Shown in pieces: positions 1-43,136 of a stretch of DNA of 43,136 bases; the first letter of the stretch is position 1; the number at the start of each line of letters is the position of its first letter. The DNA is taken from positions 1-43,136 of the forward strand of contig JAAWKM010000014.1 in assembly GCA_022797375.1 (NCBI GenBank). The letters run 5' to 3'. The position numbers were made by a program, and so were the translations under genes. The notes beneath the pieces are model-generated. The model was not told where the DNA came from. It saw nothing but the letters and a program-made list of their open reading frames with translations, and searched no databases. The DNA comes from Lachnospiraceae bacterium (GTDB taxonomy: Bacteria > Bacillota > Clostridia > Lachnospirales > Lachnospiraceae).

Positions 1-5
1 CTAAC

Positions 6-99
6 AATCATTACAATTTCACACAAGAAAAATGCAAAAACAGCATTTTTCATTACTATTTGTGCCGTGCAAAGCACGGCATGGGGATTTTTATGAAAC
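6..99 (+). repeat. Dispersed palindromic repeat, left-end copy
   Basis: This 94-bp stretch is the reverse complement of the last 95 bases of the window (43042-43136), differing only by one G in a run of 4 versus 5. It holds two perfect hairpins: GAAAAATGC/GCATTTTTC around a 7-nt loop, and GTGCCGTGC/GCACGGCAC around AAA. Identity ends just after TTTTATGAAAC. A high-identity repeat at both termini in opposite orientation is what one expects if an assembly stopped at a multicopy element. Confidence 0.85.
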
Positions 100-275
100 C
101 GGCGTGAAAGGATAGTGGTATTTACTTTACACAATTTGAATTTAATGATATGATTCCTGTAATAATAATAAAGAAGTAATTGCAAATTACATAGTTTAAA
201 GTAACAGTTCAGCCTTCCATAAAAATGCGAAGATTTTTGACATGCTTTTCGTCAAAAATATAAGTTTTGCAGTGT

Positions 276-365
276 CATTTTGCACATTTTTTGTGCAAAA
301 TGTGTACATAAACAGTGCTGAAAGCACTGCTATGTTACTATCAAGCCGTAAGGCTGGATAGTAAC
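276..365 (+). repeat. Three-hairpin repeat, copy A
   Basis: Three hairpins follow one another: CATTTTGCACA/TGTGCAAAATG (276-302), CAGTGCT/AGCACTG (313-329), and GTTACTATC..AGCC/GGCT..GATAGTAAC (334-365). A second copy with the same order and partly different stem sequence lies at 3152-3242. The rest of bases 1-472 holds no convincing gene; it contains the terminal repeat, this element and a promoter. Confidence 0.75.
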
Positions 366-395
366 AGCTTAAATTTTTCCCAATAAGCTTGTTCC

Positions 396-424
396 TTGAT
401 TTTTCACTAATTGCATTATATAAT
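396..424 (+). promoter_or_regulatory. Sigma-A-like promoter for sufC-sufB
   Basis: TTGATT at 396-401, a 17-bp spacer and TATAAT at 419-424. Transcription would start near 431, giving a leader of about 40 nt that carries the GGAG ribosome site at 461-464 used by sufC. Confidence 0.7.
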
Positions 425-472
425 AAATTTTAATGAAAAATAAAGGAAATAAACCAGAATGGAGATTTGTAT

Positions 473-1210
473 ATGTTAGAATTACAAAATATATCTTACC
501 AAGTTAATGATGATAGTGATGATAAAGAAATTTTAAAGGATATTAATTTAAAGATTAATGAGCACCTTGTTGTTATTACGGGCCCTAATGGCGGTGGCAA
601 ATCTACACTTGCAAAAGTAATTGCCGGAATAATAAAACCCACTTCAGGTAAAATTATACTTGATGGTGAGGATATTACAGCCCTTTCTATTACAGAAAGG
701 GCTAATAAGGGAATAAGTTTTGCATTCCAGCAGCCTGTCCGCTTTAAGGGGCTTACTGTAATAGATATGGTACGTCTTGCGGCAGGAAAGGAGATTACCA
801 TATCACAGGCATGTGAATATCTTTCAGAAGTGGGGCTTTGTGCCAAGGAATATATTAACAGGGAGCTTAATGCCAGTCTTTCAGGCGGTGAAATAAAACG
901 TATTGAAATAGCAATGGTTCTTGCAAGAGGGGCAAAGTTTTCAATATTTGATGAACCAGAAGCAGGAATTGACCTCTGGAGTTTCCAGAACCTTATACAG
1001 GTTTTTGAAAAAATGTATAAAACAATAAATGGACAAGTTCTTGTTATCTCCCACCAGGAAAGGATTTTAAACATTGCAGATAAAATAATTGTGCTGGCTG
1101 ATGGGAATGTTGCAGATGAGGGCAACAGGGAAGAAGTTATGCCAAAACTTATGAAAAATGATATTGCATGTTCTACATTGCTTGGCAAGATGAAACAGGA
1201 GGGATGTTAA
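473..1210 (+). CDS. sufC: SufC, Fe-S cluster assembly ABC-type ATPase
   Basis: Cytosolic ABC ATPase that powers iron-sulfur cluster assembly on its SufB partner. The 245-aa protein has Walker A GPNGGGKST (about residues 37-45), the signature LSGGEIKR, Walker B IFDEPEAGID and a downstream SHQ switch histidine. The unusual EPEAGID stretch is typical of SufC rather than of transport ATPases, and there is no membrane partner gene. A TTG six bases upstream (467) is in frame, but the ATG at 473 sits 8 nt after GGAG and gives the normal SufC N-terminus. The next gene begins two bases after this stop, so the two are translationally coupled. sufD, sufS and sufU are absent. Confidence 0.93.
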   Translation: MLELQNISYQVNDDSDDKEILKDINLKINEHLVVITGPNGGGKSTLAKVIAGIIKPTSGKIILDGEDITALSITERANKGISFAFQQPVRFKGLTVIDMVRLAAGKEITISQACEYLSEVGLCAKEYINRELNASLSGGEIKRIEIAMVLARGAKFSIFDEPEAGIDLWSFQNLIQVFEKMYKTINGQVLVISHQERILNIADKIIVLADGNVADEGNREEVMPKLMKNDIACSTLLGKMKQEGC

Positions 1211-1211
1211 A

Positions 1212-2138
1212 TTGGATAAATTAAATACAATAGAGAGAAATATATTAGAGCAAGTGGCAGATATACACAAAGTACCAGAAGGGGCTTATAACATACGTTC
1301 CAATGGAGGGCTTTCGGGCAGGAATACAACTGCTAATATAGATATAGTTACTAAAGAAGACAAGCCTGGAATAGATATAATTATAAAGCCTGGTACAAAG
1401 AACGAAAGTGTCCATATACCAGTTGTATTAAGTGTATCAGGACTTAAAGATATGGTATATAATGATTTCTATATTGGTGAAGATGCAGATGTTACAATAG
1501 TTGCAGGCTGCGGGATTCACAATTGTGGTGTTGATACTTCAGAGCATGACGGCATACACACATTTTATATTAAGAAAAATGCAAAGGTAAAATATATAGA
1601 GAAGCATTATGGTGAGGGTGATGGCATGGGCAAGCGCATACTTAACCCGACTACCATAATAAATATTGAAGAGGGTGGATGTTTTGAAATGGACTCTGTG
1701 CAGATTAAAGGAGTTGATTCAACAAAACGTGATACAAAGGCATACCTTAAGGATGATGCAACGCTTATAATACATGAAAAAATTATGACACATGGCATAC
1801 AGACAGCAGAAACCAATTTTGAAGTGGCTTTAGATGGAAAGGGCAGCAGTGCGAATGTTGTTTCACGTTCAGTTGCAAGGGAAAATTCAAAACAGGTATT
1901 TAATTCCATAATTAATGGGAATAATGAATGTAGTGGCCACACGGAATGTGATGCCATAATAATGGAGGATGCAAGTGTAAGCGCAATACCGCAGCTTACT
2001 GCAAATAATATTGATGCTGCACTTATACACGAAGCGGCAATAGGGAAAATTGCCGGTGAACAGATTATAAAGCTTATGACATTAGGTCTTACAGAGGCTG
2101 AGGCAGAAGAGCAGATAATTAATGGTTTCTTAAAGTAA
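1212..2138 (+). CDS. sufB: SufB/SufD-family Fe-S scaffold protein (short form)
   Basis: SufB/D-family beta-helix protein, the probable scaffold partner of the SufC just upstream. At 308 aa it is much shorter than Proteobacterial or Bacillus SufB (about 465-495 aa); the N-terminal region is reduced and the repetitive beta-helical core is kept. Family-like stretches include the late FNSIINGNNECSGHTECDAI block, which contains a conserved Cys-Gly-His, and the final HEAAIGKIAGEQ segment. It starts with TTG at 1212, 8 nt after AGGAGGG. SufC plus one short SufB resembles the minimal two-gene SUF/SMS units known from anaerobes and archaea. The pairing is clear; calling it SufB rather than SufD rests on there being only one such gene. 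Confidence 0.85.
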   Translation: MDKLNTIERNILEQVADIHKVPEGAYNIRSNGGLSGRNTTANIDIVTKEDKPGIDIIIKPGTKNESVHIPVVLSVSGLKDMVYNDFYIGEDADVTIVAGCGIHNCGVDTSEHDGIHTFYIKKNAKVKYIEKHYGEGDGMGKRILNPTTIINIEEGGCFEMDSVQIKGVDSTKRDTKAYLKDDATLIIHEKIMTHGIQTAETNFEVALDGKGSSANVVSRSVARENSKQVFNSIINGNNECSGHTECDAIIMEDASVSAIPQLTANNIDAALIHEAAIGKIAGEQIIKLMTLGLTEAEAEEQIINGFLK

Positions 2139-2251
2139 ATATTTGTTATTGTTTACAGCTATGTTGTTAATAATAACAAAAAATTTCCATATATTGTAAA
2201 ATATTACAGAAGTGAGGTAGTGTGGAAAATCATTTTTTAACCACTATTTAA

Positions 2252-2265
2252 GCCGCCAGGGCGGC
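2252..2265 (+). repeat. Short GC hairpin abutting the degV ribosome site
   Basis: GCCGCC-AG-GGCGGC, followed at once by ATGGGAGATT, which supplies the Shine-Dalgarno GGGAGA of the next gene. The hairpin-plus-CATGGGGATT arrangement also occurs in the end repeats (near 61-90), so this may be a degenerate relative; here it could influence translation start. Confidence 0.45.
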
Positions 2266-2278
2266 ATGGGAGATTAAT

Positions 2279-3139
2279 ATGGACAAAATTTCAATAGTTA
2301 CTGACAGTAACAGCGGGATTACACTTAATGAAGCAAAAGAACTTGGAATAAGGGTAGTCCCTATGCCATTTCTTATTGATGGGGAAACTTATTATGAGGA
2401 AATAAGTTTATCACAGGAAGAGTTTTTTAAAAAACTTGCAGAAGATGTAGATATATCCACTTCACAGCCAGAACCAGGTTCAGTTACTGATATATGGGAA
2501 GAAGAATTAAAACATGCAGACCAGGTTGTGTATATTCCTATGTCAAGCGGGCTGTCAAGTTCATGCCATACAGCGGTAATGCTTTCAGAAGATTTTGATG
2601 GAAAGGTACAGGTTGTGGACAACCAGCGTATTTCTGTTACACAAAGGCAGTCTGTACTTGATGCCATAGAGCTTGCAGGCAGTGGGATGGATGCTGCAAG
2701 TATAAAGAAATATCTTGAAGAAGTAAAAATGGAATCAAGTATTTATATTATGCTTGATACTCTTAAATATCTGAAAAAGGGAGGGCGGATTACCCCTGCT
2801 GCCGCTGCCCTTGGTTCTGCATTAAGACTTAAACCTGTCTTGCAGATACAAGGTGACAAACTTGATGCATTTACTATTGCACGTACAAAGAAGCAGGGAA
2901 TAAGCAAGATGCTTTCAGCAATGGAAGAGGATATTAACAGCCGTTTTGGTGGTGTTTCTAATGTACACCTTGAAGTTGCCCATACACAGAATGAAGAGGC
3001 AGCAAAGGAGTTTATAGAAACTATTAAGGAAAAATTTGGCGCAGATAGTGTTTATCTTGCACCATTATCACTAAGTGTTTCATGCCATATTGGTGCAGGT
3101 GCGCTTGCAATAGCATGTTCTAAAGTGTGCAGGAAGTAA
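2279..3139 (+). CDS. DegV family fatty-acid-binding protein
   Basis: DegV/FakB family: soluble proteins that bind one fatty acid and, in Gram-positives, present it to the kinase FakA for phosphorylation. The 286-aa length is standard. Features seen: the opening IVTDSNSGI, the lipid-headgroup stretch SQPEPGSV, the SSGLSSS loop, GGRI in the central segment and a C-terminal SCHIGAGALAIA motif. The ATG at 2279 follows GGGAGA. fakA is not in the window, so it is either the FakB arm of a distant kinase or a stand-alone lipid carrier. It lies between two repeat elements and does not look co-transcribed with its neighbours. Confidence 0.88.
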   Translation: MDKISIVTDSNSGITLNEAKELGIRVVPMPFLIDGETYYEEISLSQEEFFKKLAEDVDISTSQPEPGSVTDIWEEELKHADQVVYIPMSSGLSSSCHTAVMLSEDFDGKVQVVDNQRISVTQRQSVLDAIELAGSGMDAASIKKYLEEVKMESSIYIMLDTLKYLKKGGRITPAAAALGSALRLKPVLQIQGDKLDAFTIARTKKQGISKMLSAMEEDINSRFGGVSNVHLEVAHTQNEEAAKEFIETIKEKFGADSVYLAPLSLSVSCHIGAGALAIACSKVCRK

Positions 3140-3151
3140 GTTTTATGGCGC

Positions 3152-3242
3152 CATTTTGCATGATTTTTTGCAAAATGTGTGCATTTCAGTGCTATTTAGC
3201 ACTGCTGGTTACTATGAACAGCGTAGCTGTGAATAGTAACCC
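3152..3242 (+). repeat. Three-hairpin repeat, copy B
   Basis: Same plan as 276-365: CATTTTGCA/TGCAAAATG (3152-3177), CAGTGCTA/TAGCACTG (3187-3204), GGTTACTAT..ACAGC/GCTGT..ATAGTAACC (3207-3242). The inner part of the third stem differs from copy A (AGCC/GGCT there) yet still pairs. It fills the degV-proA spacer. Confidence 0.75.
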
Positions 3243-3271
3243 TGGGATAAAAAACAGAAAGGTGGAACATT

Positions 3272-4522
3272 ATGGATTATATAAGCCAGTTAGGGGAAAA
3301 TGCAAGGAAATCCAAATCAAGTATTGCAAATGCAAGTACAAAGGATAAAAACCATATTCTTGAAGTAATCGCAGCAAATCTTTTAGATAATACAGAACGT
3401 ATACTTGAAAGCAATAAAAAAGACCTGGACAGTGCAAAAGATAATGGAATATCTGATGCTATGTCAGACCGTTTAAGGCTTACAGAAGGGCGTATTAAAG
3501 ATATGGCAGATGCCTGTATGGAACTTATAGCCTTAAAAGACCCTGCAGGCGAAGTGCTTGAGGGGAGTATACGTCCAAATGGAATGAGGATTACAAAGAC
3601 AAGAGTGCCTATGGGTGTAATTGGAATTATATATGAGTCCAGGCCAAATGTGACAGTTGATGCTGCAACTTTATGTATAAAAAGTGGTAATGCTGTAATA
3701 CTCCGTGGTGGCAAAGAAGCAATTAATTCAAATAAAGTGCTTATGGATATTATGCGTGAATCCATAGCAGAATGTGGTTTTCCAATGGATATAGTACAGC
3801 TTGTCTGTGATACTTCAAGGGAAACAGCTTCTGCAATGATGAAAGCAAATGGATATATAGATGTGCTTATACCACGTGGTGGCAAGGGGCTTATAAATGC
3901 TGTTGTAAATAATGCAACAGTTCCTGTTATTGAAACAGGAAGTGGCAATTGCCATATTTACATAGATAATACATTAGACCTGGATATGGCTGTTAATATT
4001 ACAGATAATGGTAAAACACAGCGGCCAAGTGTGTGCAATGCACTCGAAACATGTCTTGTACATAAAGGCATTGCGGAAACATTCCTTCCGATGCTTAAGG
4101 AAAGACTTGATGCACATAATGTTGAATTAAGGGGATGCAGTGAAACAGTGCGTATTCTTGGTGATAGTGTGAAACCTGCAACAGAAGAAGATTATGCAAC
4201 AGAATTTAATGATTATATACTTGCGGTAAAAGTAGTAGAAAATATAGATGAAGCAATAGCACATATTGCAAAGTATTCTACAGGACATTCGGAATGTATT
4301 ATTACACAGGATATTTCAAATGCAGAAAAATTCCAGAAAGAGGTTGATTCTGCATGTGTATATGTAAACTGTTCCACAAGGTTTACAGATGGCAATGAGT
4401 TCGGCCTTGGTGCAGAAATAGGGATTTCAACACAACGGCTTCATGCAAGAGGACCTATGGGGCTTAGTGAACTTACAACATTCAAATATATTATAAATGG
4501 CAGTGGGCAGACCAGGGATTAG
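3272..4522 (+). CDS. proA: Gamma-glutamyl phosphate reductase (ProA)
   Basis: Reduces L-glutamyl 5-phosphate with NADPH to glutamate-5-semialdehyde, the second step of proline synthesis. At 416 aa it is full length. Seen: the aldehyde-dehydrogenase-fold segment MGVIGIIYESRPNVTVDA, the LRGGKEAINSN nucleotide-binding loop, the catalytic Cys region NALETCLVHK, and the C-terminal EFGLGAEIGISTQRLHARGPMG signature. The ATG at 3272 follows AAAGGTGGA. proB, usually adjacent, is absent; instead a glycosyltransferase overlaps or closely follows. The three-hairpin repeat directly upstream may affect expression. Confidence 0.95.
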   Translation: MDYISQLGENARKSKSSIANASTKDKNHILEVIAANLLDNTERILESNKKDLDSAKDNGISDAMSDRLRLTEGRIKDMADACMELIALKDPAGEVLEGSIRPNGMRITKTRVPMGVIGIIYESRPNVTVDAATLCIKSGNAVILRGGKEAINSNKVLMDIMRESIAECGFPMDIVQLVCDTSRETASAMMKANGYIDVLIPRGGKGLINAVVNNATVPVIETGSGNCHIYIDNTLDLDMAVNITDNGKTQRPSVCNALETCLVHKGIAETFLPMLKERLDAHNVELRGCSETVRILGDSVKPATEEDYATEFNDYILAVKVVENIDEAIAHIAKYSTGHSECIITQDISNAEKFQKEVDSACVYVNCSTRFTDGNEFGLGAEIGISTQRLHARGPMGLSELTTFKYIINGSGQTRD

Positions 4523-4526
4523 TATA

Positions 4527-5678
4527 ATGAGATTTTTAGTATACAGATGGCAGGCATATAACCAGACATCATTTGAGGATGCGTTAATAAGCCTTGGACA
4601 TGAAATAGATACATTTACATGTGAAATTGACAATCCAGAAGAAGATGCAGAATTTGAAGGAAAACTGGATGATTATCTTAAATGTCATAATTATGATGCA
4701 GTAATATCAATAAATTATTTTCCAGTAATAGCCAAATCATGTAACAGGACAGGCTGTAAATATGTTGCGTGGACATGTGACAGTCCTATGCTTACGCTCT
4801 ATACAAAATCAGCGTTTCTTCCATCAAATTATATATTTGTATTTGACTTGCAGGTTTACTGTGAGTTTAAAGCAAGGGGAATTAAAAATATATGGTATAT
4901 GCCCCTTGCTGCTGATACTGCCAGGAACAATTTTATTTTAGGTAAAACACCTGTGAAAGATTACCATGCAGATGTTTCATTTGTTGGAAGCCTTTACGAA
5001 AAAAACCGTTATGATGAAATGGTGAATATGCCTCCTTATATACGTGGGTATTTTGATGCGCTTATAAATGTGCAGATGGAAACTTATGGTGACAATTTTC
5101 TTGAAAGGATGCTCACTGATATAGAAGAGCAGCTTGATGGAGGGGCAGTCAATATATCAGGTGATGAATTTATTGGTACACCTTCCCTTATAGTCGCAAA
5201 TACAACACTTGGAATGAAGCTTGCTGCACTTGAACGCAGAAAAATACTAAACCTGGTATCAAGAGAAGTTAAAAATACCAGAATATATACAGGAAGCAGC
5301 ACAGAAGATATACCATTTATACAAAATATGGGCAAGGTTGATTATATATATGAGATGCCACATGTATTCCAACAGTCAAAAATTAATTTAAATATAACAC
5401 TTAGGAATATAAAAACAGGGATTCCATTAAGAATATGGGATATACTGGGTGCTGGCGGGTTTGTACTTACAAACTTCCAGGCAGAACTGCCAGAATTTTT
5501 TGAACAGGGAAGACATCTTGTATGGTATGAGTCACATAGTGACATGATGGATAAAATAAAGTATTACCTGGAACATGAAGAAGAAAGAAAAGAGATTGCA
5601 AGGGAAGGAAACTTACTTGTACAACAGAAGCATACAATGCAAAAAAGGGTGGAGGCAATTTTAAATATTGTGTTTTAA
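4527..5678 (+). CDS. CgeB-like glycosyltransferase (DUF3880 plus glycosyltransferase domain)
   Basis: Predicted cytosolic glycosyltransferase of the CgeB-like group: an N-terminal DUF3880-type half (about residues 1-150, with a DAVISINYFP strand and CKYVAWTCDSP motif) and a C-terminal GT-B half with the FVGSLYEKNRY loop, the FQQSKINLNITLR donor-site segment and GIPLRIWDILGAGGFVLTN. The frame stays open upstream to 4497 inside proA, but the ATG at 4527 follows AGGG by 9 nt and gives the usual MRFLVYRW start. CgeB of Bacillus modifies the spore surface; other relatives build surface glycans. The acceptor cannot be read from sequence. Four bases separate it from the proA stop, so it is probably co-expressed. 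Confidence 0.8.
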   Translation: MRFLVYRWQAYNQTSFEDALISLGHEIDTFTCEIDNPEEDAEFEGKLDDYLKCHNYDAVISINYFPVIAKSCNRTGCKYVAWTCDSPMLTLYTKSAFLPSNYIFVFDLQVYCEFKARGIKNIWYMPLAADTARNNFILGKTPVKDYHADVSFVGSLYEKNRYDEMVNMPPYIRGYFDALINVQMETYGDNFLERMLTDIEEQLDGGAVNISGDEFIGTPSLIVANTTLGMKLAALERRKILNLVSREVKNTRIYTGSSTEDIPFIQNMGKVDYIYEMPHVFQQSKINLNITLRNIKTGIPLRIWDILGAGGFVLTNFQAELPEFFEQGRHLVWYESHSDMMDKIKYYLEHEEERKEIAREGNLLVQQKHTMQKRVEAILNIVF

Positions 5679-5832
5679 CCTCATAAAGAAAGTCCCCCGC
5701 TTCTATGCCGGAAAGGCATAAGCGTGGGTACTTTCATCAGCAGGAGTACAAGCTCCTGCTGATATGCTGCGTAGCAGTTTATAAGGTTGGGTTGCAAGTG
5801 GGCAAGTAGCAAAGCGGATTGCGAATATCCGC
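5675..5832 (+). repeat. Composite hairpin repeat, copy C
   Basis: It begins TTAACCTCATAAAGAAAG, identical over 18 bp to the start of the element at 10858. Inside are CGCTTCTATGCC/GGCATAAGCG, a perfect 11-bp stem ATCAGCAGGAG/CTCCTGCTGAT, and GCGGATT/AATCCGC-type hairpin GCGGATTGCGAATATCCGC (5814-5832). The last is also at 10921 and, with a changed loop, at 38351. The spacer 5679-6164 holds this and the palindrome at 5858; short frames crossing it have no family resemblance. Confidence 0.7.
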
Positions 5833-5857
5833 TTGAAATGGGCAAACGGACGCAAAT

Positions 5858-5967
5858 CCAAATGTTTAAATATAATATTTTCCATACAGGGCACGCTTCC
5901 GCTACGACAGCCCACGCAGCGGTGCTGTAAGTGCCCATTTATGTAAAATATTATATTTAAACATTGG
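5858..5967. repeat. 110-bp near-perfect palindrome (MITE-like)
   Basis: The outer arms CCAAATGTTTAAATATAAT... and ...ATTATATTTAAACATTGG pair for about 27 bp with one bulge and one mismatch. Inside are GGGCAC/GTGCCC and two alternative inner stems (CCGCT/AGCGG or ACAGC/GCTGT). No coding frame is credible. The shape fits a non-autonomous palindromic element or a long RNA hairpin. Confidence 0.7.
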
Positions 5968-6164
5968 AAAATTGCTGTTTTTTGCAAGACAATTAATATA
6001 CAATCTTTAAAAATTGCTGGTGGAAAAGTAATATCCAGAGAGAGTGTATTTGCTGGCAATTATCCAGGAATGGAGAAAAATTTAAGGAGTGTATTTGCCA
6101 GGATAATAAACTGTAAAAATAGCAGCAAACTATGTTTTATAAATTGCGGAATGGAGGGGATTTT

Positions 6165-7442
6165 ATGGGGCTGGACAGCACATTACAGGGTGACAGGATA
6201 CATATCGCAATTCTTGGTAAAAGGAATGCAGGCAAGTCAAGTGTCATTAATGCTATTACTGGACAGGATATTGCCATTGTTTCTGATATTAAGGGCACTA
6301 CTACAGACCCGGTTTCAAAGGCTATGGAAATACTTCCGCTTGGGCCATGCCTGCTTACAGATACGCCGGGTCTTGACGATTATGGGGAACTTGGTGCGAA
6401 AAGGGTTGAAAAAACTCTTAAAGTTCTGGACAAGGCGGATATTGCACTTATAGTTGCAGATATATCTTCCCTGACATGCCGTGATTTGAATAGCAGGTAT
6501 GGCATGTCCCTTAGTGAGGAACAGCTTGTATCACTTATTGAAGAAAAGAAGCTGCCATATATAATTGTACTTAACCAGACAGACCGCCTTGACCTTGAAA
6601 AGACAGAAGAAATACGTGGAATTATTGCAGCCAAAAACCCTGGAATTTCTGTCAGGCTTATAAGCACAAAAGAGCAGACAGGCATTGAGGAATTAAAAGA
6701 TGCAGTTGCTTTATTGCTGCCAGAACCTTCTGCAAAACTTGATATTACAGGAGACCTTGTAAAAGAAAATGAAATAGCAGTCCTTGTAACACCAATTGAT
6801 TCTTCTGCACCCAAGGGCAGGCTTATCATGCCACAACAGCAGGTAATCAGGGATTTGCTTGACAATGGTGCGGCTGCTGTTGTCACACAAGTGCCAGGGC
6901 TGGAAGATATATTAGAGCGGCTTGCTGGCAGTGTTAAAATAGTTATAACTGACTCCCAGGCATTTAAGGAAGTTGCGGCAATAGTGCCAGAGGATATACC
7001 ACTTACATCATTTTCAATTCTTTTTGCAAGGCATAAGGGCAATTTAAAGAAGCTTGCAGAGGGCGCGGCTGCTGTGAATAACCTTAAAGATGGTGACAAA
7101 ATCCTTATAGCGGAAGGATGCACGCACAGACGCCAGTGTGAGGATATCGGCACAGTGAAGATACCAGGATGGCTAAGGGAATGTTCAGGCAGGGAGCTGG
7201 TTATAGAAACATGCAGCGGGGCAGATTTTCCCACAGACTTGTCACCATATGCACTTATAATACACTGTGGAGGGTGCACTCTTACTGAAAAGGAAATGAA
7301 ACACAGGATATTATGTGCTGCAGCACAAAGAGTCCCTATTGTAAATTATGGTATATTTATTGCATATGTGAATGGGATTTTAAAAAGAAGCACAAATATG
7401 TTTCCTTCAATCAGCAAAATTTTTATGGATAGTGAAAAGTAA
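6165..7442 (+). CDS. hydF: HydF, [FeFe]-hydrogenase maturation GTPase
   Basis: Scaffold GTPase that receives the H-cluster precursor assembled by HydE/HydG and delivers it to apo-hydrogenase. The 425-aa protein has an N-terminal Era-like GTPase: G1 GKRNAGKSS, G2 around KGTTTDP, G3 DTPGLDD, G4 NQTD. The C-terminal cluster-binding region has the HydF pattern CTH near the middle and HCGGC near the end. The frame is open from 6132, but the ATG at 6165 sits 5 nt after GGAGGGG and gives the family start MGLDSTLQGDRIHIA. hydE and hydG are not in the window. The following gene starts 11 bases after the stop. Confidence 0.95.
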   Translation: MGLDSTLQGDRIHIAILGKRNAGKSSVINAITGQDIAIVSDIKGTTTDPVSKAMEILPLGPCLLTDTPGLDDYGELGAKRVEKTLKVLDKADIALIVADISSLTCRDLNSRYGMSLSEEQLVSLIEEKKLPYIIVLNQTDRLDLEKTEEIRGIIAAKNPGISVRLISTKEQTGIEELKDAVALLLPEPSAKLDITGDLVKENEIAVLVTPIDSSAPKGRLIMPQQQVIRDLLDNGAAAVVTQVPGLEDILERLAGSVKIVITDSQAFKEVAAIVPEDIPLTSFSILFARHKGNLKKLAEGAAAVNNLKDGDKILIAEGCTHRRQCEDIGTVKIPGWLRECSGRELVIETCSGADFPTDLSPYALIIHCGGCTLTEKEMKHRILCAAAQRVPIVNYGIFIAYVNGILKRSTNMFPSISKIFMDSEK

Positions 7443-7453
7443 GGCGGGAGTAT

Positions 7454-8515
7454 ATGCAGAAAAAAAAGTATTATTTAAACATTATTTTTATGGTTGTGCT
7501 GCTTGGTCTGGTCTTTTATGTTATTTTAAAGGAGGAGGACATTGGTGAGATACTGGAAGCATTAAGGGGCGCAAGCATTGTATTTATGCTCTGGGCAGCG
7601 GCAGCAGGGCTTATGTATGTTATAATGGAGGGTGTTTCTATACAGATTATCCTTGTCTCGCTGGGATGCAGGACTAATATTTTCAGATGCGTAAAGTATT
7701 CTTTTATAGGTTTTTTCTTTAATGCTATTACGCCTTCTGCTACTGGCGGGCAGCCTATGCAGGTGCTTTATATGAACAATGACGGGATAAATATGGGGGC
7801 TTCTTCTGTTACCCTTTTGTTCTGGACAATAATATATAAAATTGCCCTGGTAGTAGTTGAGGGGCTTGTATTTATATTTATGAACGGCTTTGCAAGGCAG
7901 TATATTGGAAAATATATGTGGCTTTTTGTTATTGGCATTATTGTAAATGTTGTTTCGATATTCCTGTATTCAATTGTTGTATTCTCAAAAAATGGTGCGA
8001 GGAATATTGCATTTTTTGCAACATGGCTCCTTCATAAGCTGCATATTGTCAAGCGTAAAGAAAAAATAGAAGGGAAACTTGACAGGCTGCTGGCATCATA
8101 TAATGAGGGTGCAGAGTATATGCGGACCCATATGAAGACGGCAGTTATAGTTTTATTTACAACAATTATACAGAGGGTTTCATATTTTGCAGTAACATGG
8201 TTTGTATATAAAGCACTTGGATGTAATGGATATACATGCATACAGATAATTGTGCTGCAAAGTTTTGTATCAGTTTGTATAGATATACTTCCGTTTCCAG
8301 GCGGTGTTGGTGTAAACGAAGGTTTTTTTGTGAAGCTTTTTGCCCCTGTTATGGGGAAAAGCACAGCAGTGTCTGCAATGCTTCTTAGCAGAGGCGCAAG
8401 TTTTTATGTAATACTTATAGTTAGTGCAGTTATTACAGTTATGGCACAAATACACCAGATACATATGGAAGGCAGGAAAGTCAGGTTAAGAAACCATAAA
8501 GACCGGAGGGAATAA
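7454..8515 (+). CDS. YbhN/LPG-synthase-TM family membrane protein (flippase-like), paralogue 1
   Basis: Integral membrane protein of 353 aa with about eight hydrophobic segments, belonging to the UPF0104/YbhN family that corresponds to the transmembrane half of lysyl-phosphatidylglycerol synthase MprF. The soluble aminoacyl-transferase half is missing, so lysylation is unlikely; lipid translocation is the usual suggestion. Diagnostic stretches are ITPSATGGQPMQ and the late PFPGGVGVNEGFF. Both recur in the protein at 11818-12843, so the two are paralogues. It overlaps the next gene by one base (TAATG) and follows hydF closely. Confidence 0.85.
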   Translation: MQKKKYYLNIIFMVVLLGLVFYVILKEEDIGEILEALRGASIVFMLWAAAAGLMYVIMEGVSIQIILVSLGCRTNIFRCVKYSFIGFFFNAITPSATGGQPMQVLYMNNDGINMGASSVTLLFWTIIYKIALVVVEGLVFIFMNGFARQYIGKYMWLFVIGIIVNVVSIFLYSIVVFSKNGARNIAFFATWLLHKLHIVKRKEKIEGKLDRLLASYNEGAEYMRTHMKTAVIVLFTTIIQRVSYFAVTWFVYKALGCNGYTCIQIIVLQSFVSVCIDILPFPGGVGVNEGFFVKLFAPVMGKSTAVSAMLLSRGASFYVILIVSAVITVMAQIHQIHMEGRKVRLRNHKDRRE

Positions 8516-9162
8516 TGGCGGGTTATAAGATTGTATATAGTGGCGGAAGCGGTGAGATTGTTGAGAAAAAGTCACGTTTTATTGCTAATGTTTTTCCCGT
8601 AGAAAATGAAGAAGATGCCGCAAGGATAATTGGGGAAGTTAAAAAGAAATACTGGGATGCCAGGCATAACTGCTATGCCTATATTATTGGGGAAAACCCA
8701 GGCATAAGCAAATGCAGTGATGATGGTGAGCCGTCAGGGACTGCTGGCAAACCAATTTTAGAAGTTCTTTCAGGTGCAGGAGTCTGTGATGTGCTGGTAA
8801 TTGTTACAAGGTATTTTGGAGGGATACTGCTTGGCACAGGAGGGCTTGCCAGGGCTTATTCTGGCGCTGCTAAGGCAGGGCTTGCAGCAAGCAGGGTTAT
8901 AGTGAAAGAAGCTGGTAAAAGGATTATACTTGAAACAGGCTATGATAGCATAGGTAAGATACAATATATTATTTCGCAGATGGGACTTGCAGTTATTGAT
9001 ACAAGGTATAGTGATAAAATGGAAATGGAACTTGCAGTTTCTTCAGGTGATGCAGGGCAGTTTGTTAAAAAGGTTACAGAAGCAACATCAGGGCAGGTAA
9101 AAATTAATGCAGATGATGATATATATTTTGCAGTTATAGACCAGAAGCCGGTTATTTTTTAA
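8515..9162 (+). CDS. YigZ/IMPACT family protein
   Basis: A 215-aa two-domain protein of the YigZ/IMPACT (UPF0029) family. The N-terminal domain carries the signature DARHNCYAYIIG, DDGEPSGTAGKPILE and VTRYFGGILLGTGGLARAYS; the C-terminal ~70 residues form the small ferredoxin-like DUF1949 domain. Eukaryotic IMPACT acts in translation control; the bacterial role is not settled, with nucleic-acid or translation-factor binding proposed. The start codon shares an A with the upstream stop, so translation is coupled. Confidence 0.93.
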   Translation: MAGYKIVYSGGSGEIVEKKSRFIANVFPVENEEDAARIIGEVKKKYWDARHNCYAYIIGENPGISKCSDDGEPSGTAGKPILEVLSGAGVCDVLVIVTRYFGGILLGTGGLARAYSGAAKAGLAASRVIVKEAGKRIILETGYDSIGKIQYIISQMGLAVIDTRYSDKMEMELAVSSGDAGQFVKKVTEATSGQVKINADDDIYFAVIDQKPVIF

Positions 9163-9249
9163 ACTTACCGGGCATTGCCTGCCAGCATGAAGCATGGTTG
9201 TGGATATATGTATGGAAGTGTGCATTAAAATGCCGTATGGGGGATTGTA

Positions 9250-10566
9250 ATGGATTTATTTGATTATATGAGGGATATGGACAAGGAGAAAGAGTCACCA
9301 CTTGCATCAAGGCTGCGTCCTGAGTCACTTGATGAAATCGTTGGACAGGAGCATATTGCTGGGAAAGATAAGCTTTTATACAGGGCAATCAAGGCAGACA
9401 AGCTTGGCTCTGTTATATTTTATGGGCCGCCTGGTACGGGAAAGACAACGCTTGCAAAGGTTATTGCTAACTCAACGAGTGCTGTTTTTACACAAATTAA
9501 TGCAACATCCGCTGGCAAAAAGGATATGGAAGAGGTTATACAAAGGGCTAAGGATAATGCAGGCATGTATGGCAGGAAGACCATCTTATTTGTGGATGAA
9601 ATACACAGGTTTAATAAGGGGCAGCAGGATTATCTTCTGCCATTTGTTGAGGACGGCACAATAATTTTAATAGGCGCAACTACTGAAAATCCATATTTTG
9701 AGGTAAATAGTGCGCTTGTTTCACGGTCAATATTATTTGAACTGGAACCACTGTCTGATGATAACATAAAAACATTGCTTTTGCGTGCAGTAAATGACTG
9801 TAATAAGGGAATGGGGACATATAAACCTGCAATTGATGATGATGCGCTGGATTTTCTGGCTGATGTCTCCGGGGGTGATGCAAGACTTGCACTTAATGCT
9901 GTTGAACTTGCAATTCTTACAACACCACGCAGTGATGATGGCATAATACACATTACGCTTGATGTTGCATCAGAATGTATACAAAAAAGGGTTGTAAGGT
10001 ATGATAAAAACGGGGATAACCACTATGATGTTATTTCCGCATTTATAAAAAGCATGAGGGGTTCAGACCCTGATGCTGCTATTTATTATCTTGCAAGAAT
10101 GCTGTATGCTGGTGAGGATGTGCGGTTTATTGCAAGAAGGATAATTATTTGTGCAGCGGAGGATGTTTCAAATGCAGACCCACAGGCGCTTGTGGTTGCA
10201 ACCAGTGCTGCCCAGGCTGTTGAAAGAGTTGGAATGCCTGAAAGCCAGATAATACTTGCCCAGGCTGTTTCATATGTTGCAAGTGCACCTAAAAGCAATT
10301 CAGCAGTAAATGCGATAAGCAAAGCAATGGAAACTGTTAAAAATGAAAAAACAGGTGCAGTCCCGCCGCATCTTATGGATTCACATTATAAAGGTGCAAA
10401 GGAACTAGGACATGGCATTGGTTATAAATATGCACATGATTATCCAAAGCATTATGTAAAACAGCAGTATCTTCCAGATAATATTGAGGGCATGAGGTTT
10501 TATATCCCTTCAGATAACGGTTATGAAAAAACTATACAAGAATATTTCAGATATATAAACACATAG
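9250..10566 (+). CDS. rarA: Replication-associated recombination protein RarA/MgsA
   Basis: AAA+ ATPase related to clamp-loader subunits, homologue of E. coli RarA (MgsA), yeast Mgs1 and human WRNIP1; acts on stalled replication forks. The 438-aa protein is full length: opening RLRPESLDEIVGQEHI, Walker A GPPGTGKTT, Walker B ILFVDEIHRF, sensor 1 GATTENP, arginine finger SRSILFELEPL, and the C-terminal tetramerisation region with MRGSDPDAAIYYLARM and the AQAVERVGMPES block. The ATG at 9250 follows ATGGGGGATT, again the ribosome-site context seen beside several hairpin elements. Confidence 0.95.
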   Translation: MDLFDYMRDMDKEKESPLASRLRPESLDEIVGQEHIAGKDKLLYRAIKADKLGSVIFYGPPGTGKTTLAKVIANSTSAVFTQINATSAGKKDMEEVIQRAKDNAGMYGRKTILFVDEIHRFNKGQQDYLLPFVEDGTIILIGATTENPYFEVNSALVSRSILFELEPLSDDNIKTLLLRAVNDCNKGMGTYKPAIDDDALDFLADVSGGDARLALNAVELAILTTPRSDDGIIHITLDVASECIQKRVVRYDKNGDNHYDVISAFIKSMRGSDPDAAIYYLARMLYAGEDVRFIARRIIICAAEDVSNADPQALVVATSAAQAVERVGMPESQIILAQAVSYVASAPKSNSAVNAISKAMETVKNEKTGAVPPHLMDSHYKGAKELGHGIGYKYAHDYPKHYVKQQYLPDNIEGMRFYIPSDNGYEKTIQEYFRYINT

Positions 10567-10594
10567 TAAGTATGGGAAAGGCATGGGAATCTGT

Positions 10595-10825
10595 ATGACA
10601 AAACTTAAAAGAATATTTGCAGTTACAGGTGTGGTATTTTTGCTTGGAATGTACCTTCTTACATTTATATCAGCAATATTAGCAACACCAAATACCCACT
10701 CACTGTTTTTGGGAAGCCTTGCTGCAACAATTATTGTTCCAATATTTTTATATGCATATACGCTAATATACAAAGTTGTGTATAAGGATAAAGGAAAACA
10801 GGAAGATATAGAAAAGGATAATTAA
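10595..10825 (+). CDS. Small two-TM membrane protein
   Basis: A 76-aa protein with two strongly hydrophobic segments (about residues 7-29 and 38-60) and a charged C-terminal tail rich in Lys/Asp/Glu. I do not recognise the family. An in-frame ATG at 10583 would add four residues; the ATG at 10595 follows GGGAA and gives a conventional MTKLKR start. It lies 28 bases after rarA on the same strand and could be the last cistron of that unit; a repeat element follows. Confidence 0.6.
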   Translation: MTKLKRIFAVTGVVFLLGMYLLTFISAILATPNTHSLFLGSLAATIIVPIFLYAYTLIYKVVYKDKGKQEDIEKDN

Positions 10826-10857
10826 AGTATAATAGTAAATGTTTTTGTAATAAGGCT

Positions 10858-10939
10858 TTAACCTCATAAAGAAAGCCCTTACAAAGCACGCTTCTATGCC
10901 ACAAAGGCATAAGTGGCGGAGCGGATTGCGAATATCCGC
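10858..10939 (+). repeat. Composite hairpin repeat, copy D
   Basis: It shares the 18-bp start TTAACCTCATAAAGAAAG, the CTTCTATGCC/GGCATAAG hairpin and the GCGGATTGCGAATATCCGC hairpin (10921-10939) with 5675-5832, but lacks the 11-bp stem in between. AAGCCCTT near 10873 and AAGGGCTT near 10975 can pair over the whole unit. The spacer 10826-11114 shows nothing else. Confidence 0.7.
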
Positions 10940-11114
10940 CTGACTAAAGATTAAGGTTTCATTACAAAATGCTTAAAGGGCTTGTAGCATATATGCCTGC
11001 TGTGTTAATATAGTTTATGGAAGGATGTGCAGCCTGTTATGGCAGGGATAATAGTTCCTGTTGTACAGCCTGCACTTTAAAGACTAAACATGTTCCCAGC
11101 GGAGGATAAGTTTT

Positions 11115-11849
11115 ATGCATAACAGGTTAGGACATTGGTATGAAGCATATATTGGAAAGGTAGTTCCAAGATATGCGTTTTTTTCTGTTATATTCTGCTT
11201 TGTTTTTAACTCGCTAATATATACGGGTACACAGATTTTAATGAGAAATGCAAAACACTATGATTTGTCAACTTCATTTGACTACAGTGTGCCATTTGTC
11301 CCGGGATGGGTTTTAATTTATGTTGTGTGCTTTGCATTCTGGGCAGTTAATTATATAATGATTACACGTGAAGGACGTGATGAATGGTTTAAATTTGCTA
11401 CAGCAGATTACATCTCAAGAATAGTATGTATGGTATTTTTTATAATTATGCCGACTACTAATATAAGACCTGAAGTTACGGGTAATGGATTTGCAGACAA
11501 TATTATGAAATTTATTTATATGGCAGACCCTGCAACAAACCTTTTCCCGTCAATACACTGCCTTGTAAGCTGGTTCTGCTACATAGGTATCAGGGGAAGG
11601 AAGAATATACCATTGTGGTACAGGGGATTTTCGTGTATATTTGCTATATTGGTTTTTATATCTACGCAATTTACGAAACAGCACTATATAGTGGATGTAA
11701 TTGCAGGGGTACTTATTGCAGAAATCTGCCTTTGTATAGGGAGGCACACAAAATTATATAAAAAAACCAGTAAAATTTTTGACAAATTAAATTCAAAAGT
11801 TTTTGGGGATATTGTTTATGGCAGGGAAGAAGAACAGGAATATTTTTAA
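11115..11849 (+). CDS. PAP2-superfamily membrane phosphatase
   Basis: A 244-aa polytopic protein with about six hydrophobic segments. The C-terminal half carries the PAP2 core: LFPSIHC (PSxH with the catalytic acid histidine) and STQFTKQHYIVD (SxxxxxHxxxD with the nucleophile histidine). The first motif, normally KxxxxxxRP, appears reduced to a stretch around NIRPEV. Likely substrates are lipid phosphates such as phosphatidylglycerophosphate, phosphatidate or undecaprenyl pyrophosphate; the sequence does not decide. The last 32 bases overlap the next gene, and pssA and psd follow, which favours a role in phospholipid metabolism. Confidence 0.82.
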   Translation: MHNRLGHWYEAYIGKVVPRYAFFSVIFCFVFNSLIYTGTQILMRNAKHYDLSTSFDYSVPFVPGWVLIYVVCFAFWAVNYIMITREGRDEWFKFATADYISRIVCMVFFIIMPTTNIRPEVTGNGFADNIMKFIYMADPATNLFPSIHCLVSWFCYIGIRGRKNIPLWYRGFSCIFAILVFISTQFTKQHYIVDVIAGVLIAEICLCIGRHTKLYKKTSKIFDKLNSKVFGDIVYGREEEQEYF

Positions 11850-12843
11850 TGCTTTATTTTTGGCTGTAGTATTTATAATAACAATATATTTTGTATTCCA
11901 TAATGAAGACCTTCCTTCTATTATTGGTTATATGAAAAGTGCAGATACCAGGTACTGGTTTGCGGGTGTATTATTTGTAATAGTTTTTATTGAATGTGAA
12001 TCTGTTGTTATATACTATATGCTTAAGGGGCTTGGGGAAAATGTACTGTTTTCACACTGCTGTTTATATTCATTTATAGGATTTTTTTTCAGTCTTATTA
12101 CGCCATCTGCTACAGGCGGGCAGCCAGCACAACTTTATTTTATGAAAAAAGACGGCCTGCCACTTACAGTATCTACTATGGTTCTTGTTATAGTAACTAT
12201 TACGTACAAACTTGTCCTTGTAGCTATTGGTGCACTGGTATTTATATTCCGCCCGGCGGGTATTATGTTTTACCTGGAACCTGTAATTGGGTGGTGTGTG
12301 CTTGGCATGGCATTAAATGTTATATGTATAGCTGTAATGTTTATATTTGTATTTAACCCTGTATTTGCTGAAAATATGGCAGCTTTTATAATAAGGACGG
12401 CAGGCAGGGTATCCAGGGTAAAGAACAGCCAGAAATATATGGCCAGGCTTACCCGTGCAATGGAAAGATACAAGGACAGTGCAAGTTATTTTTTATCACA
12501 TAAGTTTGTAATATGGAATGTATTCTGTATAACAGCATTCCAGCGCATAATTTTATTTGCCGTAACATATATTGTGTGCGTTTCGTTCAATACAGCAGAT
12601 GCGGGTTTTTCTACAATAACAGGACTCCAGGCAATGGTTTCAGTTGCTGTTGACATGCTTCCGCTTCCAGGTGGTATGGGAATTACAGAGAAGCTTTTTA
12701 AAGATATATTTACACCTTTATGCGGGGAAAACCTTGCACTTCCAGTAATGATTGCCAGCAGGGGGATAAGTTACTATACACAGCTTTTTATAAGTGCTGT
12801 TATGTCATTTATTGCATATTTTAAACTAGGCAGGACAGCCTGA
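11818..12843 (+). CDS. YbhN/LPG-synthase-TM family membrane protein (flippase-like), paralogue 2
   Basis: A 341-aa polytopic protein clearly related to the one at 7454-8515: both have YSFIGFFF followed by LITPSATGGQPAQ (or the equivalent), and PLPGGMGITEKLF late in the chain. No aminoacyl-transferase domain. The frame opens at a TTG at 11803, but the ATG at 11818 follows GGGG and gives MAGKKNRN; it begins inside the PAP2 gene, so the two are coupled. With pssA and psd just downstream, handling of phosphatidyl lipids across the membrane is a reasonable inference. Confidence 0.83.
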   Translation: MAGKKNRNIFNALFLAVVFIITIYFVFHNEDLPSIIGYMKSADTRYWFAGVLFVIVFIECESVVIYYMLKGLGENVLFSHCCLYSFIGFFFSLITPSATGGQPAQLYFMKKDGLPLTVSTMVLVIVTITYKLVLVAIGALVFIFRPAGIMFYLEPVIGWCVLGMALNVICIAVMFIFVFNPVFAENMAAFIIRTAGRVSRVKNSQKYMARLTRAMERYKDSASYFLSHKFVIWNVFCITAFQRIILFAVTYIVCVSFNTADAGFSTITGLQAMVSVAVDMLPLPGGMGITEKLFKDIFTPLCGENLALPVMIASRGISYYTQLFISAVMSFIAYFKLGRTA

Positions 12844-12923
12844 CTGCTGGTACAGAGTAGCATATATGCTTTTGTGGACCAGGAATATCCACTTAATAAT
12901 ATACAGAAAAGGAATACAATAAG

Positions 12924-13631
12924 ATGATTGGATTTTATAATTATACAGTAATTCTTACATATATCAGCCTTCTTATATCTGTATTTGGCATGATACAGGC
13001 TTTTGGCGGAAGGTTCCGTACTGCTATTTTGTGTCTTGCGCTTTCGGGGCTGTGTGATATGTTTGATGGCAAAATTGCCAGAAGCAAAAAGGACAGGACT
13101 GATGATGAAAAACTTTTTGGCATACAGATTGATTCATTATGTGATGTAATTTGCTTTGGTATATTTCCGGCAATGATATGTTTCCTTATAGGGGTAAGAG
13201 GCCCGCTAGGTTCTCTTCTTACAGGATACTACTGTGTATGTTCAGTTATAAGGCTTGCGTTTTTTAATGTTCTTGAAACAAGGCGGCAGGCACAGGAAGA
13301 AGGTGCTAATAAATATTACCATGGGCTGCCTATTACTTCAATGGCAGTTATACTTCCAATAGTATTTTTATTTCAGTCATTTATACCAGAAATTGCATTT
13401 ATAATAGTGCTCCATTTTGTATTGTTTATTGTAGGGACTTTATTTATTGTTGATTTTAAGCTTAAGAAACCAAATAATATTATGCTGTTCCTGCTTGTGG
13501 CAGTGGTTGCAGCAGCAGTTCTTATTATAATAATATTTTCAAGTTATAAAATTCCAAAGCTTAGGTTTCCAGAAATGCCGCTCTGGCCGGTGATTAAGAA
13601 ATTATTTGGTGTGTTTATATATCATTTGTAA
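12924..13631 (+). CDS. pssA: CDP-diacylglycerol-serine O-phosphatidyltransferase (PssA)
   Basis: Membrane CDP-alcohol phosphatidyltransferase making phosphatidylserine from CDP-diacylglycerol and L-serine. The family motif DGxxARx8GxxxDxxxD is present as DGKIAR, then a G and two aspartates in LFGIQIDSLCD (about residues 48-75). The 235-aa protein has about six further hydrophobic segments and an extended C-terminal tail. The ATG at 12924 follows AAAAGGA. The neighbour psd consumes its product, fixing the substrate as serine rather than glycerol phosphate or inositol. Confidence 0.92.
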   Translation: MIGFYNYTVILTYISLLISVFGMIQAFGGRFRTAILCLALSGLCDMFDGKIARSKKDRTDDEKLFGIQIDSLCDVICFGIFPAMICFLIGVRGPLGSLLTGYYCVCSVIRLAFFNVLETRRQAQEEGANKYYHGLPITSMAVILPIVFLFQSFIPEIAFIIVLHFVLFIVGTLFIVDFKLKKPNNIMLFLLVAVVAAAVLIIIIFSSYKIPKLRFPEMPLWPVIKKLFGVFIYHL

Positions 13632-13689
13632 TGGATTATTATAACAGGGTATATAGCAGTATATAATTAAGTATACAGGGGGTGTTAAT

Positions 13690-14574
13690 TTGGGCAATAA
13701 AAGAAAGAGTGTCCATGCTGGTGATAAAGGCATACAGGACAGTATCCTGCGTTTTTTATATCAGACAAAACCAGGAAGCCTTTTGTTAAAAGTTCTTGTA
13801 AATCCATATTTATCAAAAGCAGCGGGATGTTTTATGGATTCACGTTTTTCAGTACCATTAATTAAGCCATTTATTAAATATAATAATATTAATATGGAAG
13901 ATTATGAGAAATGTGGATATAATAGTTTTAATGAATTTTTTACACGTAAAATAAAAAAGGGCAGAAGGGACTTCTCTGTAAAAGAAGAAGATTTGTGTTC
14001 ACCTTGTGATGCCAGGCTTAGTGTATTTAAAATTGGAGAAAATTCCACTTTTATGGTAAAGGGCACATATTATAATATGGAGAGCCTGGTAAAGAGCCAT
14101 AAACTTGCACAGTATTATAAAGAAGGTACTCTCTGTATATTCAGGCTTTGTGTGGATGATTACCACAGGTATTCGTATATTGACGGAGGAAAACAGAAAA
14201 AGAATTATAAAATCCCTGGAGTGCTGCATACAGTTAATCCAATAGCATGTGGTAAATATCCTGTCTATAAGGAGAATTCAAGGGAGTTTTCAATACTTAA
14301 CAGTAAAAACTTTGGTAAAGTCCTTATGATGGAAGTTGGTGCAATGCTTGTAGGCAGAATCTGCAATTATAATGATGAAACATATGCTGTACGCGGGCAG
14401 GAAAAAGGCAGGTTTGAATATGGAGGTTCTACAGTTATCCTTGCATTTGCCAGGGACATGGTAACAATAGATAAAGAAATACTGGATAACAGCAGGTATG
14501 GTTTTGAAACCATTGTGCAGATGGGGTCTGTTATTGGTAAAAAAGCTGTTAAAAAACCAGGCATGGGGGATTAA
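13690..14574 (+). CDS. psd: Phosphatidylserine decarboxylase proenzyme (Psd)
   Basis: Pyruvoyl-dependent enzyme converting phosphatidylserine to phosphatidylethanolamine. The 294-aa proenzyme has the VDDYHRYSY and HTVNPIAC active-site stretches and a C-terminal GGST (inside EYGGSTVIL), the self-cleavage site where Ser becomes the pyruvoyl group of the small alpha chain; many enzymes have LGST here. The start is TTG at 13690, placed after AGGGGGTG; no better ATG exists. Only three bases separate its stop from the next gene. Confidence 0.94.
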   Translation: MGNKRKSVHAGDKGIQDSILRFLYQTKPGSLLLKVLVNPYLSKAAGCFMDSRFSVPLIKPFIKYNNINMEDYEKCGYNSFNEFFTRKIKKGRRDFSVKEEDLCSPCDARLSVFKIGENSTFMVKGTYYNMESLVKSHKLAQYYKEGTLCIFRLCVDDYHRYSYIDGGKQKKNYKIPGVLHTVNPIACGKYPVYKENSREFSILNSKNFGKVLMMEVGAMLVGRICNYNDETYAVRGQEKGRFEYGGSTVILAFARDMVTIDKEILDNSRYGFETIVQMGSVIGKKAVKKPGMGD

Positions 14575-14577
14575 GGC

Positions 14578-15960
14578 ATGGAAACTCCAATATATAGTTT
14601 TGTGGCAGATTATATGTCTTCCGGAATGTCCAGATTTCATATGCCAGGACATAAGGGGCAGTCTTTTCTGGGATGTGAGTGCCGTGATATAACAGAAATA
14701 GAAGGTGCTGATGTATTAAGTATGGCTAGCGGGGTTATTGCAGAAAGCCAGGATAATGCATCACACCTTTTTTGTACGGGTAGTACACTTTATTCTGCTG
14801 AAGGTTCTTCGCTCTGCATTAAAGCGATGCTTATGGCAGTTCTCGGGGATGCAAGAAAACATGGCAGCAAAGGTAATGAATATATACTTGCAGCAAGGAA
14901 TGTACACCGTTCAATGATTGATGCATGTGCACTTCTTGGTATTGAAACAGAGTTTATTATTAATAACCATTCTGGCAGTATATGTGAAAGTATGGTGGCT
15001 GTAAATGATATAGAAAATGCACTTAATATTAAAAAGCGGGAAGGAAAGCATTATCCTGTAGCAGTATACATTACATCACCTGGATATCTTGGGGATATTG
15101 CTGATGTAGAAGGAATTGCAAGTATTTGTGAAAAATATTCCCTGCCGCTTATTGTGGACAACGCGCATGGGGCATACCTTGCGTTTTTAGAAGAAAGCAG
15201 GCATCCAATAAAACTAGGTGCTGCAATATGCTGTGATTCTGCCCATAAAACGCTTCCTGTGCTTACAGGAGGTGCATACCTGCATATATCTGGCAGGTAT
15301 AAGGAAAGGTATATGGAAACCGCAAGGCGTGCACTTGCGCTGTTTGGTTCAACAAGCCCTTCATACCTTGTACTACAGTCACTTGACTTATGTAATAAAT
15401 ATATTGCAGGAAATTACAGGGAGAGGCTTGCTGGCTGTATAAATGCTGTGAATAGTATTAAAGGCTGTTTAAAGAGCAAAGGCATATGCATAATGGAAAC
15501 AGAACCTTTAAAAATAGTTATAAATACAGCGTGTGCAGGGTATACAGGTACAGAAACAGGCATTGAAATGAGGGAATATGGAATTGAATGTGAGTATGCA
15601 GATATAGAATATGTTGTGCTTATGGTTACACCAGAAAATACAAAGGAGGATTTTGAAAGGATAAGAAAATGGGCAGGCAGTACATTTTTAATACATAATA
15701 AGAAGAACAGGCTTGTAATGCCACGGCTTTCATTAAAACCTCCAAAACGGGAAATGTCAATACGTGAAGCCGTCTTTTCCACATCAGTGTTAATAGACGT
15801 TAAAGTGTCGTCAGGACGCATATGTGCGGCAGAAACCGTTTCATGTCCCCCAGCTGTACCAATAGCTGTATGTGGAGAAGTTATAAACCAGGATATGGTA
15901 AAACTGTTTGAGGTTTATAATATAAAAAAGGTTTGTGTTGTAGATACACCAGACCTGTAG
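14578..15960 (+). CDS. Orn/Lys/Arg decarboxylase family PLP enzyme
   Basis: Fold-type I PLP enzyme of the Orn/Lys/Arg decarboxylase group. Seen: the N-terminal RFHMPGHKG, the LFCTGSTLYSAEG segment, the aspartate-containing LIVDNAHGAY and the PLP lysine in CDSAHKTLPVLTGG. At 460 aa it matches the short Gram-positive form (Bacillus SpeA/YaaO) rather than the ~710-aa enteric enzymes. The substrate could be arginine, lysine or ornithine. Translation is probably coupled to psd (3-bp gap, GGGGGATT before it). No polyamine synthesis genes follow. Confidence 0.87.
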   Translation: METPIYSFVADYMSSGMSRFHMPGHKGQSFLGCECRDITEIEGADVLSMASGVIAESQDNASHLFCTGSTLYSAEGSSLCIKAMLMAVLGDARKHGSKGNEYILAARNVHRSMIDACALLGIETEFIINNHSGSICESMVAVNDIENALNIKKREGKHYPVAVYITSPGYLGDIADVEGIASICEKYSLPLIVDNAHGAYLAFLEESRHPIKLGAAICCDSAHKTLPVLTGGAYLHISGRYKERYMETARRALALFGSTSPSYLVLQSLDLCNKYIAGNYRERLAGCINAVNSIKGCLKSKGICIMETEPLKIVINTACAGYTGTETGIEMREYGIECEYADIEYVVLMVTPENTKEDFERIRKWAGSTFLIHNKKNRLVMPRLSLKPPKREMSIREAVFSTSVLIDVKVSSGRICAAETVSCPPAVPIAVCGEVINQDMVKLFEVYNIKKVCVVDTPDL

Positions 15961-16132
15961 AATGCTTTTAATTCATAACCAGGCAGAAGAAATTATGTTG
16001 AATGAAATAATATATGCATAAATTAGTGGCAAACTTCATTTGATTGTGGAGTCCGCTTTTTTCTAAATAAGTGCGACAAGAAAAAATAAAGACTAAAAAT
16101 GGAACAAAAAGTATAAAATACAGTATTGAATA

Positions 16133-16161
16133 TTGAATTATAAATAAGGGAATGATATAAT
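16133..16161 (+). promoter_or_regulatory. Sigma-A-like promoter of the AAA/TOPRIM pair
   Basis: TTGAAT at 16133-16138, 17-bp spacer, TATAAT at 16156-16161. It lies 59 bases before the probable ATG at 16220, so the pair has its own promoter rather than being a tail of the psd operon. Confidence 0.7.
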
Positions 16162-16219
16162 AGGAGCATAAACATAAATAATACAGAAATATGGATTATA
16201 TAGAGGCATGGAGGTTGTT

Positions 16220-17623
16220 ATGAGCAGACATTTTGTCAGGATAGAAAATATAACTATAGAGAATTTTAAAAATGTAAAGTATGGAACTCTCAATCTTGCA
16301 AACCGCAAAAAGAATTATCGTGCAAGTATTGTGGGATTATATGGACAAAATGGTTCAGGGAAAACTGCGTTAGTTGATGCATTACAAGTACTAAAATTTG
16401 CATTATGTGGAAAGGCTATTCCGGAAAAATATGCGGATTATATTCATGTTGACGAAGACCATGCTACTTTAAAATTTCAATTTAAAATGCAAAGGAATGA
16501 AGTCAGTTATGATATTTGGTATCAATTTTCATTAAATAAAATGATAGATGATACACATTCTAATGAAGAAGACGTAAATGCTGATTTGAAATATAAAATA
16601 CAAATATATGATGAAGTATTAAGCTTCGCATACACTTCAAAGGATGAAAAAGTCCGTAAGGGGGCACTTGTTGATACAAGAACTTCAGAAGTGTTTGTGC
16701 CAAAGTCGAAATTTAATGAACTTTTAGGGGAAGCAACAAGTGATATTACAGAATTGCTTGTAACAAAACGTCTTGTTCAGACACAAGGAAGAACATTCGT
16801 TTTTTCACGGGAAATGATAAATGCCTTTAGAAAAAACTGTAAAAATGAAAAATATATGGCATTCATTGAAGGATTATATACATTTGGAAATAGAGAACTT
16901 TTTGTTATTGATACGGAAAATTCGGGATTGATTAGCATGAATGCCTTGCCGTTGGCATTTAAGTATAAAGAAAAAAATTCGGAAACTGTTGGGAATTTAA
17001 TGCTGCCTCTGAATGTACCAGCTCCAATTCCGAAGGATGCAATGGAACTGGTGAAAAAAATTATTTCTAATATGAATATTGTTTTAGAAGAAATCATTCC
17101 AGGTCTAACAATTGATATTGTTGATTTGGGACCAACGGTTTCGAAGGATGGTAAGGTTGGAAGATTTATTCAATTGATGTCTTTAAAAAATAACAAAGCA
17201 ATTCCTTTTCAATATGAATCAGAAGGAATTAAAAAAATTGTTTCAATTTTGCAGTTGTTAATTGTAGTATATAACAATCCATCTATTACAGTTGCTATTG
17301 ATGAAATGGATGCTGGAATTTTTGAATATTTATTAGGCGAACTTCTCAATATTATATCCGAAAAGGGAAAAGGGCAGTTAATTTTTACATCTCATAATCT
17401 TAGACCGCTGGAAACTATCGATAAGGGATTTATTGCTTTTACAACAACAAATCCGGATAATCGTTACATTCGTATGACAAATGTGAAAGGAAACAATAAT
17501 CTTCGGGATTTCTATTATCGGGATATTGTTTTAGGTGAACAGAATGAGCCGGTTTATAATCCAACCAATAATTATGAGATAGCCTTAGCGTTCAGGGAGG
17601 CGGGTGAAGTATTTGGCTCGTAA
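16220..17623 (+). CDS. AAA family ATPase (AAA_15/OLD-like), paired with TOPRIM protein
   Basis: SMC/ABC-like ATPase of 467 aa. Walker A is GLYGQNGSGKTALVDAL near the N-terminus; the C-terminal half has SEGIKKI (signature-like), Walker B VAIDEMDAGIFE, and a downstream TSHNL. A variable ~250-residue insert separates the halves, as in OLD/AAA_15 proteins. An ATG at 16208 is in frame, but GGAGG at 16210-16214 serves the ATG at 16220 (MSRHFVRIENI). The stop overlaps the TOPRIM gene. AAA_15 ATPase plus a separate TOPRIM protein is the plan of PARIS and AbiL/RloB-like anti-phage modules; which one, if any, cannot be settled here. Confidence 0.82.
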   Translation: MSRHFVRIENITIENFKNVKYGTLNLANRKKNYRASIVGLYGQNGSGKTALVDALQVLKFALCGKAIPEKYADYIHVDEDHATLKFQFKMQRNEVSYDIWYQFSLNKMIDDTHSNEEDVNADLKYKIQIYDEVLSFAYTSKDEKVRKGALVDTRTSEVFVPKSKFNELLGEATSDITELLVTKRLVQTQGRTFVFSREMINAFRKNCKNEKYMAFIEGLYTFGNRELFVIDTENSGLISMNALPLAFKYKEKNSETVGNLMLPLNVPAPIPKDAMELVKKIISNMNIVLEEIIPGLTIDIVDLGPTVSKDGKVGRFIQLMSLKNNKAIPFQYESEGIKKIVSILQLLIVVYNNPSITVAIDEMDAGIFEYLLGELLNIISEKGKGQLIFTSHNLRPLETIDKGFIAFTTTNPDNRYIRMTNVKGNNNLRDFYYRDIVLGEQNEPVYNPTNNYEIALAFREAGEVFGS

Positions 17624-18377
17624 GAAAATTGTACTTTTCATTGTAGAAGGTTCTTCAGATGATGCTGCTTTGGGTGTTATGTTGAATCAAGTATATGATA
17701 AAGATTCGGTGTATGTTCATATCATGCATGGTGATATTACTACCAGAACAGGAGTAACTTCACAAAATATTATTTCCAAAATAGGAAATGAGGTGCGTGG
17801 TTATGCAAAATCGCATCATTATACAGCAAAAGACTTTAAACAAATCATTCATATTGTTGATACAGATGGTGCGTATATTCCTGAGGACCAAATATTGGAA
17901 GAACAGGATTGTAATGAGATTTTGTATGAATCTGATGGAATTCACACATTGAACCGGCAGGCAATTATTAGCCGTAATCAACAGAAACAGGGAAATTTGT
18001 ATCGTCTCACGGGCACAGGGCAAATCTGGAAGATTCCTTATAAAGTGTATTATATGTCCTGTAATTTAGATCATGTATTACATAATAAGAGGAACAGCAC
18101 AGATGAGAACAAGGAAGATGATGCATATGCGTTTGCTATAAGATATAGAAAAAATCTGGAAGGATTTGTAAAGTTTATTTGTGAATCGGATTTTTCTGTT
18201 GGGGGCGGATATAAAGAAACATGGGCATATATTGAGGATGGTATGAATTCGATAGAGAGGCATACAAATCTTGGGATTTGCATTACAGAAGAATTACAAA
18301 ACAGACTTAATCAAGCACGCAATTCTCAAACCGGAAACGGCAATGAAATGATGAAAAATGCCACAATCAACTTTTGA
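17613..18377 (+). CDS. TOPRIM-domain protein (RloB/AbiLii-like), putative effector
   Basis: A 254-aa protein beginning MARKKIVLFIVEGSSDDAAL: the VEGxSD start of a TOPRIM fold with its catalytic glutamate, followed about 75 residues later by HIVDTDGAY, which supplies the DxD acidic pair. The second half (an IPYKVYYMSCNLDHVLHN segment and a GGGYKETWAYI stretch) is family-specific and unknown to me. A GTG at 17604 is in frame but lies 3 nt from GGAGG; the TTG at 17613 is better spaced and lies inside the ATPase gene. It is the probable nuclease half of the two-gene module. Confidence 0.75.
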   Translation: MARKKIVLFIVEGSSDDAALGVMLNQVYDKDSVYVHIMHGDITTRTGVTSQNIISKIGNEVRGYAKSHHYTAKDFKQIIHIVDTDGAYIPEDQILEEQDCNEILYESDGIHTLNRQAIISRNQQKQGNLYRLTGTGQIWKIPYKVYYMSCNLDHVLHNKRNSTDENKEDDAYAFAIRYRKNLEGFVKFICESDFSVGGGYKETWAYIEDGMNSIERHTNLGICITEELQNRLNQARNSQTGNGNEMMKNATINF

Positions 18378-18568
18378 TGAAATTATTTAAAAAATATGTG
18401 GAAATGAACGCCGCTCATATATTTAGAGATGGGAATGGGAGGACATACGGGTTTCTCATGAACTACCAGCTCATGGTGGCAGGGCTTGCGGATGGCCAAT
18501 GTTATTTTACAGGGTTATTGCAGCTGGTTCATTGGATTTCCAAGCATTGCATTAATACAAAAACTTGA
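18377..18568 (+). pseudogene. Fic-domain remnant
   Basis: A 63-codon frame whose start overlaps the TOPRIM stop (TGATG). It contains HIFRDGNGRTYGF, close to the Fic AMP-transferase motif HPFxxGNGRxxR, in an MNAAH...NYQLMVAGL context typical of Fic proteins. The Pro and last Arg of the motif are changed, and the rest of the ~200-residue fold is missing on both sides. It is therefore best read as a decayed fragment of a toxin-like Fic gene at the edge of the accessory segment; a functional peptide is unlikely. Confidence 0.6.
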
Positions 18569-18642
18569 GTAAAAACAATTTAATTTCGTTGCAAGGGTAC
18601 CTGCAGGTTTTATAAAAGAAATCCTAATTCATCATGACATGG

Positions 18643-18735
18643 CCAGATACCATGCCACTTTGGAGCCGGCTTGCTAAATTGGAGCCAGGGCATGCCCCAT
18701 ATGCTTGAACCGGGGCAGCTGGCTGTAGTATCTGG
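18643..18735. repeat. Nested palindrome downstream of the Fic remnant
   Basis: Outer arms CCAGATAC and GTATCTGG enclose AGCCAG/GCTGGCT and TGCCCC/GGGGCA stems. It lies between two converging transcription units. There is no U-run after it, so it is not a simple terminator; it may be a relic of a mobile element or a structured RNA. Confidence 0.5.
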
Positions 18736-18794
18736 TATATGATGCATACCGGAAAGATTAATATTATAACTGGAAATTACTATATATTTTATGG

Positions 18795-20702
18795 TTAATA
18801 CCTGCCCTGCCCTGGATGGAGAAGCCCTGGCTCTTTTTGCAGTATATAAGATTCAAGGCTGTTTTTGTCAATTAATGCAGGGACAACACCTTTTCTGGAA
18901 ATACAGAACCCTGCAGCATATGTTGCTATACATACAGAGTTTCTTAATGTATACCCATATAGCAGGTAGGAAGCAAGAGCACTGATAAATGCATCACTTG
19001 CACCTGTATTGTCTACAGAAGTAAAATGGGCAGCAGGAAATGTATCTTCCCATTCTTTTGTCTTAACAAAGCACCCACGTTCACCAAGAGTTACAATAAC
19101 TGTCCCTATACCATATTCCATAAGGAAGTTTACACGTTCTTCCATAGAAGGCTTACAGGGACATAATACTTTTAATTCGTTTTCGTTTGGTATAATTATA
19201 TCCACACATGACAGCACTTCTTCAGGAAAATGGCTGCATGCTGATGGTTTTAGTATAGTTTTCACATTATGTTTATGGGCGGCCTGGCAGGCTTCCTGTA
19301 CTGTTTCAATAGGAATTTCTGATTGTATAAGGCAGTAACCAGTATTTTCAAATAAACGTTCATTTTCACGGATTGCACTGGGTGTAAAAACATCATTCGC
19401 ACCAGCTAGAATTGAAATCATTGAATCCCCGCCATCTTCTACAAAGATATAAGCTTTTCCAGTATCCGCATAAAAACAGCGTGTTATGCCAGATGTATCT
19501 ACACCATTCTCATTTAGTGCCCTGAATATATTATCAGAGCCAGGGTCAAAACCTACATTGCCTATCAGGGAAACATGGTGTCCTAGTTTGGATGCACCTA
19601 TTGACTGGTTGATGCCTTTGCCGCCAGGACATACAAATGATGATGAGGTGCTGACAGTTTTTCCTGTATAAGGTAATTGTGCAACATTAAGGTATGTGTC
19701 AATATTAATGCTTCCAATAACTACGATTTTAGGAGTGTTCATGCCAGATGGAACTCCAAGCGTTGTATCATTGTCAAGCCTGTAATCTTGTGAGAATGCA
19801 GGAAGTTTTTTGTCCGATTTTTCTATCAGGTGTATAAGTTTCTGACAGAGATAATTGCCAAATTCTGTATTTGGCATTGTATATGTGGAGATTTCTGGTA
19901 TTTCTGGTGCTTCCAGCCTGTCATTTTTTAGTGATACCAGAGAAAAATCTTCTGGTATTTTGTAGTGAAGTGAATTCATAAGCTGGTAAAATTCAAGTGC
20001 TTTAAGGTAATGTGAAGATATTATACCACTAATCTGGTGTGTATTAGCTTTGTAAACAAGGGTTTCATCCAGTTCATTAAAAATAAGCTGTTCATCTAGT
20101 GGCAGATGGTTATTGAACAGGCAGCTCCTGTATCCAGATAAAAATGCCTGGGTGCGCCTGCCTTCTGCATACAGGCATGCAATCTTAGAGTGGTGGCGTA
20201 ATACAAGTTCCTGTGTAATGCTATATGCTGCTTTTTCATATGGAAGCTGTATGGAGCCACTGCCACCGAAAGGTCCTGTGGTAATATAAGGTATGTTTTT
20301 ATCCTGGATGTAGTGTGAAAAAGAAAGACTTTGTTCATTCACTGGCTCCCAGAGTATGCCATCAGCATGGCTGCTGCACATAGCGGTAATATTTTTAAGT
20401 TCCTGCTCTGTATCAGAAGAACTATTACATACTAATGTAATATATCCATTATTCTGGGCAGTCTTTATAATCCCATCTAACGTTGTATCAAAAGAAACCG
20501 AAGAACGCAGCAGTATACCAAGTACCCATGTCTTTTGTGTAGGAACAATGGCAGACGCATACGGGGTATAGTTGTATTCTTTTACAATTTTAAGAACTCT
20601 TTCCCTTGTTTCACTGCTGATGCTTTCATCTTTCTGGTTGACTATTTTGGAAACTGTAGAAGCAGAAACACCAGCAAGTTTTGCAATTTCTTTAATGTTC
20701 AT
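18795..20702 (-). CDS. LacI-family repressor fused to a PfkB/ribokinase domain
   Basis: A 635-aa two-part protein. Residues 1-320 are a full LacI/GalR regulator: helix-turn-helix IKEIAKLAGVSASTVSKIV, then a periplasmic-binding-protein-like sugar domain. Residues ~323-635 are a full ribokinase-family sugar kinase: VVIGSINIDTYL, the CPGGKGINQSIGASKLG substrate motif, and the anion-hole/catalytic NTGASDAF near 565-572 (GASD where most have GAGD; the catalytic Asp is kept). The fusion could couple sugar sensing with phosphorylation in one polypeptide. The substrate is unknown; no transporter is adjacent. It has a perfect sigma-A promoter and is divergent from nadA, with palindromes between that may be its operator. 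Confidence 0.88.
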   Translation of the reverse strand: MNIKEIAKLAGVSASTVSKIVNQKDESISSETRERVLKIVKEYNYTPYASAIVPTQKTWVLGILLRSSVSFDTTLDGIIKTAQNNGYITLVCNSSSDTEQELKNITAMCSSHADGILWEPVNEQSLSFSHYIQDKNIPYITTGPFGGSGSIQLPYEKAAYSITQELVLRHHSKIACLYAEGRRTQAFLSGYRSCLFNNHLPLDEQLIFNELDETLVYKANTHQISGIISSHYLKALEFYQLMNSLHYKIPEDFSLVSLKNDRLEAPEIPEISTYTMPNTEFGNYLCQKLIHLIEKSDKKLPAFSQDYRLDNDTTLGVPSGMNTPKIVVIGSINIDTYLNVAQLPYTGKTVSTSSSFVCPGGKGINQSIGASKLGHHVSLIGNVGFDPGSDNIFRALNENGVDTSGITRCFYADTGKAYIFVEDGGDSMISILAGANDVFTPSAIRENERLFENTGYCLIQSEIPIETVQEACQAAHKHNVKTILKPSACSHFPEEVLSCVDIIIPNENELKVLCPCKPSMEERVNFLMEYGIGTVIVTLGERGCFVKTKEWEDTFPAAHFTSVDNTGASDAFISALASYLLYGYTLRNSVCIATYAAGFCISRKGVVPALIDKNSLESYILQKEPGLLHPGQGRY

Positions 20703-20789
20703 AAATAATTCCTCATTTTCCTAAAGTATTATATTTATGCAAGTTATTGCCTGGTATATTGAAGTTATTTTGTATGTATTTGTAATCAC

Positions 20790-20818
20790 ATTATATTCTT
20801 TGCCAGAAAAATTGTCAA
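20790..20818 (-). promoter_or_regulatory. Consensus promoter of the LacI-ribokinase fusion
   Basis: Read on the minus strand: TTGACA (20818-20813), 17 bp, TATAAT (20795-20790), a perfect match in both boxes. The leader to the ATG at 20702 is about 80 nt. Such a strong promoter on a regulator gene suggests it is repressed, perhaps by its own product. Confidence 0.75.
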
Positions 20819-20840
20819 ATTGTAAAAGAGTACCTGGAAT

Positions 20841-20879
20841 GTCTGTTTTATAAATTTTATGAAACGGACGTGGACGTTT
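20841..20879. promoter_or_regulatory. Operator-like palindromes between the divergent promoters
   Basis: Two overlapping dyads: GTCTGTTTTATAAA facing TTTATGAAACGGAC (20841-20869, two mismatches), and AAACG..CGTTT (20862-20879). They sit between the -35 boxes of the fusion gene and nadA. The right arm TTTTATGAAACGGAC also occurs beside both end repeats, so it could be repeat-derived instead. Confidence 0.45.
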
Positions 20880-20891
20880 TAAACTTTTTAC

Positions 20892-20920
20892 TTGTAGCAT
20901 GTAGAAAGCAATGTTATAAT
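20892..20920 (+). promoter_or_regulatory. Sigma-A-like promoter of nadABC
   Basis: TTGTAG at 20892-20897, 17-bp spacer, TATAAT at 20915-20920, 36 bases before the nadA start codon. Confidence 0.68.
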
Positions 20921-20956
20921 AAAGCAGTATATTCATACAGAAAAATGGAGGATGAT

Positions 20957-21868
20957 ATGAACGGTATTAAAAGCAGGATAGAAAGCCTGAAGAGAGAAAA
21001 GAATGCAGTTATACTTGCACACTACTATGTTCCTGGTGAAGTGCAGGAGATTGCGGATTATATTGGTGATTCATTTTATCTAAGCAAAGTAGCAAAAGAA
21101 GCCAGACAGGATACTATAATATTCTGTGGTGTGTCCTTTATGGGTGAAAGTGCTAAGATTTTAAGCCCTGGCAAGCGTGTGTTTATGCCAGATATAACTG
21201 CTGGCTGTCCTATGGCGGGTATGGCACAGGCAGCCAGGATAGAGGAAGTACGCAGGGAATATGATGATGTTGCAGTAGTATGTTATATTAATTCTACTGG
21301 TGAGCTTAAGAAACATTCAGATGTATGTGTAACTTCGGCAAATGCTGTTAAAATAGTCCAGGCACTCCCTAATAAGAATATATACTTTATACCTGATGAA
21401 AACCTTGGGCGTTATGTTGCTTCACAAGTGCAGGACAAGCACTTTATATTTAATGATGGTTACTGTCCTGTACATGCAGGGGTTTCCAGTGATGATGTAA
21501 AGGCAGCAAAGGAGGCACATCCTGGTGCACCGCTTCTTGTCCATCCAGAATGCCGTATGGATATTTTAGAGGAAGCTGCTTACATAGGAAGCACTTCTGG
21601 TATAATAGATTATGCTGCTAAAAGCAGTGCTAAAGAATTTATAATAGGTACAGAACTTGGTGTCTTGTATAAACTGGAAAAGGAGAACCCAGGCAAGAAA
21701 TTTTATCCACTTATGCCATGTCTGGTCTGCCAGGACATGAAAAAGATAACTTTAGAAAAAGTGCTTAAATGCATGGAGGAAGAAACAGGAGAGATAGAAG
21801 TGGGAGAGGAATTAAGAAATTCTGCACTTGCTTCTCTTGACCATATGCTGGAACTTGCCAGTTTATAA
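20957..21868 (+). CDS. nadA: Quinolinate synthase (NadA)
   Basis: Condenses iminoaspartate (from NadB) with dihydroxyacetone phosphate to quinolinate, using a [4Fe-4S] cluster. The 303-aa protein has the N-terminal ILAHYYVPGEVQEIAD, and the three cluster cysteines in IIFCGVSFMGE, HSDVCVTSANA and MPCLVCQDMK. HPECRMD and STSGIIDYA complete the active site. The frame is open from 20870, but the ATG at 20957 follows GGAGG and gives a normal start (MNGIKSRIESLKREK). First gene of nadA-nadB-nadC, though 137 bases separate it from nadB. Confidence 0.96.
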   Translation: MNGIKSRIESLKREKNAVILAHYYVPGEVQEIADYIGDSFYLSKVAKEARQDTIIFCGVSFMGESAKILSPGKRVFMPDITAGCPMAGMAQAARIEEVRREYDDVAVVCYINSTGELKKHSDVCVTSANAVKIVQALPNKNIYFIPDENLGRYVASQVQDKHFIFNDGYCPVHAGVSSDDVKAAKEAHPGAPLLVHPECRMDILEEAAYIGSTSGIIDYAAKSSAKEFIIGTELGVLYKLEKENPGKKFYPLMPCLVCQDMKKITLEKVLKCMEEETGEIEVGEELRNSALASLDHMLELASL

Positions 21869-22005
21869 GCAGGCACCAGGCGTATACATAGAAAGATATA
21901 AAATTTGTCATGTTATGTTGTAAGGTTTCTTGCAGACATAGGAAAGGATAGCAGTTATATAACTGTTATAGGCTCCAGCACACTAGGCTGGTGCAAGGTG
22001 GTATT

Positions 22006-23322
22006 ATGATTAAAGACACAGATGTTGTCATTGTAGGTACAGGCGCAGCAGGGCTTTTTTGTGCGCTTCATTTTCCAGAAGATATAAAAATACTTATGAT
22101 AACCAAGGATGCAAAGGACAGAAGTGATTCATTTCTTGCACAGGGCGGAATGTGCATGCTCCGTGATGAACAGGATTACGAACAGTATTTTGAGGATACT
22201 ATGAAAGCAGGACATTATGAGAATAATGGACAGTCTGTAGAGATAATGATCAGGTCATCACAGAAGATAGCATCAGAGCTTCTGGAATATGGCGTAGAAT
22301 TTGAGAAAGACGGAAACAGCCTTATGTTTACGCGTGAAGGCGGGCATAGTATGCCACGTATTTTGTTCCATAAGGATATTACGGGAAAGGAAATCACAAG
22401 CAAACTACTAGAAAATGTATCCAGAAGGAAAAATATTGAAATTCTCGAGTATACTTCAATGCTTGATATTATTTGTGACAAAGATAATAAATGCTGTGGA
22501 ATTGTAATGTGTAATAAAGATGGCAGTATATCAGCCGTCAGGGCTTTATATACCATATTTGCGTGTGGAGGGCTTGGAGGGCTTTATAAACATTCAACTA
22601 ATTTCCGGCATATAACAGGTGATGCACTTGCTATTGCATATAAACACAATATAGAAATTGAACATGTGGATTATATACAGATACATCCTACAACGCTTTA
22701 TTCTGAAAAACCAGGGCGGCGTTTCCTTATTTCAGAATCAGTGCGGGGTGAGGGGGCAGTTCTGTTAAATAAGGACAAAGAGCGTTTTTGTAACGAATTA
22801 AACCCAAGGGATATAGTAACTGCGGACATAAGAAAACAGATGGAAGAAGATGGAATGCCATATGTCTGGCTGTCAATGGAAAATATTCCTGAAGATGAAA
22901 TACGCACACATTTCCCTAATATACTTGAACAGTGTTTAAAGGAGGGGTATGACCCCGTGAAAGAGTGTATACCCGTAGTGCCTGCACAACACTATTTTAT
23001 GGGAGGTATTAAAGTAAACAGTGACAGCAGGACATCCATGCCATACCTTTATGCTGTGGGTGAAACTTCATGTAATGGTGTGCATGGGCGTAACCGCCTT
23101 GCAAGCAATTCACTTCTTGAATCAATGGTATTTGCAGAGAGGGCAGCAGATACAATAAAGAAAGAAATAATGTCAGGTGCAGGAAAATATAATAAATTAG
23201 ATGATACCAGTTTTTTGCAGATGGCATGTCTGGAAACTTATAATAATATAGAAGCCCTTAGTAGTGAATATAAGGAAATAGTGCTTAATGAAATAGAAAA
23301 GGAGAAGAAAAGACATGAATGA
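22006..23322 (+). CDS. nadB: L-aspartate oxidase (NadB), short form
   Basis: FAD enzyme oxidising L-aspartate to iminoaspartate; in anaerobes fumarate or another acceptor replaces oxygen. Seen: the Rossmann start VVIVGTGAAGLF, SFLAQGGM, the substrate-site REGGHSMPRI, HPTTLY and the C-terminal VGETSCNGVHGRNRLASNSLLE. At 438 aa it is about 100 residues shorter than the E. coli enzyme, lacking most of the C-terminal helical bundle. A GTG at 21991 is in frame; the ATG at 22006 follows AGGTGG. Two small hairpins lie just upstream (21950-21985). The stop overlaps nadC by 8 bases. Confidence 0.92.
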   Translation: MIKDTDVVIVGTGAAGLFCALHFPEDIKILMITKDAKDRSDSFLAQGGMCMLRDEQDYEQYFEDTMKAGHYENNGQSVEIMIRSSQKIASELLEYGVEFEKDGNSLMFTREGGHSMPRILFHKDITGKEITSKLLENVSRRKNIEILEYTSMLDIICDKDNKCCGIVMCNKDGSISAVRALYTIFACGGLGGLYKHSTNFRHITGDALAIAYKHNIEIEHVDYIQIHPTTLYSEKPGRRFLISESVRGEGAVLLNKDKERFCNELNPRDIVTADIRKQMEEDGMPYVWLSMENIPEDEIRTHFPNILEQCLKEGYDPVKECIPVVPAQHYFMGGIKVNSDSRTSMPYLYAVGETSCNGVHGRNRLASNSLLESMVFAERAADTIKKEIMSGAGKYNKLDDTSFLQMACLETYNNIEALSSEYKEIVLNEIEKEKKRHE

Positions 23323-24169
23323 CCCAGTAGCTTTAAAAATAAATGCAGACAGGTATATACGTATGGCACTTGAAGAAGATATTACAAGTGGTGATATATC
23401 AACAAGCTGTGTAATGCCTGTATACCAGAAAGGACAGGCAGAGCTTATATGTAAACAGGATGGCATAATAGCAGGGCTTGGGGTATTTAAAAGAGTGTTT
23501 GAAATGCTTGACAGCACTGTGGAGTTTGATATGCGTGTAAAGGAAGGCAGTAAAGTGAAAAATGGGGAACTTATGGCTGTAGTCACAGGTGACATAAGGG
23601 CGCTTCTTTCAGGTGAGCGTACAGCACTTAACTTTCTCCAGAGAATGAGTGGAATTGCTACATATACTAATTCTATAGTGCAGCTTCTTGAAGGAAGCAA
23701 AACTACACTTCTTGATACAAGAAAGACAACACCCAATATGAGGATTTTTGAGAAATATGCAGTAAAGGCAGGTGGTGGAAGTAATCACCGTTACAACCTT
23801 TCTGACGGGGTAATGCTTAAAGATAACCATATAGGTGCAGCAGGAAGTATTACAAAAGCAGTGCAGATGGCGAAAGCTAATGTATCATTTGTACATAAAA
23901 TAGAGGTTGAGACAGAAAACCTTGATATGGTGCGTGAAGCAGTGGAGGCAGGTGCAGATATAATAATGCTTGATAATATGTCACCAGAGGAAATGAAAGA
24001 GGCTGTAAAGATAATAGATGGAAGGGCACTTACAGAATGTTCAGGCAATGTTACTAAGGAAAATATTAAAAATATAATTGATATAGGTGTTGACTTTGTT
24101 TCAAGTGGTGCACTTACACATTCAGCGCCAATACTGGATATTTCATTGAAAAATTTACATGCTGTTTAG
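23315..24169 (+). CDS. nadC: Nicotinate-nucleotide pyrophosphorylase, carboxylating (NadC)
   Basis: Converts quinolinate and PRPP to nicotinate mononucleotide with loss of CO2, completing the de novo branch begun by NadB and NadA. The 284-aa protein is full length: EDITSGDIST near the N-terminus, ERTALNFLQRMSGIAT, LDTRKTTPNMR, GGGSNHRYNLSDGVMLKDNH (substrate and phosphate-binding loop) and the late GVDFVSSGALTHS. Its start overlaps the nadB stop in ATGAATGA, so translation is coupled. A terminator follows at 24265. Confidence 0.96.
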   Translation: MNDPVALKINADRYIRMALEEDITSGDISTSCVMPVYQKGQAELICKQDGIIAGLGVFKRVFEMLDSTVEFDMRVKEGSKVKNGELMAVVTGDIRALLSGERTALNFLQRMSGIATYTNSIVQLLEGSKTTLLDTRKTTPNMRIFEKYAVKAGGGSNHRYNLSDGVMLKDNHIGAAGSITKAVQMAKANVSFVHKIEVETENLDMVREAVEAGADIIMLDNMSPEEMKEAVKIIDGRALTECSGNVTKENIKNIIDIGVDFVSSGALTHSAPILDISLKNLHAV

Positions 24170-24263
24170 CATGTAGAACTGAAGCTTTTATTATCTGTTA
24201 TATGGATAATAAATTTATTAAAAATTATAGAAATTTGCCTTTTTAAATTATAGAGTTTTGAGA

Positions 24264-24313
24264 TAAAGACCTTGGAATCAGGTGTGTTTTCCTGCCTGTT
24301 TCAAGGTCTTTTT
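24264..24313 (+). terminator. Rho-independent terminator after nadC
   Basis: AAAGACCTTGGAA (24265-24277) pairs with TTCAAGGTCTTT (24300-24311), with an inner AGG/CCT, and runs into TTTTT. The left side is A-rich enough that it might also stop the nine-gene minus-strand operon that ends at 24395. Confidence 0.8.
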
Positions 24314-24394
24314 AATATAAATTAACCTGTCATTTGCTTTTATTATATTTATATAAAGTGCTAGAAAAATAGTATGATTTGATAGTATAGGTTA

Positions 24395-24964
24395 TTATGC
24401 GGGTTCAGATATTTGGTTTCTTTTTAAATATTCATGTATTTTTTTCTTGTCTTTTCTCTTTCCTTTTAAAAGGATGAATTGTACAAGAGATACAATCTGT
24501 GAGTATTTAATTTTATATATATTATTGTTTTGCATTATTATAAGTTGTTCATATAAATTTAAAATAGACCAGCATTCTGTTATAATAACTGGGAAAATAG
24601 GTTTATTTTTGTATAAAAAGTATGAAAAAGGTAAAAAAAGGTCTAAAAATTTAGAATACTCTGTAATAATATTATTTATTCCATTATAAGTGTCTTGATA
24701 TTTTTTCATCCATTCATTACTTGTTTTTTTATTCCATTTTTCAGGAAGGGCATCTGCTAATTCATCTGCTATTTTGTTACATTTATCTATAATTCCAGCT
24801 CTTGTATTAGCAAAATTTTCAAGACATGTATATATATTTTTAAATTTTTCTACCTTAGTTTTTCTATATCCATGTTTTGCAGTAATTACACAATTTGCAA
24901 TTGATACAGAAAGCGTTAGTATTGTTGCAAAGATGTTTGTCTGGATAAAACTTATAAGATTCAT
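24395..24964 (-). CDS. Unknown protein with N-terminal TM segment (last gene of the CHAT/Ycf46 operon)
   Basis: A 189-aa protein. Residues ~4-28 form one hydrophobic segment followed by a basic patch (HGYRKTKVEK), predicting an N-out or hairpin-free membrane anchor. The remainder is helical, amphipathic and Lys/Asn-rich, with a second moderately hydrophobic stretch near SKFLDLFLPFSYFLY. Family not recognised. Its ATG overlaps the stop of the upstream gene (ATGA), and its ribosome site GGAGGAA lies inside that gene, so the two are tightly coupled. Being next to a protease makes it a candidate substrate, membrane target or immunity factor; this is inference from position only. Confidence 0.7.
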   Translation of the reverse strand: MNLISFIQTNIFATILTLSVSIANCVITAKHGYRKTKVEKFKNIYTCLENFANTRAGIIDKCNKIADELADALPEKWNKKTSNEWMKKYQDTYNGINNIITEYSKFLDLFLPFSYFLYKNKPIFPVIITECWSILNLYEQLIIMQNNNIYKIKYSQIVSLVQFILLKGKRKDKKKIHEYLKRNQISEPA

Positions 24965-25236
24965 TTATTCCTCCGTTTTCGTTTCTTTTTCTTTTCTTCC
25001 TCCTTTAACTTCTGGTTAAGTTTCATAATCTGTAATTTTCTTTCAAGTTTAGTGAAATCTGTATTACGTTCCTGCTCTATTGAAGCACGTTCAATATCAT
25101 ATCCAAAAGTATCAAGGATTATCTTTTTATATTTATCATATCCTTCCAAATCTGAATATTTTTTTTTCTGTATTTCTAGCCATTCTATGTATAAAGTTTC
25201 TATAATATCTAATACAATTTTATCGGATTCATCCAT
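24961..25236 (-). CDS. Small charged coiled-coil protein of the CHAT/Ycf46 operon
   Basis: A 91-aa protein, almost entirely helical by composition. Residues ~1-50 are mixed; residues ~60-91 are a Lys/Glu/Arg-rich coiled coil ending in a strongly basic tail (KEEEKKKKRKRRNK). It starts with ATG after AAGGAGG, the best ribosome site in the operon. No family recognised. It lies between the CHAT protease and the small membrane protein, overlapping the latter by four bases, which suggests the two products act together. Confidence 0.7.
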   Translation of the reverse strand: MDESDKIVLDIIETLYIEWLEIQKKKYSDLEGYDKYKKIILDTFGYDIERASIEQERNTDFTKLERKLQIMKLNQKLKEEEKKKKRKRRNK

Positions 25237-25267
25237 AAAAACACCTCCTTACAATAAAAAATTTACT

Positions 25268-27628
25268 TTAAATTCCAATAATAATAAATCCAGCCCAATA
25301 ATAAGGATGTTTATATGGAATTTCATCATCTTCTATATGCTTGATTATAGAATTAGTATTTTCATCATAGTATAATGATTTTTTTATTTTATTTGCTGTA
25401 CTGTTCCTTAGAAAATCCTTTGATTTTCTGAGAGATTCTCCAAGGTTCATATTTTTATTTATATAATTATCATAAAAACATTTCATCAATAATTCTGTTG
25501 CATAATCATCTGTTTTCCAAAGATTTAAGATAATATATCTAGCACCAGCATTTATAAAAGCTCTTCTTATACCTAAGCCAACATCATTATATATATTTTT
25601 TTCTTTTATTCCACAGACAGATAACACTACTAATTTTGTTTTATTCAAATCCATCTGGCTTATTTTTCTTATTGTAAGTAATTGTCCATCAGAGAAGATA
25701 AGGCCACTCTGGTCCATAGGGTCATTACTTGCCTGAAGGCCAGATTCGTTGAAATCAAATGAATGTGTGCATATATGAAATATACTAGCTGGTTTTTCAA
25801 GGCAGCTTGGAATAGCATCTTTTCCGGTTATAGGAGCCACTCCTAATATATTTGCTACAGCTTTTGCTTCTTCGTATGAAGCTGGTAAAACAGGATACTT
25901 TCCTTTAAAATCAGGACCTCCAATTACTATTGCTTCATTATTTATACTATCATTATGTTTATGTAGTATTTCTTTCCCACTATTTATATAAAAAATATTA
26001 TATTCATCCTCCATAAAACAGTCATACCAATAAAAACTTGGTAGTAACCCAAATGGTATACGGATAAAATTACCAGTAACAGCTAAATACAGATAGCGGA
26101 TTTCTCTTGTAAGTACTTCACCAATTGGTAATAGGATTTCTTTATATATATAGTGATATGCACGGGACATCTTTATCTGGGTATTGCTATGTTTGGTGAA
26201 AGCGTAATCAAGTATAAATTGTTCAAGCTCATCTAGCCATTGGTCAATTTCATCGCGTTTTCCTAGTTCAATAGCTATAATGTTATTTTTTGTAACTACA
26301 AAAACATAATAAAAATCTGTACCATATAAATCTGTCATTAGGGTAAATTCAAGAATAACCTGGTCATTTAAAAGTTTTCTGCATATATCAATAGAATCTA
26401 ATGAAAAAATTCCGCCACTTGCCTTTTCAAAGTATTCCAGTAGTTGTGATTTTTCTAACGATACATCAGCACCTTCTTTTTCCAGTTCTTCAATTTGTTT
26501 AAGCCTGAAAATTTTTTGGCCATGTTCAATACCTTTTAAATTAATAACACTACGGTCAAAACTTAGTGTTTTTGTACGTATTATTAAAGAATAAGTTTCT
26601 TTTGGACCACGTATTTTATAACACAAATATGCAATACGTTTTACTATATTCTCTAGCCCGTTTAAAAATTCTATTCTTTTCTGTTCTTCGCTGATAAAGA
26701 AAACTTGTGTTACTATATAATTTTCTATTTCCAAAATATTATCTAAGATTTTTTCAGCTTCGATACTATTTTTTTGTTCATATTTAAGAAAACATTCAAG
26801 CAACAGTATATTTATCTGGCTGGTAATATCAGTAATATCTTTTCTGTTATCCAGGAATTTTTCAGCAAAACTTGTATCTCCGTTTTTTAACATCCCTATT
26901 GCAAAATTATAGTCTGACCGTTGCTTAACAGAATTTACAAAACGTGACATTCCCTTACCTGGCATATATTTCTGGAATGAATTATTACCCTTGTCCATAA
27001 GTTCATATACTTTTTTTGCAAGTTCAATTTTCTTCCGTTCATTTAGGGAATCTATATCTATACTTTGGAGTTCCTTCATAAGAATTATTATTTCTGCAGC
27101 ATTATTTTTCATATCTTGATTATTCATTAATAAAGTATCTTTGCAGATATGTTTTACAAGGTAGTGAAATTTGCGTGGAAGTCCAAGAGGGTCAATCATA
27201 GTACGGTTTACTACTTCTTCAGTGTCATTTCCAAGTAACATTGATTGGAGAAGTAAGTTTTCCAGATTAAGATTTAAATCAGGTTTTATACATGAAAATA
27301 TATAAAATGTTTGTGATATTGTTTCTGTCATAAAGTCTTCTTTATTTTCATATATCCATTTAGTAAAATCATCTGTTACATTTTGTTCACTGAAGTTTTC
27401 AATAAACTCTCCTGCATCTGCCAGTTTTAATGCTGCTTTTTTATAGTCTGTATTATGTGATTCCCATATAAAGTCAAACAAATTTACAATATTGCAAATA
27501 TTACTATTGTTTCCATATATTTTTGCAATCTGTTTTCTTGCCTCACTAAAATATTCACAACTTTTATGCAGATTATATAAATCTAAATATTCGCATCCCT
27601 TTTTTAGTAAATAAAACAAATGTTCCAT
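25268..27628 (-). CDS. CHAT-domain protease with long helical N-terminus
   Basis: A 786-aa protein. Residues ~566-786 form a caspase-like CHAT domain: catalytic His near 622 in IFHICTHSF and catalytic Cys near 672 in LVVLSVCG, followed by GLGIRRAFINAGARYIILNLW and the closing PYYWAGFIIIG typical of the fold. Both catalytic residues are present, so it should be an active cysteine endopeptidase. Residues ~1-560 are helical and repetitive in character (TPR-like, not regular enough to count), the usual sensing or autoinhibitory part of CHAT proteins. No signal peptide or TM segment. Bacterial CHAT proteases commonly act as effectors in conflict and cell-death systems; the target here is unknown. 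Confidence 0.86.
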   Translation of the reverse strand: MEHLFYLLKKGCEYLDLYNLHKSCEYFSEARKQIAKIYGNNSNICNIVNLFDFIWESHNTDYKKAALKLADAGEFIENFSEQNVTDDFTKWIYENKEDFMTETISQTFYIFSCIKPDLNLNLENLLLQSMLLGNDTEEVVNRTMIDPLGLPRKFHYLVKHICKDTLLMNNQDMKNNAAEIIILMKELQSIDIDSLNERKKIELAKKVYELMDKGNNSFQKYMPGKGMSRFVNSVKQRSDYNFAIGMLKNGDTSFAEKFLDNRKDITDITSQINILLLECFLKYEQKNSIEAEKILDNILEIENYIVTQVFFISEEQKRIEFLNGLENIVKRIAYLCYKIRGPKETYSLIIRTKTLSFDRSVINLKGIEHGQKIFRLKQIEELEKEGADVSLEKSQLLEYFEKASGGIFSLDSIDICRKLLNDQVILEFTLMTDLYGTDFYYVFVVTKNNIIAIELGKRDEIDQWLDELEQFILDYAFTKHSNTQIKMSRAYHYIYKEILLPIGEVLTREIRYLYLAVTGNFIRIPFGLLPSFYWYDCFMEDEYNIFYINSGKEILHKHNDSINNEAIVIGGPDFKGKYPVLPASYEEAKAVANILGVAPITGKDAIPSCLEKPASIFHICTHSFDFNESGLQASNDPMDQSGLIFSDGQLLTIRKISQMDLNKTKLVVLSVCGIKEKNIYNDVGLGIRRAFINAGARYIILNLWKTDDYATELLMKCFYDNYINKNMNLGESLRKSKDFLRNSTANKIKKSLYYDENTNSIIKHIEDDEIPYKHPYYWAGFIIIGI

Positions 27629-27741
27629 TTCTTATCTATCACCATATATTATCCTTACATAAATAATTATTTCCGGGTTACTATTGTGCTTCATTAAAAA
27701 TGGGATACCTTTTATTATGTATATTAAATATTAGTGTAAGA

Positions 27742-28509
27742 TTACCGGTATCCTTTTTTCTCTTCATACTTTATTATTAAATCCCTGTTTGCAATTTCGT
27801 ATTTGTTAAAAAATTCTTCTTCATGGAAGGCTTCTGGCGCTATTGTGCCATTATACCAGCTAAGGGAATTAAAGTATTTTTGCAGTTCTTTGTCATCAAA
27901 CTTCCTTCCATGTCTTGCAAATAATTCATTTCTTGCTAGCCTTGCCTTGCTAGCTGTTAATCCTTTTAAGTCCTTCATTTTATAATATTTTCTATCACTA
28001 TCTGGGAGAATATATTCTGAAGAACTTTTTACAGATTTATTATTGCTTTTCTTGCTTTTATTTTTCTTCTTATTTGTATTATCTTTATTGTTTGCATTAT
28101 CTTTATTACTTATATTATCTTTATTGCCTGTATTTTTAATTGTTTCTATATCTCCGTTATCTGGTTTATCTTCTTTTATGTTGCTGGATGTATTGTTGTT
28201 TGTATTATTATCATAAGTATTATTCTGGGCATTTTCGGTATTAACGGCTTTATTACCATGCTTTAATTGTTTTATAGTAATGCCGGCTATTATTGCAATT
28301 AATAGTATTCCAGCTATTATTAAATATGTCCATTGTTCTTTCTGGTTTTTGTTTTTATTAGTTGGCTGTTTGTTATATGTAGTATCTGGCAGACCATCAG
28401 ATGTATTACCAGATACCGGGTTCTGGTTAATATTTTGGACAGGCTGGCCACATTTACTGCAAAATTTTGAATTTTCATCTATTTCATTTCCACAATTATT
28501 ACAAAACAA
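27742..28509 (-). CDS. Membrane protein: zinc ribbon, TM segment, Asn/Lys-rich linker, YARHG domain
   Basis: About 255 aa. The N-terminus is a zinc ribbon (FCNNCGNEID..KFCSKCGQP, four cysteines). A single TM segment follows (about residues 77-98, YLIIAGILLIAIIAGITI), then a low-complexity Asn/Asp/Lys linker of ~80 residues, then a C-terminal YARHG domain (ARNELFARHGRKFDDKELQ..SLSWYNG). The topology would put the ribbon inside and YARHG outside. A longer frame begins at an ATG at 28551, but the strong GGAGG lies downstream of it; the TTG at 28509 is preferred. The ribbon resembles that of the 106-aa protein of the same operon, suggesting a shared partner. Confidence 0.78.
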   Translation of the reverse strand: MFCNNCGNEIDENSKFCSKCGQPVQNINQNPVSGNTSDGLPDTTYNKQPTNKNKNQKEQWTYLIIAGILLIAIIAGITIKQLKHGNKAVNTENAQNNTYDNNTNNNTSSNIKEDKPDNGDIETIKNTGNKDNISNKDNANNKDNTNKKKNKSKKSNNKSVKSSSEYILPDSDRKYYKMKDLKGLTASKARLARNELFARHGRKFDDKELQKYFNSLSWYNGTIAPEAFHEEEFFNKYEIANRDLIIKYEEKKGYR

Positions 28510-28570
28510 TTTTATGTAATTCCTCCATTCAACAATATGGCAGGCTGGCATTTAGAATCCAGCCTGTATT

Positions 28571-29065
28571 TCATTTTATTACTGATACTATTCCCGATGT
28601 GTTGACTGCCCTGCAGCAATCTGTGTATACTTCAATAAAAGCATAACCTCCTCTTAAAGCAATTCCACGTGCTTTTTCCATGCCATCTGGTAATGGCTGT
28701 CCATATTTAAAGTGGCTTATTATTTGTCCAGGCATATCCAATGTATGGACTTCATAAGGCTTGCCAAGATAGCATATAGAAACATATCCTAATAAAGTTT
28801 TAAAAATTTCAGCTTCAGGAAACTCTTTTTTTATTGTATCAATAATTTCATTAACCTTTTGCTGGTTTTGTACATGTCCTCCTGCATCAAGGTTATGCAA
28901 TGCATCCATATATTCTTTTGACCTTTTTTTTCTAAGAATTCTGTCAAGTTCAAGTTTGTATGTATTGCTTTCATGCAGGTTTTGTTTATTATTAGAAACT
29001 GTTTCTAAAGCACATATGTTGTTTTCTGTTATTTTTTGTGCAGGCTTTAACATTATTTTTGGCAT
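28571..29065 (-). CDS. Unknown 164-aa protein of the CHAT/Ycf46 operon
   Basis: It starts at an ATG after CTGGAGGATA. The N-terminal ~55 residues are polar and helical. The C-terminal ~100 residues look like a compact alpha/beta domain: EIIDTIKKEFPEAEIFKTLLG, then YVSICYLGKPYEVHTLD, a GQPLPDGMEKARGIALRGGYA helix-loop and a final strand pair with a CC pair (VYTDCCRAVN) ending SGIVSVIK. No TM segment. I do not recognise the family. A 109-bp gap separates it from the upstream ATPase gene, the largest internal gap with that before the CHAT gene, so an internal promoter or processing site is possible. Confidence 0.7.
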   Translation of the reverse strand: MPKIMLKPAQKITENNICALETVSNNKQNLHESNTYKLELDRILRKKRSKEYMDALHNLDAGGHVQNQQKVNEIIDTIKKEFPEAEIFKTLLGYVSICYLGKPYEVHTLDMPGQIISHFKYGQPLPDGMEKARGIALRGGYAFIEVYTDCCRAVNTSGIVSVIK

Positions 29066-29174
29066 TTTTATCCTCCAGTCTATATAAAATAATTTCCCGC
29101 TTTAGTAATACATATGTCTTATTGGATTAATATAAATATCTTTAAGGGCGGGTTCTTGTAATTTGTAAGACAAG

Positions 29175-30749
29175 TTATACTAATACTTTGCGTGTTTTAG
29201 GTGTATTTTTTTTCTGGGTAAGCTCTTCCCCGCCTATAGGTTTTCCTGATGCTGGGACTGCACGTTCTTTTCCCCATTCCCTTATTGCTTCTATTTTTTC
29301 TGGGCTTGTCTGTGATAAAGGAACAACATTATTAAATGCATTTAATATATTTTCTTCATTAAGTACAAAGTTTTGGTTTGCTATGTCCCTGTATGCCAGG
29401 TCTCTGACAGTTGATTCCAGGTCAGCGCCAGTAAATCCTTCTGTGATGCTAATAATTTTATCTGCAAGCGGGCCTGCAAAATTTAATTTCAGATATTTTC
29501 TCATGTATAATGATAAGATATCCTTTCTTTCATCTGAGGTTGGCAAATCTATAAAAAACAGTTCATCAAACCGTCCTCTGCGTAGAAGTTCAGAGGGAAG
29601 CATTGAAACATCATTAGCTGTGGCAACAACGAATACTTGTTTTTTACATTCCTGCATCCAGAATAAAAACTGGCCTACCATTCTTGTAGAGACTCCGCCA
29701 TCAAGGGAATTTGTAGCTCCTGAAAGGCCTTTTTCAATTTCATCAATCCATAAAATACATGGTGCCATGTTCTCAGCGGTTACAAGAGCATCTTTTAGCT
29801 GTTGCTCAGACTGGCCAACATAGCTGCCTTGTACTGTTGCAAAGTCAAGCCTGTATAGAGGCAGTTTCCAGTTGGCTGAAATAGATTTAGCAGACAGTGA
29901 CTTTCCACAGCCTGGAACACCAACTAATAAGATTCCTCTTGGTGGCTGGAGCCCTTTAGCTTTTAGCTCATATCTTTTTTCAGAACTGAGGAGTTCTTTT
30001 TTTTCATCCAGCCATTTTCTAAGTCCCTCAAGACCTCCGACATCTTTTACATTATCATCTACATCTATTTTTTCTAAACCTGATATATCTGAAAAGAGCC
30101 TGTCTTTTGCATACCGTATTTCATCCATATCGGATTTTTTAATACTTCTGTTTGCTATTAATGCAGCAATAACATTTTCTGCTTCGATTTTTGTTACTCC
30201 TGATAAAATCAGGGCAGCTTCCCTTATGTCTGTATCATCCCATTCAATAGGAATTTCATTTCTATATTCATCAATAAAATTTTTGATTATAGTGTACATT
30301 TCATCTTCATTAGGAAGGTCTATTTTAATAATCATACCAAGCCTTTGCAACTGGTTCCATATAGGATTATTAGTTAAAACAATAACTTCCCCGCCAGCTT
30401 CATTAGCTAATTGTACAAGGTCATATATTTGTTTTGAATCATTATTATCTGAACTTAAATCTAATGCTTCTGTCATTATAAGAGTAAGATTTTGCCTGCG
30501 CCTCATTTGTTCACTCATATAATCTATGGCAGCATAAATTGATTTATCTTCACTCAGCACTTTTCCACTGACTAAATCACATACTCCTTTTGAAAGTGTA
30601 TGAATAAAAAAATCACATGATATTTCCTCTGATATTTCTTTTAGGATATCTAATGCCCGTGACCTTTCAATTGTATTAATTGCTATAAATGGTATTCTGG
30701 CAATGGCATATCTTTTTAACAGTTCTTTGCTTTTAAGTGTGTCACTCAA
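29175..30749 (-). CDS. Ycf46-like AAA+ ATPase
   Basis: A 524-aa AAA+ protein. The C-terminal half is a classical AAA module: Walker A GVPGCGKS (about 277-284), pore-loop region GSYVGQSE, Walker B CILWIDE (331-337), sensor 1 TAND (377-380), arginine fingers RRGRFDE (390-396) and a C-lid with GFTGADLE. The N-terminal ~210 residues are a degenerate AAA-like module (ARIPFIAINTIERSRALDIL, VIVLTNNPIW, IDLPNEDEM) without a P-loop, the layout of plastid/cyanobacterial Ycf46. It starts with TTG after AGGAGG, 13 bases behind the previous gene. Probably a protein remodeller or unfoldase; in this operon it could gate the CHAT protease. No FtsH/Lon-type protease domain is fused. Confidence 0.86.
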   Translation of the reverse strand: MSDTLKSKELLKRYAIARIPFIAINTIERSRALDILKEISEEISCDFFIHTLSKGVCDLVSGKVLSEDKSIYAAIDYMSEQMRRRQNLTLIMTEALDLSSDNNDSKQIYDLVQLANEAGGEVIVLTNNPIWNQLQRLGMIIKIDLPNEDEMYTIIKNFIDEYRNEIPIEWDDTDIREAALILSGVTKIEAENVIAALIANRSIKKSDMDEIRYAKDRLFSDISGLEKIDVDDNVKDVGGLEGLRKWLDEKKELLSSEKRYELKAKGLQPPRGILLVGVPGCGKSLSAKSISANWKLPLYRLDFATVQGSYVGQSEQQLKDALVTAENMAPCILWIDEIEKGLSGATNSLDGGVSTRMVGQFLFWMQECKKQVFVVATANDVSMLPSELLRRGRFDELFFIDLPTSDERKDILSLYMRKYLKLNFAGPLADKIISITEGFTGADLESTVRDLAYRDIANQNFVLNEENILNAFNNVVPLSQTSPEKIEAIREWGKERAVPASGKPIGGEELTQKKNTPKTRKVLV

Positions 30750-30762
30750 TTTTTTCTGCCTC

Positions 30763-31212
30763 CTAAAATTTATTTACTTTATGGTTCCTTACTATTGTTA
30801 ATAGTTTACCACTTCTATCTTTTCGTGCTGATTCTTCTAATGATGACTGCATTTTGCATGCTTGTGATATAACAAGCTGTTTATACTGTGAGCGCTCATT
30901 TTCTGGTAAAGCAGGCAGGTCAACGGCATCTGCTAGGAAAGCCATTTCTTTCCTAAGGGCAAGTAATGCCTGGACAATTTCTCTTTCTTCTGTATTTGGC
31001 CTGGAAATAGTTTTCTGGAATTTATCTGATGCCATATTCATTCTGCTATTTATAACATCAGCAAGTTTTTTCAAAAATCTTTCTGCAACACCTGTCTGCC
31101 ACTCTATTGTACCTTGTTTCATAGCATTTAAAATTTCTTCATCATTAGTTCTGGATTTAAGTTTATCAGTTATATTTACCCATTCAGCATATGTATGTGG
31201 CACTTCTGTCAT
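30763..31212 (-). CDS. Unknown helical 149-aa protein of the CHAT/Ycf46 operon
   Basis: All-helical by composition, no TM segment, no cysteine motif. The central region (LKKLADVINSRMNMASDKFQ; EREIVQALLALRKEMAFLADAVDLPALPE) looks like a helical bundle with a short proline-containing hinge, and the tail is basic (RNHKVNKF). No family recognised. It is packed between the zinc-ribbon gene (one base between the ATG and that stop) and the ATPase gene (13 bases), so it is surely co-translated with them and could be an adaptor for the ATPase. Confidence 0.7.
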   Translation of the reverse strand: MTEVPHTYAEWVNITDKLKSRTNDEEILNAMKQGTIEWQTGVAERFLKKLADVINSRMNMASDKFQKTISRPNTEEREIVQALLALRKEMAFLADAVDLPALPENERSQYKQLVISQACKMQSSLEESARKDRSGKLLTIVRNHKVNKF

Positions 31213-31213
31213 A

Positions 31214-31534
31214 TTATAATTTCCTCCGTACTAATAAATTTGGTGGTTCAATACTCCATTCTGGCAAACCTTTGGCAAAAATATTATCTGGCTCATGGTA
31301 ATTTTTTATGGCTGGTTTTATATAAGGAATATCTTCTTGCGTTGCTGCTATTTCTTCGTCTACATTCGTAAAAGGCAATATGTCCTGGTTGTTTGTGTCT
31401 GGTTCTTTTAGTTCCCTGCCACAGACTGAGCAAAAAGCTGCATCAGGGTTATTACCAGACTGGCATATGGGACATACTTTTATTTGTCCCGCTGCTGTTG
31501 AATTTATAAAATCTGCTCTTGATTTTGCATCCAT
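31214..31534 (-). CDS. Small zinc-ribbon protein of the CHAT/Ycf46 operon
   Basis: A 106-aa soluble protein. Residues ~20-42 form a zinc ribbon (VCPICQSGNNPDAAFCSVCG). The remainder is acidic and probably disordered, ending in a hydrophobic/aromatic tail FAKGLPEWSIEPP followed by LLVRRKL, which looks like a short binding motif rather than a folded domain. Its ATG follows GGAGGG, 13 bases after the 577-aa gene. Zinc ribbon plus linear motif suggests an adaptor that links two partners of the operon. Confidence 0.75.
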   Translation of the reverse strand: MDAKSRADFINSTAAGQIKVCPICQSGNNPDAAFCSVCGRELKEPDTNNQDILPFTNVDEEIAATQEDIPYIKPAIKNYHEPDNIFAKGLPEWSIEPPNLLVRRKL

Positions 31535-31547
31535 AAAAACCCTCCTT

Positions 31548-33281
31548 TTAATCTGTTACATTTATCCTGCGGCTAGTTCCAGATAATTTTCTTACATACT
31601 GGTCTGGTGATAACTGGTCAAGAAAATCAAGAACTTTACTGCTTTCACTGTCTTTTTCAGCAAATCCGGCCCTGAAGTCGACAACTTCAGCAATTGTAGC
31701 ACGTATAATTTTTGTTCCGCTTTCTTTCTTTTGTGCAAACTGGCTGTTTATATCTTCTTTTATTTTTTCAATGCTTTTTTTCTTTGAAAAATGATTAATT
31801 ATCATTCCTAATCCAGCTATAATTGCAACCAGGCCTAAAAGTGAACTATTTGAGATAAACATTATAAGACCAATTGCAGCTATTGCAGTTCCTCCATAAA
31901 GGCAGAACTTTTCAAATGCTGATAAAGTGACTTTTGCTAAGGCAGCTTCTTTTTCTGAATTTATTAATGTATTAAATCTTTGGATTATTTCCTGTTCATT
32001 ATTGCCATCTGTTGTTTTATCATTAAATGTGTCCACATTAATCTGTATTTCGTATGGAATTTTCATACGGTTTTTTGCAATAATATCATTGTATGCATCT
32101 GTAATCCAGTCTTTTGTCAATGATATAGCAAATTTCTGTGTTGAAATACTTGCATTAGAACTTTCAGGTTTCATTGCTGCATCAGTAAGCAGCTGTGTGA
32201 AATCTTTTGTTTTTTCAAATGCCGTTTTTTCAATAGCCATGCTTTTTCTGGCTCTTTTTTCATCACCATCAAAATCAGTAACGAATTTTTCAAATTTTTC
32301 TTTTTTTCTTAAAGGCAGTTCTTCATCATCAAAATCAGTAACAAGGCTGTTTAGTATTTCATCTAGTTGTGCTTTTATGGAATCAGAGGAAACTTCCTGT
32401 TCAAAAATAGCTGTAAAATAGTTTAGTATTTCTTCATGCAGCATAGCACCTTCCAGGATATCTTCCAGCACTGGCCAGGTTTTACTGTATTTTTTTAGGT
32501 ATGTATAAGAACTTGTATCAATTTTTTTTCGTTTCAGGTTAATTGCATCAGACCATTGCTCTGTCTGTTGTTCAATGAATCCTGGTTTTTCTGATAAATG
32601 TTTAAGCCATTTTGACATCTGGGCTGATATAATTCCCTCTGAATCAGCTCCCAATAGTCCGCTTGCATATGCATCTAATATAATAATAGTCTTCCGGTCT
32701 AATTTTTCTTCATCCTGGTTATCTAAATATCTTTGTGTCCACTTTAAGCATGCTTCTTTTCTTTCAGCCCTTCTGCATACCAGTGCAAAAAACAATGAAG
32801 TTTTTTCATCATTACGCTTTATTCCTTCCCTTAGTGCTTTTTCTGCTAATTCTGGTTCATCGTTTATCCATGCTGCTAATGCAACTAAGCAAGGTGCAAG
32901 CCAGTAATTTGGTGTTGAAATCATTAATTCTTCTGTAGCAGTGCTTATAGTTTCTTTTTTTACTATGCCTAAATCGTCGGCCTGGAGTATTCCAGTGACT
33001 GTCCTGCGTACAATTTCATAATGCCCATATTTTTGCTCTAACTCCTGTCTTATCTGGACAAGCCGTGTTTCAGCCTGTTGTAAGCGGTTAGCCATTTTTT
33101 GCGTGACAACAAAATCATGAAAGTCTTTTGCAAGGTTTCCAATTTCATTATAGACAATTTTAACATTACTATCTACTGCACCAACATTAGAATTAATTAC
33201 GCCTAAATCATCATGGATTGCACCTAGATTACGTTCTATAGCGGTTAAATCAGCTGGTCTTATAGATGTCACTTCTGCCAT
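31548..33281 (-). CDS. Coiled-coil/TPR-like protein with C-terminal TM hairpin (first gene of the CHAT/Ycf46 operon)
   Basis: A 577-aa protein. Residues ~10-90 form a coiled coil of heptad-like repeats (NLGAIHDDLGVINSNVGAV...). Residues ~110-260 look like TPR/HEAT-type helices (WLAPCLVALAAWIND, AEKALREG, KASLFFALVCRRAERKEACLKW style). Two adjacent hydrophobic segments (about 458-498, separated by a polar NSS) form a TM hairpin, followed by a cytosolic tail. A repeated VTDFDDE/VTDFDGDE occurs near the middle. The N-terminus should be cytosolic. No family recognised. It leads the operon, has a good GGAGG site, and may be the membrane scaffold or sensor. Confidence 0.75.
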   Translation of the reverse strand: MAEVTSIRPADLTAIERNLGAIHDDLGVINSNVGAVDSNVKIVYNEIGNLAKDFHDFVVTQKMANRLQQAETRLVQIRQELEQKYGHYEIVRRTVTGILQADDLGIVKKETISTATEELMISTPNYWLAPCLVALAAWINDEPELAEKALREGIKRNDEKTSLFFALVCRRAERKEACLKWTQRYLDNQDEEKLDRKTIIILDAYASGLLGADSEGIISAQMSKWLKHLSEKPGFIEQQTEQWSDAINLKRKKIDTSSYTYLKKYSKTWPVLEDILEGAMLHEEILNYFTAIFEQEVSSDSIKAQLDEILNSLVTDFDDEELPLRKKEKFEKFVTDFDGDEKRARKSMAIEKTAFEKTKDFTQLLTDAAMKPESSNASISTQKFAISLTKDWITDAYNDIIAKNRMKIPYEIQINVDTFNDKTTDGNNEQEIIQRFNTLINSEKEAALAKVTLSAFEKFCLYGGTAIAAIGLIMFISNSSLLGLVAIIAGLGMIINHFSKKKSIEKIKEDINSQFAQKKESGTKIIRATIAEVVDFRAGFAEKDSESSKVLDFLDQLSPDQYVRKLSGTSRRINVTD

Positions 33282-33375
33282 TTATTCTCCCTCCTTATAA
33301 AATATAATTGGCATTTTCATAAATAGTCTGGTAATATAATATTTCAATTTCATTTTTATATAAAATGTATATGCT

Positions 33376-33404
33376 ATTATACTCCAATAAATCTTTTTTT
33401 ACAA
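33376..33404 (-). promoter_or_regulatory. Sigma-A-like promoter of the nine-gene CHAT/Ycf46 operon
   Basis: Minus strand: TTGTAA (33404-33399), 17 bp, TATAAT (33381-33376). The leader to the start codon at 33281 is about 88 nt. It is the best promoter found for the operon; the two ~110-bp gaps inside it might hold weaker ones. Confidence 0.65.
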
Positions 33405-33518
33405 CTTTTTCCGGCAAAAATATAGTATAAATTTATATTATGTTATTCTGGAGGTTACCATATATTTTTTAATTACATATAAATCCCCGTTTATATAGAT
33501 ATAATATTGTTTTATAGT

Positions 33519-33613
33519 TATGATGTTGGGACCAAAAGGTATTTTGCCCCCAATTGATGCTACGGATTGCTTACATTGCTATCTATTGGTTTAATACTGG
33601 CCCTGGCATCATG
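33519..33613. repeat. Interrupted palindrome in the 544-bp spacer before spoVAD
   Basis: ATGATG/CATCAT outer arms, then GGG/CCC, CCA/TGG and GTATT/AATAC can pair in register over ~95 bases. No frame inside is credible. The spacer 33282-33825 also holds the minus-strand promoter (33376-33404) and a small hairpin at 33631; otherwise I see only AT-rich sequence. Confidence 0.4.
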
Positions 33614-33630
33614 TTATATAGTTAATAAAT

Positions 33631-33654
33631 ATTCTGGATAGCCATTTCCAGAAT
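33631..33654. other. Small hairpin upstream of spoVAD
   Basis: ATTCTGGA and TCCAGAAT flank an 8-nt loop, followed by TTTTATATAT. It could be a weak terminator or a protein-binding dyad; no transcript upstream of it is evident. Confidence 0.35.
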
Positions 33655-33825
33655 GTTTTATATATCATATCGCTAATAAAATGAAGTTATATCCAGAGTA
33701 TATGTTTATATAGAATTTTGTAATTTAACTGGATATTATCCAATGTTTTCTATTTATTATTATGAATAGTTATTTGATAAATCTGGGAAAATAATTATAA
33801 GTTTAAATTTAATCTGGAGGAGATT

Positions 33826-34902
33826 ATGGCAGAGAATAAACAATTAGGAAAACAGAGCATAAAGTTTGCCCATCCGCCATTTATACGTGGTGCAGCATCA
33901 GTCGCGGGCACTAAAGAAGGAGATGGGCCTTATGGAAAGTATTTTGACGAAATAGAACAAGACCCGATGGCAGGAGGTGACAGCTGGGAAGAGGCAGAAG
34001 GGAAGTTCCAGGAGAAAGCAGCGGAACTTGCTATAGAACATGCAGGCTGCAGTACAGAGGATATAAGGTATGTTGTAGCAGGTGACTTGCTTGGGCAGCT
34101 TATGGCATCTTCATTTGGCCTGATGAAACTGGACAGGCCGCTGTTTGGTGTGTATGGGGCATGTTCTACAATGGGTGAATCACTTGCAATTGCATCGGTA
34201 ATAGCAGAGGGTGGTTTTGCTGATAATGTGCTTGCAATTACTTCAAGCCATTTTGCAAGTGCAGAGAAACAATTCAGGTTTCCGCTTGGGTATGCAAACC
34301 AGCGCAATAAGTCTGCGACATGGACAGTTACAGGAAGTGGTGCTGTAGTTGTATCATCTGCCAGCAATTCCAATGTGGGTGGCAGCCTAGGTAATAAGCT
34401 GCCAGATAATGTGCCTGCTAATAATAACAGAGTCTATATTACTGGCCTGACTACTGGCAAAATTGTAGATTATGGAGTAAAGGATAGTATGAATATGGGT
34501 GCATGTATGGCTCCAGCAGCGGCTGATGCCATTGTGCAGCATTTTGTTGATTTTGGGCAGAGCCCAGGGCAGTATGACAAAATTATAACAGGAGACCTGG
34601 GGCTTGTTGGTAAAGATATTTTAATAGATATAATAAGGGCAAAAGGATATGATATATCAGAAAATTATATGGACTGTGGAATTGAAATATATGGTGATGG
34701 ACAAAATGTACAGTCCGGTGGAAGTGGCTGTGGGTGCAGTGCAGTCATGCTGGCAGGATATATTTTAAAAATGCTTGAGAGCGGGGAATGGAAAAGGGTT
34801 TTATTTGTTCCTACAGGTGCTCTTTTGTCACAGGTAAGTTTTAATGAAGGAAATAGTGTTCCTGGCATTGCACATGCGGTACTTCTTGAAAGGAGGGCCT
34901 GA
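33826..34902 (+). CDS. spoVAD: Stage V sporulation protein AD (SpoVAD)
   Basis: Thiolase-fold dipicolinic-acid-binding protein of the SpoVA channel, which moves Ca-DPA into the forespore and out again at germination. The 358-aa protein is slightly longer than Bacillus SpoVAD. Seen: opening FAHPPFIRGAASVAG, KEGDGPYGKYFD, the VYGACSTMGESL thiolase-like stretch (with Cys) and SGCGCSAVM near the end. The ATG at 33826 follows TCTGGAGGAG. spoVAC, normally just upstream, is missing; spoVAE follows after six bases. A sigma-G promoter is expected but no convincing match was resolved. Confidence 0.95.
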   Translation: MAENKQLGKQSIKFAHPPFIRGAASVAGTKEGDGPYGKYFDEIEQDPMAGGDSWEEAEGKFQEKAAELAIEHAGCSTEDIRYVVAGDLLGQLMASSFGLMKLDRPLFGVYGACSTMGESLAIASVIAEGGFADNVLAITSSHFASAEKQFRFPLGYANQRNKSATWTVTGSGAVVVSSASNSNVGGSLGNKLPDNVPANNNRVYITGLTTGKIVDYGVKDSMNMGACMAPAAADAIVQHFVDFGQSPGQYDKIITGDLGLVGKDILIDIIRAKGYDISENYMDCGIEIYGDGQNVQSGGSGCGCSAVMLAGYILKMLESGEWKRVLFVPTGALLSQVSFNEGNSVPGIAHAVLLERRA

Positions 34903-34908
34903 TATAAA

Positions 34909-35265
34909 ATGAATTATTTGTTATCTTTTTTAGTAGGTGGTGCGATTTGTGTTGTTGTACAAATATTAATGGATAATACAAAACTCCTGCCAGGCAGGAT
35001 AATGGTAATACTTGTATGTACTGGAGCACTTTTAGGTGCTGTGGGCCTTTATGAACCATTTGAAAAATGGGCAGCAAGTGGTGCAACAGTACCTCTGCTT
35101 GGTTTTGGAAATACCCTTTTCAGAGGTGTAAAAGATGCAATAGATAATGAAGGGTTTATTGGTCTTTATAAAGGAGGTTTTACAGCAAGCGCTGTAGGAA
35201 TTTCAACGGCACTTTTATGGGGATATCTCGCATCACTGGTGTTTAAACCAAAAATGAAATCATAA
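34909..35265 (+). CDS. spoVAE: Stage V sporulation protein AE, membrane component (SpoVAEb)
   Basis: A 118-aa membrane protein with three to four hydrophobic segments, of the SpoVAC/SpoVAEb family that forms the membrane part of the Ca-DPA channel. Family stretches include LPGRIMVILVCTGALLGAVGLYEPFEKW and the central ATVPLLGFGNTLFRGVKDAI. It begins six bases after spoVAD and ends shortly before a terminator, so this is a two-gene unit. Confidence 0.93.
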   Translation: MNYLLSFLVGGAICVVVQILMDNTKLLPGRIMVILVCTGALLGAVGLYEPFEKWAASGATVPLLGFGNTLFRGVKDAIDNEGFIGLYKGGFTASAVGISTALLWGYLASLVFKPKMKS

Positions 35266-35319
35266 AAGTAAACAAATATAAGTATAAATATATAATAATT
35301 TAAACAGAAAAGATATAAA

Positions 35320-35360
35320 ACAGAACCTTAAATAGAATATTTTCAAAGGTTCTGTTTTTA
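35320..35360 (+). terminator. Rho-independent terminator after spoVAE
   Basis: CAGAACCTT (35321-35329) pairs with AAGGTTCTG (35346-35354), followed by TTTTTA. The following 35360-35546 is very AT-rich and holds the promoter of the next gene. Confidence 0.82.
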
Positions 35361-35431
35361 TTAAAATTTAAAAATCTTTTGTGTAAAATAAAAAAAAATT
35401 TAGAAAAATAGAAAAAAATTGCAAAAATTAC

Positions 35432-35460
35432 TTGCAAGTTTTATAAAAAAGATATAGAAT
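35432..35460 (+). promoter_or_regulatory. Probable promoter of the Lys/Glu-rich protein gene
   Basis: TTGCAA at 35432-35437, 17 bp, TAGAAT at 35455-35460, in a strongly A/T-tracted region that would be curved. Confidence 0.45.
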
Positions 35461-35546
35461 TTTTTTATGAAAAAAAATTAGTTATCATGAAACATTTGGA
35501 CAGGTAAAATTTTAAGTCCAAATCCAGAGAAAGGAATGGCAGTAAA

Positions 35547-36050
35547 ATGGCTAACACTAAAAAGAAAACTGTAAAAGCAGACAAAGAAGAAAGCACAGTA
35601 AAAGAACCAGTTGTAACTGAAACAGCAGAGGCTGTAAAAGCAGAAGAAGTTACTGGTGCACAGGAAGAAGTTAAAGAAGAAAAAGAGCCAGAAGCAAAAG
35701 CCGCTGGGGAAGCACAGGTTGAAGAGGAAGCTGCTGGAACAGAAGAGCCAGTACGCAAAAAGAGGAAGTATACAAAGAAAGCAACAAAGGAAACAAAAAC
35801 AGAGAAAACAACAGCAAAGAAAACTAAAAAAGACTCTAAAGAAGTTGAAAATATCCAGGAAGTATATCTTGAATTTGGTGACAATAAGATACTTTCAGAA
35901 GAGGTTATTGAAAATATTAAGCAGGCATATAAGGCAGAGGGCCACAGAATTTCTTCTATTAAGAAATTACAGGTATATATGAACCTTGATGAGAAAAAGG
36001 CATATTATGTAATTAATGATAAGGCAGAAGGGAAATTTGTGGAATTTTAA
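35547..36050 (+). CDS. Lys/Glu/Thr-rich protein with small C-terminal domain (DUF6465-like)
   Basis: A 167-aa protein in two parts. Residues 1-~100 are disordered and made almost only of Lys, Glu, Ala, Thr and Val, with an AT-hook-like basic patch VRKKRKYTKKATK. Residues ~103-167 are a small folded domain (VYLEFGDNKILSEEVIENI..LQVYMNLDEKKAYYVIN..GKFVEF). The C-terminal domain resembles the DUF6465 family of Lachnospiraceae; I hold that name loosely. Composition suggests nucleic-acid binding. It is monocistronic, between its own promoter and a strong terminator. Confidence 0.72.
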   Translation: MANTKKKTVKADKEESTVKEPVVTETAEAVKAEEVTGAQEEVKEEKEPEAKAAGEAQVEEEAAGTEEPVRKKRKYTKKATKETKTEKTTAKKTKKDSKEVENIQEVYLEFGDNKILSEEVIENIKQAYKAEGHRISSIKKLQVYMNLDEKKAYYVINDKAEGKFVEF

Positions 36051-36071
36051 AATTGTACTTAACACTTATTT

Positions 36072-36101
36072 ACTGGAGGCATATAAGCCTCCAGTTTTTT
36101 G
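36072..36101 (+). terminator. Rho-independent terminator
   Basis: Perfect 9-bp stem ACTGGAGGC/GCCTCCAGT around ATATAA, followed by TTTTTTG. It serves the gene ending at 36050. Confidence 0.92.
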
Positions 36102-36125
36102 TTTTATATACGGCAGTTTTTAGAA

Positions 36126-37256
36126 TTATGATGGTATCAGTTTTTTTAAAATTGAACGGAATGGATGTTCTATTATTTGTTTAATATTATTAATTTCGGT
36201 ATCTTGTTCTTCAATCATATGCATGGTGCATAAAGTTGACATACAGGAAAAACGTATAATGTCATCTGCCATATAAATATTATTCTTTTTCCATTTTTCT
36301 TTTCTCTTTTTTTCTATGTTAAATAATGGCTGTCCATCTTTTATATACCGTTTTACTGTTTTGAAGTTTGAAATTTCATATAATTTCATTATATTATTAG
36401 CTTCTTCTTCTGATAACATACTGCAAGGATAATTTTTTTCTGAAACAGGGGAGAATTCGCGTAAAATCCATTCAAACTTCCGGGTTTCTTCAACTGTCAT
36501 TTTGGTTGTGCCATTTATTATACGTTTAATTTCGCAGGCATTTTCTGATATTTTTTTATTGAAATCCGGGTTTTTGTCTTCTTCCTGTAGACAATCGTCT
36601 GCTTCAATTCCAAAGATATCCAGGAAATCAGGAATAAGGGAATTGTTCTTAAAGTAATTTTTATCAAAACGTCTGGCAATAATATTTTCCCTTCCAAATA
36701 TACGTTCAAGTTTTTTTAGGCAGCAAAAATAATCAAGCTTGATATATTTATGGCAATTGTTAAAATATTCTTCCCATGTTAAAGTGTTTTTAGATGTTAT
36801 ATTGTGCTTAATAATCTGGTTATACCATGATAAAAGGAAATCATCCTGGCGTCTTAAGTACACAATGATTTTAATATTATAGCCAGCTTCTTCTGCATCT
36901 TCTTTTAACCGGCGCATAAGTGGTCTTCCCCTTTTTCTGTTAAAACATGCAGTCCAGATGCCTTCATCTGATAATATGATATTACTGTTATTTTTAAACA
37001 GTTCTTTAATTATTTGTAACCCTTTAACGAAATTTTCCTCTTCCTGTTCTCTCTGTCTTATACCATTATTATCACAAAATATTGCTTCTAAAAAAAGACC
37101 ATTACGGTATTTCCCTTTATTGGCATAAATAAAGGGAAACTCTGGGTAAAGAAATCCATTTTTTAAAAGAGTTTCACGGTTATTATAGCAGAAGTGCTGG
37201 ATTGAGGTTGTACCAGTTTTAGGTGTGCCTATATGTAAATATAAAGTTTTTTCCAT
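36126..37256 (-). CDS. Sulfotransferase-like P-loop protein
   Basis: A 376-aa cytosolic protein with the PAPS 5'-phosphosulfate loop HIGTPKTGTTSIQ at residues ~7-19 and a 3'-phosphate-binding candidate IIVYLRRQDDFLLSWYNQ around residue 140, the usual pair of sulfotransferase motifs. The rest is typical of the divergent bacterial sulfotransferases found in capsule and surface-glycan regions; the acceptor cannot be guessed. No PAPS synthesis genes are nearby. It stands alone between two terminators. Confidence 0.8.
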   Translation of the reverse strand: MEKTLYLHIGTPKTGTTSIQHFCYNNRETLLKNGFLYPEFPFIYANKGKYRNGLFLEAIFCDNNGIRQREQEEENFVKGLQIIKELFKNNSNIILSDEGIWTACFNRKRGRPLMRRLKEDAEEAGYNIKIIVYLRRQDDFLLSWYNQIIKHNITSKNTLTWEEYFNNCHKYIKLDYFCCLKKLERIFGRENIIARRFDKNYFKNNSLIPDFLDIFGIEADDCLQEEDKNPDFNKKISENACEIKRIINGTTKMTVEETRKFEWILREFSPVSEKNYPCSMLSEEEANNIMKLYEISNFKTVKRYIKDGQPLFNIEKKRKEKWKKNNIYMADDIIRFSCMSTLCTMHMIEEQDTEINNIKQIIEHPFRSILKKLIPS

Positions 37257-37389
37257 GTATATACCCCGTCTTTCCTGTTTAGTAGTATTGGCAGGATTTG
37301 TGCTGCCAGATTAATGATATGTTTAAAATCTTAATATAATTTTAATATATTAAGATTTTATTGCATAATTATGGCAATATACAAAAAAA

Positions 37390-37430
37390 CAGGGTGTATA
37401 TTATACTTTTCAGATATAATATACACCCTG
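37390..37430 (-). terminator. Terminator of the SASP gene
   Basis: Perfect 16-bp stem CAGGGTGTATATTATA/TATAATATACACCCTG around a 9-nt loop. Read on the minus strand it is followed by TTTTTTTG, so it terminates transcription of the SASP gene; a shorter T-run on the plus strand could make it bidirectional. Confidence 0.9.
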
Positions 37431-37492
37431 CCAGTTTTTATAACATTATATTAAGGTTTTTCTGGTAAGCTGCCTTTATACAACCTTAAATA

Positions 37493-37711
37493 TTACTGCT
37501 GCTGCCTGCCTGACATTTCTTCTTCCTGGCGTCTGATCATCTGGCGTACCATTTCTCCGCCAACCGAACCATTCTGTGCAGATGTTAAATCACCATTATA
37601 TCCGCCGTTTTTAAGAGGTACACCAATTTCATTAGCTACCTCCATTTTAAACCTGTTCATTGCTTCCTTTGCCTGTGGTACTTCCATTCTTGAACTGTTA
37701 TTGTTTGTCAT
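37493..37711 (-). CDS. Alpha/beta-type small acid-soluble spore protein (SASP)
   Basis: DNA-binding protein that coats and protects the spore chromosome. The 72-aa protein has VPQAKEAMNRFKMEVANEIGVPL, which includes the GPR protease cleavage context (KMEVANEIGV), and the C-terminal DLTSAQNGSVGGEMVRQMI DNA-binding motif. The frame is open to 37768, but AAAGGAGG directly precedes the ATG at 37711 and the extension has no SASP character. Expected to be forespore-specific (sigma-G); I did not resolve the promoter. Confidence 0.95.
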   Translation of the reverse strand: MTNNNSSRMEVPQAKEAMNRFKMEVANEIGVPLKNGGYNGDLTSAQNGSVGGEMVRQMIRRQEEEMSGRQQQ

Positions 37712-37770
37712 TTTTAAATTCCTCCTTTTATTTTGTACGGGATGGTTTAATTCCGTTCTCCATATCACAT

Positions 37771-37817
37771 AAGTTCCATAATATTCTGGCAGCCATCAGG
37801 GCTGCCAGAAGGAACTT
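37771..37817. other. Long bulged hairpin between SASP and SCIFF genes
   Basis: TTCTGGCAGCC/GGCTGCCAGAA pairs perfectly around ATCAG; after an asymmetric bulge, AAGTTCC/GGAACTT extends it. No U-run follows on either strand. It sits between divergent genes and may be a regulatory dyad or a structured leader. Confidence 0.55.
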
Positions 37818-37935
37818 GTGTAACTGGACAGTATAATGGATTGATATCTTCCCGGTTTCAGATAAGTTATGACTTATCTTGATATTATTATGGACAATAG
37901 AAATTAAATTATGTTGGTAGTTTTTAGGTAAAAGG

Positions 37936-37963
37936 TTGTAATTTTTTTTATTTATGATATAAT
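37936..37963 (+). promoter_or_regulatory. Sigma-A-like promoter of the SCIFF gene
   Basis: TTGTAA at 37936-37941, 16-bp spacer, TATAAT at 37958-37963, about 45 bases before the SCIFF start. Confidence 0.68.
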
Positions 37964-38007
37964 CTAAATATTTGTATTAATATTTATAATTAAATGGAGG
38001 TTTTGAT

Positions 38008-38157
38008 ATGAAGCATATTAAAACAATTAACAGGGCTAATTTAAGCGCTACAGCAAAAAAGGGCGGATGTGGTAAATGCCAGGCTTCCTGCCAGTCAGCT
38101 TGTAAGACATCATGCACAGTTGGAAACCAGAAATGTGCTAATGATGACAATAAGTAA
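38008..38157 (+). CDS. scfA: SCIFF (six-cysteine) ranthipeptide precursor
   Basis: A 49-aa peptide, MKHIKTINRANLSATAKKGG then six cysteines in 23 residues with spacing C-x2-C-x3-C-x3-C-x3-C-x6-C, ending CANDDNK. This is the SCIFF (six Cys in forty-five) precursor found in nearly all Clostridia; its cysteines are thioether-linked by a dedicated radical SAM enzyme. A threonine lies between two of the last cysteines (SCTVGNQKC), the kind of acceptor used in studied homologues. The ATG at 38008 follows GGAGG. The maturase gene is 232 bases downstream. The mature product's role is not firmly known; quorum-like control has been proposed. Confidence 0.96.
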   Translation: MKHIKTINRANLSATAKKGGCGKCQASCQSACKTSCTVGNQKCANDDNK

Positions 38158-38215
38158 AAAACAAGCCTTACATATGCTTTTTGCAGCATTAATGCCTGAC
38201 TAGGCTATAGCTGGG

Positions 38216-38255
38216 ATATAATGGCTGTTGCAGATATCTGTAGCAGCCATTATAT
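38216..38255 (+). other. Strong intercistronic hairpin between SCIFF and its maturase
   Basis: Perfect 12-bp stem ATATAATGGCTG/CAGCCATTATAT with further pairing (CAGATATCTG) inside the loop, followed by TTATTCC. It may act as a partial terminator or 3' stabiliser, making far more precursor than enzyme from one promoter. Confidence 0.65.
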
Positions 38256-38289
38256 TTATTCCCTGTTTGTAATGTAGTATGTAAATTTT

Positions 38290-38369
38290 TAACCTTATAA
38301 TGCAGTATATGAGGTTATGGGCAGTCAGCCAGTGCCTGGTTCCAGGCAATGCGGATTCTGGATATCCGC
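38290..38369 (+). repeat. Composite hairpin repeat, copy E
   Basis: TAACCTTAT/ATGAGGTTA hairpin, GCCTGG-TT-CCAGGC, and GCGGATTCTGGATATCCGC (38351-38369); the last matches the 5814 and 10921 hairpins in its arms but not in the loop. It lies immediately before the maturase ribosome site. Confidence 0.6.
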
Positions 38370-38389
38370 CTGGCTTAAAGAAAGGCAGC

Positions 38390-39763
38390 ATGAATAAAAT
38401 GATACATAAATTTAAATCAAAGGGTATAAATATAGTGCTGGATGTAAACAGCGGCGGTGTCCATGTTGTAGATGATATCACATATGACATTCTTGATTAT
38501 ATAGAACCGCCATTTGAAAAAGAATGTCCAGAGGAAATAATTACAAAGTTAAATGGCAAGTATAATAATGAAGATATAAAAGAGGCATACCAGGAAATCT
38601 TATTATTGCATAACGAACAATTATTATTCAGCCAGGATGTTTATGGTGATTATGCAGAGACAGCAGTAAAGTCGCCAGTCAAGGCTATGTGCCTGCATAT
38701 TGCACATGACTGTAACCTGCGTTGTAAATATTGCTTTGCTGCTACTGGTGATTTTGGTACAGGAAGGAAGCTTATGCCACTTGAAACTGGCAAGGCGGCT
38801 ATAGATTTCCTGCTTGAAAAATCTGAAGGGCGTGAAAACTTAGAAGTAGATTTCTTTGGTGGCGAACCACTTATGAATTTTGAAGTGGTAAAAGAAATTG
38901 TAAATTATGCCAGGAGCAAGGAAAAAGAATATGGCAAGAATTTCAGGTTTACAATTACTACAAATGGAATGTTGCTTACAGATGATAAAATTGATTTTAT
39001 TAATAATGAAATGTCCAATGTAGTGCTTTCAATAGACGGGCGCAAGGAAGTTAATGATAAGATGAGGGTACGTGTTGACGGAAGCGGCTCTTATGATAAA
39101 ATTACAGAGGCATATAAGCGCCTTGTGGAAAAGCGTGGGGATAAGGAATATTATGTACGTGGGACATATACAAAATATAACCTTGATTTTTCTGAAGATG
39201 TAATCCATCTTTATAACGCTGGGTTTGACCAGATTTCAGTTGAACCTGTTATGGAAGATGAAAGTGTGGAATATGCAATTACTGAAAAAGATTTAGACCA
39301 GATTTACAGCGAATATGACAAGCTTGTGGATAAAATTGCAGAAATAAAGAAGAATAACGGAAGCATAAATTTCTTTCATTTTATGATTGACCTTGACCAG
39401 GGGCCTTGTGTAATAAAGAGGCTGCGGGGATGTGGAAGTGGCAATGAATATGTGGCTGTTACGCCAGATGGCGATATTTACCCATGCCACCAGTTTGTTG
39501 GCCATGAAGAATATAAAATGGGAAATCTGTATGAACATACATTTAATGAAGATATTAAGAAAGAGTTTGCGGGATGCCATGTATATTCCAAAACTTCATG
39601 CAGAGACTGCTGGGCTAAGTTTTACTGCAGTGGCGGATGTAATGCGAATAACTATATTTATAATGGTGATATCCATAAGCCATATGAGCTGTCCTGTAAA
39701 ATTATGAGAAAGCGCCTTGAATGTGCTATACTTTCAAAAGTGTGTGAACAGATGGAACAATAG
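38390..39763 (+). CDS. scfB: SCIFF maturase, radical SAM/SPASM protein
   Basis: Radical SAM enzyme that installs thioether bonds in the SCIFF peptide. The 457-aa protein has an N-terminal peptide-recognition (RRE-like) region of ~90 residues, the [4Fe-4S] motif CNLRCKYC, DFFGGEPLMN, and a C-terminal SPASM domain with cysteines in RGCGSGN, YPCHQFVG, and the CRDCWAKFYCSGGCNAN cluster. The frame runs upstream to 38300 through a repeat, but AAAGG before the ATG at 38390 and family length favour that start (38399 is possible). SPASM auxiliary clusters and the adjacent precursor make the assignment firm. Confidence 0.95.
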   Translation: MNKMIHKFKSKGINIVLDVNSGGVHVVDDITYDILDYIEPPFEKECPEEIITKLNGKYNNEDIKEAYQEILLLHNEQLLFSQDVYGDYAETAVKSPVKAMCLHIAHDCNLRCKYCFAATGDFGTGRKLMPLETGKAAIDFLLEKSEGRENLEVDFFGGEPLMNFEVVKEIVNYARSKEKEYGKNFRFTITTNGMLLTDDKIDFINNEMSNVVLSIDGRKEVNDKMRVRVDGSGSYDKITEAYKRLVEKRGDKEYYVRGTYTKYNLDFSEDVIHLYNAGFDQISVEPVMEDESVEYAITEKDLDQIYSEYDKLVDKIAEIKKNNGSINFFHFMIDLDQGPCVIKRLRGCGSGNEYVAVTPDGDIYPCHQFVGHEEYKMGNLYEHTFNEDIKKEFAGCHVYSKTSCRDCWAKFYCSGGCNANNYIYNGDIHKPYELSCKIMRKRLECAILSKVCEQMEQ

Positions 39764-39791
39764 TCTTAGTTAAGTATTGTGGGAGAGGATT

Positions 39792-40958
39792 ATGCTTTCA
39801 TTGTTAAGTAAGGTTTTCATTAAGGATTATACTAATTACAGTGATGCTGTGGTAAGACGGAAATATGGAATACTTGCGAGTGTTATAGGAATATTTTTAA
39901 ATGTACTTTTATTTGGTTTTAAATATTTTGCAGGATGGATAAGTGGCTCTGTTGCAATAATGGCAGATGCATTTAATAATTTATCTGATGCAGGTTCTTC
40001 TGTAATAACACTTGCGGGGTTTAAAGTCACAGGAATGAGTCCTGACGCAGAGCATCCTTTTGGACATGGCAGGGTTGAATATATATCAGGTTTTATTGTA
40101 TCTATTGCAATTATCTTAATGGGGTTTGAGCTTTTAAAAAGCTCCGTGGTTAAAATACTGCATCCTGTAAGAATTGATACAAGTGCTGCTGCTTTTATTA
40201 TCCTGGCTGTATCAGTTATTATAAAACTTTATATGGCGTTTTATAATAACAGGACCGGCATGAAGATTAATTCTGCAGCAATGAAAGCAACAGCAACCGA
40301 CAGTTTAAGCGATTCTGTAGCTACTTCGGTAGTATTTGTGTCAATGGTTGTAATGAAGTTCTCTGGTGTTAATATAGATGGTTATACAGGTGCACTTGTT
40401 GCTGTTTTTATACTTTTTGCTGGATATAGTGCGGCTAAAGATACTATATCACCGCTTCTTGGAACTAAACCATCTAAAGAAATAGTTGAGGCAATAGACC
40501 AGATTATTATGTCGCATGAGGGGATACTTGGTGTGCACGATTTGATAATACATGATTATGGTCCTGGCAGAATGATAGTTTCACTACATGCAGAAGTACC
40601 TGGTGACAGAAATATTTATGAATTGCATGATTTGATAGACCATATTGAGAATGATTTAAATGAGAGGTTTAATTGTGAATGTGTAATCCATATGGACCCG
40701 GTTGATATAAATGACAGCAGAACCAGGGAAGTACGTGCAGGGGCTGTAAAAGCTGTCCAGTCAGTAGATGGAATGCTTTCAATACATGATTTAAGGATAG
40801 TGCCATGTCAGGAATATGATAATATAATATTTGACATGATAGTACCACCAGAGTACCATAAAAGGGATGAAGAGATAAAAGAACAGGTACGTAAAAAGAT
40901 TGAAGAAATGTACCCAGGGTGCAAGGCAGTTATAAAAATTGACAAATCATATATATAG
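39792..40958 (+). CDS. Cation diffusion facilitator, probable Mn(II) exporter
   Basis: A 388-aa CDF transporter: six TM segments in the first ~210 residues, then a cytosolic ferredoxin-like domain and an extra C-terminal domain (from about residue 290). The metal-site A quartet is NNLSD in TM2 and DSLSD in TM5, that is Asn/Asp and Asp/Asp, where zinc exporters have His/Asp in both. This ND-DD set is the one of manganese exporters such as pneumococcal MntE, so Mn(II) export is favoured. The frame starts with GTG at 39777; the ATG at 39792 follows GGAGAGG. It lies 28 bases after the SCIFF maturase and may share its transcript. Confidence 0.87.
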   Translation: MLSLLSKVFIKDYTNYSDAVVRRKYGILASVIGIFLNVLLFGFKYFAGWISGSVAIMADAFNNLSDAGSSVITLAGFKVTGMSPDAEHPFGHGRVEYISGFIVSIAIILMGFELLKSSVVKILHPVRIDTSAAAFIILAVSVIIKLYMAFYNNRTGMKINSAAMKATATDSLSDSVATSVVFVSMVVMKFSGVNIDGYTGALVAVFILFAGYSAAKDTISPLLGTKPSKEIVEAIDQIIMSHEGILGVHDLIIHDYGPGRMIVSLHAEVPGDRNIYELHDLIDHIENDLNERFNCECVIHMDPVDINDSRTREVRAGAVKAVQSVDGMLSIHDLRIVPCQEYDNIIFDMIVPPEYHKRDEEIKEQVRKKIEEMYPGCKAVIKIDKSYI

Positions 40959-40959
40959 T

Positions 40960-41005
40960 GGGACTGCCGCACTGAGTGAACCACTCCCTGTCAAAGCGGC
41001 AGCCC
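40960..41005. other. Hairpin between convergent genes
   Basis: GGGaCTGCCGC pairs with GCGGCAGcCCC, with an inner GAGTG/CACTC hairpin. No U-run follows on either strand, but its place between converging genes suggests a termination or 3'-end role. Confidence 0.5.
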
Positions 41006-41022
41006 CAAGTAATAATATTAGT

Positions 41023-41850
41023 TTACTCTAAATTTAATTTTTTCTTCATAAGTATTATTGAAATAGTATTATATATTATAGCAGAAACTGCCATTACAGC
41101 TATTGAAAAGCACAGCATAGAAGCAGTATATCCGATTATTGCTGTTTCGTCTGCAAAGTTAAAGTCTGCTATCAATGCTCCTGTAATAAATAAAACTACA
41201 ATAATTATCTGGGATATAATATATATTGTTATATAAGCTATAATTGATATTAAATCCTTGCTTGCACCTTTTCCAAAGGGCAGGCTGTAACCTATATTAA
41301 GGCTTACAAAAAATTGTGCTATAGATGAATAAAGTGCCACAAGTAACAATATTATTATACATACTATATAAAAATTACCATTAATCCCGTATTTTAATGA
41401 ACCATAATGGAATGTTGATATAGCGTTCTTGAATTCAGCCCATCCAATGCCGGAATATTTTGGAAATCCTGAAAGTATTATTGAAAATATTATTACAACT
41501 ATATCTGTGATAAAGAACAGCATAGCAGTAAGTATTTTACTGTAGTAAAGCTTTACAGGTGATACAGGAAGGGTATGCATAAGATAACCCTCATCCCTTA
41601 AGAGGTTATTCCTGTATCTTAATACTACCAGCACTAATGTAATAACACAAATTGCAATAGCGGATAATATAAGTATGAAAATTGAAACAGCAAATAAAAT
41701 CCTGCTTATACCTTTAAAACTCCCATGTGGTATGTCAGATATAATTAACATAACTCTTGCAAAAAGAGCGCACAATGTTATAAATGCATATGCGGAAGTA
41801 ATTATACGGATGCCCGCTTTTAAGTCATATTTGATTAGTTTTGCTAACAT
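41023..41850 (-). CDS. ABC transporter permease (ABC-2 type)
   Basis: A 275-aa integral membrane protein with about six hydrophobic segments, no other domain. It overlaps the end of the ATPase gene by 7 bases and would form its membrane partner. The RYRNNLLRDEGYLMHTLPVSP segment after the third TM helix is typical of permeases of the Lachnospiraceae YtrA-type operons. The substrate is unknown; such systems are often induced by cell-wall-active compounds or during stationary phase. Confidence 0.85.
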   Translation of the reverse strand: MLAKLIKYDLKAGIRIITSAYAFITLCALFARVMLIISDIPHGSFKGISRILFAVSIFILILSAIAICVITLVLVVLRYRNNLLRDEGYLMHTLPVSPVKLYYSKILTAMLFFITDIVVIIFSIILSGFPKYSGIGWAEFKNAISTFHYGSLKYGINGNFYIVCIIILLLVALYSSIAQFFVSLNIGYSLPFGKGASKDLISIIAYITIYIISQIIIVVLFITGALIADFNFADETAIIGYTASMLCFSIAVMAVSAIIYNTISIILMKKKLNLE

Positions 41851-42542
41851 GTAAACACCTCCCTGAATAATGCGTCAACGGATTTTCCTTTATTGCTTCT
41901 TATATCATCTACACTTTCGTGAAGCATCATCTGCCCGTTTTTTATAAATATAACATCATCAAGCACTTTTTCTACGTCACTTATAAGATGTGTAGATATA
42001 ATTATGCCAGCCTTTTCGTTATAATTTTTAAGTATTGTTTTTAAGATAAAATCCCTGGCAGCAGGGTCAACACCTCCCATTGGTTCATCCAGCAGGTAAA
42101 GCTTTGCCTTCCTGCTCATAACGAGGACAAGCTGGACCTTTTCCCTGTTACCCTTTGATAAAGTTCTTATTTTGGCATCAGTATTTATATCAAGGCTTTT
42201 TAACATCCCTTCTGCTGTATCAATTGAAAAGTCATTATAAAAGTCATTAAAGAACCTTATAGTTTCACTTACTTTCATTCCAGGTGTGAAATATGGGCGC
42301 TCGGGCAAGTATGAAACTATCTTTTTGCTTTCAATGCCAATTTTATTTCCTCCTGCAAATACTTCGCCTTCGTCTGCATTAAGAATACCAGCGATTATTT
42401 TAATAAGTGTTGTCTTTCCGCTTCCATTAGGACCAAGCAGCCCTGTGATTTTGCCGCTTTCAATAGATACTGACAAATTGTTTATTGCCGTTTTGCTTCC
42501 ATATCTTTTTGTCAGGTTATGGCATTCTAAGATATTTTCCAT
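41844..42542 (-). CDS. ABC transporter ATP-binding protein
   Basis: A 232-aa ATPase: Walker A GPNGSGKTT, Q-loop region VSYLPERPYFTPG, signature LSKGNREKVQL (LSKGN, a common variant of LSGGQ in this transporter group), Walker B LYLLDEPMGGVD and the switch histidine in ISTHLI. It lies 30 bases behind the GntR gene and overlaps the permease gene. Confidence 0.93.
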   Translation of the reverse strand: MENILECHNLTKRYGSKTAINNLSVSIESGKITGLLGPNGSGKTTLIKIIAGILNADEGEVFAGGNKIGIESKKIVSYLPERPYFTPGMKVSETIRFFNDFYNDFSIDTAEGMLKSLDINTDAKIRTLSKGNREKVQLVLVMSRKAKLYLLDEPMGGVDPAARDFILKTILKNYNEKAGIIISTHLISDVEKVLDDVIFIKNGQMMLHESVDDIRSNKGKSVDALFREVFTC

Positions 42543-42572
42543 TTTAATCCACTTTCCTTTCTGTTTATAACT

Positions 42573-42944
42573 TTACAGGCTGCCATTATTCCAGTATTTT
42601 TCGATAAATATGATACAGTCCTCCATTGAATATCCAAGTTTTTTCATGTTTTCAATAAATACTTTAATACATTCTATCATCATTTCCTCCTGTAAATTAT
42701 TAGCATTAGAAGGGTTATCAGATACAAATCTGCCAGAAGTCCTTTTTGAACAGAGAAGTCCTTCTCTTTCAAGTTCTGAAAGAGCTTTTTGCATGGTATT
42801 TGGATTTACTTCCGCTTCAACTGCAAGTTCCCTTACAGAAGGAAGTTTTTCACCTGCCTTAAGGACACCTGTTGCAATCATTGCTTTAATCTGCTCCATA
42901 ATTTGCTGGTAAATAGGAGAGTCATTATTAAACTTCCAGTCCAA
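42573..42944 (-). CDS. GntR-family (YtrA-type) transcriptional regulator
   Basis: A 123-aa protein: an N-terminal winged helix (SPIYQQIMEQIKAMIATG, LPSVRELAVEAEVNPNTMQKAL) with a short ~45-residue C-terminal helical part and no ligand domain, the YtrA subgroup layout. It heads a three-gene operon with the ABC transporter, which such regulators repress. Its own promoter overlaps a perfect inverted repeat (42961-42990), consistent with autoregulation. Confidence 0.92.
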   Translation of the reverse strand: MDWKFNNDSPIYQQIMEQIKAMIATGVLKAGEKLPSVRELAVEAEVNPNTMQKALSELEREGLLCSKRTSGRFVSDNPSNANNLQEEMMIECIKVFIENMKKLGYSMEDCIIFIEKYWNNGSL

Positions 42945-42960
42945 GTAAATACCTCCTTTT

Positions 42961-43015
42961 TTGTATTATTGTACTATATGTATAATACAATAATACAGTA
43001 ATGCAGTTTTGTCAA
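42961..43015 (-). promoter_or_regulatory. Promoter and operator of the GntR-ABC operon
   Basis: Minus strand: TTGACA (43015-43010), 17 bp, TATTGT (42992-42987). A perfect inverted repeat TTGTATTAT..ATAATACAA (42961-42990, 12-nt centre) covers the -10 box and start point, as expected for a YtrA-type repressor site. Confidence 0.7.
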
Positions 43016-43041
43016 TAGTTTTTTATAAATAATACATGTCC

Positions 43042-43136
43042 GTTTCATAAAAATCCCCCATGCCGTGCTTTGCACGGCACAAATAGTAATGAAAAATGCT
43101 GTTTTTGCATTTTTCTTGTGTGAAATTGTAATGATT
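43042..43136 (-). repeat. Dispersed palindromic repeat, right-end copy
   Basis: Reverse complement of 6-99 with one extra G. It begins about 98 bases upstream of the GntR gene. The sequence just outside it (GGACATG after TTTTATGAAAC, read on the minus strand) differs from the left copy (CGGCGTG), marking the repeat edge. Confidence 0.85.

What the first reader, a model, noticed from the sequence alone, without database searches (positions are those of the whole stretch)
24395..33404. Nine-gene minus-strand operon combining a Ycf46-type AAA+ ATPase, a CHAT protease, two zinc ribbons and three membrane proteins
The genes are packed with gaps of 1-32 bases or overlaps, plus two gaps of about 110 bases, behind one recognisable promoter. 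Four products have identifiable domains (CHAT, Ycf46 AAA+, zinc ribbon, zinc ribbon-TM-YARHG); five have none that I recognise. CHAT proteases are commonly effectors in bacterial conflict systems, and an AAA+ ATPase with adaptors fits a regulated trigger. I know of no named system with this gene set. A model: the 577-aa membrane protein and zinc ribbons form a scaffold or sensor, Ycf46 remodels it, and CHAT cleaves a target, perhaps the two small products encoded after it. A housekeeping or developmental role remains possible.
Basis: partly seen in the sequence, partly recalled or inferred. Interest (0 to 1): 0.88.

Follow-up and report, generated by a model that had tools for sequence, protein, structure and literature searches.

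The report
Mobile five-gene bacterial membrane motor cassette
Five of the nine genes form a travelling cassette, found in many unrelated bacteria, that encodes an ATP-driven motor with a membrane protein and three helper proteins of unknown kind, and a few relatives carry it joined to toxin-like genes that look aimed at rival bacteria.

Summary
The nine minus-strand genes are real, but they are not one system. The first five (577-aa membrane protein g1, zinc-ribbon protein g2, 149-aa g3, Ycf46-like AAA+ ATPase g4, 164-aa g5) are a conserved unit. In 51 of 54 related loci with enough flank, g1, g3, g4 and g5 lie together on one strand in one of two orders, nearly always with a g2-type tail gene between g1 and g3. 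They co-diverge (Mantel r 0.95-0.97), are patchy (2 of 28 genus genomes) and occur across phyla, on plasmids, in a Streptococcus satellite-phage record and on two contigs classed as viral. The CHAT gene and the two genes after it occur in 0 of 91 loci. I found no named system with this gene set in PADLOC, Pfam, NCBIfam or ten paper searches. In six clostridial loci a HerA-type ATPase gene abuts g1; in five of these the g4-g5 slot holds a polymorphic-toxin-like gene, against 0 of 34 other loci. I read the cassette as a membrane-anchored AAA+ remodelling machine used in bacterial conflict; that role is inferred from context, and most copies, the window's included, carry no toxin-like gene. Known defence genes are not enriched beside it.

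The parts
31548..33281 (-). g1: 577-aa membrane protein; long N-terminal helix (13-85), helical solenoid, C-terminal hydrophobic segment and long helix
   Evidence: (AlphaFold pLDDT 81.5, pTM 0.59); present in all 91 loci by construction of the search
31214..31534 (-). g2: 106-aa zinc-ribbon protein ending in the tail LPEWSIEPPNLLVRRKL
   Evidence: tail motif in the g1-g3 interval of 27 of 51 loci in the strict form LPxW..PP and of 22 more in a relaxed form written after seeing the data
30763..31212 (-). g3: 149-aa protein, no known domain
   Evidence: in 82 of 91 loci
29175..30749 (-). g4: Ycf46-like AAA+ ATPase, 524 aa, TTG start
   Evidence: in 81 of 91 loci; Walker A pattern in 68 of 68 and Walker B in 67 of 68 relatives; C-terminal RRxPhiPhi-type tail in 67 of 68
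28571..29065 (-). g5: 164-aa protein, alpha-beta domain with no significant match to a solved fold
   Evidence: in 79 of 91 loci; single match in 25 of 26 genomes or records
27742..28551 (-). g6: accessory zinc ribbon-TM-YARHG protein; zinc ribbon-TM proteins recur beside related cassettes
   Evidence: 16 of 39 loci; 0 of 202 control ORFs
25268..27628 (-). g7: CHAT-domain protein with His and Cys motifs (618, 669; roles recalled); not part of the conserved cassette
24961..25236 (-). g8: 91-aa protein, not part of the cassette
24395..24964 (-). g9: 189-aa protein with N-terminal hydrophobic segment, not part of the cassette
29066..29174 (-). g4-g5 gap: the slot that holds toxin-like and small partner genes in five HerA-linked relatives; empty here

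Best explanation
SHOWN: window 33281-28571 (minus) carries a five-gene cassette, g1-g2-g3-g4-g5, which recurs as a unit in widely separated bacteria and has moved between lineages; of the four genes after it (g6 zinc ribbon-TM-YARHG, g7 CHAT, g8, g9) only g6 belongs to a type that recurs beside the cassette. INFERRED MECHANISM: g4, a Cdc48/Ycf46-class AAA+ ATPase, works as a ring on the inner face of the membrane, where the long-helix and solenoid membrane protein g1 is its platform and remodelling substrate; g2 presents its conserved [LF]PxWxxxPP tail as handle or docking peptide; g3 and g5 are adaptors, and the basic-aliphatic terminal tails of g4, many g3 and some g1, and the g5 N-terminus, may meet in a common pocket. 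ATP hydrolysis by g4 loads, disassembles or opens the membrane complex. INFERRED ROLE: conflict with other bacteria or mobile elements. One branch of the family couples the machine to a HerA-type ATPase and to toxin-like/partner gene pairs, as an assembly or delivery engine. The window copy is the stand-alone form, with neither beside it.
For: Unit: g3, g4 and g5 beside g1 on one strand in 51 of 54 loci with room (28 g1-first, 23 g5-first); distances co-diverge over 68 loci, Mantel r 0.947-0.966, 0 of 500 permutations as high. Patchy: the g1 family is in 4 of 200 family genomes, 5 of 341 class genomes and 2 of 28 genus genomes, own genome counted each time and not all with the full cassette. 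Spread: relatives in Clostridia, Streptococcus, Bifidobacterium, Selenomonas, Bacteroidota, Paraburkholderia, Acidobacteria and Actinomycetospora, Komagataeibacter and Comamonas plasmids, the satellite-phage record Javan368, two contigs classed as viral, one with a serine recombinase about 2.2 kb on; streptococcal g4 nested among Lachnospiraceae with starred branches. Conflict link: HerA gene within 19 bases of g1 in six clostridial loci; toxin-like gene in the g4-g5 slot in 5 of these 6 and 0 of 34 others (Fisher p 9e-6); Gln_amidase toxin domain, SUKH-1 partner; a second HerA-toxin-cassette in the g5-first lineage (L180). Motor: AAA motifs conserved.
Against: Of 40 loci in g4-g5 order 35 have no toxin-like gene in the slot, so toxin delivery is not the general role. 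A profile of one toxin N-terminal segment matched 2 of 18 carrier genomes, both used to build it; it missed two further toxin carriers (G742, G149), so it cannot exclude other toxins. HerA-toxin genes also occur without cassette genes in the 19 kb read around L177. Flanking genes are not richer in known defence families than control regions of the same genomes. The toxin-slot count is post hoc and the loci are not independent by descent; L051, with a HerA-like gene after g5 and no toxin, was counted among the 34. No interaction, secretion or phenotype was tested. The g1 model is moderate (pTM 0.59).
Confidence: 0.45

Rival explanations
1. Envelope-stress or membrane-quality-control machine (PSP/ESCRT-like in logic): g4 remodels a g1 polymer at damaged membrane; mobility reflects niche adaptation, and the toxin link is secondary.
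For: g1 is a long-helix membrane protein with an AAA partner; divergent g1 relatives sit in SPFH-zinc-ribbon, membrane-protein and zinc-ribbon operons (L008, L022, L009); passages report that YdjI (SPFH) and the membrane proteins YdjG and YdjH recruit PspA in B. subtilis (PMC8581546) and that PspA sometimes co-occurs with a protein of two AAA+ domains whose N-terminal copy is inactive (PMC11237479); recurrent zinc ribbon-TM neighbours.
Against: Rare and patchy (2 of 28 genus genomes); no PspA or ESCRT-III match in the five core proteins of the window; tight toxin-slot association in one branch.
Confidence: 0.28
2. Stand-alone anti-phage defence cassette: g1 is a membrane effector released or opened by g4 on infection.
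For: Compact mobile cassette in a satellite-phage record, plasmids and contigs classed as viral; weak Foldseek resemblance of the g1 model to ClyA-type pore formers AhlB, SmhB and MakA (25 of the 50 listed matches; probability up to 0.99 but E >= 0.0096 and TM <= 0.33; the ClyA grouping is recalled); a TIR-domain protein two genes after g5 in L025.
Against: PADLOC has no model matching g1 or g3 and only E 0.016 for g5; no enrichment of known defence families beside it; the Javan368 record ends exactly at the g5 stop, so its boundary may be a prediction artefact.
Confidence: 0.2
3. One reading: a nine-gene system in which CHAT is the effector and g8/g9 its targets.
For: Nine genes in a row with short gaps; CHAT His and Cys motifs present.
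Against: g7, g8 and g9 in 0 of 91 cassette loci; CHAT in 1 of 200 family genomes at E <= 1e-25, the window's own; the sister genome G736 has the five genes and none of g6-g9 beside them.
Confidence: 0.04

Closest known systems
Ycf46 / Cdc48-VCP class AAA+ ATPases
   Same: g4 AAA core with Walker A and B patterns; best solved relatives are VCP-like ATPases and Cdc48
   Different: N-terminal 229 residues match no solved chain at E <= 1; four partner families unknown; the two non-cassette relatives found in 196 order genomes at E <= 1e-60 (L013, L014) have no cassette gene nearby and lie beside a gene that looks like a radical-SAM enzyme by eye
[quoted passage not shown] 2012, PMC3482391)
   Same: five HerA-linked relatives show related N-termini, exchanged C-terminal domains and an adjacent small gene, one of them SUKH-1
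   Different: the delivery types named in the passages seen do not include a HerA plus Ycf46-type AAA plus zinc-ribbon set; most cassettes have no toxin-like gene beside them
PSP/YdjGHI and ESCRT membrane-remodelling systems
   Same: AAA ATPase with a long-helix membrane protein and zinc ribbons; SPFH in some operons with g1 relatives
   Different: no PspA/ESCRT-III match in the window's five proteins; mobile and patchy
CHAT-based conflict systems
   Same: g7 has a CHAT domain with His and Cys motifs
   Different: not linked to the cassette in the other 91 loci

Membership tests
Ycf46/Cdc48-class AAA+ ATPase (g4) | conserved Walker A, Walker B and arginine-finger-region patterns | tested here: met
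   68, 67 and 65 of 68 relatives; motif roles recalled
Ycf46/Cdc48-class AAA+ ATPase (g4) | degenerate N-terminal AAA domain, as recalled for Ycf46 | tested here: inconclusive
   residues 1-229: no PDB match at E <= 1; no library here has a Ycf46 model
Polymorphic toxin system | toxin with shared N-terminus and exchanged C-terminal toxin domain | tested here: inconclusive
   met for five HerA-linked relatives (N-termini low in complexity); no such gene beside the window's cassette
Polymorphic toxin system | adjacent immunity gene | tested here: inconclusive
   SUKH-1 in L043; unnamed small partners in others, function untested
Known anti-phage defence system (PADLOC) | match of core proteins to a defence model | tested here: not met
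   g4 matches IetA models through its AAA part (best 3e-32), g2 LmuB at E 5e-4 over a zinc-ribbon stretch, g5 DndH at E 0.016, g1 and g3 nothing
Known anti-phage defence system (PADLOC) | enrichment beside defence genes | tested here: not met
   58 families hit among 142 flank ORFs, 221 families among 142 control ORFs (families, not ORFs, are counted, and 25 of each list were shown)
IetAS | IetA ATPase with a subtilisin-like IetS (recalled) | tested here: not met
   NCBIfam IteA 83.5 bits against cut-off 510; no peptidase match in g1-g5
PSP/ESCRT-III membrane-remodelling system | PspA, Vipp1 or ESCRT-III homologue | tested here: not met
   no such Pfam match in g1-g5 of the window at E <= 1
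ClyA-type alpha pore-forming proteins (g1) | significant fold match | tested here: not met
   no match at E <= 0.001; best of that type E 0.0096
CHAT conflict system | CHAT gene conserved with the ATPase | tested here: not met
   0 of 91 loci

The most novel reading that the evidence does not exclude
The five-gene cassette is the chassis of an undescribed class of bacterial membrane machine: a Cdc48-like AAA+ ring acting on a membrane polymer (ESCRT-like in principle), mobile between phyla, which when joined to HerA forms a new, non-T6/T7 route for delivering polymorphic toxins between bacteria, and when alone acts in defence.
Probability: 0.2. Interest if true: 0.93.

Novelty: categorically new. 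Interest (0 to 1): 0.74.

Why it matters
A conserved, mobile, five-gene cassette with four protein families that no library searched here names, at least one without a significant match among solved folds, spans several bacterial phyla, including gut Clostridia and oral streptococci. If it is a conflict machine, it adds a new ATP-driven membrane apparatus to the known set and gives a direct way to test how HerA-linked toxins leave the cell.

Tried and rejected
The nine-gene CHAT model (0 of 91 loci). Defence-island enrichment: 20 carrier genomes; 142 of 157 flank ORFs scanned (8 cut by length and size limits, 7 left out by hand as overlapping or edge ORFs) and 142 of 149 control ORFs from regions of the same genomes; the controls hit more defence families (221) than the flanks (58). 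Single flanks did hold Wadjet-, Kiwa-, methylase- and viperin-type matches. Pfam scans of the same two sets show no integrase or transposase family among the 25 families listed of 141 (flanks) and of 192 (controls); the rest of the lists was not shown. Empty-site comparison at nadC-spoVAD: in the six genus relatives read, neither flank held any of the nine genes and the two genes lay on different contigs or, in G724, about 20 kb apart in the other order, so no clean empty site. g5 fold search against PDB and viral models: nothing at E <= 0.001. E. coli genomes: no match with 2.5 kb of the Paraburkholderia cassette by distant DNA search. First genome-contig scan with the single g1 sequence: 0 confirmed of 76 stretches. 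g1 as a ClyA-type pore former: too weak. Not in print: rests on ten searches of an open-access library and on found passages, not whole texts, of five papers; most subscription papers and all preprints were out of reach.

Row counts: the 91 loci hold duplicates (L007/L032, L020/L036, L021/L059, L023/L066, near-identical L104/L105) and the divergent L008, L009 and L022; the 54-locus count uses the 79 loci only. One search used 68 loci that had one full-length copy each of g1, g3, g4 and g5, after L007, L020, L023 and L104 were dropped by hand. In one search the toxin-positive loci were set by hand; L051 (HerA-like gene after g5) was counted as HerA-negative (counting it as positive gives 5 of 7 against 0 of 33), and L055 (HerA before g1, contig ends after g1) could not be counted. 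Tail patterns were written after seeing the data.
Full report
1. Observation. Gaps are 13, 1, 13, 109, 19, 113 and 31 bases and one 4-base overlap. Pfam confirms CHAT, AAA, YARHG and Zn_Ribbon_1 above the curated cut-offs; the 106-aa protein's ribbon is below them. No library used here has a Ycf46 model, so that label is recalled. Promoter-like sites in the region are no more frequent than chance: 54 found, 52.7 expected.

2. Which genes belong together. I searched with g1, the 577-aa protein. Its family is rare: 4 of 200 family genomes, 5 of 341 class genomes and 2 of 28 genus genomes, the window's own counted each time. Not all are full cassettes: of the other family and class hits, G124, G631 and G669 have g1 to g5, G149 a divergent version, while in the stretches read G042, G260 and G456 have a g1-type gene without g4. 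With g4 itself, 3 of 196 order genomes match at E <= 1e-60, own included; the other two are in other surroundings. A profile scan of named genomes returned 79 loci. Over 91 loci in all (some duplicates), g3, g4 and g5 were found in 82, 81 and 79; CHAT (g7), g8 and g9 in none. Of the 54 loci with at least 4 kb before and 5 kb after g1, 51 hold g1, g3, g4 and g5 on one strand, 28 in the order g1-g3-g4-g5 and 23 as g5-g1-g3-g4; the other three hold only g1 of these four. Between g1 and g3 lies a short gene whose product ends in [LF][PS]xWxxxPP plus basic residues: 27 of 51 in the strict LPxW..PP form, 22 more in a relaxed form, 2 without; one of these two, L098, has the motif with one extra residue. 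In many g1-first loci it carries a zinc ribbon; streptococcal and several g5-first copies lack it. The other genome of the genus that has the cassette, G736, shows the five genes, split over two contig ends, and none of g6-g9.

3. Mobility. Pairwise distances of g1, g3, g4 and g5 correlate at r 0.947-0.966 over 68 loci; the highest of 500 permutations was 0.132: the cassette is inherited as a unit. Hosts include Clostridia, Streptococcus, Selenomonas, Bifidobacterium, Paenibacillus, Bacteroidota, Paraburkholderia, Acidobacteria, Myxococcales and Actinomycetospora (several are metagenome bins, in which foreign contigs are possible), two Komagataeibacter plasmids and a Comamonas megaplasmid, and a 2.1-Mb Fusobacterium record filed as a plasmid. 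In a quick g4 tree with SH-aLRT support only, streptococcal copies nest deep among Lachnospiraceae with starred branches, and Fusobacterium joins Selenomonas; several long branches are unsure. A Streptococcus satellite-phage record carries the cassette at one end, but the record ends exactly at the g5 stop, so the boundary may be a prediction. Four sister copies are 93-99% identical in DNA; three have a small integrase-like ORF within 0.6 kb before g1, the fourth a 421-aa one about 3.9 kb after g5. Two contigs classed as viral carry it; in one, a serine recombinase (Pfam) follows about 2.2 kb on, with two more recombinase-like ORFs by eye. g5 has a single match in 25 of 26 carriers searched.

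4. The proteins. g4: AAA core closest in sequence to VCP-like ATPases and Cdc48 among solved chains; motifs conserved. g1: AlphaFold model pLDDT 81.5, pTM 0.59, with a 73-residue N-terminal helix, a helical solenoid, a beta hairpin and C-terminal long helices with a hydrophobic segment. Foldseek finds nothing at E <= 0.001; 25 of the 50 listed weak matches are the pore formers AhlB, SmhB and MakA (E from 0.0096, TM at most 0.33), which I treat as a lead only. g5: model pLDDT 83.2, no PDB or viral fold match at E <= 0.001. g3: no PDB relative better than E 0.0067. A basic-aliphatic terminal tail (RRxPhiPhi type) ends g4 in 67 of 68 relatives, against 2 of 174 control ORFs, and g3 in 28 of 68; a looser form is at g1 C-termini in 33 of 68 (controls 23 of 174) and at g5 N-termini in 52 of 68 (controls 40 of 174) (pattern chosen after inspection, relatives not independent). 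I read it as a possible shared docking element.

5. The toxin branch. In six clostridial loci (L027, L030, L032, L034, L039, L043) a HerA-type ATPase gene (by similarity; Pfam DUF87 in the three tested) ends within 19 bases of g1 or overlaps it, preceded by a protein of about 300 aa with an N-terminal zinc-ribbon pattern. In five of these six the g4-g5 slot holds a protein with a related N-terminus plus, in all five, at least one further small or middle-sized gene; in the other 34 loci of that gene order no such protein was found (Fisher p 9e-6). Three of the 34 have other inserts there (L029, a DUF4428 protein; L035, a membrane protein; L041, no forward gene). The N-termini are acidic in four of the five and Ser/Gly-rich in L043, related to one another in chains rather than all pairs, and low in complexity, so the E-values are soft. 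The five C-termini are of four kinds: a Pfam Gln_amidase papain-fold toxin domain (L032 = L007); an HNH-like one by eye with a SUKH-1 partner (L043); an HExxH one in L027 that is related to those of L009 and L180; and an HExxH pair, L030 and L039, related to each other. Except for Gln_amidase, Pfam names none of them. A second lineage with the other gene order (L180) shows HerA, an HExxH protein, then g5-g1-g3-g4, and the divergent L009 cluster has HerA, an HExxH/small-gene pair, three g1 copies and an AAA gene. Against this: a HerA gene and relatives of the L009 pair occur with no cassette gene in the 19 kb read around L177; a profile of one toxin N-terminal segment matched 2 of 18 carrier genomes, both used to build it, and missed the toxin carriers G742 and G149, so it speaks only about that segment; the window genome has no match to it and no HerA of this type at E <= 1e-60. 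So toxin handling is an option of the family, not shown to be its general job.

6. Accessory neighbours. g6 (zinc ribbon-TM-YARHG) has counterparts: 22 of 135 ORFs adjacent to the cassettes of 39 loci (L024-L067 without the streptococci and Bifidobacterium; mostly Clostridia) fit a zinc ribbon-TM pattern, in 16 loci; six of the 22 are the HerA-linked proteins of about 300 aa. In 202 control ORFs from 20 regions of carrier genomes none fits (67 of these from the six Firmicute regions). Their C-terminal domains vary: YARHG, M48 peptidase, and a C-type-lectin match just below cut-off.

7. What it is not. PADLOC gives AAA similarity of g4 to IetA models, a weak zinc-ribbon-stretch match of g2 and nothing for g1 or g3. 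Flank ORFs are not richer in defence families than control ORFs (58 against 221 families at E <= 1e-10, 142 ORFs each). It is not PSP or ESCRT by membership, since no PspA or ESCRT-III match was found in g1-g5, though passages of PMC11237479, PMC8581546 and PMC10936438 describe related logic. Passages of PMC3482391 and PMC7159879 did not show this gene set. None of these papers was read whole.

8. Verdict. A real, mobile, apparently undescribed five-gene cassette; the CHAT protease and the last two genes are bystanders. The mechanism (AAA+ remodelling of a membrane complex, with tail-bearing adaptors) is inferred from anatomy; the biological role (conflict, with a toxin branch) is supported by context only.

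Noticed in passing
L177 6420-14605 (G009): Dynamin-like GTPase plus HerA-like ATPase plus a metallopeptidase-like/96-aa pair related to the pair in L009, with no cassette gene in the 19 kb read: a HerA-toxin module that may exist on its own.
   Followed up: partly
L180 15447-17543: An E2-like protein (by eye) and a ThiF protein with a weak JAB match downstream of a cassette, as in bacterial ubiquitin-like operons.
   Followed up: no
L025 15895-18222: A TIR-domain protein of 775 aa lies two genes after g5.
   Followed up: no
L008 1485-6151; L022 8686-13276: Divergent g1 relatives sit in SPFH-zinc-ribbon, membrane-protein and zinc-ribbon operons without the AAA gene, resembling YdjI operons.
   Followed up: partly
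L179 14754-17701: A large serine recombinase (Pfam) and two further recombinase-like ORFs (by eye; one short, one cut by the end of the stretch) start about 2.2 kb after the cassette.
   Followed up: partly
window 25268-27628: The CHAT protein's matches on plasmids (35 records) are mostly cyanobacterial, under 30% identity in the ten rows listed and covering at most 75% of it there.
   Followed up: partly
window 24313-24264 (minus strand, approximate): An inverted repeat (AAGACCTTG...CCAAGGTCTT) after g9 may be a terminator; the scan did not list it.
   Followed up: no
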